This document shows, in pieces, positions 1-64,000 of a stretch of DNA of 64,000 bases (its first letter is position 1; each line of letters begins with the position of its first letter). The notes beneath the pieces were generated by a model, which did not search any database, was not told the DNA's origin, and saw only the letters and a list, made by a program, of their open reading frames with translations. The translations under genes were made by a program, and so were the position numbers. The DNA is from Eubacterium coprostanoligenes (GTDB lineage: Bacteria; Bacillota; Clostridia; Oscillospirales; Acutalibacteraceae): positions 1 through 64,000 of the forward strand of contig NZ_FUWW01000005.1 of NCBI RefSeq assembly GCF_900167205.1. The letters run 5' to 3'.

Positions 1-1
1 A

Positions 2-391
2 AATGACAAACAATCAGCTTATGTTCTTGCACAAGAAATTTTGAAGCGGAATGACAGTGTTTATGAACCGAATAATGTTATGGCTAACATTTATTCGGCT
101 GATAATAAATACGGTAAGGCTATAAAGCAAATGGAACTTGTAATTGAAAAAGATCCACGAACTATGCAGCACTACCGTGATTACATTGATTTGCTTGTAA
201 AAGCAAATAAATATTATGAAGAAAGGGGAGAAACAGAAAAATCTAAAAACTGCAAAAACAAAATTGCTTCAGTTGATGATATGATTATGGAGTTGAAAGA
301 GAATACTGCAGCAAGAGGAATTTTGTACGGAAGAAAGCAGAATTTTGAGATTGGAAAAAAGTACAAAAAAATCATAAAACAACAAAGTTAA
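2..391 (+). CDS. TPR-like protein, 3' end of a gene that begins before the window
   Basis: The open frame runs in from the left edge without a stop, so this is the C-terminal part of a longer protein. The visible residues are helical and read like tetratricopeptide units: a YVLAQEIL helix, then a NIYSADNKYGKAIKQMELVIEKDPR stretch that resembles the second helix and turn of a TPR. The last 60 residues are Lys/Glu rich and probably coiled. TPR proteins are scaffolds for protein-protein contacts; no partner can be named. The gene ends 13 bp before the ribosome binding site of the next gene, so they may be co-transcribed. The assignment to TPR is by pattern only. Confidence 0.6.
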   Translation, partial: NDKQSAYVLAQEILKRNDSVYEPNNVMANIYSADNKYGKAIKQMELVIEKDPRTMQHYRDYIDLLVKANKYYEERGETEKSKNCKNKIASVDDMIMELKENTAARGILYGRKQNFEIGKKYKKIIKQQS

Positions 392-404
392 AGGAGAAAA
401 AATT

Positions 405-2384
405 ATGGAAAAATCAACAAAAAAGTTTTTGTCTGTTTTGCTTTCTATTGCAATGCTTTTGAGCTTTCCAATTGCAGTAAATGCTAATCAGGCATATGAC
501 GAAACATTCAAGGGAACTTATACAGCCCCTTCACAAGCAAAAAACACACTTATTAGCGGTGATGACGCAAGACTTACCGAATGGTATGGTGACAGAGTAA
601 ATGCAGGTTCAAAAACATATTCTGTTCGTCAAAATCAATATGGCTTAAACAAAGACGGCAATATGATTGATGCCAAAGAAGGCGTAAAATATACAGTATG
701 GCTTGCTCAGTACGGTGTGGCTTCATTTAGATTTGAAGCACCCGAAGCCGGTGATTATATTGTCCTTACATCCAGAAACGAAAAGTATACCGATAAAGAT
801 GATTTGAGCCTTTGGGAGAATTGGGTTCATATTTTGAATTCTCGTATGAATTTAAGATCTGAACAGTATGAAGGAAGCACTCTTGATAATCTTCAATATA
901 AGGCAAGATATTCTTACTGTGTATATCAAAATCAGTATAAGGGCGGAGTCTTCTATGTAACAGCCGGCGCTGAAACAGATAGAGACTGTGTTTATGATGT
1001 TCAAATTTTGAATGTTAATGATCTTAAACAAGATACATGCCCTCATTATATTAGTGATGAGATAGGTAGAGAAGAAAAAGGTTGCACAATTATATATACA
1101 AATAAATGTAAAATTTGTGGCAAGGAATATACTGAAGAACGAACTTATCACGATTGGGATGAAGAAGTTCAGGTTGAACCTGAAGACGATGCTGAAAACT
1201 ATTGTGAGAACGAAGTCTTTTATAAGGAAAAGTGTTCAAAATGTGGTAAACTTGAATCTTATACCTATTCAAGACATGACATCACTAAAAAAACTGTTAA
1301 ACTCGTAAATAAAGAGTATTTCTATTATGAAATATGTTGTACATATCATTGCGAATTATGTGATGATTATTTTGAAAAATATATTGAATCGCCATGCTAC
1401 AATAGTGAAATTGATGAAATTGAGCATGATTTTGGTGATGTAGATTTGAACAAGGTTGACTGTGAACATCCGGCAATTTGTAAGAAATGTGGTTATAAAG
1501 AAGGCTACCATGATTATGGTGATGTAGATTGGAATAATGTTGACTGTAAACATCCGGCAATTTGTAAGATTTGTGGTTATAAAGAAGGCGACCACGATAT
1601 GAAGCCGATTAGAGAATATCTCAACCCATCACATTCATGCTACATTGACAGAGGCGAAAAGTGTGAAGTTTGTGGAAAACAAGAGCTTGACGATAAACCA
1701 AGTGTTCATCATTCTGCATGGACATTTGTTCAGGTAACTTCTCAAACCGATAAAAAATGTGGTACATATAGAATGTATTGTGAAGATTGCGGAGAATTTA
1801 TTACAAAAACTGCAACTCTTCATACCGGCGAATGGGTATTTGATGAAAACGAAGGCAAATATGTTATGACTTGCACACGCTGTGGAGATCGTGTTTCTTA
1901 TGACGAGATGCGTCCTGAAGAGATAATTCCTGGTGGTTCAACAGGCGGCTCAACAGGCGGCGGAGCAATCGGTGGCGGAGGCGGCGGAGGCTTCGTTCCT
2001 GCACCGGCTCCTGAAGATACAGACAAAAAGGATGACGACAAGAAGCCTGAAACAAAGCCAAACGAAACAACTCCTGCACCAAGCACAACAAAGAAGCCTG
2101 CAACAGTTGTTGCAAGCAAACCACAATCAAAGCAAAAGGCTGTTGTTGTAACATGGAAGCCTGCAAAGAATGTAGACGGATACGAGGTTCAGGTTGCTAC
2201 AGACAAGAAGTTCAAGAAGAACAAGAAGACTGTAAAGGTTAACAAGAAAAAGGCAAAGAAAAAGACTGTTAAAAATCTTAAGAAGAACAAGAAATATTAT
2301 GTTCGTGTAAGATCATACAAGATTGTAAACGGAAAACAGGTTTACGGCAAATGGTCAAAGGTTAAGGCAGTTAAGACTAAGTAA
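405..2384 (+). CDS. Secreted Cys-rich protein with CxxC finger repeats and C-terminal FN3-like domain
   Basis: A 659-residue exported protein. An AAAGGAG site precedes the ATG. The first 27 residues form a signal peptide (KK, hydrophobic core, AVNANQA cleavage region). Residues about 30-210 form an unrecognised domain. From about 225 to 505 there are eight zinc-finger-like CxxC knuckles (CKICGKE, CSKCGK, CELCDD, CKKCGY, CKICGY, CEVCGK, CEDCGE, CTRCGD), two of them in a near-exact tandem repeat of about 29 residues at nt 1427-1597. A Gly/Ser linker and a Pro/Lys/Thr-rich spacer lead to a Lys-rich FN3-like domain at about 575-659. That tail is nearly the same as in the LRR protein at 60772. There is no LPxTG motif. 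Role unknown; an envelope-associated or binding protein is inferred. Confidence 0.75.
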   Translation: MEKSTKKFLSVLLSIAMLLSFPIAVNANQAYDETFKGTYTAPSQAKNTLISGDDARLTEWYGDRVNAGSKTYSVRQNQYGLNKDGNMIDAKEGVKYTVWLAQYGVASFRFEAPEAGDYIVLTSRNEKYTDKDDLSLWENWVHILNSRMNLRSEQYEGSTLDNLQYKARYSYCVYQNQYKGGVFYVTAGAETDRDCVYDVQILNVNDLKQDTCPHYISDEIGREEKGCTIIYTNKCKICGKEYTEERTYHDWDEEVQVEPEDDAENYCENEVFYKEKCSKCGKLESYTYSRHDITKKTVKLVNKEYFYYEICCTYHCELCDDYFEKYIESPCYNSEIDEIEHDFGDVDLNKVDCEHPAICKKCGYKEGYHDYGDVDWNNVDCKHPAICKICGYKEGDHDMKPIREYLNPSHSCYIDRGEKCEVCGKQELDDKPSVHHSAWTFVQVTSQTDKKCGTYRMYCEDCGEFITKTATLHTGEWVFDENEGKYVMTCTRCGDRVSYDEMRPEEIIPGGSTGGSTGGGAIGGGGGGGFVPAPAPEDTDKKDDDKKPETKPNETTPAPSTTKKPATVVASKPQSKQKAVVVTWKPAKNVDGYEVQVATDKKFKKNKKTVKVNKKKAKKKTVKNLKKNKKYYVRVRSYKIVNGKQVYGKWSKVKAVKTK

Positions 2385-2388
2385 TTTT

Positions 2389-2424
2389 TAACCCCTATGA
2401 TGAATTTCGGTTCACCATAGGGGT
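2389..2424 (+). terminator. Intrinsic terminator after the Cys-rich protein gene
   Basis: An inverted repeat (AACCCCTATG / CATAGGGGTT) is followed by TATTTT. It lies between convergent genes and could work in both directions. Confidence 0.75.
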
Positions 2425-2428
2425 TATT

Positions 2429-2638
2429 TTAATCTTCAAGCATTGTTGTGTTGCGGAACAACAGACTGATGCACCACACAGCCGCAAGGCAAACGAGGGT
2501 GTAGATTATTCTCGACATAATTGCACCTTGACCGCCAAATATCCACGCAACGAGGTCAAATTTAAAAATTCCGATTAAACCCCAATTTATTCCGCCGATG
2601 ATTGTCAAAATCAATGCGATTCTATCCAATATCTTCAT
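2429..2638 (-). CDS. DUF378 family small membrane protein
   Basis: A 69-residue protein with two hydrophobic helices. The first holds a GGINWGLIGIF motif, which is the mark of the DUF378 (YuzA-like) family; the second covers the IIYTLVCLAAVW region. The function of the family is not known. The frame can be read 9 nt further upstream from a TTG, but the ATG at 2638 is chosen because AAAAGGAG lies 9 nt before it. That ribosome binding site is part of a strong hairpin at 2648-2678, which may limit translation. The gene lies downstream of manA on the same strand. Confidence 0.8.
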   Translation of the reverse strand: MKILDRIALILTIIGGINWGLIGIFKFDLVAWIFGGQGAIMSRIIYTLVCLAAVWCISLLFRNTTMLED

Positions 2639-2647
2639 AAAAAACAA

Positions 2648-2678
2648 CTCCTTTTGGTTTTAGTATGACCAAAAGGAG
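2648..2678 (-). terminator. manA terminator hairpin overlapping the DUF378 ribosome binding site
   Basis: On the minus strand CTCCTTTTGGT and ACCAAAAGGAG form a perfect 11-bp stem with a 9-nt loop. It is followed by TTGTTTTTT and then the ATG of the DUF378 gene. The T-run makes it look like a Rho-independent terminator for manA. The 3' arm contains the AAAAGGAG that must serve the downstream gene, so the same hairpin could cut transcription or hide the ribosome binding site. Confidence 0.65.
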
Positions 2679-2702
2679 CATTGTTATTCTATCTTGTTTT
2701 AA

Positions 2703-3656
2703 TTAAATTGTCGTTGATAAAAATTCGATTTCACCGCTGATTTCAAACTTTTCGTGATTTGCGGGGATGAGGAAACTGTCGCCTTTTTTAGCGTTTCTGC
2801 CGTCGATTTTTCCGTTGCCCTCAATCACCAAAATGTGCATAAATGAATTGCCGTCGGTTTCAAATTCTGCTTTATTTTTTATTTCGAATCGCTCAACATT
2901 GAACAAATTGCATTTTGTGATGAGCTGTTCGTCATATCCGCATTTGTGCTCTGTTTTGCCCATAGGCTTTATATCATGGGTTGGAGGAACAGTCTTTGAA
3001 ACATCAACCGCCTTTTTGATGTGCAACTCTCTTGGCTTGCCGTCAGAACCGACTCTGCCGTAATCATAAACCCTGTATGTGCAGTTTGAATTTTGCTGAA
3101 TTTCCGCTATCATTGCACCTTTGCCGATTGCGTGCACAGTGCCTGCTTCGATGAAAAATGTATCGCCCTTTTTAACATTAACAACATTCAATTTGTCAAG
3201 GAGTGTGTTGTCCTCAATTGCTTTTTGAAATTCGTCTTTTGTGATTTCGTTCTTAAAGCCGTATATAAGCGTTGCTCCGTCCGTTGCGTCAAGAACATAC
3301 CACATTTCTGTTTTGCCGAATTCGTTTTCAACCTCTCTTGCGTATTTGTCGTCAGGATGCACCTGAATAGAAAGATTGTCATATGCGTCAATCAACTTTA
3401 TAAGAATAGGAAAATATGGATATTTTTCCGCATTTTTGCCAAGAACCTCAACAAGTCCAACCTCGTCAAGAACGCTTTGAAGTTCTTTGCCGTCATATTT
3501 TCCGCCGTCAATTGTGTTCATTCCGTCTTTGTGGCAGGCAAGCATCCAGCCCTCGGCTGTTTTGTCAAAACCTGTTTCAAATCCGTAATCATCACGCAGT
3601 CTGTTTCCGCCCCAAATATAGTCTTTGAATATCGGTTTCAGCTTTAATATTTCCAT
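2703..3656 (-). CDS. manA: Mannose-6-phosphate isomerase, class I
   Basis: A zinc enzyme that interconverts fructose 6-phosphate and mannose 6-phosphate in the cytoplasm. At 317 residues it matches the short Firmicutes ManA. Visible signatures are KDYIWGG near the N terminus, the metal-binding SIQVHPDD, GKTEMWYVL (Glu ligand) and EAGTVHAIG (His ligand), then the conserved NSNCTYRVYDYGR stretch. The open frame extends 20 codons further upstream, but an AGAGGT site 8 nt before the ATG at 3656 decides the start. It is transcribed leftward towards the DUF378 gene and diverges from the ABC-F gene. Confidence 0.93.
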   Translation of the reverse strand: MEILKLKPIFKDYIWGGNRLRDDYGFETGFDKTAEGWMLACHKDGMNTIDGGKYDGKELQSVLDEVGLVEVLGKNAEKYPYFPILIKLIDAYDNLSIQVHPDDKYAREVENEFGKTEMWYVLDATDGATLIYGFKNEITKDEFQKAIEDNTLLDKLNVVNVKKGDTFFIEAGTVHAIGKGAMIAEIQQNSNCTYRVYDYGRVGSDGKPRELHIKKAVDVSKTVPPTHDIKPMGKTEHKCGYDEQLITKCNLFNVERFEIKNKAEFETDGNSFMHILVIEGNGKIDGRNAKKGDSFLIPANHEKFEISGEIEFLSTTI

Positions 3657-3764
3657 AGTGATTACCTCTTTATCATAATATAAATAAATAATATCAAAAT
3701 TAGGCTTCACATTCAACCAGTTTTATTGTAAAATAGTAAATATATTTTTTATGTCGGAGTTATT

Positions 3765-5666
3765 ATGGCAGTTTTAGATGTTCAAAATTTAACATTATCA
3801 TTTGGTGAAAAAACACTTTTCAGCAATGTTTCCTTTGATATTAAGGAAAAAGAAAAAGTTGGTCTTATCGGTTGCAACGGCGCAGGCAAAACTTCTCTTT
3901 TCAAGATTATAACAGGGGAATACACTCCTGATGACGGTGCGTGCTTCATCTCAAAAAATTCACGCCTTGGCTATATGGAACAGCATACTTGCAGTGAAAA
4001 CAAAACTGTTTGGGATGAACTCGTTTCTGTTTTTGATGAATTGGCTGTTATTGAGAAAAGACTTGAGGAAATTACCGTGCTTCTCACAAACGGTGAGGGT
4101 AATCAAGCCGAACTCATTGAAGAGCAGGACAGACTTAACACAATTTTCACCCGTGACGGAGGACTTACATATAAAAGTATGACTCGCTCCGCACTTATCG
4201 GTCTTGGCTTTGGCGAGGACGATTTTGCTATGCCTACCGCAAAACTTTCAGGCGGTCAACGCTCAAAACTCATTCTTGCAAAACTTCTTTTGTCAAAAGC
4301 TGATTTCCTGCTTCTTGACGAGCCGACAAACCATCTCGACATCAAGGCTGTTGAATGGCTTGAGGGATTTTTAAAGGACTTCAACGGTGCGTGCCTTATC
4401 GTGTCGCACGACAGATATTTTCTTGATAAAATCACAACCAAAACGGTTGAAATAGAAAACAAAAAATGCCGTTCGTATATCGGTAATTATTCGGAATTCC
4501 TTGTAAAAAAAGCCGCAGAGCAAAAGGCCATTGAGGAAAAGTACGAAAATGATATGAAAGAAATTGCCCGACTTGAGGGAATTATTGAGCAACAAAGACA
4601 GTGGAACAGAGAAAAGAATATCAAAACCGCTGAAAGCAAGGAAAAAGTTGTTGAACGAATCAAGGCACAGCTTGTTGTTCCTGACAGCAAAGTTGCTCGA
4701 ATTCGCTTTGATTTCACGCCAAAATGTGTCAGCGGTGACGATGTCCTTTCGGTTATTAATCTCAAAAAATCGTTTGGCGACAAAACCATCTTTTCAAACA
4801 CCTCTTTTGAGGTGAAAAAAGGCGAGCGAGTATTCCTCCTTGGTGATAACGGCTGCGGAAAAACAACCCTCTTAAAAGTTTTGATGAAAGATTATGCTCC
4901 CGATGACGGCACATTCAAGTTCGGTTCAAATGTCCTTACCGGTTATTTTGACCAGGTTCAGGCAAAACTTGATTTAACCAAAACCGCAATAGAAGAGGTG
5001 TGGTCGTCATTCCCGTCTATGAGCGAAACTTCCGTTAGGTCGGCACTTGCGGCTTTCTTGTTCAAAGGTGATGAGGTTTACAAAAATCTTTCCGATTGTT
5101 CGGGCGGTGAAAGAGCACGAATTGCACTTCTGAAATTAATGCTTGGCAAGTTCAATTTCTTGCTTCTTGACGAGCCGACAAATCATCTTGACGCTTTTTC
5201 AAGAGAAGAACTCGAAAATACGCTTCTTGATTATTCGGGCACTATGCTCATCGTGTCGCACGATAGATATTTCATCAACAAACTTTCTTCCCGTATTCTC
5301 GAACTCACTCCGACAGGGGTGAATGAATATCTCGGCAATTATGATGAATATATTGAACGCAAAAATAGAACTGCGTCACAAGAGGTTGTTGAGAAAAAAG
5401 AAACCGTAAAAAAGGTGAACGACTATCTTCTAAAAAAGGAGCGTCGCTCACAGATGTTAAAGATGAAAAATCGTCTTGCAAAGGTTGAAGAAGAAATTGA
5501 AAAAACCGAACTTGAAATAGACGATATAAACTCAAAACTCACCACTTCCGATTACGAGGAACTTATGGAGCTTACGGCAAAACTTGACCGCAAGACTCAA
5601 TATAGGGATATTCTCTATACCGAGTGGGAGGAATTGTCTGAAAGATTGACAGAAGCAGAGGAATAA
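3765..5666 (+). CDS. ABC-F family ATP-binding protein
   Basis: A 633-residue soluble protein with two ABC ATPase domains and no membrane segments, the layout of ABC-F translation factors. Domain 1 has Walker A GCNGAGKT (about 36-43), signature LSGGQ (about 166) and Walker B LLLDEPTNHLD. Domain 2 has Walker A GDNGCGKT, signature CSGGER and a second LLLDEPTNHLD. A charged linker (about 240-310) lies between them and a Glu/Lys-rich coiled coil ends the protein. These factors act at the ribosomal E site to rescue stalled translation; some protect against antibiotics. The C-terminal coiled coil suggests a YdiF/Uup-like housekeeping member rather than a resistance factor, but this is inference. Confidence 0.9.
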   Translation: MAVLDVQNLTLSFGEKTLFSNVSFDIKEKEKVGLIGCNGAGKTSLFKIITGEYTPDDGACFISKNSRLGYMEQHTCSENKTVWDELVSVFDELAVIEKRLEEITVLLTNGEGNQAELIEEQDRLNTIFTRDGGLTYKSMTRSALIGLGFGEDDFAMPTAKLSGGQRSKLILAKLLLSKADFLLLDEPTNHLDIKAVEWLEGFLKDFNGACLIVSHDRYFLDKITTKTVEIENKKCRSYIGNYSEFLVKKAAEQKAIEEKYENDMKEIARLEGIIEQQRQWNREKNIKTAESKEKVVERIKAQLVVPDSKVARIRFDFTPKCVSGDDVLSVINLKKSFGDKTIFSNTSFEVKKGERVFLLGDNGCGKTTLLKVLMKDYAPDDGTFKFGSNVLTGYFDQVQAKLDLTKTAIEEVWSSFPSMSETSVRSALAAFLFKGDEVYKNLSDCSGGERARIALLKLMLGKFNFLLLDEPTNHLDAFSREELENTLLDYSGTMLIVSHDRYFINKLSSRILELTPTGVNEYLGNYDEYIERKNRTASQEVVEKKETVKKVNDYLLKKERRSQMLKMKNRLAKVEEEIEKTELEIDDINSKLTTSDYEELMELTAKLDRKTQYRDILYTEWEELSERLTEAEE

Positions 5667-5680
5667 TTTATAATCATTTT

Positions 5681-6904
5681 ATGAGAAAAATTATAATTAT
5701 CGGCGGTGGTGCGGCAGGCTTGATTGCCTCTGCAACAGCCGCAGGTCGTGGCGAGGATGTCACGGTTATAGAAAAGAATTCACGCCCGGCACGCAAGGTT
5801 ATGATAACCGGCAAGGGCAGATGCAATGTGACAAATGCTTGCTTTGATTTGGATGACTTAATCAACAGCGTTGTCACTAACAAAAGGTTTATGTATTCGG
5901 CGTTTTCGTCATTTATGCCGTATGACACTATTGCGTTGATTGAGGAAATGGGCGTGCCTACAAAAATTGAGCGAGGCAATCGTGTCTTTCCCGAATCCGA
6001 CAAGGCGGTTGATATTGTAGACGCTCTTGTAAAAAATGCAAAGCAAAACGGCGTTAAGTTTGTTGAGGGCACTGTCGCTTCATTTAACACAGAAAACAAT
6101 GTTATCAAATCGGTTAATCTTGCCGACGGAACTGTTGTTGACGGTGATGCTTTTGCAATTTGTACAGGCGGATTGAGCTATCAGTCAACAGGCTCAACAG
6201 GTGACGGATACAGACTTGCCGAAAGTGTCGGACATAGCATTACAGATATTGAACCTGCACTTATATCGCTTATTGCTTCAAACGGCTTTGTTCCAAAACT
6301 TCAAGGTTTGTCACTTCGCAATATTTCAATCAAATTGCTTGACGGCGAAAAGGAAATTTATTCCGATTTCGGCGAAATGCTGTTCACTCATTATGGCGTC
6401 AGCGGTCCTGTGATTTTGTCCGCTTCGTCACATATGACTCATCCAAAAGAGCATAATTACAAAATCGTTATTGATTTGAAACCGGCACTTGACGAGCAAA
6501 CGCTTGATAAACGAATTCAGCGAGATTTTGCAGAAAACACAAACAAGGATTTCATCAATTCTTTGTCAAAGCTCTTACCAAACAAGCTTATTCCTGTTAT
6601 AGTAAAGCTGTCGGGTATCGAGCCGTCAGAAAAGGTAAATCAAATCACTAAAGTACAGCGTCAAAATCTTGTCAGCTTGCTGAAGAACTTTACGGTCAAC
6701 ATCAGCGATTTCAGACCGATTAACGAGGCAATTATCACTTCGGGCGGTGTTGATGTAAAGGAAATTAATCCAAAAACCATGGGTTCAAAAATTGTTGACA
6801 ACCTTTATTTTGCAGGAGAGGTTATTGATGTTGACGCTTATACAGGCGGATTTAATTTGCAGGTCGCTTTTTCAACCGGCTATCTGTGCGGAATGAATAT
6901 TTAG
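5681..6904 (+). CDS. BaiN/RdsA-type NAD(P)/FAD-dependent oxidoreductase (HI0933 family)
   Basis: A 407-residue flavoprotein. The N terminus carries the FAD dinucleotide fold motif GGGAAGLIAS, followed by KVMITGKGRCNVTN, the signature of the HI0933/YhiN family. The C terminus has a second FAD-contacting motif (NLYFAGEVIDVDAYTGGFNLQVAF). Members have been linked to reduction of bile-acid intermediates or have unknown substrates, so the name BaiN is only a family label here. It starts 14 bp after the ABC-F gene and ends 33 bp before cmk, so all may share a transcript. Confidence 0.88.
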   Translation: MRKIIIIGGGAAGLIASATAAGRGEDVTVIEKNSRPARKVMITGKGRCNVTNACFDLDDLINSVVTNKRFMYSAFSSFMPYDTIALIEEMGVPTKIERGNRVFPESDKAVDIVDALVKNAKQNGVKFVEGTVASFNTENNVIKSVNLADGTVVDGDAFAICTGGLSYQSTGSTGDGYRLAESVGHSITDIEPALISLIASNGFVPKLQGLSLRNISIKLLDGEKEIYSDFGEMLFTHYGVSGPVILSASSHMTHPKEHNYKIVIDLKPALDEQTLDKRIQRDFAENTNKDFINSLSKLLPNKLIPVIVKLSGIEPSEKVNQITKVQRQNLVSLLKNFTVNISDFRPINEAIITSGGVDVKEINPKTMGSKIVDNLYFAGEVIDVDAYTGGFNLQVAFSTGYLCGMNI

Positions 6905-6937
6905 TATATTAATGTTTTTATATAAGAGAGGTATTGT

Positions 6938-7600
6938 ATGATAAATGTTGCTATTGACGGACCTGCCGGAGCAGGCAAGAGCACAATTGCAAAGGCCGCA
7001 GCCAAGGAACTCGGCTTTATTTATGTAGACACGGGTGCTCTTTATCGTGCTGTTGCATACAACGCAGTTAAAAACGGTGTTATTGATGACGAACAGGGAA
7101 TAATCTCTATGCTTGATGACACCAAGGTTGAACTGAAATATGTTGAAGGTGTTCAATCTGTTTATCTTAACGGAGAGGATGTGTCGGGTTTTATCCGCAC
7201 ACCGGAAATTTCTATGGGAGCAAGCAAGGTTTCTGCAATACCACAGGTCAGAGAATTTTTGCTTAACCTTCAACGAGAAATTGCAAAAACCAACAATGTC
7301 ATTATGGATGGCAGAGATATTGCAACTGTTGTTCTTCCTGACGCAGAGGTTAAGATTTTTCTTTTTGCTTCTCCTGAATGTAGAGCAGAAAGAAGATATA
7401 AAGAACTTGTGGAAAAGGGTGAGAATGTCAGCTTTGATGATGTTCTCAAAGATGTCAATCAGCGTGACTATCAGGACTCTCACAGAGAGATTGCACCGCT
7501 TAAACCAAGCGAAGAATCAATTATGGCAGACACTTCCGAACTTACTTTGCAGGAGTCAATTGATTTAATAGTAAACACAATTAAGGAGAGAATTCAGTGA
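6938..7600 (+). CDS. cmk: Cytidylate kinase
   Basis: Phosphorylates CMP and dCMP with ATP in pyrimidine nucleotide metabolism. It has 220 residues, the usual length. The P-loop DGPAGAGKST lies at about 5-14, followed by the family signatures YVDTGALYRA, DGRDIATVVLPDA (CMP-binding region), a lid with RAERRYKEL, and RDYQDSHREIAPLK. An AGAGAGG site precedes the ATG. The stop codon overlaps the GTG start of plsC by 4 nt, so translation is probably coupled. Confidence 0.96.
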   Translation: MINVAIDGPAGAGKSTIAKAAAKELGFIYVDTGALYRAVAYNAVKNGVIDDEQGIISMLDDTKVELKYVEGVQSVYLNGEDVSGFIRTPEISMGASKVSAIPQVREFLLNLQREIAKTNNVIMDGRDIATVVLPDAEVKIFLFASPECRAERRYKELVEKGENVSFDDVLKDVNQRDYQDSHREIAPLKPSEESIMADTSELTLQESIDLIVNTIKERIQ

Positions 7601-8247
7601 AAGAATTTGATTACTCAACCGTAAAAGACTATAAACTTTATAATTTCGTAAAAAATGTGTTTAAGCCTCTTATCAAGATGGTGTTTCACACCGAATACAA
7701 GGGACTTGAAAACATACCTCCAAAGGGCACAAAGTATATTTTGGCAATCAATCACACTCATGCACTCGACCCTGTGTTTGTTGCCGCACCAAAGGAAGTG
7801 CCGACCCTTCACTTTATGGGCAAGGCAGAACTTTTCGAAAATCCGCTTTTGGCTTGGTTTATGACTCATATGCAGACTTTTCCTGTCCACAGAGGCAAGG
7901 GCGACAATTCTGCTATTGAATACGGCGAAAAGATTATTCAAGAGGGTCATGTAATGGCTATTTGTCCGGAGGGCAAGAGAATAAGAGGTAAGGGAGGCAG
8001 ACCTCAAAGAGCAAAGGCCGGCGTTGCCATTATCGCAAAGGCTACCAATGCAGGTGTTCTCCCTGTTGCAATTTGCTGTGACGGAGAAATCAAGGCAGGC
8101 AAAAAGGTTACTGTTTCTTACGGCAAACTCATCACTCCGGAAGATATGAATTTTGGCAAGGAAGATTTTGGCAGAAGCGATATTTCAAACGCAGCCAATA
8201 TGATTATGGATAGAATAACAGAGCTTTGGGAGGCTGAACAAAAGTGA
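7597..8247 (+). CDS. plsC: 1-acyl-sn-glycerol-3-phosphate acyltransferase
   Basis: Transfers an acyl group to lysophosphatidic acid to make phosphatidic acid at the membrane. It has 216 residues. Acyltransferase motif I is NHTHALD (the HX4D catalytic pair) and motif III is CPEGKRIRG, a variant of the usual FPEGTRS. The start is GTG with AAGGAG 8 nt upstream, overlapping cmk; its end overlaps ispH by 4 nt. The order cmk-plsC-ispH/S1 is common in Clostridia. Confidence 0.92.
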   Translation: MKEFDYSTVKDYKLYNFVKNVFKPLIKMVFHTEYKGLENIPPKGTKYILAINHTHALDPVFVAAPKEVPTLHFMGKAELFENPLLAWFMTHMQTFPVHRGKGDNSAIEYGEKIIQEGHVMAICPEGKRIRGKGGRPQRAKAGVAIIAKATNAGVLPVAICCDGEIKAGKKVTVSYGKLITPEDMNFGKEDFGRSDISNAANMIMDRITELWEAEQK

Positions 8248-10325
8248 GTAAGCAAATAATACTTGCAAAAACAGCGGGCTTTTGTTTTGGTGTAGACAGA
8301 GCTGTTAATCTTGTTTATGAACTTGTCGGTGAGGGCAAAAAAGTTTGCACCCTCGGTCCGATTATTCACAATGCACAGCTTGTTGCAGATTTGGAGAGCA
8401 AGGGTGTAAAGATTATTGATGATATTTCACAAGCACCGCAGGGCTATACTGTTGTTGTTCGTACCCACGGTGTAGAAAAAAGTGTTCTTGACGAGCTTGA
8501 AACCAAGGGCATTGATTATGTTAATGCGACTTGTCCGTTTGTAACCAAAATTCATAACATTGTCAAAAAACAGGATGAAAATACTGTTGTTTTGATAGCA
8601 GGAGATAAGAACCATCCCGAAGTTTTGGGCATAAAATCATACTGCAAAGGTGATTCTTATGTTTTTAAAAACGAGGAAGAACTTACAGAAATTATACAAA
8701 AACATAAAATTGCACAAAAAAATGATGTAATTTGTGTCGCCCAAACAACTTTTTCGCTAAATGAACAAAAAAAATGCAAAAAAATATTCAAAAAACTATG
8801 TACAAACTGTAAAATATTTGATACAATATGTAATGCAACGTCCGATAGGCAAAATGAGGCGGAGGAACTTTCAAAAAATTCCGATGCTATGATTGTTGTC
8901 GGAGGGCGTCATTCATCAAACACTTGCAAATTGCGAGATACAGGCGAGGCTAATTGTCCCACTTTTCTTATAGAAACGGCGGACGAGCTTGCTTCACTTG
9001 ATTTGAGCAAATACAATGTGATTGGTGTAACTGCGGGGGCTTCGACACCCTCGGTAATAATCAAGGAGGTACTCAAATCCATGTCCGAAGAAATTAAAGA
9101 AAAGGAAGTTGAAACAACTTCAGCCGTAACTGAAGAAGTTGTGGAGACAGCAGAAAACGCTGATAAGGCTACAAAGCCTGCTGTCAAAGCATCTGCTGAT
9201 GGTGAGGCATCCTTTGAAGAATTACTTAACGAATCTTTTAAGGGAAACGAAAACAGCAAGGTAGTTACAGGTACAGTAGTAAGAATCACTCCTACTGAAG
9301 TATTTGTAGATGTTCCTGGCAGAAAGCAAACAGGCGTTGTTGCATTTGACGATTTGTCATCAGAAAATATCTCAAAGTGTGAAGATGTAGTTGCAGTTGG
9401 CGACGAAATCCAGCTTGTTATTATGAAAACAGATGACCAAGACGGTGTTCTTAAGCTCTCAAAGCGTTTGTTCGACGCTGTAAAGGGTTGGGACGAAATC
9501 GTTGCTGCAAAAGAAAACGATGAAATCCTCGAAGGTCAGGTTACCGCTGTAATCCGTGGCGGTGTTCTTGTATCAGCAAAGGGTACAAGAGTATTTGTTC
9601 CTGCATCACTCACAGGTGTTCCTCGCAATCAGGAACTCTCTGTTCTCAAAGATGCAACAGTTAAGTTCAAGATTATCGATATTAACCCGGCTCGCAGAAG
9701 AGCAGTTGGTTCAATCAAGGTTGTTTCTGATGCTGAAAGAAAAGAAAAGCAGGAAGCACTTTGGGCAACTCTCAAGGAGGGCGACAAGGTTAAGGGTACT
9801 GTTAAGTCACTCACATCATACGGTGCGTTTGTTGACCTCGGCGGTATCGACGGTATGGTACATATTTCTGAACTTTCATGGTCAAGAATCAAGCACCCAT
9901 CAGAGGTTGTTAATGTTGGCGATGTAGTTGAAGTTACTATTAAGTCACTTGACGAAGAAACAAAGAAGATTTCTCTTGGCTTCAAGAACATTGAGGACAA
10001 TCCATGGGAAATCCTCAAGAGAGATTATCCTGTTGGTTCAGTTGTTGACGCAAAGATTGTTTCATTTGCAACATTCGGCGCATTTGCAAACATCCTTCCA
10101 ACAGTTGACGGTTTGATTCACATCAGCCAAATCTCTTGGGATAGAATTAAGGCTCCACAGGATGTTCTTAAGATTGGCGATGTTGTTAAGGCAAAGATTA
10201 TCGAAATCGACTTCGATAAGAAGAGAGTTTCTCTTTCAATGAAGGAACTTCTTGACAAGCCTGAAACAGCAGAGGATGATTCAGCAGAAGTTGAAGAAAC
10301 AGCTGAAGAAGCAACAGAAGAATAA
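8244..10325 (+). CDS. ispH: IspH - ribosomal protein S1 fusion
   Basis: A 693-residue bifunctional protein. Residues 1-280 are 4-hydroxy-3-methylbut-2-enyl diphosphate reductase, the last step of the MEP isoprenoid pathway. They contain the three [4Fe-4S] cysteines in AGFCFGV, NATCPFV and CNATSDRQ and the ending TAGASTPS. An acidic linker (about 280-330) leads to four S1 RNA-binding repeats at about 335-410, 417-500, 505-590 and 592-675, the third and fourth being canonical (YGAFVDLGGIDGMVHISELSW). The tail is acidic. GTG is the start and overlaps plsC. An in-frame AAGGAGGT followed by ATG at 9081 could start a free S1 of 414 residues. Lysine codons change from mostly AAA to mostly AAG around that point. 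Confidence 0.95.
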   Translation: MSKQIILAKTAGFCFGVDRAVNLVYELVGEGKKVCTLGPIIHNAQLVADLESKGVKIIDDISQAPQGYTVVVRTHGVEKSVLDELETKGIDYVNATCPFVTKIHNIVKKQDENTVVLIAGDKNHPEVLGIKSYCKGDSYVFKNEEELTEIIQKHKIAQKNDVICVAQTTFSLNEQKKCKKIFKKLCTNCKIFDTICNATSDRQNEAEELSKNSDAMIVVGGRHSSNTCKLRDTGEANCPTFLIETADELASLDLSKYNVIGVTAGASTPSVIIKEVLKSMSEEIKEKEVETTSAVTEEVVETAENADKATKPAVKASADGEASFEELLNESFKGNENSKVVTGTVVRITPTEVFVDVPGRKQTGVVAFDDLSSENISKCEDVVAVGDEIQLVIMKTDDQDGVLKLSKRLFDAVKGWDEIVAAKENDEILEGQVTAVIRGGVLVSAKGTRVFVPASLTGVPRNQELSVLKDATVKFKIIDINPARRRAVGSIKVVSDAERKEKQEALWATLKEGDKVKGTVKSLTSYGAFVDLGGIDGMVHISELSWSRIKHPSEVVNVGDVVEVTIKSLDEETKKISLGFKNIEDNPWEILKRDYPVGSVVDAKIVSFATFGAFANILPTVDGLIHISQISWDRIKAPQDVLKIGDVVKAKIIEIDFDKKRVSLSMKELLDKPETAEDDSAEVEETAEEATEE
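9063..9083 (+). promoter_or_regulatory. Possible internal ribosome binding site and start for free S1
   Basis: AAGGAGGT at 9063-9070 is a full match to the Shine-Dalgarno consensus. It is followed by an in-frame ATG at 9081, at the boundary between the IspH and S1 parts. The gap of 11 nt is a little long. The motif also encodes ordinary residues (Lys-Glu-Val), so chance cannot be excluded. Confidence 0.4.
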
Positions 10326-10333
10326 TTGAATTT

Positions 10334-10364
10334 TACCGCTTCATTTTTGAAGCGGTATTTTTTT
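10334..10364 (+). terminator. Terminator of the cmk-plsC-ispH operon
   Basis: The stem ACCGCTTCA / TGAAGCGGT has a TTTT loop and is followed by ATTTTTTT, a textbook intrinsic terminator. Confidence 0.9.
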
Positions 10365-10372
10365 GCACAAGA

Positions 10373-10408
10373 AAACGCCGTAAGTTTTACCTTACAGCGT
10401 TGTTTTTA
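10373..10408 (-). terminator. Terminator of the metallophosphoesterase gene
   Basis: An inverted repeat (AACGCCGTAAG / CTTACAGCGTT) just beyond the stop of the leftward gene, with T-rich ends on both strands. It probably acts on the minus strand. Confidence 0.6.
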
Positions 10409-11080
10409 TCTTATTTTAATAATTTCATTAAATACGGCGGTCATTTTTTTGCTTATCTGCAAATCAATGTGGAGCGAACCGAAAAACCAATGATTATATT
10501 CAACATTTTTCATCAGTTCTTGAAGATAAGTGTTTATCGGCGTTTGCTTCATTGCAGAATTTGTGTGAAGCCTGATGAAGTCTTTTGCCATGGCAGGTGC
10601 TTCGTGTGTGATAACATAGTCAACCTGAAAATCCGCACTTTTAAGATTGTCTGCACCGTTTTTCATTTCCTCGGCATTCGGCATTTCATCTTTCCACCAG
10701 CTTCTGCCTTCTTGACGCATATCAATGTCGTCGCTTTCGCCACCACCCATACAAAAGAAGGTTTTGCCACAGAATGTGAATATTTCACCCCTCATAAGAT
10801 GGAAAATGTTAGGGCTGATTTTGTGCGCAGTGCCACCCTTAAATCTGTATGGTCTGTATGCGTTGAGCATATCAAAATTTTCGTGTGCACCGTCAACAAA
10901 GCAGATGGTGTATTTCTTTTTTGAAAGGGCTTCAATAGCCTTTTGTTCTTTTTCGCTTCCGTCCCATAAAAAGCCGAAGTCACCGCAAATAATAAGAATG
11001 TCGTCATCATTGAGCTTTTTTAATTTTGGGTTTTTGAATAGGCTCAAGTCACCGTGGGTGTCGCCTGTGATATATACCAT
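10406..11080 (-). CDS. Calcineurin-like metallophosphoesterase
   Basis: A 224-residue protein with the metallophosphoesterase fold: GDTHGD at residues 6-11 and CGDFGF supply the first metal ligands, and THEAP a later His. Two usual motifs differ. GNHE reads GAHE (in FVDGAHENF), losing the bridging Asn, and GHxH reads GSLH, losing the first His. I believe a sub-family with such changes exists in related bacteria, but the metal chemistry may be altered. Substrate unknown. GAGGT lies 8 nt before the ATG. It stands alone between an operon end and the divergent carboxypeptidase gene. Confidence 0.85.
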   Translation of the reverse strand: MVYITGDTHGDLSLFKNPKLKKLNDDDILIICGDFGFLWDGSEKEQKAIEALSKKKYTICFVDGAHENFDMLNAYRPYRFKGGTAHKISPNIFHLMRGEIFTFCGKTFFCMGGGESDDIDMRQEGRSWWKDEMPNAEEMKNGADNLKSADFQVDYVITHEAPAMAKDFIRLHTNSAMKQTPINTYLQELMKNVEYNHWFFGSLHIDLQISKKMTAVFNEIIKIR

Positions 11081-11175
11081 TTAAGTTTACCTCAAATTAA
11101 ATTTTAGTCTTTTAATATCGTAAGATATATGTTATTATATTAATAATATAATTTATTTAGTGAGGTGTCAAGTGT

Positions 11176-12558
11176 ATGAAAAAACTACTTTCGGTTTTTA
11201 TGAGCATTGTTATAATTTCGCTCACTGTTTTTTGCGTTCCTTTTACTGCAAAGGCTGCAACTTATACCCCGAATGTAAAGATTTATGCGGATGCGTATAT
11301 GCTCATCAGTCTTGATGATGATTCTCATCCTGTTGTTGCAGAAAAAAATGCCGATAAAAGAAAATATCCGGCTTCTCTTACAAAAATTGTTACTACCATG
11401 GTAACTCTTAATAAAGTACAAAACCTGTCACAAACAACAACTGTTTCAAAAAGTGCAATTGAGGCTCTGTATGGCACAGGTGCACAGGTTGCAGGGTTGA
11501 AAATCGGTCAAACAATTACTATTGAAGAACTTTTATATCTCACGATGGTGCACTCTGCTTGCGATGCTTGCCAGGTCCTTGCAGAGTTTGTCAGCGGAAG
11601 TGTTCCGGCATTTGTCGAAGAAATGAATAATTGGGTTAAATCTCTCGGCTGTAAGGATACCAATTTTGTCAATCCTGACGGTTTGCACGACCCAAATCAT
11701 TATACTACTCCGTCCGATATGGCAAAAATCACTCTTGCCGCAATGAAAAATGAAATTTTCAATAAGATTTCAAGCACCCAGCAATATAAGTTTGGCAAGT
11801 TGAATTTTATTCATACAAATTATATGCTTGACAAATTTCATGTCACATATTATTATCCGTACGCACAGGGCATCAAAACAGGCTCAACAGAGCAGGCAGG
11901 CTATTGTGTAATCACAAAGGCTTCGAAAGGCGGATATAACTATCTTGCAATTGTTATGGACAGTCCGATTGAAGTACTTGACGGCATCAAAACAAAGTGT
12001 TCGTTTATAGATGCAAAGTCGCTTTTCGATTGGGCGTTTGACTCACTAAAGTATACCACGGTTGTTCGTAAAAATGATATTGCATATGAACTTCCGGTAA
12101 ATAATGGTAAGGATGCCGATACGGTTCAGCTTGTTGTCAAGGATGATGTAACAACCCTCGTTCCGAGTACACTTGACCCGTCAAATGTAATAATTGAGCC
12201 TGTTGACCCGCCCGAAAGCCTTGATGCTCCGGTTACAAAGGATGATTTTGTTTGCAAGGCAAATGTCATTTTCGGTGAAAAAACTATTGTCACAGTTGAT
12301 TTGGTTGCTGCCAAAACAGTTGAACTTTCAACATTTTTGAAAATTCTCAATGCACTCAAAAAGTTCTTTACAAACAAAATTGTTCTTGCAGTGCTTGGTG
12401 TGATTGTTTTGCTTGCGATTTTGTATATTGTCACTTTTGTCAGACGACTTCGCCGTGATAAAGAGCGTGTGGCAAAGCGTCGCAGAGAACAAGAAGAACT
12501 TGACAAGCAATTGTATGGTGATGACGATTATCTCCCACCACCTCGTCCGAGAAGATAA
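11176..12558 (+). CDS. Serine-type D-Ala-D-Ala carboxypeptidase (DacF-like)
   Basis: A penicillin-binding protein that trims the terminal D-Ala of peptidoglycan stem peptides. The signal peptide is residues 1-27 (AKA-A). The active-site SxxK is S67-L-T-K70 and KTG is at 234-236. The SxN motif reads S127-A-C129, with Cys in place of Asn. A C-terminal membrane helix (about 398-420) is followed by a basic and acidic cytoplasmic tail, so the enzyme is anchored at both the fold and the tail, unlike the amphipathic anchor of DacA. A GAGGTG site precedes the ATG. In spore formers DacF-type enzymes adjust cortex cross-linking, and sigG lies close by, but this link is inference. Confidence 0.88.
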   Translation: MKKLLSVFMSIVIISLTVFCVPFTAKAATYTPNVKIYADAYMLISLDDDSHPVVAEKNADKRKYPASLTKIVTTMVTLNKVQNLSQTTTVSKSAIEALYGTGAQVAGLKIGQTITIEELLYLTMVHSACDACQVLAEFVSGSVPAFVEEMNNWVKSLGCKDTNFVNPDGLHDPNHYTTPSDMAKITLAAMKNEIFNKISSTQQYKFGKLNFIHTNYMLDKFHVTYYYPYAQGIKTGSTEQAGYCVITKASKGGYNYLAIVMDSPIEVLDGIKTKCSFIDAKSLFDWAFDSLKYTTVVRKNDIAYELPVNNGKDADTVQLVVKDDVTTLVPSTLDPSNVIIEPVDPPESLDAPVTKDDFVCKANVIFGEKTIVTVDLVAAKTVELSTFLKILNALKKFFTNKIVLAVLGVIVLLAILYIVTFVRRLRRDKERVAKRRREQEELDKQLYGDDDYLPPPRPRR

Positions 12559-12561
12559 AAT

Positions 12562-12600
12562 AAACAGCGTTGTTCGTATAAATTGAACAACGCTGTTTTT
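12562..12600. terminator. Bidirectional terminator between convergent genes
   Basis: A perfect 14-bp inverted repeat (AAACAGCGTTGTTC / GAACAACGCTGTTT) flanked by A-rich and T-rich tracts serves both the carboxypeptidase gene and the XRE gene. Confidence 0.85.
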
Positions 12601-12994
12601 AATTTTTGGTTCTTAATTCTTCAATCAAATTGTTGATTCTTTCTTTGTCGCTGTCGCTGAGCATACGGTATTTTGCAAGCATAACCTTTTCCTGCTTGGT
12701 CAGGTCACTGATAAAAGTGTTGCCACACGGCTTGTCAAATAACGAATTGCCTACCATAAGAGAGTCGTAGTCAATGTAAAAATCATCAATCCTTTTGCCG
12801 TAAATTGATGCAAGCTTTGACAATTGAATTGCATTTGGCAACGAGTCACCGCTTTCCCATTTGGTATAGGTTGTTCGGTTTGTTCCCATCAGCAGTGCAA
12901 CCTGCGTTTGAGTGAAATTGCTCGATTCTCTAAATCGCCTGATGTTAACTTTTAGGTTTTCTTTTGTATAATAATCTTCGTTTATAGTAGAAAT
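12599..12994 (-). CDS. XRE-family transcriptional regulator, probable ATT start
   Basis: A helix-turn-helix DNA-binding protein. The HTH spans about residues 14-70 (LKVNIRRFRES, then TQTQVALLMG, then TTYTKWESG), and a C-terminal helical part follows. The first ATG in frame, at 12889, would cut the HTH in half. Upstream to the in-frame stop there is no ATG, GTG or TTG, but an ATT at 12994 stands 6 nt after AAAGGCGGTGA, a 10-of-11 match to the full Shine-Dalgarno. ATT is therefore the likely start, giving 131 residues. An alternative is a loss-of-start mutation. Its promoter contains a Spo0A-box-like site. It diverges from sigG. Confidence 0.7.
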   Translation of the reverse strand: MSTINEDYYTKENLKVNIRRFRESSNFTQTQVALLMGTNRTTYTKWESGDSLPNAIQLSKLASIYGKRIDDFYIDYDSLMVGNSLFDKPCGNTFISDLTKQEKVMLAKYRMLSDSDKERINNLIEELRTKN

Positions 12995-13019
12995 TGGGGC
13001 TCACCGCCTTTCTTTTTAT

Positions 13020-13049
13020 ATTATATCACACCTGTTCGACAAAAAGCAA
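13020..13049 (-). promoter_or_regulatory. Promoter of the XRE gene with a Spo0A-box-like site
   Basis: On the minus strand TATAAT (13025-13020) is preceded at 18 nt by TTGCTT. TTTTTGTCGAA (13045-13035) lies in the spacer, next to the -35, and contains the Spo0A core TGTCGAA. A site between -35 and -10 would be expected to repress, as at abrB in Bacillus. Confidence 0.5.
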
Positions 13050-13144
13050 CAAATATCTTTTTGACATTTTATACTTTTGAATAGGATAAAAATGCTGCCT
13101 TGCGTTAATAATATTCTTGTACATAAAAACTAAAGGATGATTAT

Positions 13145-13915
13145 GTGCAGTATTATAATAAGGTAGAAATATGCGGAATAAACACGAATGATTTAAAACT
13201 TCTTAAAGAAAGTGAAAAAATCGAACTTCTCAAAAAAGCTCAATCAGGCGACCAAAAAGCAAGGGACGAACTTATTAACGGCAATTTGCGTCTCGTTCTT
13301 TCTGTCGTTCAACGCTTTGCAAACAGAGGCGAGGGAATGGACGATTTGTTTCAAGTCGGTGTTATCGGCTTGATTAAAGCGATCGATAATTTCAATACCG
13401 ACCTTAATGTCAGATTTTCGACCTATGCAGTACCTATGATAATCGGGGAAATACGCCGTTTTTTGCGTGATAATAATCCTATTCGAGTAAGTCGTTCACT
13501 TCGTGACACTGCCTATAAGGCAATGCAGGTCAAGGAAATGCTTACAAATAAATATAACAAAGAGCCGACCGTTGATGAAATTGCCCAAGAACTTGATATG
13601 AAAAAGGCTGATGTCGTGATTGCTCTTGAGGCTATTGTGGATCCTGTGAGCCTTTATGAGCCGGTTTATAATGATGGCGGAGATACGATATTCGTTATGG
13701 ATCAAATAGGCGATAACAGCACCGATGCCGATTGGGTAGACGAAATTATAATGAGGGATAGGCTCAACAATCTTGACGATAGGGAACATCGCATTTTGTA
13801 TATGCGTTTTATGCAGGGCAAAACACAAATGGAAACCGCAGAGGAAATCGGCATTTCTCAAGCGCAGGTGTCACGGCTTGAAAAGAACGCACTCAAAAGA
13901 ATAAAGAGCGAATAA
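13145..13915 (+). CDS. sigG: RNA polymerase sporulation sigma factor SigG
   Basis: The late forespore sigma factor, 256 residues. The N terminus NKVEICG is diagnostic of SigG. Region 2 carries NGNLRLVLSVVQRF, DDLFQVGVIGLIKAIDNF and FSTYAVPMIIGEIRRFLRD; region 3 SRSLRDTAYKA; and region 4 KTQMETAEEIGISQAQVSRLEK. The start is GTG with AAAGGATG 7 nt upstream; an overlapping ATG is in another frame. In most spore formers sigG sits directly after spoIIGA-sigE; here those genes lie 34 kb away. Regulation by SigF is expected from family knowledge, but no clear SigF promoter was found. Confidence 0.95.
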   Translation: MQYYNKVEICGINTNDLKLLKESEKIELLKKAQSGDQKARDELINGNLRLVLSVVQRFANRGEGMDDLFQVGVIGLIKAIDNFNTDLNVRFSTYAVPMIIGEIRRFLRDNNPIRVSRSLRDTAYKAMQVKEMLTNKYNKEPTVDEIAQELDMKKADVVIALEAIVDPVSLYEPVYNDGGDTIFVMDQIGDNSTDADWVDEIIMRDRLNNLDDREHRILYMRFMQGKTQMETAEEIGISQAQVSRLEKNALKRIKSE

Positions 13916-13919
13916 ATAA

Positions 13920-13950
13920 AGACGAGAAGCATTTAGCCTCTCGTCATTTT
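13920..13950 (+). terminator. sigG terminator
   Basis: The stem GACGAGA / TCTCGTC is followed by ATTTTT. Confidence 0.8.
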
Positions 13951-13967
13951 TCAACAGCCTACTTAAC

Positions 13968-14864
13968 TTATTCTTTTACACCGCTTAATTGTTTCCAGTG
14001 AATTTTGCAGTATTCCTTGCCGTCAATAGGCGGATAATCTTTGTCGTCAACTTTCGCTTCGTTCATGCAATCGTATTCACCGACATATGCACATCTGTGA
14101 GCGTTTTCGCCACCTTCTGTCATTGCAGGAATGTAGCTCAAACAGAAAATTCCGACTATAACAGCAATGATTGCAACAGGTGCAACCTTTGGATTGACTT
14201 TTTTGAAGAGCGGAGTGACATCGATTTTGTCAAGAAACTTAATCTTTGCAATGATGTTGCATGCAAGCACGGCAAGAGCGTAGCCGAGGCAACCTGCAAA
14301 TGTGCCAACAATGAATCCTGCCAAAACATCACTTGCATAGTGAACCATCAGGTATACACGGCTACCCATTGTGCAAAGTGCGATTACCGGGAACAACCAA
14401 CAAATTTTTTTGTGGTCTTTTTTGAAGCAGATGAACATTGATGTTGCAATTTCAAATGCTGCGGTTGTGTGACCGGACGGGAATGAATAATCGCTTTCGC
14501 TGAGCATTCCTGCGCCCTTGTACCAAGCAAAATATTCCGCAACACCTTGAAGTGTGTTGTATGGTCTAACTCTCAAAAACATAGGCTTAACAATAACATT
14601 TGTTATGAGCGTTCCGATAACAATTGAAAAAATCAAAGCTGCACCGTACTTTCTTGTTTTCTTAAAGAAACAGAGTACCAATCCAAAGGCTGCCATAGGA
14701 ATTACAAACATCTCATCACCAAAGGAGGTGAAAATCTTTGCAACGGCGGTCAAAAATCCGCATTGCATATGGCCGAAGATGCTGAATACCCATAGGTCGA
14801 AGTTGTAAAAGATGCTGTCAACTCTTTCGCCGAGTGTGACAGCGGCGAGTAAAAAAGTGTTCAT
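13968..14864 (-). CDS. PAP2 family membrane phosphatase
   Basis: A 298-residue integral membrane protein with about six helices. The lipid phosphatase motifs are all present: KPMFLRVRP (KX6RP), SFPSGHTTAAF (PSGH) and SRVYLMVHYASD (SRX5HX3D). It likely dephosphorylates a lipid such as undecaprenyl pyrophosphate or phosphatidic acid at the outer face. The C-terminal 50 residues after the last helix hold two His and three Cys (AHRCAYVGEYDCM and EYCKIHW), which could bind a metal. AAAGGGG lies 8 nt before the ATG. Confidence 0.88.
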   Translation of the reverse strand: MNTFLLAAVTLGERVDSIFYNFDLWVFSIFGHMQCGFLTAVAKIFTSFGDEMFVIPMAAFGLVLCFFKKTRKYGAALIFSIVIGTLITNVIVKPMFLRVRPYNTLQGVAEYFAWYKGAGMLSESDYSFPSGHTTAAFEIATSMFICFKKDHKKICWLFPVIALCTMGSRVYLMVHYASDVLAGFIVGTFAGCLGYALAVLACNIIAKIKFLDKIDVTPLFKKVNPKVAPVAIIAVIVGIFCLSYIPAMTEGGENAHRCAYVGEYDCMNEAKVDDKDYPPIDGKEYCKIHWKQLSGVKE

Positions 14865-14993
14865 TTTTATTTCCCCTTTAGTTATTTATAGTAATACTAT
14901 ACCAAATTATTGTTTCTATTTCAATAACAATCTTGTCATAATTATCTCTTTGTGATACTATAAAAATGTATCAAAATGAGAGGTTGTGAAAAT

Positions 14994-16496
14994 ATGTACA
15001 TATTAACAGCTGACGAAATCAGAGCAGTTGAAACCGACTGTTTTAAATATTATTCAACCGAAGCCGAATTAATGCTCAAGGCAGGCACAGCTTGTGCCGA
15101 AAGTATTATCGAAAAATACGGCGACAGCCTTGTTAACAGTTCTGTTGCTGTGCTGTGCGGAAACGGCAAAAATGCAGGTGACGGCTTTGTTATTGCAAGT
15201 CTTCTTTATGCCTACGGTGCAAATGCAAAAATCGTTCTTTGCGATAAAGAGCCTGAAATTGCCGAGCCTCTCAAATATTATAACGAGGCTGTAATGTCGG
15301 GTGTTCCCGTGGAATTTTTTAACAACAGCGTTCTTTCTGCCGATTATATCGTTGATTGTATTTTTGGCATTGGTTTTCACGGTGAAGCTCGCAGTCCGTT
15401 TGATAAGGTGTTCGAAACAGTCGCTAATAGTTCTGCTACAGTTATTTCTGTCGATACCCCAAGCGGTACAAATGCAACCGACGGTTCGGCTTGCAAAAAT
15501 GCCGTCAAAGCTGATTTCACTGTCGCAATTTCCACTTTAAAGTTCTGTCATGTTCTTCCGCCGTCAAATGCTCTTTGCGGAGAAATAAAGGTCGTTAATA
15601 TCGGTATTCCTGATGATTGCTATAACGATGATTATGCAACCGCAATAATGATTGATGATATAAAAAAACTTATTCCACCGCTTGAATATAATTCAAACAA
15701 AGGCTCAAACGGTCATCTCCTTTGCCTTTGCGGTTCGTACAAAATGCCGGGAGCGGGTGTTATATGCTGTGAATCCGCAATAAGAAGCGGTGTCGGACTT
15801 GTAAAGTTGACCGTTCCGAAATCTGCTTATCCTATTGTTGCGTCGCATCTTGTTCAACCGATTTTCAATCCTGTTGAGGAGTCAAACGGTATGTACAGCG
15901 AAAAAGCCATTGATGAAATATCAAACGATATGCAGTGGGCAAGTGCTATTGTTCTCGGTTGCGGTATGGGCGTCAGCGATGATACAAGAAAAATCACCGA
16001 ATTTGTGCTGAAAAATTCAAAAGTGCCCGTTATTCTGGATGCCGACGGTATAAATTGCATAACTTTGAGCATAGATATATTAAAGGATGTTAAAGTGCCT
16101 GTTGTTCTTACGCCACATCCCGGTGAGATGTCAAGGCTCGTGTCAAAATCGGTGGAGGAAGTGCAGTCAAATCGTGTTGAAGTTGCAAAAGATTTTGCAA
16201 AGAAATACGGTGTTTTGATTGCATTAAAGGGTGCAAATACCGTAGTTACGGACGGAGAAACGGTGTTTGTGAATATGAGTGGCAATCCTGCAATGGCTAT
16301 GGGCGGTACGGGTGATATGCTCAGTGGTATTATCGGCTCGTTTGTCGCACAAGGAATAAATCCATATGATGCAACAAAAGCAGGCGTGGTTATTCACGGC
16401 TTGTCGGGTGATAATGCCTCAAAAGCCATCAGCCAAAGAGGGATAACCGTTTTTGATATGATAGACCGGCTCGGTGCTTTAATGTCCGAATTTTGA
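14994..16496 (+). CDS. nnr: Bifunctional NAD(P)HX epimerase/dehydratase
   Basis: Repairs hydrated NADH and NADPH. The N-terminal half (about 1-205) is the YjeF_N epimerase with GNGKNAGDGFV and VDCIFGIGFHGE. The C-terminal half (about 215-500) is the ATP- or ADP-dependent dehydratase with GSYKMPGAG, TPHPGEMSRL and the GNPAMAMGGTGDMLSG nucleotide loop. The frame opens six codons earlier, but GAGAGGTTG lies after that ATG and 6 nt before the ATG at 14994, which is chosen. The next gene, a lipoprotein, follows by 16 bp. Confidence 0.93.
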   Translation: MYILTADEIRAVETDCFKYYSTEAELMLKAGTACAESIIEKYGDSLVNSSVAVLCGNGKNAGDGFVIASLLYAYGANAKIVLCDKEPEIAEPLKYYNEAVMSGVPVEFFNNSVLSADYIVDCIFGIGFHGEARSPFDKVFETVANSSATVISVDTPSGTNATDGSACKNAVKADFTVAISTLKFCHVLPPSNALCGEIKVVNIGIPDDCYNDDYATAIMIDDIKKLIPPLEYNSNKGSNGHLLCLCGSYKMPGAGVICCESAIRSGVGLVKLTVPKSAYPIVASHLVQPIFNPVEESNGMYSEKAIDEISNDMQWASAIVLGCGMGVSDDTRKITEFVLKNSKVPVILDADGINCITLSIDILKDVKVPVVLTPHPGEMSRLVSKSVEEVQSNRVEVAKDFAKKYGVLIALKGANTVVTDGETVFVNMSGNPAMAMGGTGDMLSGIIGSFVAQGINPYDATKAGVVIHGLSGDNASKAISQRGITVFDMIDRLGALMSEF

Positions 16497-16512
16497 TATT
16501 CGGGTTGATTTT

Positions 16513-16992
16513 ATGAAAAAATTAATATCATTTTCGATGTGCCTTGTGTTTCTGCTTTTGTGCGGCTGTTCAACCGTCAAAAGTACAGTTGAGTTAAAGC
16601 CGAAATATTCTCAAACCGCAACGGTCAAAATGGGCGAATATTCCTATTCTGCCAATGTGAAGTTTGACGGCAAGAGTGTGTACATAACCCCCACTTCAAC
16701 AAATGCAAGCGGAATGACGATTTCCTGCAATGGCAAAGAGGTTGCTTTTTCAAGGAGAGATATGCTCACAAAGGCGGACAAATCAAAGGTTTCCGCCTAT
16801 AATCCTGCCGTACTGTTTTATGACGCAATCACAACTGCTTCGGATTGTAAAAAGGTTGATAACGCTTATGTTTTTGACGGTAAAACTTCGGTCGGCAACT
16901 TCACTTTGACAGTCAATCAATCATCGGAACTTGTCAGCTTGAACATCCCCGATGCCGATTTCAGCATTGAGTTTGATGTTAACAGTAAATAA
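16513..16992 (+). CDS. Putative lipoprotein of unknown function
   Basis: A 159-residue protein with a lipoprotein signal peptide: KK, a hydrophobic stretch and the lipobox LLCGC, with the lipidated Cys at residue 19. The mature part is Thr/Ser/Lys rich and looks like a beta-rich domain of about 135 residues, resembling small LolA-like lipid-binding folds only in general pattern. The ribosome binding site is weak (GGGTTGA). It is anchored on the outer face of the membrane by inference. Confidence 0.7.
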   Translation: MKKLISFSMCLVFLLLCGCSTVKSTVELKPKYSQTATVKMGEYSYSANVKFDGKSVYITPTSTNASGMTISCNGKEVAFSRRDMLTKADKSKVSAYNPAVLFYDAITTASDCKKVDNAYVFDGKTSVGNFTLTVNQSSELVSLNIPDADFSIEFDVNSK

Positions 16993-17028
16993 AATTAATA
17001 AATATATTATATAAATAGCAAAAAAGGC

Positions 17029-17057
17029 TTGATTTTTCAGGTCTTTTTTGTTATAAT
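17029..17057 (+). promoter_or_regulatory. SigA promoter of rpsB-tsf
   Basis: TTGATT at 17029-17034 and TATAAT at 17052-17057 are separated by 17 nt. Transcription would start near 17064, giving a leader of about 110 nt that contains the structure at 17093-17160. Confidence 0.75.
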
Positions 17058-17092
17058 GCTAACGCATTCGTAAAAAAGAAAGCGAATTCGCA

Positions 17093-17168
17093 CACAATGA
17101 GGTTGAGCCAAAGGTTACAAAATCGGCTCTTGCCATACTTCATTGTGGAGGATTAACCTTAAAGGAGG
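17093..17168 (+). promoter_or_regulatory. Structured rpsB leader, candidate S2 autoregulatory pseudoknot
   Basis: CACAATGA (17093-17100) pairs with TCATTGTG (17140-17147), 8 bp. Inside it GAGCC (17105-17109) pairs with GGCTC (17125-17129). The loop segment AAGGTTA (17111-17117) is complementary over 7 nt to TAACCTT (17154-17160), which directly abuts the AAAGGAGG ribosome binding site at 17161-17168. This is a pseudoknot placed to control access of the ribosome, as expected for an r-protein autoregulatory leader. Rfam assignment not checked. Confidence 0.6.
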
Positions 17169-17176
17169 AAATGAAA

Positions 17177-17914
17177 ATGGCAAATGTAGTTTCTATGAAA
17201 CAGCTTTTAGAAGCAGGTGTACACTTTGGTCACCAAACAAGAAGATGGAACCCTAAAATGGCTGAATACATCTTCACAGAGAGAAATGGTATTTATATCA
17301 TCGATCTTCAAAAGACAGTAAAGAAGTTGGACGAGGCTTATATGTTCGTTCGTGATCTCGCAGCAGAAGGCGGAAGCATTATCTTTGTCGGTACAAAGAA
17401 GCAGGCTCAGGAGAGCGTTAAGGAAGAGGCTATCCGTTGCTCAATGCCATATGTAAATGCAAGATGGCTTGGCGGTATGCTCACAAACTTCAAGACAATC
17501 CGTGGTCGTGTTGCTCGTCTTGCTCAGCTCAAGAAGATGCAAGAGGACGGCACATTCGATCTTCTTCCAAAGAAGGAAGTTGCAGGTCTTGAGCTTGAAA
17601 TCGAAAAGCTTGAGAAGTACCTCGGCGGTATCACAGAAATGAAGAAGATTCCTGATGCAATGTTCATCGTTGACCCACGCAAGGAAAGAATCGCTGTATC
17701 AGAAGCAACAAAGCTCGGTCTTCCAATCGTTGCTATCGTTGACACAAACTGCGATCCTGATGAAATCGACTATGTAATTCCTGGTAACGACGACGCTATC
17801 CGTGCAGTAAAGCTTATTGCAGGTGCTATGGCTAACGCTGTTATTGAGGGTAGAGACGGTGCTGATGCAGTTGCTCCTGAAGAAGCTCCTGCAGCAGAAG
17901 AAGCAGCTGAATAA
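17177..17914 (+). CDS. rpsB: 30S ribosomal protein S2
   Basis: A component of the small ribosomal subunit near the mRNA exit site, 245 residues. Family motifs are [49 protein letters not shown], and a GNDDAIRA / DTNCDPD region. An ATG at 17171 is only 2 nt from AGGAGG, so the ATG at 17177, 8 nt away, is chosen. The tail is Ala/Glu rich. Codon use is strongly biased (AAG for Lys), as for a highly expressed gene. It is followed by tsf after 45 bp, the usual order. Confidence 0.96.
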
Positions 17915-17959
17915 TTAATTATAACTTAATTTTACTTTATTATATTGGAGGATATTATT

Positions 17960-19075
17960 ATGGCATTTACAGCACAAGATGTAAAGGCTCTTCGTGAGAA
18001 GACCGGCGTTGGTATGATGGAGTGCAAAAAGGCTCTCGTTGAAGCTGACGGCGATATGGATAAGGCTATCGATTTCCTTCGTGAAAGAGGCCTTGCAGCT
18101 GCACAAAAGAAGGCATCAAGAATTGCCGCTGAAGGTGTGGTTCTCCCTTACTATGACGAAACTGCAAAGAAGGGTGTTGTCCTTGAGGTAAATTCAGAAA
18201 CAGACTTCGTTGCAAAGAATGAAAAGTTTATGTCTTTCGTAGAAGGCGTTGCAAAGACAATCCTTGCAACAAATCCTGCCGATGTTGAAGCTCTTAAGGA
18301 AGAGAAGTTCAACGGCACAGACAGAACTGTTACAGAAACACTTAATGACCTCGTTCTTGCAATCGGTGAAAATATGAAGGTTCGCCGTTTTGAAAGAATG
18401 GACGGTATCGTTTCAACATACATCCATGCCGGCGGCAGCGTTGGTGTTATGGTTGGTTTTGATGTTGCAGACGAATCAAAGGCAGCTGATCCTGAATTTG
18501 TAGCTATGGGCAAGAATGTTGCTATGCAAATCGCAGCTATGAATCCTGAATATTTGAGCAGCGACGACATCTCTGCTGAAGAATCAGAGAAGATGCACTC
18601 AATCACTGTTGACAGTGCTCTCAACAAGCCTGATTCACTTCCTATTCCAATCCTCAGCAAGCTTATCGACGAAGCTATCAACGATAAGAAGTGGACTGAT
18701 GAAGACATCACAATTTATCAGGGCCTTGACAATAAGCAAAGAAAGAACTTCACAAACTTCATTTCAAAGGAAGCTCTTGAAATCCTTGCAGGCATCGCAG
18801 TTTCACACAAGGACGAAATCGTTGATAACAAGATTTTCACAGGCCTTGTAAAGGGCAGACTCCAGAAGCAAATCAAGGAAGTTTGTCTTCTTGAGCAAGA
18901 CTTCGTTCGTTCAGATCTCTTCCAGGGTTCAGTTGCAGGCTACATTGAAAGCGTTGCAAAGACTCTCGGCACAGAAATCAAGGCAACAAACTTCATCCGT
19001 ATGATGAAGGGCGACGGCCTCGAAAAGAGAGAAGAAAACTTCGCAGAAGAAATTGCAAAGCAAATCAACGGCTAA
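17960..19075 (+). CDS. tsf: Elongation factor Ts with an internal insertion
   Basis: Exchanges GDP for GTP on EF-Tu. The N terminus has the UBA-like domain (LREKTGVGMMECKKALVE), then the TDFVAKN motif that contacts EF-Tu (about 81-87). The protein is 371 residues, some 65-75 longer than usual. Extra sequence lies at about residues 222-296 (KPDSLPIP through VDNKIF), between the MNPEYL motif and the conserved GRLQKQIKEVCLLEQ. It is rich in charged helices. GGAGG lies 8 nt before the ATG at 17960. Similar insertions seem to occur in other Ruminococcaceae, from memory. Confidence 0.95.
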   Translation: MAFTAQDVKALREKTGVGMMECKKALVEADGDMDKAIDFLRERGLAAAQKKASRIAAEGVVLPYYDETAKKGVVLEVNSETDFVAKNEKFMSFVEGVAKTILATNPADVEALKEEKFNGTDRTVTETLNDLVLAIGENMKVRRFERMDGIVSTYIHAGGSVGVMVGFDVADESKAADPEFVAMGKNVAMQIAAMNPEYLSSDDISAEESEKMHSITVDSALNKPDSLPIPILSKLIDEAINDKKWTDEDITIYQGLDNKQRKNFTNFISKEALEILAGIAVSHKDEIVDNKIFTGLVKGRLQKQIKEVCLLEQDFVRSDLFQGSVAGYIESVAKTLGTEIKATNFIRMMKGDGLEKREENFAEEIAKQING

Positions 19076-19098
19076 TTAACCGTAAATTTAATAAAAAA

Positions 19099-19146
19099 TC
19101 ATCGCTTGAAACTCTCTGCTTTAGGGGCTTTCAGGCGATTTTTTAT
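19099..19146 (+). terminator. rpsB-tsf terminator
   Basis: The stem ATCGCTTGAAA / TTTCAGGCGAT has an 18-nt loop and is followed by TTTTTT. Confidence 0.75.
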
Positions 19147-19281
19147 GCTATTTTCCGACTACACAAAAATTTATAAATGGTTGAAATATGTTTGTTTCAA
19201 AAAAATAGATTTGTAAATCGGACTGATTTAAAAATATAAATTTAAATTTATATTTTTACGCCAACATTTTTTTCAATAGTG

Positions 19282-19310
19282 TTGTAAAAACAGTAAAATT
19301 ATGGTATAAT
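19282..19310 (+). promoter_or_regulatory. Promoter of the large secreted Ig-like protein
   Basis: TTGTAA and TATAAT are separated by 17 nt, 64 nt before the start codon. The rest of the AT-rich gap between 19147 and 19374 shows no gene. Confidence 0.65.
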
Positions 19311-19373
19311 TTGCATATATTTTGGTTGTTTTAAAATTTTTGCGGACTGAAAATATTATATAGGGGTGTTTTT

Positions 19374-22300
19374 ATGAAAAAAGTTATCAGCCTATTATTA
19401 TCACTTTCTTTGATTTTCTCTGTCGGCTTGCCCGGTACTCTGGTTAATGCCGCAGAAAGCATCACTATTTATTATAATGATGCGGAACTTACTGAAACCT
19501 TGCACATCACCGAATACGATTCTGCACAGTTGGTCGCTCATTCGGAGTCGGAACTTCCGGCAGGCTCTACTGTTGAGTGGGAAAGCAATATGCCTTTGCT
19601 TGCGGATGTTGATGAAACAGGCGAGGTAACTGCGTACGATTACTCAAAAGCTGCCGTCATCAAATATTGGCTTGATAATGAGGTCCGCCCAACTCCACTC
19701 ATCGGTAATGTAACCGCAGACGCTATTGAAAAGGCTTTTGCAAACGCGGGGATCGACCTTAATGACAGTAACCTCAATACAGAATTGGTTGTTGCTATTG
19801 TAAAGGGCATTAACCAAACCATGGGTGAATCTCTCGAAAAAATGCTGAATAATATGACAATCACAATCACTGCAAGACTTGTCAACGAAAGCGGAAAAGT
19901 TCTTGCTTCCGACAAGGCAGAGATTGCTGTTGATCAAAGTTTAGCAGGTAATATATGGCCTACGGGTGTACATATCACAAACAAAAAGACTGTTCCGAAA
20001 ACTGTTGCTGTCGGCAAGCAGGTGCAAATGTACGGTGCCGTAACTCCTGTTCGACTTAAGCAAAGTGTTAAATGGAGCGTCGGCAAGGCTCTTGATACCG
20101 AGTCAAGGAAGCACGCAACAATTACCTCCGACGGTCTTGTAACCTTTACTTCTCCGGGTACTGTTTATATTCGTGCAAATCCCGACAACGCTCTTTATTC
20201 TGCGGTTACAGATACTGTTGAATTTAAGGTTGTTTCTCGTGAAGAACTTCCTGTTACCGATTTTTCAATCGGCGGAACTCTTGATATAAAAGAGGGCGAA
20301 ACTTCACAGCTTACTATCGAAAATGCTTCTCCTGCCGGTGCATACACAGGCGATGTAAAGTGGGAATGTTCGGATTCGTCAGCCGCTGTCATTACTCAAG
20401 ACGGTGTTGTTACTGCTCTTGATGCAGGTCAGGGCTTGCAGTTATCAAAAACTGTAACCATCACGGCGACAATTGACGGCGTTTCAAAAACAGCTTCGCT
20501 AAAAATTAACAGAAATATTATCGGCGACAAAATCAACAGCGTTGAAATCAACGGATATGAAAATATTGCACTTAACGAAACAAATAAGTATACTGCCGAT
20601 GTGACCCCTGTAAGACTTAACACAAATACAGGCGTTGTGCGTCAGTGGGGATTATATGATTCACAGTCGGGCGAGCTTGTGCTTGCAACGGCAGACACTC
20701 CTGCCGATAACGGTTTTGCTTCGATTGATTCCAACGGCAATCTTGTTGCAAGAGAAGTCGGAATAATCAAAATCTATGTTAAGGTGTCTTATAATGACAC
20801 TTCGCTTGAAGCCGAAAAAACCGTTTCATCGGGTGTTCCGATTACAAGTTTTTCTTTGTCAAAAGGCAACGGCTTTACTACAAATATTTTGACAGGCAGT
20901 AGGGACTCGTTCCTTGAAGAGGGTAAGACAGGTCAGCTTAATATCACAAACATTTTGCCGGAAGGTTATGACCCTGATTTGCTCAAGAATGTTGTTTGGA
21001 AAAGCTCCGATCCGTCTGTTGCATCTGTTGATGAAAATGGTAAGGTTTTTGGTCTTGATTCAGGCGGACTTACAATTTATAATGCTAAATCGGTTACAAT
21101 TACTGCGATTATCGGCGGTGTGTCCTCATCTGTGACATTTAATGTCAGAGGTGCTTCTGTCAATAATCTTGTAAGTGCCTCAATTTCGGGAAATGATGTT
21201 GTTGTAAAAGACTTTCCGAGAGAGTATTCTGCAATTTTTTCTCCGTCAAGAATTAACGTCAAACATACTCATTGGGGACTTACATATGACGATGGTACTC
21301 GTCCGTGGAATTCGAGCTGGAACAGTACATCCGGCAACACAGAAAACAGCGTTGCAACAGTTGATTCAAACGGTAAGGTGTACGGAAAATCGGCAGGCAC
21401 AACAACTCTTTGGGTCTTTGGCAGAGAGGGCGCAACCTCATTAAGCGGTTCTTATGTTGAGGCTTCAAAACAAATTCAAGTTGTTGAAATTCAGCCAAAA
21501 AATATAGCCGTAACCGCACCTGAAAAATATGATTATATCGAGGGCGAAACAGAACTTGATTTGACAGGCTTAAAGGTTTCTGCAACATATGACCGCAACG
21601 AATTGGCCAATTATTATTCGGATGCAGAAAGCTATGGCGATTCTATTTTAAGTGTTGATGTTGACGATTATGAAATAAGCGGATTTGACCCAACCTTGAT
21701 TGATAGAGAGCAATATGTACTCGTAACTCTCGTCAGAGCAGGGGAGCAGTTCCGTGCTGTTTTTCCTGTAAAGGTTAATTCAAAAGCTGTTGAGTCAATT
21801 GACATTACTGCCCCAAAATATGCTTATGTTGAGGGTGTAAAACAGCTTGATTTGAGTGGATTAAAGGTATATGCAAATTACAGCAACTCACCTCGTGAAG
21901 AAGTTTTTGACTACACGGTTGACGACTCCGCTGTTGATTATTCAAAACTTGATGTGGAGCAAACGGTCAAGGTTGTTTATAAGCATTACGGTCGTTCGGC
22001 AACAGCCGAGTTTCCGATTATCATTTACGGAAAACCTGTTGTTTCTGTTGACACGGCAGATTATGACGGCTCGTGGACAGGCAAAGATGTTGCGTTCACT
22101 TTGAGCAGCACACATCAATTAGACGGCACTAAATATTATTATAATGTTGACGGTGGCGAGTGGAATGAAATTAACGGCAATTCTTTGACTGTTACTGAAA
22201 ACACAGACAGCGTATATACATTCAAAGCGATTAACAGCGCAAAGATTGAAAGCGAAATTACACAGCCGTATACTGTTAAAATTGACAAAATTGTTCCGTC

Positions 22301-24296
22301 ATTTACTCTTGTTCAGGATAATACAAACCTCACAAATCAGTCGTATTCTGTGAGAATTACAGATTTGAATATTGGTGCTTCAGGTGTCAAAGCGGTTTAT
22401 CTCAATGGCAATGAGATTGACAGTCAAACGGAATTTACCGTTACTGAAAACGGAAATTATATTGTAAAAATCGTGTCAAACAGTTTGCTTGAAAGTGAGC
22501 AGAGTATCTCTGTAAACAATATTGATACCCAAAAACCGATTGTTACAGAAATTTCAATTGCTCACAAAGACACAAACGATTTTGCAAGACTGATAAACAA
22601 AATTTCCTTTGGTCTGTTTTTCAATAAAACTACCGAGCTGACTATCAGCGCCGAGGATGTTGGCGTTGCAGGTGTTGACAGAATTGAATATCGTTTTATA
22701 GATGAAAACGGCACACCGCTCAACGATTGGGCAGTGTATGATGACAGCAACAAACCGTTACAGGACAGCGATTTTAAAGGCTATGCCGAAGCGAGAGCAA
22801 TAGACAAGGCGGGCAATGTATCCGACAGTAAGTCGACAGTTGGATATATCCTTGATGTTGAAGCTCCTACCGAGATTGTTGTCACGGCAGATGCTGACGG
22901 TGAAAATTACGAAAGCGACAGTTGGACATCAAATGATGTTACAATCAAACTTTCATCAACCGCTTTTTCGGGCATTTTCAGATATTATTATAGTCTTAAC
23001 GGTTCAGACTGGGTTGAAATGGACAGCGACACACTTGTTGTAAAAGAGCAAGGCGAATGGAATTATAGATTCAAAGCGGTGTCTTATTCAAATAACGAAA
23101 CTGTAACCGAAAATGACTTTGTTGTAAAGATTGACAAGACCGAGCCTGTTGTTCGTGTCGATTTTGAGGGTACATTTGGCAGATGGACTGCCGATGCCGT
23201 CAAGTTCAGTATGAGCATACTCAATCAGGCAATTTCAGGCGTTCATTATTATTTCAGCACCGACAACGGCAACAGCTGGATTCCTGCCGAGGAAGGTTCC
23301 GTAATCACTATTGATGAGGATGTTGACGCTTCGTACATATTCAAGGCTGTAAACGGTGCCGGGGTAGAGAGCAACTATTCCGACAGCTATCACATTATGA
23401 TTGACACCGTTGCTCCAACTCTTGAATATACACTTGATGAAAACGAAAACAATGCTTCTTCGTATAAGGCATATTACAGGGTTAATACAGGTCTTTCAGG
23501 CTTGAAATCAGTCAGTGTAAACGGCAAGGATATAACCAATTCTGATTATTTTGAAGTAACGGATAACGGCAGATATGTCGTTGTAATGACTGCAAATAAT
23601 GGGCTTACAACCACCGAAGTTATAAATGTCAACAATATTCCGGTTTCAGAAAAGCCTGTGCTTTATGTCACGCCTTCCGGAACTATCGGCAGTGAAACAT
23701 CACAAACGGTTACATTTACGCTTTCTTCACCTAATTGCAATAACGCTGTTTATTATTATAATAACGGTGACTGTTGGATACAGATTGATGGTGATACCTT
23801 TGTTATTTCAAAAGCGGGTGATTATAATTTGACCTTCAAAGCTGTTTGCGGAGAACTTGAAAGTTATCCAAGTCCGACATATAGCGTTAAATTGACGGCT
23901 GATTATTACACCGCTGTGTTCAAAACTACTGTACTCGAAAGTAAGGATTCTGATACAGGAAGCGTTGCTCTTGGTGGAGTAAAGGTCTATGTTGATGACA
24001 AATTTGTCGGAACAACAGATGATGACGGCAAGGTTAGTTGCTTGCTCAAACAAGGTGAGCATAGCGTTTTGCTTGACAACGAAACTTTTAATAGAACGAT
24101 GAAAGTTGATGTAACCGAAGATGTAGAATTTAATGCTCCTATGGTGGCACTTGACCTCAACAAGGACGGTTGTATCAACGCAAAGGATTATGTGATGATT
24201 AGAGAAATTGCTGATTCACAGCTCACTACACTCTATTCTGAAATCTTTATAAATTTCTATAACGAGTTCGACAGCACATTTTCTTATCAAAATTAA
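19374..24296 (+). CDS. Large secreted multi-domain Ig-like protein with a half dockerin
   Basis: A 1640-residue exported protein. The signal peptide (MKKVISLLLSLSLIFSVG, cleaved near NAAES) is close to that of the LRR protein at 60772. Residues about 30-700 hold repeated BIG2-type Ig domains (VSVDENGKVFGLDSG, VTALDAGQG, SVATVDSNGKVYGKSAG). Residues 705-895 hold two Big-type units that begin with IAVTAPEKYDYIEG and IDITAPKYAYVEG. Residues 895-1500 hold several repeats with YYYNVDGGEW or YYSLNGSDW and DKTEPVV, as in Ig-like domains of gut adhesins. A carboxypeptidase-regulatory-like unit (VALGGVKVYVDDKFVGTTDDDGK) precedes a single dockerin-type calcium loop, DLNKDGCINAKDYVMI, at about 1594. No catalytic domain and no wall-anchor motif were seen. 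Confidence 0.8.
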   Translation: MKKVISLLLSLSLIFSVGLPGTLVNAAESITIYYNDAELTETLHITEYDSAQLVAHSESELPAGSTVEWESNMPLLADVDETGEVTAYDYSKAAVIKYWLDNEVRPTPLIGNVTADAIEKAFANAGIDLNDSNLNTELVVAIVKGINQTMGESLEKMLNNMTITITARLVNESGKVLASDKAEIAVDQSLAGNIWPTGVHITNKKTVPKTVAVGKQVQMYGAVTPVRLKQSVKWSVGKALDTESRKHATITSDGLVTFTSPGTVYIRANPDNALYSAVTDTVEFKVVSREELPVTDFSIGGTLDIKEGETSQLTIENASPAGAYTGDVKWECSDSSAAVITQDGVVTALDAGQGLQLSKTVTITATIDGVSKTASLKINRNIIGDKINSVEINGYENIALNETNKYTADVTPVRLNTNTGVVRQWGLYDSQSGELVLATADTPADNGFASIDSNGNLVAREVGIIKIYVKVSYNDTSLEAEKTVSSGVPITSFSLSKGNGFTTNILTGSRDSFLEEGKTGQLNITNILPEGYDPDLLKNVVWKSSDPSVASVDENGKVFGLDSGGLTIYNAKSVTITAIIGGVSSSVTFNVRGASVNNLVSASISGNDVVVKDFPREYSAIFSPSRINVKHTHWGLTYDDGTRPWNSSWNSTSGNTENSVATVDSNGKVYGKSAGTTTLWVFGREGATSLSGSYVEASKQIQVVEIQPKNIAVTAPEKYDYIEGETELDLTGLKVSATYDRNELANYYSDAESYGDSILSVDVDDYEISGFDPTLIDREQYVLVTLVRAGEQFRAVFPVKVNSKAVESIDITAPKYAYVEGVKQLDLSGLKVYANYSNSPREEVFDYTVDDSAVDYSKLDVEQTVKVVYKHYGRSATAEFPIIIYGKPVVSVDTADYDGSWTGKDVAFTLSSTHQLDGTKYYYNVDGGEWNEINGNSLTVTENTDSVYTFKAINSAKIESEITQPYTVKIDKIVPSFTLVQDNTNLTNQSYSVRITDLNIGASGVKAVYLNGNEIDSQTEFTVTENGNYIVKIVSNSLLESEQSISVNNIDTQKPIVTEISIAHKDTNDFARLINKISFGLFFNKTTELTISAEDVGVAGVDRIEYRFIDENGTPLNDWAVYDDSNKPLQDSDFKGYAEARAIDKAGNVSDSKSTVGYILDVEAPTEIVVTADADGENYESDSWTSNDVTIKLSSTAFSGIFRYYYSLNGSDWVEMDSDTLVVKEQGEWNYRFKAVSYSNNETVTENDFVVKIDKTEPVVRVDFEGTFGRWTADAVKFSMSILNQAISGVHYYFSTDNGNSWIPAEEGSVITIDEDVDASYIFKAVNGAGVESNYSDSYHIMIDTVAPTLEYTLDENENNASSYKAYYRVNTGLSGLKSVSVNGKDITNSDYFEVTDNGRYVVVMTANNGLTTTEVINVNNIPVSEKPVLYVTPSGTIGSETSQTVTFTLSSPNCNNAVYYYNNGDCWIQIDGDTFVISKAGDYNLTFKAVCGELESYPSPTYSVKLTADYYTAVFKTTVLESKDSDTGSVALGGVKVYVDDKFVGTTDDDGKVSCLLKQGEHSVLLDNETFNRTMKVDVTEDVEFNAPMVALDLNKDGCINAKDYVMIREIADSQLTTLYSEIFINFYNEFDSTFSYQN

Positions 24297-24303
24297 TAAT
24301 ATA

Positions 24304-24345
24304 AAATTTATGCTTCCTCTTAATTTAGGGGAAGCATTTAAATTT
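24304..24345 (+). terminator. Terminator of the large Ig-like protein gene
   Basis: The stem AAATTTATGCTTCC / GGGGAAGCATTTAAATTT (with one offset) sits just after the stop codon. Confidence 0.7.
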
Positions 24346-24366
24346 ATACATCTATATAAATTTCGG

Positions 24367-24395
24367 TTGACTTTGCATATCTTTAAAGGTAAAAT
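24367..24395 (+). promoter_or_regulatory. Promoter of the hypA-like gene
   Basis: TTGACT and TAAAAT are separated by 17 nt, about 30 nt before the hypA start. Confidence 0.55.
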
Positions 24396-24424
24396 AAAAG
24401 TAATAAAGCCAAGGGAGATAAAAT

Positions 24425-24769
24425 ATGCACGAACTCGGAGTAGTATTTTATGTTATTGATGATGTTGAGAGGGTAGCAAAAGAAAATGATGTTGAGCACA
24501 TTCATTCTGTAACTCTTGAAATCGGCGAGGTTTCAAGCGTCATTCCCGAATATCTTTTGGATTGCTGGAAATGGGCGATTAAAAAGCACGATATTCTTAT
24601 TGATTGTGAGCTGAAATTTGAACCGATTGAAGCCGTGACTTATTGCGAAGATTGTCAAAGTAATTATTCTACTGTTGAGTTTGGGAAAATTTGTCCTCGT
24701 TGTGGCAGCGAAAACACTTATTTAATCAAAGGAAATGAATTTAATATTAAAGAAATTGAGGTTTATTAA
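24425..24769 (+). CDS. hypA: HypA-like nickel metallochaperone
   Basis: HypA delivers nickel to [NiFe] hydrogenase or urease. This 114-residue protein has the invariant MHE N terminus (His2 binds Ni) and the zinc-binding pair CEDC (about 76-79) and CPRCG (about 94-98). AAGGGAG lies 8 nt before the ATG. No hydrogenase, hypB-F or urease gene is in the window, so its client is unknown or elsewhere. It is followed at 12 bp by an amidohydrolase pseudogene. Confidence 0.88.
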   Translation: MHELGVVFYVIDDVERVAKENDVEHIHSVTLEIGEVSSVIPEYLLDCWKWAIKKHDILIDCELKFEPIEAVTYCEDCQSNYSTVEFGKICPRCGSENTYLIKGNEFNIKEIEVY

Positions 24770-24781
24770 CGGAGATAAGCT

Positions 24782-25429
24782 ATGAGATAAGTTTTTAAAA
24801 ATTGTACGCTTCTTGACGGTACAAAAGATATGAAGCCACATCCTAATACAGATGTCGCTGTTGAAAATGGAGTTGATTCCATCGAGCACGGTTCAAGCCT
24901 TACTCAAAAGGAAATTGACACCTTTAAGAAATACAATGCAGTTTTGGTTTGCACTCTTTCTCCTGCAATGCCTATGGCAAAGTTTAAGCGAGAAACTCTC
25001 GGTATCAGCGAGGCTGTTCAGTAAAATTCAAATATTGTTTTTAATAATATGATTATCGGTACAAAAACAGCGCTTGAAAACGGTATTACCGTTGGTCTTG
25101 GCACGGACACAGGCTGCCCTTAAACAACACACTACAATATGTGGCGTGAACTTCATTATTTTGAAAGAAATGTCGGAGTTTCACCTGAATATGCACTCTA
25201 CACAGCAACACCCAACAATGCTCAAATCCTTGGAATTGCCGATGAAACAGGCAGTATTGAGGTTGGCAAATGTGCCGATATGCTCATTTCAAACGACAAT
25301 CCGTTTGAGGATTTCAGAGCACTCAGCGAGCCGTATATGGTTGTTTGCCGTGGTAAGATCTTCAAAGAACAAAAAATCAAGAAGTATCCAAAATGTGATG
25401 AAGAACTTGATAAATTTTATGATTGTTGA
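24782..25429 (+). pseudogene. Decayed amidohydrolase (imidazolonepropionase/dipeptidase-like)
   Basis: One reading frame retains clear amidohydrolase sequence: VFKNCTLLDGT at the start, then DVAVENGVDSIEHGSS, GTKTALENGITVGLGTDTGCP, MWRELHYF, ALYTATPNNAQILGI and GSIEVGKCADMLI. The frame is broken by three TAA codons (24788, 25022, 25121) with no frameshift between them. About 200 residues, including the metal-binding HxH strand, are missing between DVAVENG and VDSIEHG. The deletion may have joined two similar stretches ending in VENG. The ATG and its CGGAG site are still there. The gene is not expected to make a working enzyme. Confidence 0.85.
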
Positions 25430-25440
25430 GCTGAAAAAAT

Positions 25441-26082
25441 ATGATAAAAATAGATGATAACAGCCGAATTCTGTTTTTCGGCGATAGTGTGACCGACATA
25501 GATTTTAATCGTCAGTATGACCATTTGCTTCACGGCAAGCAGGTTTATGCCATTAATATCGGCGAGAAAATCAAGAAAAAGTTTCCTAACGCCGAGGTGT
25601 TTTACAAGGGAATTGTTGATGACAGAACCTACAATCTTTGCAATAGAATGGACGATGATTGCATTGCGCTGAAACCGAATGTTGTGATTATGCTTGTTGG
25701 TGGAAATGATGCTTGGGAGGAGTATTCTCCGGAATTGTGCCCACCGCCAAATCAAACTTTGGAATCAAATATGGATGAGCTCTTCGGTAGAATGAAAAAT
25801 GAACTTGATGATGCTCAAATTCTCTATGTTCTTCCGTTTTTGGTTGACACGCTCGAGGAGTTTCACCCGTTTATCAAAACGCTAAATCGGTTTAGAGAAC
25901 GACTTAAATTGTCGGCACAGGCAAACGGAATAGAAGTTCTTGATTTGCAACCTCTGCTTGATGAAGCACAAAAAACATTTTCTCCGCAGGAACTTTCAGC
26001 CGATTCGTTTCATCCAACCGACCTTTGCCACAAAATTATTTCCGATGAAATATTGAAGCAATTATCTCTTGACACGGAATAA
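25441..26082 (+). CDS. SGNH/GDSL-type hydrolase
   Basis: A 213-residue cytoplasmic esterase-type protein. Block I is FFGDSVTD (catalytic Ser), block III VGGNDAWEEY (oxyanion Asn), and block V ADSFHPTDLCH (catalytic Asp and His). Family members remove acyl or acetyl groups from lipids and sugars. There is no signal peptide. The start ATG has no clear ribosome binding site. A strong promoter for the next gene lies inside its 3' end. Confidence 0.85.
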   Translation: MIKIDDNSRILFFGDSVTDIDFNRQYDHLLHGKQVYAINIGEKIKKKFPNAEVFYKGIVDDRTYNLCNRMDDDCIALKPNVVIMLVGGNDAWEEYSPELCPPPNQTLESNMDELFGRMKNELDDAQILYVLPFLVDTLEEFHPFIKTLNRFRERLKLSAQANGIEVLDLQPLLDEAQKTFSPQELSADSFHPTDLCHKIISDEILKQLSLDTE

Positions 26083-26097
26083 TCTGTGTATTATAAT
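26069..26097 (+). promoter_or_regulatory. Consensus SigA promoter inside the SGNH gene end
   Basis: TTGACA (26069-26074) and TATAAT (26092-26097), a perfect consensus with a 17-nt spacer. It drives the riboswitch-like leader and the decarboxylase subunit genes. Confidence 0.85.
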
Positions 26098-26104
26098 ATT
26101 TTTT

Positions 26105-26245
26105 GGAAAAAAGGGAGTAGTTAGCATTTGCATCGCAAATGTTGCACAGTCCGTCAGTACGGGAAAACCCGGATTGTGCAGTTCCGTTTTGGTAGTAACA
26201 AGACTTTTGCCATTTTTATGGCAGAAGTCTGTTTTTTATTTTAAT
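26105..26245 (+). promoter_or_regulatory. yybP-ykoY-like cation riboswitch with terminator
   Basis: The leader starts with AAAAAAGGGAGTAG, has two hairpin legs (AGCATTTGC / GCAAATGTT and GCACA..CGGGAAAACCCG..TGTGC with the internal CCGTCA), and ends with AACAAGACTTTTGCC. These match the yybP-ykoY (Mn2+) pattern GGGGAGUAG ... GUCA ... AAGACC. The 3' strand of the closing stem, AGACTTTTGCC, can instead pair with GGCAGAAGTCT to form a terminator followed by TTTTTT. Ligand binding would then turn the gene on. A related Na+-sensing class is also possible, given the downstream Na+ pump. Confidence 0.6.
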
Positions 26246-26261
26246 ACAAAAGGAGAATTTT

Positions 26262-27416
26262 ATGGAAGCATTACTATTAAGAACATCTGTTTTGCAGGAA
26301 TTTGCCAATTTGTTCTCTAATGTCGGAGAGATAAAATGGCAAATGGTTTTGATGTGGGCAGTCGGCGGATTGCTTGTTTATCTTGCAATTGCAAAAGAGA
26401 TGGAACCAACACTTTTGTTGCCGATGGGCTTCGGAACAATTCTTGTCAACTTGCCGTGGTCAGGCGCAATCACTCAACCCGGCGCAGAAGAAGGACCGAT
26501 TGACACCCTATTCAATGCAGGTATTGCCAATGAACTTTTCCCGCTGTTGCTGTTTATCGGTATCGGCGCAATGATAGACTTCGGTCCGTTGCTTAAAAAT
26601 CCATGGTTGATGCTTTTCGGCGCTGCCGCACAGTTTGGCATATTCTTTACATTCTTTCTTGCAAGTTTCTTCTTTGATGTCAACGACGCTGCCTCAATCG
26701 CAATTATCGGTGCAGCTGACGGCCCGACATCGATCTTCGTTGCAAATGAGCTTAACTCCAAGTATCTCGGCGCAATTATGGTCGCAGCGTATTCGTATAT
26801 GGCTCTTGTGCCGATTGTTCAGCCTCCGGTTATCAAGGCTGTCACAACCAAGAAAGAACGCCAAATCCGTATGAAATACTCTGCAGGCGAGGTGTCAAAA
26901 ACAACCAAGATTTTGTTCCCGATTGTTGTAACCGTTATTGCGGGTCTTGTTGCTCCAAAATCGGTTGCTCTTGTCGGCTTCTTGATGTTCGGCAACCTCA
27001 TCAGAGAATGTGGCGTGCTTAATAATCTTTCAGAAACCGCACAGAATTCTTTTGCAAATATCATCACAATTCTTTTGGGTATTACAGTTGCAGGCAGAAT
27101 GAACTATAAGTCTTTCGTTCAGTGGGACACAATTTTGATTCTTGCTCTCGGTTTGGTTGCGTTTGTATTCGACACAATCGGCGGTGTTATGTTTGCAAAG
27201 TTCCTCAATTTGTTCTTGCCAAAGGATAAAAAAATCAACCCTATGATTGGTGCTGCAGGTATTTCTGCATTCCCAATGAGCGGTAGAGTTGTCAACCAAA
27301 TGGGACTTAAAGAGGACAATCAAAACTTCTTGCTTATGCAGTCAATCAGCGTAAATGTTTCGGGTCAAATCGCCTCGGTTATCGCAGGTGGCTTGATTTT
27401 AACACTTGTTTCTTAA
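26262..27416 (+). CDS. Na+-translocating decarboxylase beta subunit
   Basis: The membrane subunit that couples decarboxylation (oxaloacetate, methylmalonyl-CoA or glutaconyl-CoA) to Na+ export. It has 384 residues and about 9-11 helices. Hallmarks are GIGAMIDFGPLL, the Na+-site loop IGAADGPTSIFV, and ISAFPMSGRVVNQ near the C terminus. AAAAGGAG lies 7 nt before the ATG. A gamma-like small protein follows. No alpha (carboxyltransferase) or biotin carrier subunit is in the window, so the substrate cannot be told. The riboswitch-like leader suggests control by a cation. Confidence 0.93.
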   Translation: MEALLLRTSVLQEFANLFSNVGEIKWQMVLMWAVGGLLVYLAIAKEMEPTLLLPMGFGTILVNLPWSGAITQPGAEEGPIDTLFNAGIANELFPLLLFIGIGAMIDFGPLLKNPWLMLFGAAAQFGIFFTFFLASFFFDVNDAASIAIIGAADGPTSIFVANELNSKYLGAIMVAAYSYMALVPIVQPPVIKAVTTKKERQIRMKYSAGEVSKTTKILFPIVVTVIAGLVAPKSVALVGFLMFGNLIRECGVLNNLSETAQNSFANIITILLGITVAGRMNYKSFVQWDTILILALGLVAFVFDTIGGVMFAKFLNLFLPKDKKINPMIGAAGISAFPMSGRVVNQMGLKEDNQNFLLMQSISVNVSGQIASVIAGGLILTLVS

Positions 27417-27437
27417 TTTATAAAAAGGAAAAATATT

Positions 27438-27632
27438 ATGCAGAATTTATTGATTTCGGTTTTAACCGTGTTTACAATGGCAATCCACGCAAACAGCTGG
27501 AAAACCTCACTTCCTGTTGTTTTGTACGGAATGCTCGGTATTTTTATTGTCATCGGAGTAATCGTTCTTGTGACTTATTTGCTCAACAAACTTACTTCCA
27601 AGAAAAAAGGTGATTCCGATAAATACGAATAA
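27438..27632 (+). CDS. OadG-like small membrane subunit
   Basis: A 64-residue protein with one long helix (LPVVLYGMLGIFIVIGVIVLVTYLL) and a charged C-terminal tail, the shape of decarboxylase gamma subunits that hold alpha and beta together. Assignment rests on position right after the beta subunit (21 bp) and on this shape. AAAAAGG precedes the ATG. Confidence 0.7.
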   Translation: MQNLLISVLTVFTMAIHANSWKTSLPVVLYGMLGIFIVIGVIVLVTYLLNKLTSKKKGDSDKYE

Positions 27633-27643
27633 CAAAATGTGCT

Positions 27644-27770
27644 TATCCGCTTTTGCATAAGTGGATAGTTCAACATCATCATACAAGAAAAACAGCTTAA
27701 ACATTATGCTTAAGCTGTTCATCTTGTCTGTTGCGAGATTTACTTTTTTGTAAATCTCGTCTTTTTTATT
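27644..27770 (+). terminator. Three consecutive hairpins after the decarboxylase genes
   Basis: Hairpins are at about 27645-27668 (TATCCGCTT / AAGTGGATA), 27690-27719 (AACAGCTTAA / CTTAAGCTGTT) and 27734-27770 (CGAGATTTAC / GTAAATCTCG then TCTTTTTT). The last is a good intrinsic terminator. No gene is seen here. Confidence 0.65.
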
Positions 27771-27872
27771 GTGTGGTTGCTACATTATTTTAAAAGACCT
27801 ATTCAAAAAGTATTGACACATATATAAACTTATGACAGAATAAGTGTAATGAATAAGCAGAGGAGTTTTGTT

Positions 27873-28652
27873 ATGATAAAGTTAAAAAATGCTGTTGGCT
27901 ATATTAGAATTAATTCTAATGAACTATCTGATGTTGAATTCGGTATAGAAGAACAAAAACAGGCTATATTGAAATATGCCAATGATAATGGCTATGGCAT
28001 AGTAGAATGGAAAATAGATACCGTTAACGGTGCAAATGATTCTTGTCCCGAATTAAATGAAATATTATATGGCGATGTTTCAAATCCTCCGTTTGAGGCA
28101 GTTATTATTTTTGAAAATGATGTATTTGCTCATGATATAAAACTGTTCTTTTATTATTTTTATGTTCTTGATAAAAAGAACATAAAACTTCTTTGTACGC
28201 AACAGAATTTTGCCGAAGGAGATAAAGTGGCAAATGCTTGTCATGATTTAATTTGTTATGTGGCTGAACAAGAGAGAAGAAATATAGCTTTAAGGACAGG
28301 CAGGGCCAGAAGTATAAAAGCCTCTTGCGGTGGCTACAGTGGTGGCAGATGTCCTTATGGATACAAAGTTAAGGCAGGCAGGTTGGTTATAAACGAAGAT
28401 GAACGACCGATAGTAGAATATGTATTTAAAAGATACGATGAACACATACCGATGCTGACGATAGCAGATGAACTTAATGATTTAGGCTATCGTACTCGAA
28501 AAGGAACAAAGTTACACGATACAAGCGTTAGAAGTATTGTCAACAACCGACCTTTGTATGAGGGAATGTATAAGTATGGCAAAACTATGAATTGGGTAAA
28601 AGGGGTTCATGAACCTATATTAAATAAAAATAATACGGATGAAAATTTATAA
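27873..28652 (+). CDS. Short serine-recombinase-like protein with altered catalytic site
   Basis: A 259-residue relative of large serine recombinases. The N-terminal resolvase domain starts AVGYIRINSNE; in active enzymes this reads YxRVS(S/T), so the catalytic Ser position (14) is Asn, with Ser at 15. A recombinase domain follows (GGYSGGRCPYGYKV, IVEYVFKRYDE, IADELNDLGYRTRKGTKLHDTSVRSIVNN). The protein stops there and lacks the zinc ribbon and coiled coil of 450-550-residue integrases. The ATG at 27873 has AGAGGAG 7 nt upstream and is preferred to one at 27849. A weak promoter (TTGACA-17-CAGAAT) lies at 27813-27841. It may be a DNA-binding relic or a resolvase-like regulator. No att sites or cargo were seen. 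Confidence 0.8.
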   Translation: MIKLKNAVGYIRINSNELSDVEFGIEEQKQAILKYANDNGYGIVEWKIDTVNGANDSCPELNEILYGDVSNPPFEAVIIFENDVFAHDIKLFFYYFYVLDKKNIKLLCTQQNFAEGDKVANACHDLICYVAEQERRNIALRTGRARSIKASCGGYSGGRCPYGYKVKAGRLVINEDERPIVEYVFKRYDEHIPMLTIADELNDLGYRTRKGTKLHDTSVRSIVNNRPLYEGMYKYGKTMNWVKGVHEPILNKNNTDENL

Positions 28653-28758
28653 TTGGAAAAGAATTGAAGAACGCTTTTTCAAAGTGTTTTAGTAATTTTA
28701 TTATTTGAAATTAACAATAAAAAAGAGAGAACAAGGGGCACATTACATAAAGAATAAA

Positions 28759-28873
28759 TGCTCAAAAAATCAAATAAACAGCGAAATACTGCGTTAAATT
28801 TACAGTGAAGGCGGCAAGCCTGCCCTGTAAATTATGCCTTGTCTTTCATTTGTTTCTTTGATTTTTGAGTGCA
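28759..28873. repeat. Long imperfect inverted repeat in a 395-bp gap without genes
   Basis: The outer arms are 28759-28780 (TGCTCAAAAAATCAAATAAACA) and 28851-28873, which read on the other strand as TGCACTCAAAAATCAAAGAAAC. Inside them AATTTACAG (28797-28805) pairs with CTGTAAATT (28825-28833) around a GGCGGCAAGCCTGCC core. It could be a structured RNA, a MITE-like remnant, or a recombination site for the neighbouring recombinase-like gene. Nothing else is seen between 28653 and 29046 apart from the terminator. Confidence 0.5.
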
Positions 28874-28913
28874 AAGCAGTTTAAGCAAACTGATTTTGTT
28901 CAGTGTGCATTAA

Positions 28914-28952
28914 TAAAATCCCGTTAATACTTGCGTATTAACGGGATTTTTT
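28914..28952. terminator. Bidirectional terminator beside the symporter gene
   Basis: A perfect stem CCCGTTAATAC / GTATTAACGGG with A-rich and T-rich flanks. On the minus strand it ends the sulfate-ester operon. Confidence 0.85.
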
Positions 28953-29046
28953 AATAGTGCAATGGGCAAAATTCAGAAAGCTTAAACCAATTACTTCCTT
29001 ATGCAGTGTGCCCCAATGTCCCTCTTTTTATTTATGCCATTTTGGA

Positions 29047-30555
29047 TTATTGCATTTTTGCTTCACGCTTTGCTTCAAGTTCCTTTTGTGCTTGCTCTTT
29101 CACCTTGCCGGTGTAGTCGTTGAAGAACATAGGAATGATTGTAAGCAAGAAACCGATTGCCGGAACAATTGTTACAAGAGCAACAAGCATTTTTTGTGTG
29201 CTCTCTGATTGCTGGAAGAAAATCTGTCTGCCTGCGATGTCAACAAGTGATTTGTCAACAGGCTTAAAGTCTGTTCTGTCAAGGATTTGACCAAATACAA
29301 ATGTTGCAACAGCAGCGTTAACTTTTGAAAGGAAGGTCTGGAATGCAAAGCATACACCCTCTTGACGCTCGCCTGTTTTCCATTCAAGATAGTCAACTGC
29401 GTCTGCAATGAGTGCATATGTGATTACATTGTAAATGCCGAGTGGGAGACCCATAAGGAAGAGGAATACCCACAAAACGTAGATGTTAACCTTTGTTACA
29501 TCCTGTGCCATAACTACATAGCAAAGTGCGTGAACAACCATACCGAAGAGTGCTGAACCGATGTAGATTTGCTTGAGTGAAAGCTTCTTTCTGAGAACAG
29601 GGAAGAGAGCCATAGCAGGCACCATACCAACACCGATTGCAACTGTAAGAGTTGTTACGATAGTTCCACGAGGAATCCAGAAATCGTATGCAGCGGCAGC
29701 GTCAACATTGTCGATGAGCAACTTCTGCGCACCAGGGAGGAAATCTTGGAAAATCTGTGTAAAGTCTGTGTAGTTTTGGATGATAATATAGTTGCCGATG
29801 TAGTCTGCGCACTGGTTAGCAGTAACCATTGTTGAGCCGAGAACAGCAGCAAAAATAACGATGATGAGGAGCTTGTTTTTGCCAAGAACAACAAATGTTT
29901 CCTTGAATGACGGAGTGTGGTCCATCTTTGGAACTCTTTCCTTTGAAACAAAGAAAATGAGAATAGAAAGTGCACATCCGAGAACTGCAAAGATTACACC
30001 TGAAAGGAAGAAGCCCTTTGTGTAGCCCATATTGCTCTGATAAAGAATCGGAACAAGAAGTGCCGGCAAGATACCGCCGAATGTTGAACCAAGTCTTGCA
30101 GTTGAGATGAATGATGTTCTTTCGCTTTCAAGCGGAGTGATTACAGATGAAAGTCCCCAGAACGGAACATCCTGTACTGTAAATGCAACACCCCAAAGGA
30201 TGTATGTAACAAGTGCCCATACAAATGCTGCCGTTGAACCTTCTTCAAAAGGTGCAGAGAACAATGCAATTGTTGTCAATGCAATCGGCACAGGGGATAA
30301 CAAAAGATATGGACGCATCTTGCCCCATTTCGACTTTGTTCTGTCAACAATCATACCCATTACAGGGTCGTTGAGTGCGTCAAAAATTCTGCCGATAAGA
30401 ATAATTGTTGTGCCTTGTTTAAGTGTCAAGCCTGCTCCGTTTTGGAAAAATACGAGAGTAAACATTGACATAAGTGTATATATGCCTGAACGGCCGAACG
30501 CACCGACTGTAAAGCAAATGCGCTCTTTCATTGTTAAATATTTTTTCTGCTCCAT
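29047..30555 (-). CDS. GPH-family sugar:cation symporter (MelB-like)
   Basis: A 502-residue transporter with about 12 helices of the glycoside-pentoside-hexuronide:cation family. The signature RIFDALNDPVMGMIVDRTKSKWGKMRPYLL is near the N terminus. There is an extended loop at about 255-300 with FLPGAQKLL and the helix YDFWIPRGTIV. It likely imports a glycoside or uronide with Na+ or H+. It starts at the stop of the sulfatase gene, so the two are coupled; a sulfated sugar is the likely cargo, by inference from this context. Confidence 0.9.
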   Translation of the reverse strand: MEQKKYLTMKERICFTVGAFGRSGIYTLMSMFTLVFFQNGAGLTLKQGTTIILIGRIFDALNDPVMGMIVDRTKSKWGKMRPYLLLSPVPIALTTIALFSAPFEEGSTAAFVWALVTYILWGVAFTVQDVPFWGLSSVITPLESERTSFISTARLGSTFGGILPALLVPILYQSNMGYTKGFFLSGVIFAVLGCALSILIFFVSKERVPKMDHTPSFKETFVVLGKNKLLIIVIFAAVLGSTMVTANQCADYIGNYIIIQNYTDFTQIFQDFLPGAQKLLIDNVDAAAAYDFWIPRGTIVTTLTVAIGVGMVPAMALFPVLRKKLSLKQIYIGSALFGMVVHALCYVVMAQDVTKVNIYVLWVFLFLMGLPLGIYNVITYALIADAVDYLEWKTGERQEGVCFAFQTFLSKVNAAVATFVFGQILDRTDFKPVDKSLVDIAGRQIFFQQSESTQKMLVALVTIVPAIGFLLTIIPMFFNDYTGKVKEQAQKELEAKREAKMQ

Positions 30556-31880
30556 TAAATCTTCCTCGCTTTAATTGCTGGCATAATAATAGGTTTTTCC
30601 TCACCGGCATTCATCATTTCGTCGATAAGCTGTTGCTTCAATTCTTCACGAACTTCTGCATAAGCCTTGTTTTTGATAAGATTATACTTTTCAATCGGGT
30701 CTTTTTCCAAATCGTAAAGATAATCTTCAAAGTAAACCTTTGCCTTTGCGTGAATGTATCCGCAAGGACTTGCGTCTCTAATTGAATATTTGTATTTGTC
30801 GGTTCTGATAGCTCTTGAGTTTGAAGCCTCGCTGACCTGAATAAATACATTCTTTCGTGGTGGCTCTTCACCGCTTACTTGCTTTGCAAGGTCGATACCC
30901 ATATACTGCTTTGGAATATCAATGCCCGCCATAGCCATAAGTGTCGGCGGAATGTCAATGAGTGATGAAAGCCTTGTTTCTCTTTTGCCACCCACAAATT
31001 CGCCACCCTTGATGATGAGCGGTGTATGTGTTGCACTTTCGTGGCAAGAACGCTTGTATTCAAGGTTTCTTGTTTTGAAGTGACTGCCGTGGTCGGAGGT
31101 ATAAATAATGATTGTGTCATCATAAATTCCTTCGTCCTTGAGCTTTTGCACAAGTCTGCCGACATTGTAGTCAAGTCGGTTGATGGCTGACATATAGTCA
31201 GGGTACATTTCTTTGTAGTCGCCCTTCATAAATGTCAAATCATCAGGAAGCGGATAGTTCTTGTAGTCGTCTATTGTTTCTTTGAATCCCTCATAGCAAT
31301 GGTGGTCGTTTTGATGATGAGGTTCAAGCTGACTGATGAACATAAAGAAAGGTTTATCCTTATCCCTGTTTTCTATGTATTCTGTTGCATAGTCGTTTAT
31401 GCAGTCTGCTCTGTATCCGGTAAAATTGATTTTTGTACCGTTTTCATCAAATATAAATCCGTCATATCCGTGTGACGTAAATTCCAAAACATCGGCACCA
31501 CGGAAGTATTGATATTCACCGAGTCGCTCTTTTGGAATTGCTGTTGCTTCGCAGTGCATACCGATGCCCGGTAATCTGTCCGATGCCAAATGCCATTTTC
31601 CGATGTACGCCGTTTGATAGCCTGCATTGTTGAAGTAATGTGCAAGGCTCGGAGTACCGTCAGGAAGCGGAATACCGTTCCAATAACAACCGATTTGTGT
31701 TGCATAAAGTCCTGATTGCAGGCATGCTCTCGCAGGTCCGCAAACAGGCTGGCAGGTGAAGTTGTTTTCAAACATAACACCCTCGTTTGCCAACTGCATC
31801 AAATTAGGAGTTACTTGGCTGTTAACCGTGTCCCAACGCTGTTGATCGGAAAAATAGAATATAATGTTTTTTTGCTTCAT
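30555..31880 (-). CDS. Cytoplasmic Cys-type sulfatase
   Basis: A 441-residue alkaline-phosphatase-fold sulfatase that removes sulfate from an ester. The metal ligand Asp12 lies in FSDQQRWDT. The formylglycine motif is C47-G-P-A-R51, a Cys-type site that needs oxidation by an anaerobic maturase, and one is encoded just upstream. Other motifs are YIGKWHLA, PFFMFISQLEPHH, IIIYTSDHGSH and the C-terminal YKYS. There is no signal peptide, so it acts inside the cell. This suits import of the intact sulfated sugar by the symporter. The next gene upstream, TauE/SafE, is 21 bp away. Confidence 0.92.
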   Translation of the reverse strand: MKQKNIIFYFSDQQRWDTVNSQVTPNLMQLANEGVMFENNFTCQPVCGPARACLQSGLYATQIGCYWNGIPLPDGTPSLAHYFNNAGYQTAYIGKWHLASDRLPGIGMHCEATAIPKERLGEYQYFRGADVLEFTSHGYDGFIFDENGTKINFTGYRADCINDYATEYIENRDKDKPFFMFISQLEPHHQNDHHCYEGFKETIDDYKNYPLPDDLTFMKGDYKEMYPDYMSAINRLDYNVGRLVQKLKDEGIYDDTIIIYTSDHGSHFKTRNLEYKRSCHESATHTPLIIKGGEFVGGKRETRLSSLIDIPPTLMAMAGIDIPKQYMGIDLAKQVSGEEPPRKNVFIQVSEASNSRAIRTDKYKYSIRDASPCGYIHAKAKVYFEDYLYDLEKDPIEKYNLIKNKAYAEVREELKQQLIDEMMNAGEEKPIIMPAIKARKI

Positions 31881-31901
31881 AATTTCCCCCTTTATTTTTG
31901 T

Positions 31902-32690
31902 TTACCGTGCAATAAATCCTGCTATTGCATTGTAGAAGTTAACAAGTGCAACGGATGTTACGATAACGGTAAATATTTTTTGTATAACTTTCTCATTAAC
32001 CTTTTTGTTCATTTTTGCACCCACGATACCGCCGAGAGCCGCACACAAAATTGCAACAATAAGTGTAACAACATCAAACTTTGGTATTGTATGTGTAACC
32101 CCAAGGGTAATGAGCTTTGAAAGCTGACTGAAAAAGATTGTGCCAACGCTGTAAACGGCAGCTTCTTTTACGGTCATAGAGAAGAATAGCACCAAAAATG
32201 CAACATTGATAGGGCCACCGCCTACTCCCAAAAACGATGCGATAAATCCGAGAGTTAAGCCAACAATAATGATAGGCACAGGCCTTGTGAGTTTGAAACT
32301 CTTTGCATTTTTTGTGTTTACATATATAACGGATACCACGAGCAATATGCCCAAAACAAGACCTTGAATACTCTTTAACAGTGAGTTGTTGAACAAGGTC
32401 AGGAAGTAATCAAACAGTTTTGAACCGCAAATACCGCCGGCAACAGCACCTATTGAAAGATAAATGATTATGCCAAATTCGATTTTTGTCTTTGCTTTAA
32501 TGTGCTTAATAGTTGAGGTTATGCTCATACTGAACACCGCACAAGCAGAGATGAAGTTAACCACTGCAATTGTGTCGTGACCGATTAAATCAAGAAGTGG
32601 CTTGATGATTACACCACCGCCAAGACCAACGAATGCCCCGAAAAATGTGGCGGCAAAAATAACAACCGCATATATTAAACAAAAAACCAT
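31902..32690 (-). CDS. TauE/SafE family sulfur-oxyanion exporter
   Basis: A 262-residue membrane protein with about eight helices. The two inverted halves each carry the family motif: FFGAFVGLGGGVIIKPLL in the first and FIASFLGVGGGPINVAFL in the second. Family members export sulfite, sulfoacetate and related anions. Placed first in an operon with a cytoplasmic sulfatase, it plausibly removes the sulfate released by it. TTGGAGAT lies just before the ATG. Confidence 0.88.
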   Translation of the reverse strand: MVFCLIYAVVIFAATFFGAFVGLGGGVIIKPLLDLIGHDTIAVVNFISACAVFSMSITSTIKHIKAKTKIEFGIIIYLSIGAVAGGICGSKLFDYFLTLFNNSLLKSIQGLVLGILLVVSVIYVNTKNAKSFKLTRPVPIIIVGLTLGFIASFLGVGGGPINVAFLVLFFSMTVKEAAVYSVGTIFFSQLSKLITLGVTHTIPKFDVVTLIVAILCAALGGIVGAKMNKKVNEKVIQKIFTVIVTSVALVNFYNAIAGFIAR

Positions 32691-32720
32691 TTTATCTCCA
32701 ATTCTATTTGTTTTAATTCG

Positions 32721-32749
32721 TTGACATAAATCCGTCCGATTGATATAAT
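32721..32749 (+). promoter_or_regulatory. Consensus SigA promoter of the sulfatase maturase gene
   Basis: TTGACA and TATAAT, a perfect consensus at 17 nt, ending 22 nt before the maturase start. Confidence 0.85.
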
Positions 32750-32771
32750 CAAATTAAGGATGGTTGATTTT

Positions 32772-33827
32772 ATGCCTATTTCAGTTATGATAAAGCCGTC
32801 ATCATCGGCTTGTAATTTAAAATGTGAATACTGCTTTTATACCTCTCTTGCAGAAAAACGAGATGAGGCGTTCAAAGGGTATATGAACGAAAAAACAGCT
32901 CAAAATGTTATCAAAAGTGCTCTTGAATATGCCAATTCAACAGAAGTGATTTTTACCTTTCAGGGTGGCGAACCTTTGCTTTCGGGCATAGAATTTTTTA
33001 GGATGTTCATAAAAAAAGAACAAGAACTTAATACAAAAGGTTCAAAGATAACAAATTGTATTCAAACAAACGCAACTCTAATTGATGAGCAGTGGTGCGA
33101 ATTTTTCAAATCAAACGGTATCTTGGTCGGTGTGTCGCTTGATGGTGACCGTGAACTCAATTCCTACCGAATTTATAAAGACGGCAGGGAATCGTTTGAC
33201 GATGTTATGTCTGCAATCGAACTTTTGAAAAAATACAATGTACAGTTCAATATTTTGAGCGTGTTGACTTCTCGACTTGCTCAAAATTTCAGAAAATCTT
33301 ATCGCTTTTTTAAAAGTAATGACTTGCACTTTTTGCAATATATCCCGTGCCTAAAGGAATTTGGCGAGGAAAACAGCGAATATGCAATGTCTGTTGACGA
33401 TTATGCAAGCTATTTGAAATCGGGGTATAAACTTTATTTCAACGATATAAGCCGAGGTACGCAGATGTCAATCCGACAGTTTGACAACTATCGACTTCTT
33501 ATGCAGGGCAGACCTGCCGAGCAATGCGGAATGAACGGTTTTTGCTCCGAACAATTCGTTGTTGAAGGTGACGGCTCAACTTATCCGTGCGATTTTTATT
33601 GCATAAATGAATGTTACCTAGGTAATATAAATGAGGTTTCATTCTTAAAAATGCGAGAAAGCGAAATCTTCAAATCTTTTGTAAAATCATCATATGCCAT
33701 TGATGAAAAGTGCAAAGAATGTTGCTATTTTCGTCTTTGCAGGGGTGGCGGATGCAAGCGAAACAGAGTTTCTGCCGACTACTGCGAGGCATATAAAATG
33801 TTTTTTGAAAATATAATCTGTTTTTAA
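32772..33827 (+). CDS. Anaerobic sulfatase-maturating radical SAM enzyme
   Basis: Converts the active-site Cys of sulfatases to formylglycine without oxygen. It has 351 residues. The radical SAM cluster motif is C14-NLK-C18-EY-C21, followed by FTFQGGEPLL and CIQTNATLID. The C-terminal SPASM region carries CGMNGFC, DGSTYPCDFYC and CKECCYFRLCRGGGC for two auxiliary [4Fe-4S] clusters. The ATG at 32760 is too close to AAGG; the ATG at 32772 gives the usual MPIS-type start and is chosen. It diverges from the TauE-sulfatase-symporter operon and completes the module. Confidence 0.93.
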   Translation: MPISVMIKPSSSACNLKCEYCFYTSLAEKRDEAFKGYMNEKTAQNVIKSALEYANSTEVIFTFQGGEPLLSGIEFFRMFIKKEQELNTKGSKITNCIQTNATLIDEQWCEFFKSNGILVGVSLDGDRELNSYRIYKDGRESFDDVMSAIELLKKYNVQFNILSVLTSRLAQNFRKSYRFFKSNDLHFLQYIPCLKEFGEENSEYAMSVDDYASYLKSGYKLYFNDISRGTQMSIRQFDNYRLLMQGRPAEQCGMNGFCSEQFVVEGDGSTYPCDFYCINECYLGNINEVSFLKMRESEIFKSFVKSSYAIDEKCKECCYFRLCRGGGCKRNRVSADYCEAYKMFFENIICF

Positions 33828-33965
33828 AGCTAATAAACATTATACATTTTTTTATATATAAAGTCAACGTCAACGAATATAAAAATTTGTACACACCGAT
33901 ACAATATGTTGATAATTTACAGTTTATTTGTGCTTATACAAGTGTATAATTATCTATTTTGCATA

Positions 33966-33994
33966 TTGACACTGATATTACATATTGTTATAAT
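33966..33994 (+). promoter_or_regulatory. Consensus SigA promoter of the YhgE operon
   Basis: TTGACA and TATAAT at 17 nt, 36 nt before the small membrane protein gene. The gap from 33828 is otherwise AT-rich and without a gene. Confidence 0.85.
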
Positions 33995-34030
33995 ACATTA
34001 TACAAATTGTTAATTTGAGGATAATTCATT

Positions 34031-34405
34031 ATGAGCAGAAAGATGAAGCACAGCGAAAAGCTTGCTTATAAATACAAATTCCTGCGTGAAAAGATTATTG
34101 AATCATATCGCAGGGGATGTAAAATTCTTAATATCGTAAAAATCGTATTTTCTGTTATATTTGTGATTTTTAGTTTGATTGTGGCATCTGCCATCAGAGA
34201 TTCAAGCGACAAAACCGTTTGGCTTATTTGGTGGGTTGTTATTATATTTGTTGCTGTTACGGTGTTCACAATAACTGATTATTGCAAGTATCTTGTAAAA
34301 GATAAGGTCATACCGTATTTGCTTGATGATGACCAGCTTGAATTTGGCGAATATGACATTTTTAAGGACGATGATGACGAAGAAGAGGAGGACAGCGACG
34401 AATGA
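34031..34405 (+). CDS. Small membrane protein with acidic tail, YhgE partner
   Basis: A 124-residue protein not assigned to a family. A basic N terminus (about 1-30) is followed by two helices (KIVFSVIFVIFSLIVASA and WLIWWVVIIFVAVTVFTI) and a tail that ends in a run of Asp and Glu. Its stop overlaps the ATG of the YhgE/Pip gene by 4 nt, which suggests that the two proteins are made together and may act together. GAGGAT precedes the ATG. Confidence 0.75.
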   Translation: MSRKMKHSEKLAYKYKFLREKIIESYRRGCKILNIVKIVFSVIFVIFSLIVASAIRDSSDKTVWLIWWVVIIFVAVTVFTITDYCKYLVKDKVIPYLLDDDQLEFGEYDIFKDDDDEEEEDSDE

Positions 34406-36531
34406 AAAATATATTCAAGATTTTCAAAAGAGATGTAAAAAAGATATTTACCAACTCAATGGCTATCATTCTTGCTGTCGGTGTTGCTCTTTTGCCAAGC
34501 CTTTATGCGTGGTTCAATATTTATGCAAACTGGGACCCGTATGGCAAGACAGGCGCTATGAAGGTTGCCGTTTGTAACGAAGATGAGGGCGCAACATACA
34601 AAAAACTTGAAATTGCCATAGGTGACCAAATTTGCGATAACTTAAAGGGTAATGATTCTATTGATTGGCAGTTCGTTTCAAAAAAAGATGCCGTAAAAGG
34701 CGTTGAAGCAGGCAAATATTATGCCGCTATTGAGATTCCGAGCGGATTCAGTAAAAACCTTGCGTCTATTGTTACCGATGATTATGAACGACCGCAAATT
34801 GTTTATTATGCAAACGAAAAGAAAAATGCTATTGCAACAAAAATCACCGACAAGGTTGTGCAGACTGTTCAAACAACGGTAAATGAATCGTTTGTAACTA
34901 CTGTTGTTGATGTGCTCAGTGCTGTTATCGGCTCTGCAATGGAAGCCGACCCGGTATCGGGTGAGGATACTTTTGATCATCTCAAAAATCAAGTTGGCAA
35001 TGCAAGAGAAACGATTGATACTATTTCAGATTCCCTCACAAGCCTTGAAAAACTTTTGAATATGACCAAAAATATGAATATTGACACCAAGGAACTTAAT
35101 TCATTTCTCAAAGACACCGATTCGATGATTAATGATACCTCCGATGCCGTAAGGCTCACTCAAGAGGCAATGGGTTCAATGACCGATTCAATCGGCAATA
35201 TTCTTGACAGCACTTGCGAAACACTTGATGAAGCTGCAAAAACAATTGATAAGGTGGCAAACAAGGATTTGTCAAGTGTTACTGCAACTACAAAGCAGGT
35301 CGCAGCACAACTTGACGGCGTAAAAGATGAACTTGATGAAATTTGCAAGATCCTTACAAAAATTAATTCTGCTTTGCCAAAGCCTATATCTGAAATTAAC
35401 GCTCTTACAGTAAGACTTACCAATGTCAGCAAGTCGCTTCAAATCATTTCTTCGGGACTTGTTAAGGCGTCTAATGTTGATTATGATAAAAACGCTTATA
35501 ATAATGCCAAAAAGCTCCGCAAGGTTTCCGCTTCGCTCAGAAGTGCTGCGGATAATTATGACGACAATGTAGCACCTGCATTGACCCAGACTATTGACAG
35601 CCTTGTTATAACTCTAGGTGATTTGTCGGATATGCTCGATAATTTCCAGGATAAAGCACCTGAAATCAGCTCTTTTGCGGCAACTTTAAAGGATTGTGCG
35701 GATACAGGCGACAGCCTTGTTATCTCTATGAATAAGGTGCTCAAAAACACCGATAAAAAGCTTAAAAGTCTTATTGATTTGATAGATAATATCAGGGACA
35801 GCGAAATGGTGAATGCCGTTGTGAACCTTACGACCAAAAACGGCGGCGACCTCGGAGAGTTCCTTGCTTGCCCTGTTGAAGTAAAAACAGATAAGGTTTA
35901 CGGAATCGAAAACTACGGTTCTGCTATGGCACCTTTCTATTCAACTCTTGCAATTTGGGTTGGCGCAATTATGCTTGTTGCCCTTGTAAACACAAATGTC
36001 AAGAAGAAAAAAGAGATTTCACCGTTGCTGAAACCTCATGAAGAATTCTTCGGCAGAAGTCTTTTGTTCCTGTGTATTGCGATTGTTCAGGGCTTGATTA
36101 TCTGCCTTGGTGACCTCTATTTCTTGAAGATACAGTGCTATCACCCTGTCAAATTCCTGTTTGCAGGTGTGCTTGCCTCGATAGTTTATTCGTTCTTTAT
36201 ATATTCGATTGTATATACCTTTGGCGATATAGGCAAGGCAATAGGTGTTATTATGCTTGTTGTTCAGATTGGTGGTTCAGGCGGTACTTTCCCGATAGAT
36301 GTAACACCTCGATTCTTCGTGTCAATCAATCCGTATATCCCGTTCACCTTTGTAATTGAAGCTATGCGTGAATGTATTTGCGGAACATATGGTAATGACT
36401 ATTGGATTGATCTGCTTAAACTTCTTGCTTATGCAGTCGCAGGACTTATTATCGGATTGCCGGTTAAGGCGATTGTCAAAAAGCCTGTCAAGTTCTTTGA
36501 AAAGAAGATTGAAGAAACAGGATTGTTCTAA
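34402..36531 (+). CDS. YhgE/Pip domain membrane protein
   Basis: A 709-residue protein of the YhgE/Pip (phage infection protein) family. The N terminus has a membrane helix, then LPSLYAWFNIYANWDPYGKTG, the mark of the family. A long extracytoplasmic region (about 45-500) is helical and coiled and rich in Asp and Thr. An ABC-2-type bundle of five or six helices ends the protein (about 510-695). Such proteins are phage receptors in Lactococcus and are linked to export of cell-surface or toxin substrates in other Firmicutes. No phage or toxin gene is nearby. Confidence 0.88.
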   Translation: MKNIFKIFKRDVKKIFTNSMAIILAVGVALLPSLYAWFNIYANWDPYGKTGAMKVAVCNEDEGATYKKLEIAIGDQICDNLKGNDSIDWQFVSKKDAVKGVEAGKYYAAIEIPSGFSKNLASIVTDDYERPQIVYYANEKKNAIATKITDKVVQTVQTTVNESFVTTVVDVLSAVIGSAMEADPVSGEDTFDHLKNQVGNARETIDTISDSLTSLEKLLNMTKNMNIDTKELNSFLKDTDSMINDTSDAVRLTQEAMGSMTDSIGNILDSTCETLDEAAKTIDKVANKDLSSVTATTKQVAAQLDGVKDELDEICKILTKINSALPKPISEINALTVRLTNVSKSLQIISSGLVKASNVDYDKNAYNNAKKLRKVSASLRSAADNYDDNVAPALTQTIDSLVITLGDLSDMLDNFQDKAPEISSFAATLKDCADTGDSLVISMNKVLKNTDKKLKSLIDLIDNIRDSEMVNAVVNLTTKNGGDLGEFLACPVEVKTDKVYGIENYGSAMAPFYSTLAIWVGAIMLVALVNTNVKKKKEISPLLKPHEEFFGRSLLFLCIAIVQGLIICLGDLYFLKIQCYHPVKFLFAGVLASIVYSFFIYSIVYTFGDIGKAIGVIMLVVQIGGSGGTFPIDVTPRFFVSINPYIPFTFVIEAMRECICGTYGNDYWIDLLKLLAYAVAGLIIGLPVKAIVKKPVKFFEKKIEETGLF

Positions 36532-36537
36532 CTTTTC

Positions 36538-36572
36538 AGCTCCCTTTGTGCACACAAGGGGAGTTTGTTGTT
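36538..36572 (+). terminator. Terminator of the YhgE operon
   Basis: The stem AGCTCCCTTTGTG / CACAAGGGGAGTT is followed by a TTGTTG tract. Confidence 0.7.
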
Positions 36573-36654
36573 ATAAATTTTTAACTTATTGTGTACATTT
36601 TCTCTTTTGGATTGTAAAAGTAGCATTTTGTGATATAATGTGTTGGGTGATAAA

Positions 36655-37704
36655 ATGGCAAAGATTACAAAAATTGCAATAACCGGAGCACCATGCTCGG
36701 GGAAAACATCTGCTGTGGAAAGACTTGCGGCAGATTTATATTCAGCTAGCAGAGATGTCTTTATTTGTCCCGAGTCGGCATATGAGGTTATCGCAAGTGG
36801 CGCAAGCAGGGAGAATTACCTTGCTTTTGAAACTCTTGTTGCAAAAAAACAGCTTGAAAATGAAGCGGAAATACTGAAAAAAGCAGAGCAAAGCGATAAA
36901 AATGAGGTTGTTATTATTTATGACCGTGGCATTACCGATTGTTTCAGCTATGTTGAAGACAAGGATGCCCTTGCTGAAAATATCGGCATTAACATTGTTG
37001 ATTCGTGGGCAAGATATGACGCTTTGATTGTTATGGAAACTGCACCCGAAAGCGAGTATTTTTCAACTTTTGCACGAATTGAAACCTATGAAGAAGCACT
37101 TGAATATCAAAAGAAATTGCTTGCCGTAACTGTTGGACACTCACATTTGCGCTTTATAAAAAACGAAAGCACTTTTGAAGAAAAATATATTTATTGCAAG
37201 GCAGAATTTGAGTCCGTTTTGAGCGGATATGAGATTGAAAAAAAGTTCCTTGTTGAATATCCTGATTTTGCTTCTCTTGAAAAATATAATCCGTTTAAGG
37301 CGGAGATTTCACAAACCTATTTGCTTTGTGCAGTCGGCTCTCACAGAATCAGAAAAAGAGGTTCAAACGGCACATTCACCTATTTTGAAACTCTAAAAAT
37401 TCGTGTAACAGACTCTTGTTCCGAAGAAATTGAAAACATTATTTCGGAGCAAAAATATAACGAACTTATGGAAAGCGCCGACCCCGATAAAAACACAATA
37501 ATAAAGGACAGATATTGCTTTTTGTATGAAGGTCAATATTTTGAACTTGATGTTTTTCGTTTTTGGGATGACCGTGCATTCCTCGAACTCGAACTGAAAA
37601 GCGAAAATCAAGAATATAAGCTACCGCCTGAAATCAAAGTAATTGAGGATGTTTCGGACGATTATCACTATAAAAACAGTTATTTGGCAGGATTGAAATT
37701 ATGA
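36655..37704 (+). CDS. AAA-type ATPase fused to a CYTH triphosphatase domain
   Basis: A 349-residue two-domain protein. The N-terminal domain (1-185) has Walker A GAPCSGKTS (11-19) and the Walker-B-like IIYDRG (about 88-92), as in AAA_28 or nucleoside-kinase-like ATPases. The C-terminal domain (from about 193) starts EIEKKFLV, the ExExK signature of CYTH/triphosphate tunnel enzymes, which bind triphosphates with Mg2+ and hydrolyse tripolyphosphate, ThTP or cAMP precursors. HRIRKRG and ELDVFRFW supply further tunnel residues. GTG at 36640 is possible, but GGGTGAT before the ATG at 36655 favours the latter. It overlaps the next gene by 4 nt. Plant TTM1/TTM2 have a similar kinase-CYTH layout. 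Confidence 0.85.
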   Translation: MAKITKIAITGAPCSGKTSAVERLAADLYSASRDVFICPESAYEVIASGASRENYLAFETLVAKKQLENEAEILKKAEQSDKNEVVIIYDRGITDCFSYVEDKDALAENIGINIVDSWARYDALIVMETAPESEYFSTFARIETYEEALEYQKKLLAVTVGHSHLRFIKNESTFEEKYIYCKAEFESVLSGYEIEKKFLVEYPDFASLEKYNPFKAEISQTYLLCAVGSHRIRKRGSNGTFTYFETLKIRVTDSCSEEIENIISEQKYNELMESADPDKNTIIKDRYCFLYEGQYFELDVFRFWDDRAFLELELKSENQEYKLPPEIKVIEDVSDDYHYKNSYLAGLKL

Positions 37705-38666
37705 AAATAGTAAAACCGACATTCTATAAGAATTTTAAATGTATTGCAGGTGCTTGCCCTGACTCCTGTTGTCAGGGATGGGAGGTAGACGCAGACATTG
37801 AGTCCCTTGAATATTACAAAACCCTTGACCCGTCACTCGAAATCAAGCAGAGAATTGACCGTGTTCTTTCAAAAGACGAATTTGACAACACGATTTTTAC
37901 CCTTGCACCAAAAAAGCGTTGCCCTTTTTTGAATGACGAAAATCTTTGCGATATGCACATAGCAATCGGCGGGGAACACACTCCGTATACTTGCCGTACT
38001 TTTCCAAGATTTATTTATGATTTTGGCGGAACAAGGGAAATAGGCATTTCGTTTTCTTGCCCTGTTGCTTCTGATATGATGTACGATTTGCCGTCATTTG
38101 AGTTTGAGGAAGAAATGACAGATGAACTTCCGTCACTCAATGATATTGACGGTATGCTGTATTATACCCTTGTAAAAGCAAGGAAAGAGGCATATGCAAA
38201 AGTAAAAGATAAGTCAAAACCTATCAGTCAACGACTTTCAAATCTCCTTGATTTTGCACAGGATTTGCAGTCGCAACTTGACGATTATCCTGACGGAAAT
38301 GATGAAAGTATAGACTTTTTTGAGGTCTTTGAAAATCCCGAATTAATCAATCCGGAGTGGGAAATCAAGGTTGAAAACAGGGAAGTTAAGCCTATTTCAA
38401 ATGTTCAGGCAAACGAAAATATTGCGATGTATTTTTTGTATAAATATTTCTTGCAAGCTGTTTATGACAGAGATGTTTTGAGCAAGGCAAAAATGGCTGT
38501 TGTGGGCGTTCTTGTTAATACATATTTTGGCGAGGATAGCTGGACAATTCACCTTTGGAGCAAAGAAACAGAACATTCACAGTATAATATGGACAGATAT
38601 AAAAAACTCCTTAAAACCGCTAAATGCCTGTCCGTAGAAGAACTTAAAAAACGTCTTATTAAATAA
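37701..38666 (+). CDS. FliB-like flagellin lysine N-methylase family protein
   Basis: A 321-residue Cys-rich protein. The N terminus carries the family signature: FKCIAGACPDSCCQGWEV, then CPFLNDENLCDMHI and TPYTCRTFPR, a Cys array that could bind a metal cluster. FliB methylates lysines of flagellin in Salmonella. No flagellar gene is in the window, and many Clostridia without flagella carry such genes, so the substrate is open. It overlaps the AAA-CYTH gene by 4 nt, so both are probably translated together. Confidence 0.85.
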   Translation: MKIVKPTFYKNFKCIAGACPDSCCQGWEVDADIESLEYYKTLDPSLEIKQRIDRVLSKDEFDNTIFTLAPKKRCPFLNDENLCDMHIAIGGEHTPYTCRTFPRFIYDFGGTREIGISFSCPVASDMMYDLPSFEFEEEMTDELPSLNDIDGMLYYTLVKARKEAYAKVKDKSKPISQRLSNLLDFAQDLQSQLDDYPDGNDESIDFFEVFENPELINPEWEIKVENREVKPISNVQANENIAMYFLYKYFLQAVYDRDVLSKAKMAVVGVLVNTYFGEDSWTIHLWSKETEHSQYNMDRYKKLLKTAKCLSVEELKKRLIK

Positions 38667-38668
38667 CA

Positions 38669-38699
38669 AAAAATCCCGATTTTGTATCGGGATTTTTTA
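38669..38699. terminator. Bidirectional terminator between convergent genes
   Basis: The stem AAAATCCCGAT / ATCGGGATTTTTT serves the FliB-like gene and the leftward DUF4364-like gene. Confidence 0.85.
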
Positions 38700-38701
38700 T
38701 G

Positions 38702-39283
38702 TTAATTATTAAATATTGCATCAATAAGTGTTTCGTACACAGCAGCAGGGTCAGATATGAATTTGTCTTTTATCAATTCTGCCTGTGTATCTGTAACTGC
38801 AAAAAGTTCAAGATTCATAAAGTCTGTTGTGTTGTCGCTGACTTTGAGATGAACCTTGTATCCTCCGTCAACCTGTTCGCAAATAACCTTGTTCTCACGC
38901 TTGTATGATTCTCTTGCAATAACCTTTTGACAAGCCTTTATGCTTCTTTGTCTGATAGTCAACGGCAAGTCTTTTTCAATAAGTGCAATTTCCTTGACAT
39001 CCTGCTCGTCCATATAGAGCATTTTGTCATCACCCTCGTTGATTGTGCCTGCTTTTATGAGCTTGTTCACCGCATCTGAAATCTCAAAATAATTGGCAAT
39101 CATTGCATCGTTTACAGCCTCAATTATTGTTGCGGCACTTACTCTTTTGTTCATATTTGCAACTATGTAGCAAACAAGCATATATATTGAGCTTACACTG
39201 CGAAGACCGCCGTCTTTGACATTTGCCATAAAAGCGTCAAATCGCATTTTCGGCTCTATAATTTTTTCTGTATTTTCGTTCAT
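38702..39283 (-). CDS. DUF4364-like protein
   Basis: A 193-residue soluble protein. Its N-terminal half reads as a winged-helix-like fold (YMLVCYIVANMNKRVSAATIIEAVNDA, NYFEISDAVNKLIKAG), and the C-terminal half as an alpha-beta domain (GGYKVHLKVSDNTTDFMNLELFAV). The pattern resembles DUF4364 proteins of Clostridia, thought to be regulators, but this is from memory. GAGGTAAT precedes the ATG. It diverges from trmK. Confidence 0.65.
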   Translation of the reverse strand: MNENTEKIIEPKMRFDAFMANVKDGGLRSVSSIYMLVCYIVANMNKRVSAATIIEAVNDAMIANYFEISDAVNKLIKAGTINEGDDKMLYMDEQDVKEIALIEKDLPLTIRQRSIKACQKVIARESYKRENKVICEQVDGGYKVHLKVSDNTTDFMNLELFAVTDTQAELIKDKFISDPAAVYETLIDAIFNN

Positions 39284-39415
39284 TTTATTACCTCTTTTTG
39301 CTTTTCTGCTCTATATATTAGCACATATTTTTTCATCTTGCAAACATTACTTGCAAATATGTACAATATATATTATAATATAGTATATTTATATTATGGA
39401 GTATTATGGTAATTG

Positions 39416-40045
39416 ATGGTTAAATTGACAAAACGCTTGCAGGCAATAGCCGATATGGTTCAAAAGGGAAGTGTCCCTGTTGATGTGGGCACAGACCACG
39501 GCTACATTCCTGTGTTTCTTGTTGAAAATCAAATATGCCAAAGAGCAGTTGCCTGCGATATAAACGAAGCACCGCTTAATTCCTGTCGTTTTCTTGTTTT
39601 TCAATCGGGACTTGATGACAAAATAAAATGTGTTTTGTCAAACGGATTGCAGGAAGTTAGCGAAGATTTCGACACCGTTATTATTGCAGGAATGGGCGGA
39701 GAACTGATTGCGGATATTCTTTCAAGAGCGGATGATATTCATTCAAAGAATATTATTCTCAATCCAATGACCCATCCTGAAATTGCAAGAAAGTGGCTAT
39801 ATGATAACGGCTTTGAAATAGCCAAAGACATTATTGTTGCTGATGGCAAGCATCACTACAGCGTTCTTTCTGCCGAGTTTTCAGGCAATGTTGCAGAAAA
39901 ATCACAGATTGATTATTACTTGGGAGCAATTACAGATTTCAGCGATAAAGAATACTTTGAGCATTTGCTCGTTTATTTGAAGAATAAGCAAAAATCAGGG
40001 CTATGCCTTGATGATTTGATAAAAGCTATTGAGGAAAAAATATGA
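39416..40045 (+). CDS. trmK: tRNA (adenine(22)-N1)-methyltransferase
   Basis: Methylates A22 of tRNA using S-adenosylmethionine. It has 209 residues. Motif I is VDVGTDHGYIPVFL and VIIAGMGGELIADIL is a later SAM-fold strand with the family GMGG; NPMTHPEIARKWL follows. The frame can also open from TTG at 39413. GGAG is 14 nt before the ATG, rather far, so the exact start is not sure. It overlaps nif3 by 4 nt, the same pair as yqfN-yqfO in Bacillus. Confidence 0.92.
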   Translation: MVKLTKRLQAIADMVQKGSVPVDVGTDHGYIPVFLVENQICQRAVACDINEAPLNSCRFLVFQSGLDDKIKCVLSNGLQEVSEDFDTVIIAGMGGELIADILSRADDIHSKNIILNPMTHPEIARKWLYDNGFEIAKDIIVADGKHHYSVLSAEFSGNVAEKSQIDYYLGAITDFSDKEYFEHLLVYLKNKQKSGLCLDDLIKAIEEKI

Positions 40046-40788
40046 CTACCGTAAAAAATATTTATGATTATATCAATTCCGTTGCACCTTATGAGTCACA
40101 AGAGGAGTGGGACAATTCCGGTCATCTTGTCGGCGATTTCAGAAAAGAAGTAAAAAAGGTTGTTATGTCGCTTGATTGCACAAAGGCAGTTGTCAACTTC
40201 GCAAAGGATATCAATGCCGATTTGGTGCTCACCCATCATCCGTTGATTTTTGGCGGATTGAAAAATGTAATGAGTGACACGGCGGTGTATAATCTTATAA
40301 ATTCAAACATTGCATATCTTTGTGCTCACACAAATTTTGACAAGGCTGAATGTGGTATAAACACCAATCTTGCAAAATTGTTGGGTTTGAATGATACCTA
40401 CACAATGTGTGATGGTTTTGTTCTTGTCGGCTCGCTTGATTCTCCGATGAGTATGGATGATTTTGCGGAATATATTGAGCAACAGCTCGGCACGGCAGGT
40501 ATCAGATATATCGATACCGACAAACTTATCAAAACTGTTGCAGTCGGTGGAGGTGCGTGCAGTGAATTTATGTTTGACGCACTTCAAAAGGCAGATTGCT
40601 TTGTGACAGGTGATTTGAAGTATCACGAAATGCTTGATGCATCAGAAGCAGGCTTTGCGGTTGTGTCAGCCGGCCATTTTGAAACGGAGAACTTGCCGTT
40701 TCTTATGTTTAAAGAAAATTTAGAACAGATTTTCACAGATGTTGAATTTGTTGTTGCACCTCGTGAAAATCCTGTAAAAACAATTTAG
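40042..40788 (+). CDS. Nif3-like dinuclear metal-centre protein
   Basis: A 248-residue member of the Nif3/YqfO family, which form hexamers with a two-metal site. Metal ligands are in LVLTHHPLIFGG, CAHTNFD and SAGHFETE; WDNSGHLVG is the N-terminal mark. It is the short form without the PII-like insert of YqfO. Exact function is not settled, though a role tied to TrmK or to GTP-cyclohydrolase-like chemistry has been proposed. It follows trmK directly. Confidence 0.93.
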   Translation: MTTVKNIYDYINSVAPYESQEEWDNSGHLVGDFRKEVKKVVMSLDCTKAVVNFAKDINADLVLTHHPLIFGGLKNVMSDTAVYNLINSNIAYLCAHTNFDKAECGINTNLAKLLGLNDTYTMCDGFVLVGSLDSPMSMDDFAEYIEQQLGTAGIRYIDTDKLIKTVAVGGGACSEFMFDALQKADCFVTGDLKYHEMLDASEAGFAVVSAGHFETENLPFLMFKENLEQIFTDVEFVVAPRENPVKTI

Positions 40789-40802
40789 AATAGAGATGTA
40801 CT

Positions 40803-42485
40803 ATGGCATTTGACGGAATATTCCTTCATTTAATAAAAAACGAAATAGCATCAAAGGTTGTCGGCTTCAGGGTTGATAAAATCTATCAGCCGTCAAAAGA
40901 GGAGATACTTTTCACTTTTAGGACTTATGACGGAAGTGAAAAACTTCTTTTGTCTGCAAAGGCCGACAGCTCAAGAATACAGCTTACAAATCAATATATC
41001 GAAAATCCAAAAAAACCGCCTATGTTCACAATGCTTCTTCGCAAGCTCCTTTGCGGTGCGATTCTTCGGGAAATCAAGCAGGAAGGTTTTGAGAGAATAC
41101 TCACACTTGTGTTTGATGCAAAAAACGATTTGGGTGACCCTGTTGAGTACAGACTTATTATTGAGATAATGGGCAAGTACAGCAACATTATTCTTGTTGA
41201 TAAGAAATATAAAATCATTGAATGCGTAAAGCGAATTGACGAAACAAAGTCGTCTGTCAGAGAAATTTTGCCGGGATTAACTTATAAACTTCCTCCGACA
41301 CAGGATAAAATGAATATCTTGACCGACAGTATCCCTGATATTGAAGCGAAAATGAAGTCGCTTGATACCACTCGTGGCAAGGCAGCAGGCAAGGTTATTC
41401 AGGGTATATCGCCGATTGTTGCCAACGAAATTGAGTTTGATTTGAGCCTTTCGGGATTGAAAGAGCATATCAATCATCCCGAACCGACTGTTGTCATTCT
41501 TGACAAGCCAAAAGATTTCACATATTTTATGCCACATCAATTTGGCGATTTGTGCACATATAAAACCTTTGATACACTTTCAGATTTGGTTGATTATTTC
41601 TATTATGAGCAGGTCAGAATTGAGAGAATAAGACAGCGTTCAAATGATTTGTTCCACCGTCTTAATACCCTTAAAGAGCGTGCCGTAAGAAAGTCAATTA
41701 ACCGAAAGAGAGAACTCGATGAATGTGCGGATAAAGAAAGATTGAAAATCTGCGGTGACTTGATTAATGCAAATCTCCACCGTCTTGAAAAAGGTGCAAT
41801 GTTCTACGATTTGGAGAATTATTATGACAATATGGCTCCAATCAGAATTCCTGTTGACCCAACTCTTTCTCCGGCACAGAATGCACAGAAATATTATAAG
41901 AATTATCGTAAAAAGCAGATTGCCGAAAACAAACTTCTTGATTTTATTAAAGAAGCGGATGAGGAGGCAAACTATCTTGAGACTGTAATTGATGAACTTT
42001 CAAGAGCCGAAACCGACAGTGAAATAACCGCTATCAGAGATGAGTTGCGTTCTGTCGGCTTGCTTTCAAGGGCAGGAACTAAAAATCAAAAGCAGAAAAA
42101 GCTCCCGCCAAAGAAGTATCTTTCTTCGGAGGGATACACAATTTTTGTCGGCAGAAATAATGTCCAAAACGATAAGTTGACGCTTAAAACAGCAAAGAAT
42201 TATGATTTGTGGTTCCATGTTAAGGACACACCGGGCAGCCATGTCATTGTTGAAGCAGTAAAGGAAAAGCCGTTTACCGACAAATTGATTCGTGAGGCGG
42301 CAATGCTTGCCTGTGTCAATTCAAAAGCAGGCTCATCATCAAATGTTGCAGTTGATTACACTATTGTAAAAAATGTTCACAAGCCAAACGGTGCAAAGCC
42401 CGGTATGGTTATTTATGATGACTACAAAACGGAATATGTCACTCCAAACGAGGAGGAACTTTCGGAGGTGAAAGAGATTGAGTAA
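40803..42485 (+). CDS. rqcH: NFACT family ribosome quality control factor RqcH
   Basis: A 560-residue homologue of Rqc2/NEMF. It binds stalled 50S subunits and recruits tRNA-Ala to add Ala tails that mark the nascent chain for decay. NFACT-N spans about 1-200 (MAFDGIFLHLIKNEI), a coiled-coil middle about 260-420 and NFACT-R about 440-555 with NYDLWFHVKDTPGSHVIV. Once annotated as fibronectin-binding protein. Its stop overlaps the TTG start of ispD by 8 nt. Confidence 0.94.
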   Translation: MAFDGIFLHLIKNEIASKVVGFRVDKIYQPSKEEILFTFRTYDGSEKLLLSAKADSSRIQLTNQYIENPKKPPMFTMLLRKLLCGAILREIKQEGFERILTLVFDAKNDLGDPVEYRLIIEIMGKYSNIILVDKKYKIIECVKRIDETKSSVREILPGLTYKLPPTQDKMNILTDSIPDIEAKMKSLDTTRGKAAGKVIQGISPIVANEIEFDLSLSGLKEHINHPEPTVVILDKPKDFTYFMPHQFGDLCTYKTFDTLSDLVDYFYYEQVRIERIRQRSNDLFHRLNTLKERAVRKSINRKRELDECADKERLKICGDLINANLHRLEKGAMFYDLENYYDNMAPIRIPVDPTLSPAQNAQKYYKNYRKKQIAENKLLDFIKEADEEANYLETVIDELSRAETDSEITAIRDELRSVGLLSRAGTKNQKQKKLPPKKYLSSEGYTIFVGRNNVQNDKLTLKTAKNYDLWFHVKDTPGSHVIVEAVKEKPFTDKLIREAAMLACVNSKAGSSSNVAVDYTIVKNVHKPNGAKPGMVIYDDYKTEYVTPNEEELSEVKEIE

Positions 42486-43152
42486 TGTTGCGGTTATTCT
42501 CGGTGCGGGAAACGGTACAAGAATGAAGTGCGAGCAAAGCAAACTTTTGCTGAAAATAAAAGGTAAAACCGTGATTGAAAGAAGTGTTGAGGCTTTTCTC
42601 GGCATTTCCGATATTGATGAGGTTATTGTTGTTGCTCGTGAGCAGGATATAGAAACATTTGTCTCTCTTTTTCCTGACGAAAGGGTATCGTTTGCTATCG
42701 GCGGAGATACAAGACAGCAAAGTGTATACAATGCTGTTCAAACTATTGATGAAGCCGAACTTATTGCAATTCACGACGGTGCACGACCTCTCATTAGGGT
42801 AGAGGATATTGAGAACACTATCCGCCAAGCAAAAGAAAACAAAGCGGCGGCTGTCGGAATTCCGGTTAAAGATACAATAAAAATTATTGATAAGGATTCG
42901 TTTGTTGTTGAAACTCCGGAGCGTTCATCTCTTTTTGCCGTTCAAACTCCGCAAATTTTTGATTTCAAGATGTACAGCGAATTACTCGAAAAAGCGGTTG
43001 CAGACGGCAAGGATTTCACAGATGATTGTCAGCTTGCCGAATACAGCGGTGTAAAGGTTAAAATGGTCGAGGGCAGTTATTCTAATATAAAGATTACAAC
43101 TCCTGATGACATTCCTGTTGCCGAAAGTTTGCTTGAAAAGGAAGAGGTGTGA
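42478..43152 (+). CDS. ispD: 2-C-methyl-D-erythritol 4-phosphate cytidylyltransferase
   Basis: The MEP-pathway enzyme that joins CTP to MEP. It has 224 residues. The N terminus [13 protein letters not shown] is the nucleotide-binding loop; IHDGARPLI and [11 protein letters not shown] are family motifs, and VQTPQIF follows. The start is TTG, with GGAGGTG 8 nt upstream inside rqcH. It is followed directly by ispF, the classic pair. Confidence 0.95.
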
Positions 43153-43154
43153 TT

Positions 43155-43628
43155 ATGCGTATTGGTCACGGTTATGATGTTCATAAACTCGTTGAGGGCA
43201 GGAAGCTAATTGTCGGCGGAGTAGATATTCCGTATGAATTTGGACTTTTGGGTCATAGTGATGCCGATGTTTTGCTTCATGCAATTTCCGATGCGATATT
43301 GGGAGCGGCTGCTTTGGGCGATATCGGCGGAATGTTTCCCGATACAGATGAAAAGTGGAAGGGTGCAGATTCGCTTGTGCTTCTTGAAGCTGTTGTAAAA
43401 AGAGTGAATGATGAGGGATATTTTATTGAAAATATCGACTCAACTCTTATTGCACAGCAACCAAAAATGAAGCCACACATTTTGTCTATGAGAGAAAATA
43501 TTGCAAAAGCTTGCGGAATTGATGTTTCACAGGTAAGCGTAAAGGCAACAACCGAGGAACAACTTGGATTTACAGGTAGAAAAGAGGGAATTTCAGCTCA
43601 CGCTGTTGTCCTATTAAATAATGAGTAA
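43155..43628 (+). CDS. ispF: 2-C-methyl-D-erythritol 2,4-cyclodiphosphate synthase
   Basis: The trimeric MEP-pathway enzyme, 157 residues. [11 protein letters not shown] supplies the zinc ligands Asp and His, [12 protein letters not shown] the third His, and [12 protein letters not shown] contacts the nucleotide. GAGGTG lies 5 nt before the ATG at 43155; the GTG at 43149 is thus less likely. With ispD here and ispH at 8.2 kb, the window encodes three MEP steps. Confidence 0.95.
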
Positions 43629-43641
43629 AAGGGTAGAAAAT

Positions 43642-44094
43642 ATGGAAGAATTCACTTCAATTAAAGAAATACTTGATAAAACAGGCAAGTACACAGGCCT
43701 TACAAGAGGAACTTCAATGATGCCTATTATTCATCAAAATAGGGATAATATCATTGTTGTTAAACCGACAGGCAGATTGAAAAAATATGATGTCCCGGTT
43801 TATCAGCTTAAATCCGGCAGATATGTTATGCACAGAATTATTGAGGTTCATGATGATCATTATGTGATTGTCGGCGATAATCTTAAGGACAAAGAATATG
43901 TGACAGATGATATGATTTGCGGTGTGCTTGTTGGATATTTTCGCAAGGGTAAAAAATATGTAGATTGCAACAAAACAAAATGGTATAAGCTTTACTCTCG
44001 AATTTGGGTTGCTTTGTTTCCTATCAGACCGGTTTTTATGTTTGTTAATCGTTGTGTTAGTTTTGTCGAAAGAAGAATTTTAAAGAGGTACTGA
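43642..44094 (+). CDS. S24/S26 (signal-peptidase-like) family protein
   Basis: A 150-residue protein with a Ser-His type signal peptidase core: GTSMMPII holds the nucleophile Ser, YVMHRIIEV the likely His, and YVIVGDN the closing strand. The Ser-His pair in place of Ser-Lys is as in SipW and ER-type peptidases. A C-terminal hydrophobic helix (IWVALFPIRPVFMFV) may anchor it. The ATG at 43621 overlaps ispF, but AAGGGTAG before the ATG at 43642 decides the start. It is next to an ABC exporter, so it may process an exported peptide. No such precursor was identified. Confidence 0.8.
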   Translation: MEEFTSIKEILDKTGKYTGLTRGTSMMPIIHQNRDNIIVVKPTGRLKKYDVPVYQLKSGRYVMHRIIEVHDDHYVIVGDNLKDKEYVTDDMICGVLVGYFRKGKKYVDCNKTKWYKLYSRIWVALFPIRPVFMFVNRCVSFVERRILKRY

Positions 44095-44098
44095 TATA

Positions 44099-45790
44099 TT
44101 GGAACAGAATCGTAAATTTTCAAAATCAGATTTTGAAACTGTAAAATGGATGTGGCATACTTTTCATAAGGAGCGTTGGCATGTATTCATTTTGATTTTC
44201 TCAAATGCTATAAATGCCATTCTTTCAATTGTATATGCCGATTTTTCAAAAAATATTGTAAACGCTGCCACAAAAGAACATTCGTTTGACAGAGTTATAT
44301 ATTTTGCTGTTTGCTTTTTGGTGCTTACAATGGTTCAACTTCTGTTGACCCTTGTTTCAAGAAGTTTTACAGAACGCTGTAAGGCTCGAATAGAGGTTAC
44401 ACTCAGAAAGCATATTCTTGATGTCGTTTTAAAAAAAGATTATCAGGGTGTAACAAAGTATCACACCGGTGAAATTCAAAACAGAATGACAAGCGATGTC
44501 ACAACAATTTCAGATGGCTTTACAACGATTTTACCAAATATAGTTAATTTTGTTGTAAGATTGGTGTGTGCATTTATTTATCTTGTTGCATTGGATAAGG
44601 TGTTCACGCTTGTATTTTTAGTCGGCGGTATTCTTGTTTTTGCGTTTAGCTTTTTATTCAGAAAAATATTAAAAAAACTTCACAAAAATGTACAAGAATC
44701 GGAAGGCAGAGTTCGTTCGTTTATTCAGGAAATTCTCACTTCATTGCTTGTTGTTAAATCATTTAATGTTGAGGAAAAAGTGTCAGGTGAAGCTGATGAA
44801 CTTATGGAAATCAACTATAAAACAAAGATGAAGCGTCGTATGTTTGGTATTTTTGCAAATGCCGGTATTAATACAACTTTCAATTTGGGTTATGTATTTG
44901 CACTTGCTTATGGTTCATATAGATTACTTAATGGTTTGGATTATGGCAACCTTGTTGCTATGCTTCAACTTGTAAATCAAATTCAGTATCCGTTTTCATC
45001 TCTTTCAGGTATGCTTCCAAAATATTTTGCTCTTCTTGCATCTGCAGAGAGAATTATTGAACTTGATAATATTAAAGATGAGTTTGAAAAGAATAATCAG
45101 GACATTGATGTTAAGAGTACATACGAAAATCTTAATTCCATTGAATTTAAAGATATAACCTTTGGCTATGACAGAGATGTAATTCTTGACGATACTTCTT
45201 TAACCGTGAATAAGGGCGATTTCGTTGCTATTATGGGTATTTCAGGTATCGGCAAATCAACTCTTTTGAAGCTCCTTTTGGGCGTGTTCAATGTTGATAA
45301 CGGTACGATAACGCTTGATGTCAATGGCAAAGAAATTCCTGTTGACTGCCATACAAGAAAGCTGTTTTCATATGTTCCGCAGGGTAATTTCCTTTTGTCA
45401 GGTACAATTAAGGACAACCTTAAGTTCATTAATTCAAATGCAACCGATGAAGAAATTGAAAAGGCTGTTAAGATTTCTTGTTCCGATCAGTTTGTGTATG
45501 ATTTGCCTGACGGACTTGAAACCGTTATCGGTGAAAGGGGAATAGGACTTTCGGAAGGTCAGCTTCAGCGACTTGCTATTGCTCGTTCTATTCTTTCAAA
45601 ATCGCCAATTATGCTCCTTGATGAGGCAACTTCTGCTCTTGACGAAGCAACTGAACTTCGCTTCTTAAAGAATTTAAAAGAAATGCAGGACAAAACCTGT
45701 ATCATTGTTTCTCATAAGACTGCCGCCCTTGAAATTTGCAACAAGCATATTCAAATTGTTGACGGCAAGATTGTTGTGGAGGAAAAATAA
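44099..45790 (+). CDS. ABC transporter, fused permease and ATPase
   Basis: A 563-residue half-transporter of the exporter type. Six helices (about 20-300) are followed by the ATPase: Walker A GISGIGKST, Q-loop YVPQGNFLL, signature LSEGQ (usually LSGGQ), Walker B IMLLDEATSALDE and the H-loop VSHK. It has no N-terminal C39 peptidase domain. TTG is the start, with AAGAGGT 9 nt upstream. It lies 4 bp after the S26-like gene and shares its stop/start with the GH2 gene, so they form one transcript. Substrate unknown; peptide or lipid are both possible. Confidence 0.9.
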   Translation: MEQNRKFSKSDFETVKWMWHTFHKERWHVFILIFSNAINAILSIVYADFSKNIVNAATKEHSFDRVIYFAVCFLVLTMVQLLLTLVSRSFTERCKARIEVTLRKHILDVVLKKDYQGVTKYHTGEIQNRMTSDVTTISDGFTTILPNIVNFVVRLVCAFIYLVALDKVFTLVFLVGGILVFAFSFLFRKILKKLHKNVQESEGRVRSFIQEILTSLLVVKSFNVEEKVSGEADELMEINYKTKMKRRMFGIFANAGINTTFNLGYVFALAYGSYRLLNGLDYGNLVAMLQLVNQIQYPFSSLSGMLPKYFALLASAERIIELDNIKDEFEKNNQDIDVKSTYENLNSIEFKDITFGYDRDVILDDTSLTVNKGDFVAIMGISGIGKSTLLKLLLGVFNVDNGTITLDVNGKEIPVDCHTRKLFSYVPQGNFLLSGTIKDNLKFINSNATDEEIEKAVKISCSDQFVYDLPDGLETVIGERGIGLSEGQLQRLAIARSILSKSPIMLLDEATSALDEATELRFLKNLKEMQDKTCIIVSHKTAALEICNKHIQIVDGKIVVEEK

Positions 45791-47484
45791 TGTTGATGAC
45801 AAAATGGGGAGAGGACTTGAATAAAAATTGTCCTCTTTCGGAATATCCCCGTCCGCAGTTTAAGCGTGACAGCTATTTGAACCTTAATGGCATTTGGCAG
45901 TGCGAATTTTGTGAAAGCGAGGAAATCCCGTCAAAGTTTTCATATGATATAGTTGTTCCGTTTTCTCCTGAAACACCACTTTCGGGCGTTAACAGAATGC
46001 TCAAATCAAATGAATATCTGATTTATAATAAAAAATTTGACTTGCCTGACGATTTTAATAAAGGCAAAGTGTTCGTTCATTTTGGTGCTGTCGACCAAAT
46101 TGCCAAGGTGTATTTAAACGGTAGATTTGTCGGCGTTCATCATGGTGGCTATACTCCGTTTAGTTTTGAAGTTTCTCATCTTATTCAAGAGCATAATACT
46201 TTGAATGTTGTTGTTCGTGATTTAACAGAAAAAAACGAGTATTCAAGAGGAAAGCAAAAAACTAACAGAGGCGGTATTTGGTATTCTGCACAAAGCGGAA
46301 TTTGGCAAACTGTTTGGCTTGAAAGTACACCGGATGAATATATCCCCAATGTTCGTATAACTCCTGATTTGGATAATCAAACTGTCATGTTTGAAGCGGA
46401 TGGGAATATCACTGTTCAAAAGCTCATCTATGACGGCGACAAGTTGATTGCCGACACAACAGATACCGTTGTTAAACTTGAAAATGTAAAAGAATGGTCA
46501 CCCGAAAATCCGTTTCTTTATGATGTTGTGTTTAAGTATAAGAATGACGAGGTTCGCTCATATTTCGGTATGCGCAAATTCTCTGTCGGAACTGACGACA
46601 ACGGTATGCCTCGACTTATGCTTAATAATAAGCCGTATTTTATGAACGGCTTGCTTGACCAGGGTTATTATCCTGACGGATTGCTTACTCCTCCGTCAAA
46701 TGAAGCTATGAAGTTTGATGTGAAATCAATCAAAAATCTTGGGTTCAATATGCTCCGCAAACATATAAAAATCGAGCCGATGCTTTGGTATCACTACTGT
46801 GATGTAAACGGTATTATCGTTTGGCAGGATATGATTAACGGTGGCGGAAATTACGGACTTGAAGTCAGTGCCATTCCGTTTGTCGGCATCAATCTTGATG
46901 ATTCAAATTATAAGACCTTTAAGCGCACAAGCCTTGAAGCACGCAAACTTTATTATAAAGAACTTGAAGAAATGATTGCCGTTCTTTATAATTGTCCGTG
47001 CATTGCTATGTGGGTTCCTTTCAACGAAGGATGGGGACAGTTCGACAGCAATTATGCTTATACTCTCGTCAAAGCTATGGACAGCACTCGAATTGTAGAT
47101 TCTGCATCAGGTTGGCACGATAGGGGTCAAACCGATGTTATTTCAAAGCATATTTATTTCACTCCGATTAAAGTTCATTCGGGCAATAAACCGTGGTGCT
47201 TAACGGAGTTCGGTGGATTGAGCACCAGAGTTAAGGGTCATACCTTTAATAATAAGATGTTTGGTTATAAGATATTTAATTCGAAACAAGGGATTACAAA
47301 AGCATATAAAAACTTGTTTGAAAAAACGATTATTCCTCAAATCAAAGACGGCTTGTCTGCAACTGTATATACACAGGTCACAGATGTTGAGGATGAACTC
47401 AACGGTCTTTTCACTTATGACAGAAAGGTGCAAAAGATTGACACCGAAGTACTAAAATCAATTAACGAAAGGGTTAAATTATAA
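45790..47484 (+). CDS. Glycoside hydrolase family 2 enzyme
   Basis: A 564-residue cytoplasmic glycosidase. The jelly-roll domain (about 20-180) has the family stretch [21 protein letters not shown] and [20 protein letters not shown]. An Ig-like domain follows, then a TIM barrel with RKHIKIEP, the acid/base NEGWGQFD and the nucleophile Glu in LTEFGG. It likely cleaves beta-galactosides, beta-glucuronides or related sugars. It has no signal peptide and is shorter than LacZ. GGAGG lies 7 nt before the ATG. Confidence 0.92.
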
Positions 47485-48041
47485 TGAAAGCAATTATCAA
47501 AACAAACAAAGGTGATATGTCGTTCGACCTTATGCCTGAGGTAGCACCAAAGACAGTAGAAAACTTTGCTACTCATGCAAAGAACGGCTATTATGACGGA
47601 CTTATTTTCCACAGAGTAATCAAAGACTTTATGATTCAGGGCGGTGACCCAACCGGTACAGGTATGGGCGGTGAATCAATCTGGGGCAAGAACTTTGAAG
47701 ATGAATTTTCACTTGATGCACGCAATTATTACGGCGCACTTTCAATGGCCAATGCAGGTCCAAATACAAACGGCTCACAATTCTTTATCGTTCAGGCAAA
47801 GAATGTTGACCCTCAACTTCTTGCTCAAATGGAAGATTTGCAGGATAACGGCTTCCCTCGTGAGGTTATCGACACTTATAAAGAAAAGGGCGGTACTCCT
47901 TGGCTCGACTTCCATCACACAGTTTTCGGTATGATTACTGACGGCGAGGATGTTCTTGAGGACATTGCAGCAACCAAAACAGGAATGAACGACAAGCCTG
48001 TATTTGATGTTGTGATTGACACAATCGAAATTATCGACTAA
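47484..48041 (+). CDS. Cyclophilin-type peptidyl-prolyl isomerase
   Basis: Speeds cis-trans isomerisation at proline. It has 185 residues and is cytoplasmic. Motifs are [24 protein letters not shown], the core [19 protein letters not shown], and [12 protein letters not shown]. It starts at the stop codon of the GH2 gene. The end of this gene contains the upstream part of the spoIIG promoter region. Confidence 0.93.
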
Positions 48042-48046
48042 TCATA

Positions 48047-48081
48047 TTTTGACAAATTATACTCTCTTTGCATTTTATAAT
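48047..48081 (+). promoter_or_regulatory. spoIIG promoter with 21-nt spacer and Spo0A-like site
   Basis: TTGACA (48049-48054) and TATAAT (48076-48081) are perfect hexamers but lie 21 nt apart. The Bacillus spoIIG promoter is known for a similar over-long spacer, used only when Spo0A-P binds beside the -35. The -35 here lies within TTTTGACAAA, which reads TTTGTCAAAA on the other strand, one base from the Spo0A core TGTCGAA. Confidence 0.7.
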
Positions 48082-48102
48082 GTATGCAAAGGGGGTATTT
48101 TT

Positions 48103-48900
48103 ATTGTTGTTTATGTTGATATACTTTTAGCACTGAACTTTTTTGTGTCGTTCTTCCTTTTGCAAATCACCTGTCTGTTCTCAAAACGCAAGCCGAAATT
48201 AATTAGAATAATTATTGCTTCCGCAATCGGTGCTGTTTATTCGTTGATTATATTTTGCGATGATGTGCCTGCGTTAGTCCTTGCAATTACAAAACTGCTT
48301 GTATCTTTTGTAATGGTGTTTGTGTCCTTTGGATATAAAGGCGTTGTTGTTTTTTTGAAGCAAGTTGCAGTGTTCTATTTTGGTAACTTTTTGCTGTTAG
48401 GCATCGTGATGTGTGCCTGTTATTTGTTCAAACTTAAATTTATTGCAGTCAATAATGATGTTTTGTATTTTGATGTTTCATCGTCAACAATTATTGTTTG
48501 CACAGCATTTGCGTATGTTGTTTCAAGTGTGATTATCAGATTGTATAATCGTACACTGTCAAAAAAAGAAATCTATTTTTTAACAATAGAAAACAACGGA
48601 ACATCGACCGATTTGCTCGCTTTTTTAGATACAGGCAACAAACTCCGTGAACCTTTCTCAAATGCTCCCGTGATTATTGTTGATTCTTCAAAAATTTCCG
48701 CAGACGGAAAAAATACAAGGCTCGTTCCTGTCACAACAGTTAACGGCGTTGGATTTTTGACCGCTTTTAAGCCTGACAAAATCATTCTCAAATCAACCAA
48801 AGGGGAGGAAGTAATTGAAAATGCATATATAGCCTTGAGCAATGATGTAAAAGATGAGAATTACTCCGCAATTTTAAATTATGATATTCTTTCAATTTGA
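48103..48900 (+). CDS. spoIIGA: Sigma-E processing peptidase SpoIIGA, ATT start
   Basis: The membrane aspartic protease that cleaves pro-SigE in the mother cell on a signal from the forespore. It has 265 residues: five helices (about 1-150), then a cytoplasmic protease domain with the catalytic FLDTGNKL. By comparison with Bacillus (MKIYLD...), the protein should begin at the residue aligned with I-V-V-Y-V-D. The codon there is ATT (48103), 7 nt after AAAGGGGGT. ATG, GTG and TTG in this frame are absent until a TTG at 48050, which lies upstream of the predicted transcript start. sigE follows by 9 bp. Confidence 0.88.
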   Translation: MVVYVDILLALNFFVSFFLLQITCLFSKRKPKLIRIIIASAIGAVYSLIIFCDDVPALVLAITKLLVSFVMVFVSFGYKGVVVFLKQVAVFYFGNFLLLGIVMCACYLFKLKFIAVNNDVLYFDVSSSTIIVCTAFAYVVSSVIIRLYNRTLSKKEIYFLTIENNGTSTDLLAFLDTGNKLREPFSNAPVIIVDSSKISADGKNTRLVPVTTVNGVGFLTAFKPDKIILKSTKGEEVIENAYIALSNDVKDENYSAILNYDILSI

Positions 48901-48909
48901 GGTGCTTTT

Positions 48910-49614
48910 ATGAAAAATATTTTTTTGCGTTTGCTTTTGAGATTTTTTCCAAAGCAGTTTTGTCATTATATAAACGGTCCCGATGTTTTACCGCCTCCGC
49001 TGAAAAGGGAAGAAGAGCAAAAAATTATGCTTGAACTTGCCGACGGAAATGACGAACACAAGGATTTGTTGGTTGTGCACAATCTTCGACTTGTGGTGTA
49101 TATTGCACGCAAGTACGAGTGTCCAACTGCCACAACCGAAGATTTGGTTTCTATCGGAACAATCGGTTTGATGAAAGCGGTCAACACTTTTGATTACACA
49201 AAAAATATCAAACTTGCTACCTATGCTTCTCGCTGTATCGAAAACGAAATTCTTATGTATCTGCGAAAAACAGGAAATTCAAAAATCGAATTGTCGTTTG
49301 ATGAACCGTTGAGCACGGACTGGGACGGCAATGAGATGACACTTCGTGATGTACTCGGCACAGAACCTGACGAAATCAGCCAAAACATTGAGTACGAGGA
49401 CGAAAAGAAATTGCTCCGCAAAATCGTTTCAAACCTGCCCGAAAAAGAAAAAGACATAATGAACAGGCGATTTGGTTTGAACGGCTACAAAGCCCTCACT
49501 CAAAAGCAATTGGCGGATGAACTTTCAATCTCTCAATCATACATATCCCGCCTTGAAAAACGCATAATTTCAAATCTCCGCAAGGAGTTTGACAAGGCAC
49601 AAAAAATCAGTTGA
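48910..49614 (+). CDS. sigE: Sporulation sigma factor SigE (pro-form)
   Basis: The early mother-cell sigma factor, 234 residues. A hydrophobic and basic pro-peptide (LRLLLRFFPKQF, about 1-25) holds it at the membrane until SpoIIGA cuts it. Region 2 is NLRLVVYIARKYE, EDLVSIGTIGLMKAVNTF and LATYASRCIENEILMYLR; region 4 is KDIMNRRFGLNG and QKQLADELSISQSYISRLEKR. It forms an operon with spoIIGA. sigG, its usual downstream neighbour, is not here; a tRNA gene follows. Confidence 0.96.
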   Translation: MKNIFLRLLLRFFPKQFCHYINGPDVLPPPLKREEEQKIMLELADGNDEHKDLLVVHNLRLVVYIARKYECPTATTEDLVSIGTIGLMKAVNTFDYTKNIKLATYASRCIENEILMYLRKTGNSKIELSFDEPLSTDWDGNEMTLRDVLGTEPDEISQNIEYEDEKKLLRKIVSNLPEKEKDIMNRRFGLNGYKALTQKQLADELSISQSYISRLEKRIISNLRKEFDKAQKIS

Positions 49615-49630
49615 GCGAACAAATATGTCC

Positions 49631-49659
49631 TTGACTTTTGTTACCTTGCGTGTTATTAT
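49631..49659 (+). promoter_or_regulatory. Promoter of tRNA-Leu
   Basis: TTGACT and TATTAT at 17 nt, 12 nt before the tRNA. Confidence 0.7.
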
Positions 49660-49671
49660 ATTCGGGCAGTT

Positions 49672-49756
49672 GCACCTGTGGCGGAACTGGCAGACGCGCT
49701 AGATTTAGGATCTAGTATCGAGAGATGTGCAGGTTCGATTCCTGTCAGGTGCACCA
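49672..49756 (+). tRNA. tRNA-Leu (anticodon UAG)
   Basis: The acceptor stem GCACCTG / CAGGTGC closes the molecule, with encoded ACCA. The anticodon arm is CTAGA-TTTAGGA-TCTAG, so the anticodon is TAG, reading CUA and CUG. A long variable arm (ATCGAGAGAT region) marks a class II tRNA, and GGTTCGATTCC is the T arm. Confidence 0.96.
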
Positions 49757-49761
49757 ATAAA

Positions 49762-49790
49762 AACCCACTCATTCGAGTGGGCTTTATTTT
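49762..49790 (+). terminator. tRNA-Leu terminator
   Basis: The stem CCCACTC / GAGTGGG is followed by CTTTATTTT. Confidence 0.85.
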
Positions 49791-49822
49791 AACTTGTTTT
49801 TGAACAAGCTATTCTTATTTTG

Positions 49823-50698
49823 TTATTCATCTTTCAGTGCTTGATTTATTGTGTTGAGCACTGTTTTTTTATCTGCTGACCAGAGGGGGGCAATCAGGTC
49901 TTTTTTTGCTCCGTCACCTGTCAGGCGGTGGATAACCACATTTTCAGGGATGATTTGTACACATTCCTTTATTATCTCTGTGTACTGTTCCAATGTCAGC
50001 ACCTCAAATTTGCCTTGCTCATAATATTTTGCAAGGTCTGTGCCTTTGAGAATGTGAAGCAGTTGAAGCTTTATTCCGTCAGTGACCTTGCACGCATATT
50101 TAACGCTATTCAGCATATCTTCCTTGCTTTCGTTTGGTAAGCCTAAAATGATGTGAGTAACCACATTTATGCCGATTTTGTGCAAGTCTGCAACTGCTTT
50201 GTCGTAAACTTCAAGTGTGTAGCCTCTACGGATGTATTTTGCTGTATCTTCGTTGATTGTTTGTAGCCCAAGTTCAACAAATATCGGTTTGATTTTGTTG
50301 AGTTCATCAAGCAATGCGAGAACATCATCTCCAAGGCAATCGGGTCTTGTACCGATTGAAAGTGCAACAATGTCGGGGTTATTGATTGCTTCTTCGTATA
50401 TCGTCCTTAATCGTTCAACAGAAGCGTAGGTATTGGTGAATGCCTGAAAATATGCAATATATTTGCCGTTTTTGATTTTCTTTTCAAGTCGCTTTTTGCC
50501 ATTCTCAATTTGCTCTGTAATTGTCAGGTCGGGACTTTCGGCAAAATCACCGCTTCCGCCTTTTGAACAAAATATACATCCTCTTGTGTCGATTGAACCG
50601 TTACGATTCGGACAGGTGAAACCTCCGTTTAGTGCGATTTTATATACCTTTTCGCCAAATCGTTCTTTGAGATAATTATTGAGCGTTGTATATTTCAT
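49823..50698 (-). CDS. TIGR01212-type radical SAM protein (YtqA/YhcC-like)
   Basis: A 291-residue radical SAM enzyme of unknown substrate. The N-terminal stretch GGFTCPNRNGSIDTRGCIFCSKGGSGDF holds the spaced cluster cysteines found in this family (CX7 to CX2C). IGTRPDCL, ELGLQTINEDT and VTHIILGLPNESKEDM are SAM-barrel strands. It overlaps the end of the inositol monophosphatase gene by 23 nt. Confidence 0.9.
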   Translation of the reverse strand: MKYTTLNNYLKERFGEKVYKIALNGGFTCPNRNGSIDTRGCIFCSKGGSGDFAESPDLTITEQIENGKKRLEKKIKNGKYIAYFQAFTNTYASVERLRTIYEEAINNPDIVALSIGTRPDCLGDDVLALLDELNKIKPIFVELGLQTINEDTAKYIRRGYTLEVYDKAVADLHKIGINVVTHIILGLPNESKEDMLNSVKYACKVTDGIKLQLLHILKGTDLAKYYEQGKFEVLTLEQYTEIIKECVQIIPENVVIHRLTGDGAKKDLIAPLWSADKKTVLNTINQALKDE

Positions 50699-51443
50699 AA
50701 AATTCTTTCAGGTTCTTTTCGTTTCCGCAAACATAGGATGTAATCTTGTTAAGGCTTAATTCGTCACCGTTCACCTGTGTGCAAATTCCGCCTGCTTCGT
50801 GCAAAATCAGAGTTGCACCCGCCCAATCCCAAGGGCGAATAATAAGCTCATAATACAAATCGGCTTTTCCCGCTGCAATATAGCAGATGTCAAGTGCTGC
50901 CGAACCGCCTCGTCTGACTTCAATAGCTTTATAAAATACATCTTCTGTAAGTTTGAATGTTTTGTGTGCAAGTTCGTGTTCGTATGGGCAAGTTCCGAAA
51001 AGTACAAGACTTTTTTCAATATTACAATCGCTGACATGGATTGGCTTGCCGTTGAGAAATGCACCTTTGCCTTTTTCGGCATAGTAGAGGTTATTCAAAT
51101 CAGGGTCGAGTACAACGCCGATGATCAACTCTTTGTCCTTTGCAAGACCAACGCTGATTGCACTGTGCTGAAAGCCTTTTATAAAATTTGTTGTGCCGTC
51201 AATAGGGTCAATGATGAAACAGTAGCCGTCAGTAAGTTCCTTGTTTCCGTCACCTTCCTCACCAAAAAGCTGTGCATCGGGAAGAACCTTTTTGAGTTCT
51301 GTATATAAAAAGTCCTGAATTTTTTTGTCATATTTTGTAACGAGGTCAACGCTTGAACTTTTTTCACAAATACCAAGGTCGTCGCCTGCACTGCGGTATA
51401 TTTCTCCTGCTTTTTTAACTATTTCAATAATTTGATTTAACAT
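50676..51443 (-). CDS. Inositol monophosphatase family protein
   Basis: A Mg2+-dependent phosphatase of 255 residues. Motif 1 is FIIDPIDGTTNFIKG (metal-binding Asp residues), LFGEEGDG holds the first Glu, and PWDWAGATLILHEAGG is the C-terminal motif. Substrates in the family include inositol phosphate, PAP and sugar phosphates. It is the first gene of a two-gene leftward operon with the radical SAM gene and diverges from murT. Confidence 0.92.
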   Translation of the reverse strand: MLNQIIEIVKKAGEIYRSAGDDLGICEKSSSVDLVTKYDKKIQDFLYTELKKVLPDAQLFGEEGDGNKELTDGYCFIIDPIDGTTNFIKGFQHSAISVGLAKDKELIIGVVLDPDLNNLYYAEKGKGAFLNGKPIHVSDCNIEKSLVLFGTCPYEHELAHKTFKLTEDVFYKAIEVRRGGSAALDICYIAAGKADLYYELIIRPWDWAGATLILHEAGGICTQVNGDELSLNKITSYVCGNEKNLKEFYEIYNAQ

Positions 51444-51511
51444 AATATCATCTCCGTGTTGAATATAAATTGATTATATCATATTTAATTTTTATTTCAA
51501 TATAATTTAGT

Positions 51512-52804
51512 ATGTTCATTATACTTTTGCTGTCCAAGATTTTAATAAAAATATTGAATATAACAGGCAAGGGAGCTACCTCTCTACCCGGAAAATTAGC
51601 ACTTAAACTAAAGCCCGGAATACTTTTTCATCTTTCAAGAGGTGTTTACTGCATTTGCGTTACGGGAACAAACGGAAAAACAACAACCTGTGCAATGATT
51701 GAACACGGAATGAAAAACAATAATATTCCGTGTTTTATCAACAAAAGCGGTGCCAATATGCTCGGCGGTGTTGCAACTGCATTTATTAAAAATTCAAATT
51801 TATTCGGCAAACCAAAATGCAGATATGCGGTTCTTGAATGTGATGAAAACAGCCTGCCGTTAATTACAAATTCTATCAATGCCAAGATAATTGTTGTAAC
51901 AAATATTTTTCGTGACCAGCTCGACAGATACGCCGAGGTTAACACGACTTTTGATAAAATCAAGCAGGGAATAGAAAATTCGCCAAATGCAACTATTGTT
52001 CTTAATGCGGATTGTCCGCTTACATATTCGCTTAAATTCCATTGCAAAAATGATGTTGTGTCTTTTGGTGTAAACGGTAACGGCAAAGGCAATGTTCCGT
52101 CTGATTCGCCGTTTTGTCCGTGTTGCAGTTCAAGACTAAAATACAATAGCGTTATGTATGCACAGCTTGGTGATTTTTGTTGCCCGAATTGTAAGTATAA
52201 AAGGGTCACTCCCGATTTGTGCGCAACCGATGTGCACGGCTCTTCGTTTATTCTTGATGGAAAAAGTATAACTCTTGCACTCGGTGGTATATATAATGTA
52301 TATAATTTTTTGTCCGCTTCGTCTGTGCTTAATTTATTACATCTTAATTATTTACCGCTTCAATCGTTTGGCGGTTCGTTTGGCAGAATGGAGAACTTTT
52401 ATTGTGATAACAGAAAAATCACGGTTATGCTTGTGAAAAATCCTGTTGGCTTTTCAAATTGCATAAACTATGCTTTTGGTCGTTTTGGTGAATTTGAAAG
52501 CGTGTTTGCGCTCAATGATAATGATGCAGACGGCAAGGATGTCAGCTGGATATGGGATGTTGATTTTTCAGCTGTGAAATCAAGAAAAAATTATACTGTC
52601 GGCAAGCGGGCATATGATATGGCACTTCGCCTAAAATATGACGGAATTGTACCGACTGTAATTGATGGCGAGGACTATTCAAAACTGATTGCTTTAATCA
52701 AAAACGGAAACACGGATTTTGTGATTTTTTCAACCTATACAGCTATGATGAATTTGAGGCATTTGTTGATAGAAAATTTTGGCGGTGATGAATTTTGGCA
52801 GTAA
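51512..52804 (+). CDS. murT: Lipid II isoglutaminyl synthase subunit MurT
   Basis: With GatD it amidates the D-Glu of lipid II to D-isoglutamine, which most Gram-positives need for cross-linking. It has 430 residues. The Mur-ligase P-loop is VTGTNGKTTT, followed by ECDENSLP, TNIFRDQLDRYAEV and a Cys4 zinc ribbon (CPCC near 205, CCPNC near 225) that is special to MurT. GGIYNVYN and the C-terminal domain complete it. There is one N-terminal hydrophobic segment. It overlaps gatD by 10 nt. Confidence 0.94.
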   Translation: MFIILLLSKILIKILNITGKGATSLPGKLALKLKPGILFHLSRGVYCICVTGTNGKTTTCAMIEHGMKNNNIPCFINKSGANMLGGVATAFIKNSNLFGKPKCRYAVLECDENSLPLITNSINAKIIVVTNIFRDQLDRYAEVNTTFDKIKQGIENSPNATIVLNADCPLTYSLKFHCKNDVVSFGVNGNGKGNVPSDSPFCPCCSSRLKYNSVMYAQLGDFCCPNCKYKRVTPDLCATDVHGSSFILDGKSITLALGGIYNVYNFLSASSVLNLLHLNYLPLQSFGGSFGRMENFYCDNRKITVMLVKNPVGFSNCINYAFGRFGEFESVFALNDNDADGKDVSWIWDVDFSAVKSRKNYTVGKRAYDMALRLKYDGIVPTVIDGEDYSKLIALIKNGNTDFVIFSTYTAMMNLRHLLIENFGGDEFWQ

Positions 52805-53490
52805 AGATTCTTCACTTGTATCCTGAAGAAATGAATTTGTACGGCGACAAGGGCAATGTGATTTGCCTAAAAAAACGGCTCGAAGCACGCAATTACAAGG
52901 TTGATGTCATCAATGTTGGGATGGGAGAGCGAATACCCGATTTTGATATTTTGTTCATTGGCGGTGGGCAGGACAAGGAAATGTCAATTGTCAGACGAGA
53001 TGTTCGCAGAAAAGCGGAGGAACTGTCCTATTATATTCATTCGGGAAAAACCGTTCTTGCAATTTGCGGTGGCTATCAGCTGTTGGGTGAATATTACAAA
53101 ACAGCCTCTGCACAGGTTATTGAACTGTCGGGAGCTTTGCCGTTTTTTACAGAGGGTGCAAAGCAAAGACTGATTGGCAATGTTGTGTTTGAGTCGCCGT
53201 TTGGCAAAATTGTTGGATTTGAAAATCATAGCGGAAAAACATATATTGCAAATGAACTTTGTCCGCTTGGTCGTGTGATTTCAGGCTTTGGAAATAATGG
53301 CGAGGACAGTACGGAGGGAGTACTATATAAAAACACTTTTGGTACTTATGCACACGGTCCTGTTTTGCCTAAAAATCCTATGCTTGCCGATGAAATAATA
53401 AAAAGAGCATTGCAGGTAAACGAATTACCCAACATTGATGACGAACTTGAGAATTTGTGTCATAATTCTCTTGTTTCAAGATTTACATAG
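52795..53490 (+). CDS. gatD: Lipid II isoglutaminyl synthase glutaminase subunit GatD
   Basis: The class I glutaminase that makes ammonia for MurT, 231 residues. LHLYPEEMNLYGDKGN is the family N terminus; AICGGYQLLG holds the catalytic Cys and GTYAHGPVLPKNP the catalytic His. TTG is the start, lying inside the end of murT with GGCGGTGA upstream. Confidence 0.94.
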   Translation: MAVKILHLYPEEMNLYGDKGNVICLKKRLEARNYKVDVINVGMGERIPDFDILFIGGGQDKEMSIVRRDVRRKAEELSYYIHSGKTVLAICGGYQLLGEYYKTASAQVIELSGALPFFTEGAKQRLIGNVVFESPFGKIVGFENHSGKTYIANELCPLGRVISGFGNNGEDSTEGVLYKNTFGTYAHGPVLPKNPMLADEIIKRALQVNELPNIDDELENLCHNSLVSRFT

Positions 53491-53493
53491 CAC

Positions 53494-53522
53494 TTGACAA
53501 AATGCCTCGCTTTTGGTAAGAT
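53494..53522 (+). promoter_or_regulatory. valS promoter
   Basis: TTGACA and TAAGAT at 17 nt, just before the T-box leader. Confidence 0.75.
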
Positions 53523-53534
53523 ACTATCAATATT

Positions 53535-53766
53535 GAAAGGCAGTGATTAAGAGGAGTAACACCCGATTGTTTTTCAGAGAGTTGACGGTTGGTGCAAGTC
53601 AGCAGGCAGACGGTGTGAAGGTAGCTTATGAGCCGATAGGATGAAGTAGCAGTAGTTCTATCCGTATTTCTGCGTTAAGGAAATGAGTGGCACAGTCGCT
53701 ACACTGTGCAATTTGAGTGGTACCACGGATTTATTCGCCTCATATTTTGAGGCGTTTTTTATTTTT
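53535..53766 (+). promoter_or_regulatory. T-box riboswitch controlling valS
   Basis: The leader shows the stem I pieces (GAGAGTTGACGGTTGGTG and GCAGGCAGACGGTGTGAAGGTAGC), the T-box core GAGTGGTACCACGG at 53715-53728 and a terminator CGCCTC / GAGGCG then TTTTTT at 53736-53760. GTA at 53621-53623, after GAAG, is the likely specifier codon (Val). Uncharged tRNA-Val would pair with it and with the core and let transcription pass. Confidence 0.9.
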
Positions 53767-53782
53767 TATAGGAGATGAAAAA

Positions 53783-56488
53783 ATGGCAAAAGAACTTGCA
53801 AAGCAGTATAATCCTTCTGAAGTTGAGGATCGCACCTATGACTTTTGGTGCAAAAACAAATACTTCCATGCAAAAAGAGAAGAAGGCAAGAAAACTTACA
53901 CAATAGTAATTCCGCCTCCAAATATCACAGGTCAGCTCCATATGGGACATGCCCTTGATAACACACTTCAAGATATTCTTATTCGTTATCACAGAATGGC
54001 AGGCTACGACACCCTTTGGCTTCCGGGCACAGACCACGCTTCAATCGCAACAGAAGCAAAGATTGTTGAAAAAATGCGTGAAGAGGGCATCACCAAAGAG
54101 GATTTGGGCAGAGATAAGTTCCTTGAGCGTGCTTGGGATTGGAAAAAGCAATACGGTGGCAGAATCATTGAACAGCTCAAGAAAATGGGCTCATCTTGCG
54201 ACTGGGACAGAGAGCGTTTCACTCTTGACGAGGGTTGCTCAAAGGCTGTTCGTGAGGTTTTCGTTGGCCTTTATGACAAAGATTTGATTTATCGTGGCAA
54301 CAGAATGGTAAACTGGTGTCCTCATTGCAACACTTCGATTTCGGATGCCGAGGTTGAATATGAGGAAAAAGAGGGTAATTTCTGGCATCTTCTTTACACA
54401 GTTAAGGAAACAGGCGAAAAACTTGAACTTGCTACCACAAGACCCGAAACTATGCTTGGCGATACAGCTGTAGCTATCAACGGTGACGACCCACGATACG
54501 CACATCTTCACGGTTGCCATGTTATTCTTCCGCTTCTTAATAAGGAAATTCCTATCGTATGCGATGAACATGCGGATATGACAAAAGGTACAGGTGTTGT
54601 AAAGATTACTCCTGCTCACGACCCTAACGACTTTGAAGTAGGTCTTCGTCATAATCTCCCTATCGTTCGTACTTTCACATATGACGGACATATGACAGGC
54701 GCAAAAGACAAGGCTGTTGCCGATGAAATCTTTGCTTCAGGCAGAGCAACACAGAATGAACCTGAAGTTCTTGATTGTGGCAAATATGCAGGTATGACAA
54801 CTCTTGAAGCAAGAAAGGCAATTATTGCCGATCTTGAAGCAGGCGGTTATATCAAGGAAATTGAGCCACTCAAGCACGATGTCGGCACTTGCTATCGTTG
54901 CCATTCAACAATTGAGCCGATGGTTTCAAAGCAGTGGTTTGTAAAGATGGACCCTCTCGCAGGTCCTGCAATTGATGCTGTTGAAAACGGCGACATCAAG
55001 TTCGTTCCTGAAAGATTTAAGAAAAACTATATGAGCTGGATGCGTGGCACAAGAGATTGGTGCATTTCCCGTCAGCTTTGGTGGGGTCACAGAATTCCTG
55101 CGTGGTACTGCGATGATTGTGGTGCTACTATGGTTTCAAAGGAAGATCTTTGCGAATGTACAAAGTGCGGCAGCAAGAATATTAAACAAGACCCTGACAC
55201 ACTTGATACTTGGTTCTCATCAGCATTGTGGCCGTTTTCAACTCTTGGCTGGCCTGATGAAACAGAGGATTTGAAGCATTATTATCCAACAAACACTCTT
55301 GTTACAGGTTATGACATTATCGGTTTCTGGGTTTCAAGAATGATTTTCTCCGGACTTGCATACACAGATAAAGCACCGTTTGACACAGTTCTCATCCATG
55401 GTCTTGTTCGTGATGCACAGGGCAGAAAGATGTCAAAATCACTCGGAAACGGTATTGACCCACTCGAAATTATTGATAAGTACGGTGCAGATGCACTCCG
55501 CTTCACTCTTGCAACAGGCAACTCACCGGGAAATGATATGCGTTTCTCCGATGACAAGGTTATGGCTTCCCGTAACTTTGCAAACAAGCTTTGGAACGCA
55601 GCAAGATTTGTTCTTATGTATCTTGGTGATGATTTCAAGTACAACGGACTTCCTCAAAATCTTCTTATTGAGGATAAGTGGATTGTTTCAAAGGCTAATT
55701 CTCTTGCAAAAGAGGTTACAGAAAATCTTGATAAGTACGAGCTTGGTATTGCAGTTCAAAAGCTCTATGATTTTATTTGGGATGTTTTCTGCGATTGGTA
55801 TATCGAAATTGCAAAGATTAGACTTCAGGGCGATGACGAAAGTGCAAAGGATGACGTAAAGGCTGTATTGGTGTTTGTTCTTACCTATATCTTGAAGCTT
55901 CTCCATCCGTTTATGCCGTTTATTACAGAGGAAATTTATCAGGCTATTCCACATGATGCAGAGTCTATTATGGTATCGGAGTGGTGCAAGTTTGATGAGT
56001 CGCTTACATTTGAGGCTGACGAAACAGAAATGGAAAAGATTATGGCTTCCATTCGTGCAATTCGTAACCGCAGAGCAGAGATGAACATTCCTCCTTCAAA
56101 GAAGTCAAAGGTGTTTATTGAAACTTCAAATATTGCCACATTCTCAAACGGTGTTGACTTTGTAAAGCGCCTTGCATATGCAAACGAGGTTGAAGTTAAC
56201 GAATCATTCGGAGATCTCGGCAATGTTGTAACTATCATCACCGATGATGCAAGAGTTTACATTCCTCTCGGTGATTTGGTAGACTTTGAAGCAGAAAAGA
56301 AGCGCCTTGAAAAAGAACTTGCAACAGCAGAAGATAAACTTGAGTTCATAAACAAGAAGCTCAACAACCCCGGATTTGTAAACAAAGCACCTGAAAAGGT
56401 AGTTCAGCAAAACAAGGATGACGCTGCAAAACTTGAAGAAAAGATTGCACAGATTAAAAAGTCAATCGAGGAAATCGCACAGCAATGA
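53783..56488 (+). CDS. valS: Valyl-tRNA synthetase
   Basis: Charges tRNA-Val, 901 residues. The class I motifs are HMGH (in PPPNITGQLHMGHALDNTL) and KMSKSLGNG; the editing domain has TTRPETMLGDTAV. A zinc-ribbon-like CDDCG / CTKCGSK lies near 450, the anticodon-binding domain follows, and a C-terminal coiled coil (about 835-900) binds tRNA. The ATG at 53783 has AGGAG 8 nt upstream; the longer frame from 53717 runs into the T-box and is rejected. It overlaps folC by 4 nt. Confidence 0.97.
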   Translation: MAKELAKQYNPSEVEDRTYDFWCKNKYFHAKREEGKKTYTIVIPPPNITGQLHMGHALDNTLQDILIRYHRMAGYDTLWLPGTDHASIATEAKIVEKMREEGITKEDLGRDKFLERAWDWKKQYGGRIIEQLKKMGSSCDWDRERFTLDEGCSKAVREVFVGLYDKDLIYRGNRMVNWCPHCNTSISDAEVEYEEKEGNFWHLLYTVKETGEKLELATTRPETMLGDTAVAINGDDPRYAHLHGCHVILPLLNKEIPIVCDEHADMTKGTGVVKITPAHDPNDFEVGLRHNLPIVRTFTYDGHMTGAKDKAVADEIFASGRATQNEPEVLDCGKYAGMTTLEARKAIIADLEAGGYIKEIEPLKHDVGTCYRCHSTIEPMVSKQWFVKMDPLAGPAIDAVENGDIKFVPERFKKNYMSWMRGTRDWCISRQLWWGHRIPAWYCDDCGATMVSKEDLCECTKCGSKNIKQDPDTLDTWFSSALWPFSTLGWPDETEDLKHYYPTNTLVTGYDIIGFWVSRMIFSGLAYTDKAPFDTVLIHGLVRDAQGRKMSKSLGNGIDPLEIIDKYGADALRFTLATGNSPGNDMRFSDDKVMASRNFANKLWNAARFVLMYLGDDFKYNGLPQNLLIEDKWIVSKANSLAKEVTENLDKYELGIAVQKLYDFIWDVFCDWYIEIAKIRLQGDDESAKDDVKAVLVFVLTYILKLLHPFMPFITEEIYQAIPHDAESIMVSEWCKFDESLTFEADETEMEKIMASIRAIRNRRAEMNIPPSKKSKVFIETSNIATFSNGVDFVKRLAYANEVEVNESFGDLGNVVTIITDDARVYIPLGDLVDFEAEKKRLEKELATAEDKLEFINKKLNNPGFVNKAPEKVVQQNKDDAAKLEEKIAQIKKSIEEIAQQ

Positions 56489-57567
56489 TTTATAACGAAG
56501 CACTAAACTTCATATTGGGTAAACAAAGCCTCGGCATTATGCCGGGGCTTACTCGTATTATAAATTTGCTTGAAACTATGGGTAATCCGCAAAACGATAT
56601 AAAGATTATTCACATTGCAGGCACAAACGGCAAGGGCACTGTTGCCAAAACAATCAATAATGCTTTGATTGATTCAGGCCACAAAGTTGGGCTTTTTTCA
56701 TCTCCTTGGATTGATGATTATCGAGAACAAATCCAAATCAATAACGAATTTATTTCCGAGGAAGAATTTGCTTCTTATGTAGATAAATACAAGGACAACA
56801 ATTGCACGGAATTTGAATTCTTGACTGCAATTATGTACAAATATTTTGCCGACATCAAGGTGGATTATGCGGTTGTCGAATGCGGAATGGGCGGCAAGGG
56901 AGACAGCACAAATGTTGAACAGTCGAATATTTCCGTTATAACTTCAATTTCGCTCGACCACACTGCGTTTTTGGGCGATACTGTTGAGCAGATTGCAGAA
57001 GAAAAAAGCGGAATTCTTCGCAAAAATTCCACTTGTTTTTTGTATCCTAACCCAAATGTTGAACATGTTTTTGATGGCAAATGCAAAAAACTTGTTAAGA
57101 TTAAAGAACAGGGCAATTTCAAGAAAAATAACCTTGCAACCGCAAATGCTGTGCTTGAGTTATTAGGTGTTCCAACCGTGGAACAATGTGCTCAGTTGCC
57201 TGCAAGACAGGAATATATCGGCAATGTTATGCTTGACGGAGCTCATAATAAAAACGGCGCACAGGCTCTTGAACCGTATCTTCCAAACGGCAAAGTCACA
57301 GCTGTTATCGGTATGATGAAAGACAAGGATGTTGACGGATATTTGTCAATCATTGCTCCGCATTTGAACAGAATTATCACAACAACACCCGGCAATCCTC
57401 GTTCAATGCCTGCCGAGAAGTTGAAGCATCTTGCTCAAAAATATTGCAAAGATGTTGTTGCCGTTGACAGTTCAAATGAAGCCGTTGCACTCGCAAAGCA
57501 GGACGAAAACTTCAAACTCGTTTGTGGTTCGTTTTATCTTGCAAGAGAAGTCAGAAATTTAATTTAA
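56485..57567 (+). CDS. folC: Folylpolyglutamate/dihydrofolate synthase, compact form
   Basis: A Mur-ligase-like enzyme that adds glutamate to folates. The P-loop is IAGTNGKGTVAK, followed by GLFSSPWI, VECGMGGKGDSTN, SISLDHTAFLG and LDGAHNKNGA. At 360 residues it is 60-80 shorter than usual. The stretch between EKSGILRKN and NNLATANAVLELLG is reduced, and the C-terminal domain begins soon after. All ligand motifs are kept, so it is probably active. It is coupled to valS by a 4-nt overlap. Confidence 0.9.
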   Translation: MIYNEALNFILGKQSLGIMPGLTRIINLLETMGNPQNDIKIIHIAGTNGKGTVAKTINNALIDSGHKVGLFSSPWIDDYREQIQINNEFISEEEFASYVDKYKDNNCTEFEFLTAIMYKYFADIKVDYAVVECGMGGKGDSTNVEQSNISVITSISLDHTAFLGDTVEQIAEEKSGILRKNSTCFLYPNPNVEHVFDGKCKKLVKIKEQGNFKKNNLATANAVLELLGVPTVEQCAQLPARQEYIGNVMLDGAHNKNGAQALEPYLPNGKVTAVIGMMKDKDVDGYLSIIAPHLNRIITTTPGNPRSMPAEKLKHLAQKYCKDVVAVDSSNEAVALAKQDENFKLVCGSFYLAREVRNLI

Positions 57568-57595
57568 CCGCTTCTATATTTTTACAAAATATGCT

Positions 57596-57636
57596 ATACC
57601 GATCTGTTACTATGTTAACGGATTGGTATTTTTTTA
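57596..57636 (+). terminator. valS-folC terminator
   Basis: The stem ATACCGATC / GATTGGTAT (one G-T pair) is followed by TTTTTTTATTTT, just before spoIIAA. Confidence 0.75.
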
Positions 57637-57657
57637 TTTTAGATTTGGGGGATAAGT

Positions 57658-57969
57658 ATGAATGTAACAATCGAATCAAGCGGAAATCTTGTAATTGCAT
57701 ATTTATACGGCGAAATCGACCATCACACCGCTGTTGATATTCGGGACAAGATTGACAACGCATTGAGTTTCATCAAACCACATCATCTTATTTTGGATTT
57801 TAAGAATGTGACCTTTATGGATTCCAGCGGAATCGGTCTTGTTATGGGAAGATATAGGTTGTTGATGAATTTTCACGCAAGCCTCGAAATCCGCAATGTC
57901 ACAAAGCAAACCAAAAAACTTATGGAGCTTGCGGGACTTGGCTCAATTGCAATCATTAAGGAAATATAA
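57658..57969 (+). CDS. spoIIAA: Anti-sigma F factor antagonist SpoIIAA
   Basis: A 103-residue STAS-domain protein. When unphosphorylated it binds SpoIIAB and frees SigF in the forespore. The phosphorylated Ser is in FMDSSGIGLVMGRY. GGGGGAT lies 5 nt before the ATG. First gene of the spoIIA operon. No convincing SigH or Spo0A site was found in the short gap to the folC terminator. Confidence 0.95.
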   Translation: MNVTIESSGNLVIAYLYGEIDHHTAVDIRDKIDNALSFIKPHHLILDFKNVTFMDSSGIGLVMGRYRLLMNFHASLEIRNVTKQTKKLMELAGLGSIAIIKEI

Positions 57970-57980
57970 GGAGAAAAAGG

Positions 57981-58418
57981 ATGAAAATAAAAAACGAATT
58001 TAAGTTGACTGTTGACAGCAAAAGCGTAAACGAGAGTTTTTGCAGGGTAGTGGTTACTGCCTTTGCGTCTGCTCTTGACCCGACAATCGAGGAAATCACC
58101 GATTTAAAAACCGCCGTGTCCGAAGCCGTTACCAATTCAATAGTTCACGGCTATGCCGACACTTGCGGAAAGATTTACATAACAGGTCAGCTTTTAGAAA
58201 ACGATGTGATAAAAATTAAAATCAAGGACAAGGGCAGAGGTATTGCCGATGTCAGCGAAGCAATGACACCGCTTTACACCACAGGCGGAAGTGACAGAGC
58301 AGGGCTTGGCTTCACTGTAATGCAGTCGTTTTGCGACAGAGTCAGCGTCACTTCATCACTCGGAATCGGCACAACGGTTGTTTTAACTAAAAAAATCAGC
58401 GGTCGTACAAAATGGTAA
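57981..58418 (+). CDS. spoIIAB: Anti-sigma F factor SpoIIAB
   Basis: A 145-residue GHKL-type Ser kinase that binds SigF and phosphorylates SpoIIAA. The N-box is EAVTNSIVHGY, the G1 box IKDKGRGI and the G2 region GGSDRAGLGFTVM. AAGGAG precedes the ATG. It overlaps sigF by 7 nt. Confidence 0.96.
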   Translation: MKIKNEFKLTVDSKSVNESFCRVVVTAFASALDPTIEEITDLKTAVSEAVTNSIVHGYADTCGKIYITGQLLENDVIKIKIKDKGRGIADVSEAMTPLYTTGGSDRAGLGFTVMQSFCDRVSVTSSLGIGTTVVLTKKISGRTKW

Positions 58419-59068
58419 CAAAAAACAGAAATGAAATGATTGAGGACAATATCGGGCTTGTTCATTCTATTGCCAAACGATTTAAGGGCAGAGGAGAGGA
58501 ATATGACGATTTGTATCAGGCAGGCTGTGTAGGTCTTATCAAAGCGGTTGATAATTTTGATGAATCAAAGGGCTTTCTGTTCTCTACCTATGCCGTTCCC
58601 GTCATAATGGGCGAAATTCGGCGTCTTTTTCGTGACGGCGGAGCTGTCAAAGTTTCTCGCTCGTTGAAAGAAAAATCTATCAAGGTGCAGGCTATCAGAG
58701 AAAAGTTCATCAAAAAAGAACTTCGAGAGCCGACTCTCAGCGAATTATCCGAACTTTGCGGAATAGAAACGGAAGAATTGTCCGAGGTGCTTAATGTAAT
58801 CAACCCCGTTGTTTCTTTGAGTTGCACAACAGAGGACGGCGACGAAACAATCGACATTCCTGTTGATGATACGGACAAGTTGTTTGACAGATTATCTGTT
58901 CATCACGCAATCAAGGATTTGTCAAATGATGAACTTTTATTGATAAAATATAGGTTTTATGAGGGCAAAACGCAGTGCGAATCAGCCAAACTTTTGGGAA
59001 TATCACAGGTGCAGGTATCTCGCCGAGAAAAACAGCTCCTTGCAAAATTAAGAACAAGACTTGAATAA
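58412..59068 (+). CDS. sigF: Sporulation sigma factor SigF
   Basis: The first forespore-specific sigma factor, 218 residues. Region 2 is IGLVHSIAKRFKGRGEEYDDLYQAGCVGLIKAVDNFD and FSTYAVPVIMGEIRRLFRD; region 3 VSRSLKEKSIK; and region 4 KTQCESAKLLGISQVQVSRREK. Its sequence is close to SigG but it lacks the NKVEICG start. It completes the order spoIIAA-spoIIAB-sigF, which identifies it. Confidence 0.95.
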   Translation: MVTKNRNEMIEDNIGLVHSIAKRFKGRGEEYDDLYQAGCVGLIKAVDNFDESKGFLFSTYAVPVIMGEIRRLFRDGGAVKVSRSLKEKSIKVQAIREKFIKKELREPTLSELSELCGIETEELSEVLNVINPVVSLSCTTEDGDETIDIPVDDTDKLFDRLSVHHAIKDLSNDELLLIKYRFYEGKTQCESAKLLGISQVQVSRREKQLLAKLRTRLE

Positions 59069-59104
59069 TATTCATAAATTATATATTGAATATTAAAAAA
59101 TAAT

Positions 59105-59133
59105 TTGCATTTGTTTTTCATTTATGGTATAAT
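59105..59133 (+). promoter_or_regulatory. Promoter of the alanine symporter gene
   Basis: TTGCAT and TATAAT at 17 nt, 37 nt before the gene. Confidence 0.7.
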
Positions 59134-59169
59134 AAATCATTATATTATATTTTTTCGAAGGGAGAACAT

Positions 59170-60636
59170 ATGCAAAATATTAATATGGCGTTGTCATTCA
59201 ATGACCTTGTTGAAAAGGTCGACGGATGGGTGTGGGGATGGCCTCTCATCATTATCATTTTGTGTGCCGGTGTGTGGCTCACAGTCAGAACAGGCTTTGT
59301 ACAGGTTAAACATCTTGGCAAAGCGCTCAAATTTATGGTTAAAAATGAAGAAAACGGCGAAGGTGAAGTATCATCATTTGCGGCACTTTGTACAGCACTT
59401 TCCGCAACTATCGGCACAGGTAACATCGTAGGCGTTGCAACGGCTATTTGCCTCGGCGGTCCGGGCGCACTTTTGTGGATGATTTTAGCCGCATTTTTCG
59501 GTATGGCAACCAAGTATTCCGAGGGCTTTCTTGCTATTAAGTACAGAGAGAAAAAAGAAGACGGTCACTATATCGGCGGACCTTTCTATTACATAGAAAA
59601 AGGTATGGGCAAAAAATGGAAATGGCTTGCAAAGCTTTTTGCATTTTTCGGTATCTTTGTAGGTCTTATGGGTATTGGTACTTTTACTCAAATCAATGGT
59701 ATTACTTCCGCTATTCAAAATTTCTTTGACCCTCACAGAGAGCACATTGCCTTTTCAATCGGTGAATACAGCTATTCTTGGGCAGTCGTTATCGGCGGTA
59801 TCATTGTTACCGTTTGCACAGCTCTTGTTGTCCTCGGCGGTATCAAGAGAATTGCCAAAGTTTCGCAGATTATCGTTCCGTTTATGGCAATCATTTATGT
59901 GCTCTTTGCATTGATAATCGTTATTACTCATATCAAGAATATTCCTTCAACGGTTGTTTTGGTATGCAAATCCGCTTTTGCTCCGGAGCCTGTTATCGGT
60001 GCTCTCACCGGTATAACAATTAAGGTTGCTATGCAAAAGGGTATAGGCAGAGGTATCTTTTCAAACGAAGCAGGTCTCGGTTCCGCTCCTATCGCAACAG
60101 CTGCCGCAAAGACAGATGACACGGTTCGTCAGGGTCTTGTTACAATGACAGGTACATTTATCGACACAATCGTAATTTGTACTCTCACAGGTTTTTCAAT
60201 TCTCGTTACAGGTGCACAGGACAAGTTCATTGTCGGTGAATTTGAGGGCGTAAAAATCACAACCGAAGCGTGGAAAACAGGTCTTCCGTGGAACGCAAAC
60301 TTCTCGGCATTCGTTCTTATGATTTGCCTTGCATTCTTTGCGTTCACAACTATTCTCGGTTGGAACTATTACAGCGAGCGTTGCCTTGAATACCTCACAG
60401 GCAGCAAAAAACTCATTATTCCTTATAGAATTTTGTACATCGCTTGCGTATTCATCGGCCCGTACCTCACAGTTGCCGCTGTTTGGAACATTGCCGATAT
60501 ATTCAACGGCCTTATGGCTTTTCCAAACCTTATTGCACTCTTTGCCCTCTCCGGAGTTGTCGGCAAAGAAACCCGTGATTATTTCAAAAAGAAAAACCAC
60601 GAGGACATAAAAGACATCGCAAGGCAAAATAAGTAA
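59170..60636 (+). CDS. Alanine/glycine:Na+ symporter (AGCS family)
   Basis: A 488-residue transporter with about 11 helices that imports alanine or glycine with Na+. Family motifs are GFVQVKHL, LSATIGTGNIVGVATAICLGGPGAL, PIGRG-type KGIGRGIFSNEAGLGSAPIATAAA, and TTILGWNYYSERC near the C terminus. AAGGGAG lies 7 nt before the ATG. Alanine is a spore germinant in many species, but nothing here links the gene to germination. It uses a Na+ gradient that the decarboxylase subunits could help to make. Confidence 0.93.
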   Translation: MQNINMALSFNDLVEKVDGWVWGWPLIIIILCAGVWLTVRTGFVQVKHLGKALKFMVKNEENGEGEVSSFAALCTALSATIGTGNIVGVATAICLGGPGALLWMILAAFFGMATKYSEGFLAIKYREKKEDGHYIGGPFYYIEKGMGKKWKWLAKLFAFFGIFVGLMGIGTFTQINGITSAIQNFFDPHREHIAFSIGEYSYSWAVVIGGIIVTVCTALVVLGGIKRIAKVSQIIVPFMAIIYVLFALIIVITHIKNIPSTVVLVCKSAFAPEPVIGALTGITIKVAMQKGIGRGIFSNEAGLGSAPIATAAAKTDDTVRQGLVTMTGTFIDTIVICTLTGFSILVTGAQDKFIVGEFEGVKITTEAWKTGLPWNANFSAFVLMICLAFFAFTTILGWNYYSERCLEYLTGSKKLIIPYRILYIACVFIGPYLTVAAVWNIADIFNGLMAFPNLIALFALSGVVGKETRDYFKKKNHEDIKDIARQNK

Positions 60637-60649
60637 ATAGCATATAACA

Positions 60650-60681
60650 AAGACGGCTTTAGTGTAAGTCGTCTTTTTCTT
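60650..60681 (+). terminator. Terminator of the alanine symporter gene
   Basis: An imperfect stem AAAGACGGC / GTCGTCTTT is followed by TTC. Confidence 0.55.
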
Positions 60682-60771
60682 ATGCTTATAGTTCTTGCTT
60701 TTTAGATATTAGTATGATATAGTAAATTTAATAGACTATGTTATAATTTTATTTTAAAGGGGACTTTAACA

Positions 60772-62748
60772 ATGAAAAAAGTTATTAGTTTATTAATGTC
60801 GTTTGTAATGCTTTTTAGCATTATATCCGGAGTTAACCTGAGTGCTTATGCAGAAGAATCCGCAACTTCCGGCAAATGCGGTGACAATGTTTATTGGTCT
60901 TATGATATAACAACAAACACTCTCACGATTTCCGGTACAGGTGCAATGTATAATTATAATGGCGATGCATCTTGGGATGAATACTGCGAAGACATTTTGA
61001 CGGTAAAAATAGAAACCGGTGTAACAACAATTGGAGAGTGTGCATTTGAAGATTGCAGAAGTTTAACAAGCATAACAATTCCAAACAGTGTAACGACAAT
61101 TGGATGGAGTGCATTTTCACATTGCAGTAGCTTAACAAGTGTGAAAATTCCGGACAGTGTAACAACAATTGGAAAGCGTGCGTTTTCTGATTGCAGTAGC
61201 TTAACAAGTGTGACAATACCAGACAGTGTAACAACAATTGTAGAGTGTGCATTTTTTGATTGCAGTAGTTTGACAAGTGTGACAATACCAAACAGTGTAA
61301 CAAAAATTGGAGATAGCGCATTTAATGGTTGCAGTAGTTTAACAAGTGTGACAATTCCAAACAGTGTAACAACAATTGGAAATTATGCATTTCAATTGTG
61401 CTTTAGTTTAATAAGTGTGACAATTCCAAACAGTGTAACGACAATTGGTGAATATGCATTTTATTGTTGCAGTAATTTAACAAGTGTGACAATTCCGGAC
61501 AGTGTTACAACAATTGGAGAGTGGGTATTTAAAGATTGCAAAAGTTTAACAAGTATTGATGTTGCTTCCGACAATTTAAATTATTCATCAGAAGATGGAG
61601 TGTTTTTTGACAAAAACAAGTCAAAATTGATTCAATATCCGGCAGGTAATCAAAGAACAGAATATACAATACCAAACAGTGTAACAACAATTGGAGATAG
61701 TGCATTTTGTGATTGCAGTAGCTTAACAAGCATAACAATACCAAACAGTGTAACAACAATTGGAAGTGAAGCATTTTATGATTGCAGAAGTTTAACAAGT
61801 GTGACAATACCAAACAGTGTAACAACAATTGGAGTTTGTGCATTTTCGGGTTGCAGTAGTTTAACAAGTATTGATGTTGCTTCCGGCAATTCAAATTATT
61901 CATCAAAGGATGGAGTGTTTTTTAATAAGGATAATTCAATATTAATTCAATATCCGGCAGGTAATCAAAGAACAGAATATACTATACCAAACAGTGTTAC
62001 AACAATTGGAGAGTGGGCATTTTATGATTGCAGAAGTTTAACAAGTGTGACAATTCCAAATAGTGTTACAACAATTGGCGAGTTTGCATTTATTTATTGC
62101 AGTAGTTTAACAAGTGTGAAAATTCCAAATAGTGTAACAACAATTGGGAACTATGCATTTGGGGGTTGCAGTAGTTTAAAAGATGTTTATTATTCAGGTT
62201 CAGAAGAGCAGTGGAAAAAGATTTCAATTGGCTCTTATAATGATGATTTGTTAAATGCAGAAATTCATTACAATTACTTACTTCCGGATCCACCTGAAAC
62301 AGGTGGTTCAACAGGAGGCACAACAGGTGGATCAACAGGTGGCGGAGGCGGAGGCTTCGTTCCTGTACCTGCTCCTGAAGAAACAGACAAAAAGGATGAC
62401 GACAAGAAGCCTGAAACAAAGCCAAACGAAACAACTCCTGCACCAAGCACAATAAAGAAGCCGGCAACAGTTGTTGCAAACAAGCCACAGGCAAAGCAAA
62501 AGGCTGTTGTTGTAACATGGAAGCCTGCAAAGAATGTAGATGGATATGAGGTTCAGGTTGCCACAGACAAGAAGTTTAAGAAGAACAAGAAGTCTGTAAA
62601 GGTTAACAAGAAAAATGCAAAGAAAAAGACTGTTAAAAAACTTAAGTCAAAGAAAAAATATTATGTTCGTGTAAGAGCATATAAATTAGCTAATGGCAAA
62701 AAGGTTTACGGCAAGTGGTCAAAGATTAAGTCTGTAAAAACAAAATAA
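60772..62748 (+). CDS. Secreted BspA-type leucine-rich-repeat protein with FN3-like tail
   Basis: A 658-residue exported protein. The signal peptide (MKKVISLLMSFVMLFSI) ends near AYAEE. Residues about 80-480 hold 14 TpLRR/LRR_5 repeats of 23 residues with the pattern IPNSVTTIGxxAFxxCSSLTSV. Two near-identical islands of about 40 residues (SIDVAS ... LIQYPAGNQRTEYTIP) break the array. A Gly/Ser linker, a Pro/Lys/Thr spacer and a Lys-rich FN3-like domain (about 575-658) follow; this tail nearly equals that of the protein at 405. BspA-like proteins bind host or bacterial surfaces. AAAGGGG precedes the ATG, and a TATAAT at 60742 may be its -10. Confidence 0.88.
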   Translation: MKKVISLLMSFVMLFSIISGVNLSAYAEESATSGKCGDNVYWSYDITTNTLTISGTGAMYNYNGDASWDEYCEDILTVKIETGVTTIGECAFEDCRSLTSITIPNSVTTIGWSAFSHCSSLTSVKIPDSVTTIGKRAFSDCSSLTSVTIPDSVTTIVECAFFDCSSLTSVTIPNSVTKIGDSAFNGCSSLTSVTIPNSVTTIGNYAFQLCFSLISVTIPNSVTTIGEYAFYCCSNLTSVTIPDSVTTIGEWVFKDCKSLTSIDVASDNLNYSSEDGVFFDKNKSKLIQYPAGNQRTEYTIPNSVTTIGDSAFCDCSSLTSITIPNSVTTIGSEAFYDCRSLTSVTIPNSVTTIGVCAFSGCSSLTSIDVASGNSNYSSKDGVFFNKDNSILIQYPAGNQRTEYTIPNSVTTIGEWAFYDCRSLTSVTIPNSVTTIGEFAFIYCSSLTSVKIPNSVTTIGNYAFGGCSSLKDVYYSGSEEQWKKISIGSYNDDLLNAEIHYNYLLPDPPETGGSTGGTTGGSTGGGGGGFVPVPAPEETDKKDDDKKPETKPNETTPAPSTIKKPATVVANKPQAKQKAVVVTWKPAKNVDGYEVQVATDKKFKKNKKSVKVNKKNAKKKTVKKLKSKKKYYVRVRAYKLANGKKVYGKWSKIKSVKTK

Positions 62749-62754
62749 ACCTAT

Positions 62755-62815
62755 TAAGGCTCCTCTTACTTGTAAGGGGAGCTGTCGCACTTTATATGCG
62801 ACTGAAGGGTTATAA
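62755..62815. repeat. Palindromic intergenic repeat
   Basis: The hairpin GCTCCTCTTAC / GTAAGGGGAGC is followed by a second, GTCGCA / TGCGAC, and GAAGGGTTAT. This two-hairpin form is like short palindromic repeats that I recall as scattered between genes in gut Firmicutes. The first hairpin may also terminate the LRR gene. Only one copy is clear in this window. Confidence 0.5.
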
Positions 62816-62842
62816 AAGTAAGCGGTGCACCAATATAAAAGA

Positions 62843-62880
62843 AAAAGCGACATAGTTCAAAAGAACCGTGTTGCTTTTTT
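62843..62880. terminator. Terminator between the LRR gene and glmS
   Basis: The stem AAAAGCGACA / TGTTGCTTTT, with an inner GTTC / GAAC, is flanked by A and T tracts and suits either strand. Confidence 0.75.
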
Positions 62881-62914
62881 GTGCCTTGTTTAATGCGTGA
62901 TTTTGCAGATAATT

Positions 62915-64000
62915 TTATTCTACTGTAACAACTTTTGCCAGGTTTCTCGGTTTGTCGACATCAAGTCCCTTGTCAGCCGAAACATAATATGCAAGCAGTT
63001 GCATTGCAACAACAGCCGGTATTGCCATAAAGTCGTCATTGAGATTTGGCAAAATAAAATCAGGATTGATGTCTTTTGTCTGAAGTCCGTCTTTTACAAA
63101 GCTGATAACCGTTGCTCCTCGTGACTCAACCTCTCTTATGTTCGAGATTTGCTTTGACATCAATTTTTCTTGTGTAAGCAGAGCTATAACAGGAGTTTTT
63201 TTGATTATTAACGCAATTGTGCCATGCTTCAATTCGCCCGATGCAAATGCTTCCGAATGAATGTAGCTGATTTCCTTTAGCTTCAATGACGCTTCAAGCA
63301 GAGCAGGGTAGTCAAGTCCTCTGCCAATCATAAATGTGTGCTCCGCAGTGAGCAAAGATTGCGACAGATGATGAATTTCGTCCTTGCGTTGAAGTATGTC
63401 GTCAACGGCTTGCGGAATTTTTTCAAGTTCGTTTACAAAACTTTTTGTTTCGTCCTCGTTGAAGCAACCACGCAAAAGCGCGGTTTTTGCAGTAATCAAA
63501 TAGAACACCGCAACTTGAGTTGTGTACGCCTTTGTTGATGCAACAGCAATTTCAGGGCCGGCATTTGTGTAAATGACATTGTCGCTCGTCATTGCTATTG
63601 ATGAACCTTTGACATTGACAATCGAAAGTGTTTTTGCTCCCTTTGATTTTGCGTATTTCAACGCTTCAAGGGTGTCTATTGTTTCACCGCTTTGCGAAAC
63701 GCAGATAACAAGCGTTTTGTCGCTTACAATCGGGTCGCAATACATATATTCGCTCGCCATATAAACATTTACAGGAACAGCACAGGCCTTTTCAATCAAA
63801 TGTTTGCCGATAAGCCCTGCGTGCATAGCCGTGCCACAGGCGATAACCGTGATGTTTTCACATTCCGTAAAAATGCTGTCGTCAACCCCGTCAGCCGAAA
63901 AATCAGGCAATCCGTCTTTAATTCTTGAACGGATTGTTTTTTCAATAACTTCCGGTTGCTCGCTGATTTCTTTTTCCATATAAAACGGATAGTGCTTTTT
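62915..64000 (-). CDS. glmS: Glucosamine-6-phosphate synthase, C-terminal part
   Basis: Makes glucosamine 6-phosphate from fructose 6-phosphate and glutamine, the first step to UDP-GlcNAc. The frame is open at the right edge of the window, so the N-terminal glutaminase domain is outside. Visible are MEKEISEQPEV, the two SIS domains (CGTAMHAGLIGK, SQSGETIDTLEAL; GRGLDYPALLEASLKLKEI, SEAFASGELKHGTIAL) and the end DVDKPRNLAKVVTVE, which is typical of GlmS. No glmS ribozyme could be judged because the gene start is not in the window. Confidence 0.96.
   Translation of the reverse strand, partial: KKHYPFYMEKEISEQPEVIEKTIRSRIKDGLPDFSADGVDDSIFTECENITVIACGTAMHAGLIGKHLIEKACAVPVNVYMASEYMYCDPIVSDKTLVICVSQSGETIDTLEALKYAKSKGAKTLSIVNVKGSSIAMTSDNVIYTNAGPEIAVASTKAYTTQVAVFYLITAKTALLRGCFNEDETKSFVNELEKIPQAVDDILQRKDEIHHLSQSLLTAEHTFMIGRGLDYPALLEASLKLKEISYIHSEAFASGELKHGTIALIIKKTPVIALLTQEKLMSKQISNIREVESRGATVISFVKDGLQTKDINPDFILPNLNDDFMAIPAVVAMQLLAYYVSADKGLDVDKPRNLAKVVTVE

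Follow-up and report, generated by a model that had tools for sequence, protein, structure and literature searches.

Does the leader of the rpsB-tsf operon in Eubacterium coprostanoligenes fold into an RNA through which ribosomal protein S2 could repress its own synthesis, and is such an RNA already known? Experimental study of S2 autorepression has centred on gammaproteobacteria, and a review describes its mechanism in E. coli as unclear, given that the operator does not include the ribosome binding site (PMC10931766). The locus was examined within a 64,000-nucleotide stretch of genomic DNA, referred to here as the window. A prediction made from its letters placed two stems and a pseudoknot directly upstream of the rpsB ribosome binding site, and suggested that S2 binding or the pseudoknot itself blocks initiation.

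Organisation of the rpsB-tsf transcription unit

The rpsB gene (S2) occupies positions 17177..17914 of the forward strand and tsf (elongation factor Ts) positions 17961..19075 of the same strand, 46 nt past the end of rpsB. The rpsB start was set by comparison with relatives. A start codon at 17171 was rejected because the equivalent start in relatives is 17177 and because the Shine-Dalgarno spacing would be too short. The Shine-Dalgarno sequence AGGAGG (17163..17168, + strand; AAAGGAGG corresponds to 17161-17168) lies 8 nt 5' of the ATG at 17177 and 2 nt past the 3' strand of the pseudoknot.

A sigma-70-type promoter, TTGATT-17-TATAAT with a TGn element ahead of the -10 box, was predicted at 17029..17057 on the + strand from its agreement with the consensus and its conservation, and the same promoter arrangement was found in most members of the genus. 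The position of the promoter puts the probable transcription start near 17064 (17063-17065), upstream of the structured element and of position 17093, where the originally predicted structure began. A strong hairpin leading into a T run 3' of tsf (19090..19147, + strand; z -4.31) is the probable operon terminator, and no terminator-like site was detected on the + strand between rpsB and tsf.

The region 17020-17049 holds a terminator-like inverted repeat, AAAAAAGGCTTGA-TTTT-TCAGGTCTTTTTT, which takes in the -35 box of the rpsB promoter along with most of its spacer. The repeat is present in several but not all members of the genus, and possibly represents the terminator of an upstream lipoprotein-like gene merged with the rpsB promoter. 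Elsewhere in the window, positions 19374-24296 encode a secreted-looking protein of 1640 aa, very long and containing numerous repeated segments, and a T-box leader (RF00230, 145.9 bits) is located at 53534-53745.

Architecture of the leader

The three predicted helices were present exactly as proposed and with zero mismatches: 17093-17100 with 17140-17147 (8 bp), 17105-17109 with 17125-17129 (5 bp), and 17111-17117 with 17154-17160 (7 bp). The outer stem, P1, proved to extend beyond the 8 bp first described, comprising 11 bp (17093..17103 with 17137..17147, including one G-U) and an additional pair, C17091-G17148 (17091..17148), that closes a bulged A17092 and was identified by complementarity and comparison. 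Both strands of P1 and of the inner stem (17105..17109 and 17125..17129) were assigned on complementarity and covariation. The pseudoknot is formed by AAGGUUA (17111..17117), with the conserved core GGU at 17113-17115, and UAACCUU (17154..17160), with the conserved core ACC at 17156-17158. All of these elements, and those that follow, lie on the + strand.

Three further elements accompany the helices. The inner stem is followed by UGCCA (17131..17135), which was invariant in 28/28 leaders of the genus and is without an assigned pairing partner. At the 3' end of P1 lies GGAGG (17147..17151), a Shine-Dalgarno-like sequence some 12 nt 5' of the true one, found as GGNGG in nearly all leaders of the phylum and in E. 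coli; it could serve as a standby or recognition site. The predicted transcript opens with a lineage-specific hairpin, P0 (ATTCGT/GCGAAT, 17066..17087), the site of which is occupied in relatives by differing yet pairing stems (GCACGG/CCGTGC, GCATAGT/GCTATGC and CACAAAT/ATTTGTG, listed without statistics). P0 is possibly a stabiliser of the mRNA.

The minimum-free-energy fold of the single sequence was modestly more stable than that of shuffled sequences (z -1.94); as this value is only mildly unusual, the case for the structure rests on the comparative evidence. A covariance-model search found the leader once in its own genome, the next matches being short and weak.

Conservation and covariation of the helices

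The regions upstream of the S2 genes found in 60 relatives were read; the genus set comprised 28 members including the window. The covariation score of the three helices in these 28 leaders was 0.539 against a shuffled mean of 0.189, was reached by 0/500 shuffles, and was at most 0.173 when the partners were slid. Two-sided changes were observed at 10/12 pairs of the outer stem and 3/5 pairs of the inner stem. The equivalent of C17091-G17148 was C-G in all 28 members, and was replaced by UA, AU and UG in the wider set.

A covariance model built from the two stems was then used to search the order, and 40/40 of the order-level matches fetched sit directly 5' of rpsB. The order-level alignment gave a covariation score of 0.607 against 0.177 for shuffled sequence, a value to be read in the knowledge that the alignment was fitted to the model, leans toward it and contains a few spurious matches. 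A model match at E up to 0.1 was obtained for 65/80 named relatives (Oscillospiraceae, Ruminococcaceae and other Clostridia, mostly metagenome bins). At the level of the phylum, an anchored P1 of at least 5 bp was present in 70/80 leaders, compared with 20% of shuffled sequence. In the phylum leaders the loop sequence GGUGCC leads into a short apical stem, and in the 3' part GGAGG, an A-rich stretch and AACC precede the Shine-Dalgarno sequence. Stem covariation in genus and order, together with the upstream promoter, bears out the proposal of a structured leader ahead of rpsB: both the outer and the inner stem covary and the predicted promoter is upstream of 17093, contrary to the two conditions that had been named as refuting it.

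The pseudoknot was partly sustained. Its GGU/ACC core was invariant in 28/28 genus leaders; this invariance leaves no covariation there, so that the genus comparison neither supports nor weakens the core. In the phylum, the third pair of the core was formed in 63/81 leaders against 51.9 expected by a shuffling that does not correct for sequence relatedness (p 1.5e-4), in a test in which the anchors fix the first two pairs only, from which 36 sequences were left out and in which a few were misread. This pair was GC in 52 leaders, UA in 6, AU in 3 and GU in 2, and thus covaries. The full 7 bp is, by comparison, a feature of a sublineage. The longest uninterrupted pseudoknot was 3, 4, 5, 6, 7 and 8 bp in 4, 7, 5, 7, 4 and 1 of the 28 genus members, respectively, and the pair flanking the core (columns 29/74) was unformed in 14/28. 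With lengths of 3-8 bp and 7 bp in only 4/28 members, the form in the window is a local extension of a core of 3-4 bp, and its outer pairs could be partly due to chance. RNAalifold returned an alternative, an AGG/CCU hairpin that competes for the same ACCU as the pseudoknot, which counts against the pseudoknot model.

Relationship to the rpsB motif

The rpsB motif described by Meyer et al. (2009) combines a long P1 with P2 and P3 stems that are short or missing, and a pseudoknot links the P2-P3 junction to a 3' extension after P1; the motif occurs in alpha- and gammaproteobacteria, Cyanobacteria and some Firmicutes, the pseudoknot of the Firmicutes examples being 3 bp long (PMC2704228). The window leader lies directly 5' of rpsB, has a long P1 that covaries, and forms a pseudoknot to a 3' extension. 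With this motif (PMC2704228; RF01815) it shares the position upstream of rpsB, the long P1 with conserved CAC...GUGGAGG ends, and the GGU/ACC pairing to the 3' extension. Unlike the published motif, the window and its genus have no P2/P3 branch visible in the loop, a pseudoknot of 3-8 bp, the invariant UGCCA and the extra P0. Relatives in the order and phylum have a stem starting at the GCC after GGU that is absent from the genus loop, an absence that the published description permits. Mapped onto the motif, both stems in the window probably belong to P1, which an internal loop divides, while P2 is missing and P3 has been lost.

The leader is almost certainly the clostridial form of the S2 leader known as the rpsB motif, here belonging to the rpsB-tsf operon. 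The original prediction had left it unsaid whether this RNA was described in Clostridia; the kind of RNA is already known, the published motif including Firmicutes examples (PMC2704228), and the window adds a lineage variant, not a new class. The lineage is distinguished by a lost apical stem, the invariant UGCCA, a pseudoknot whose variable extension reaches the border of the Shine-Dalgarno sequence, and P0 at the 5' end.

The Rfam search that had been proposed returned no match at the locus at the gathering threshold. The window leader scored 24.1 bits with RF01815, below the gathering cut-off of 40, which was reached by 0/41 genus genomes; by the Rfam rule it is therefore not a member of RF01815, though its architecture and position make it an rpsB-motif RNA. 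RF00127 (t44; gathering cut-off 44) had no match in the window, and scored 30-33 bits in some relatives in the phylum.

Proposed regulation by S2 and alternative explanations

In E. coli, excess S2 has been shown experimentally to repress rpsB-tsf translation through the leader, with the help of bS1 (PMC10931766). From homology to that leader, an S2-autoregulatory role in the window can be considered well founded, and S2 autorepression through the leader is probable. The explanation that best fits the locus as a whole, and which we consider likely, is an S2-autoregulatory leader whose pseudoknot, beside the Shine-Dalgarno sequence, blocks initiation on rpsB-tsf. The transcript, probably starting near 17064, folds into the bulged outer stem, the inner stem and the hairpin loop, and the GGU core of the loop pairs with ACC just 5' of the Shine-Dalgarno sequence, as conservation and covariation show. 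S2 in excess of the 30S subunits awaiting it may then bind the folded leader, as in E. coli, and would be expected to stabilise the pseudoknot. Since just 2 nt separate the end of the pseudoknot strand from AGGAGG, the folded, S2-bound leader would be inside the 30S footprint, and a direct block, by which rpsB initiation would drop, is the simplest reading. Output of tsf would presumably fall together with that of rpsB, because the two genes share an mRNA. That the block acts through the pseudoknot is slightly favoured over its not doing so; since the ribosome binding site in E. coli reportedly lies outside the operator, plain occlusion of the Shine-Dalgarno sequence is less than certain.

Other explanations of the structure fare less well. 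Chance complementarity, with which the folding z of just -1.94 would agree, is negligible given the covariation in the genus and wider set and the recurrence across the phylum, and was rejected for both stems and for the core of the pseudoknot. Attenuation of transcription, in which S2 binding would make a terminator form within the leader, is a frequent mechanism in riboswitches and in some Firmicutes leaders, and this was counted in its favour. It is nevertheless very improbable here: no terminator-like site was found on the + strand at 17058-17177, no U run follows any leader stem, and an attenuator was rejected on the grounds that the leader has no terminator. The structure might instead act on translation or mRNA stability without S2, as a constitutive fold or through another protein such as EF-Ts. 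A stabilising role would suit the 5'-terminal P0 hairpin, and reports of S2 binding for Firmicutes were not found in the literature; against this, the leader precedes rpsB in every case fetched and shares its architecture with the S2-responsive leader of E. coli, so that we regard independence from S2 as improbable.

A closer competitor accepts that the leader responds to S2 and assigns repression to another site. The pseudoknot would then mainly build the S2 site, and repression would arise elsewhere, for example by a trapped initiation complex or by a block of a standby site at GGAGG 17147-17151. The E. coli leader, whose operator is stated to exclude the ribosome binding site and to need a bulge lying far upstream (PMC10931766), points in this direction, as do the conservation of the bulged A17092 and of GGAGG at the 3' end of P1, and an ACC to Shine-Dalgarno distance that ranges across the phylum from roughly 0 to 9 nt. 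Within the genus, however, the ACC core and AGGAGG are separated by a constant 3-4 nt in 28/28 members. Repression elsewhere is rated as possible but unlikely, and S2 autorepression with the pseudoknot blocking initiation is retained as the preferred explanation.

Comparison with the E. coli S2 leader

One widespread leader is split over two Rfam models, both of which miss the tested clostridial leaders at curated cut-offs. The compact leader described here, with a pseudoknot ending 2 nt from the Shine-Dalgarno sequence, would be a good model for testing the mechanism of S2 autorepression, and its lineage features make it a useful variant for study.

The S2 leader of E. coli (t44, RF00127), which scores 83.5 bits with its own model, has the same plan and order of elements, CACACACGUAUC...GGGGUGCC...GAUACGUGGAGGCAUAACCCC, also given as CACACACGUAUC, GGGGUGCC, GAUACGUGGAGGC and AUAACCCC. 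The pseudoknot strands of the E. coli and gammaproteobacterial leader are GGGGU and ACCCC, and the operon is rpsB-tsf, as in the window. The E. coli leader differs from that of the window in having an apical stem (GCCCUUUGGGGU) and in the much greater distance between its pseudoknot strand and the Shine-Dalgarno sequence, and bS1 is reported as a co-repressor (PMC10931766). Two reported features of the E. coli system, the ribosome binding site outside the operator and the bS1 partner, fit plain occlusion poorly. In the boldest reading, which we consider rather doubtful, the leader of the genus has turned into a simpler two-stem RNA whose loop pairs just before the Shine-Dalgarno sequence, and S2 would work there as a direct occlusion switch, in a mode unlike that of E. 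coli and perhaps without bS1.
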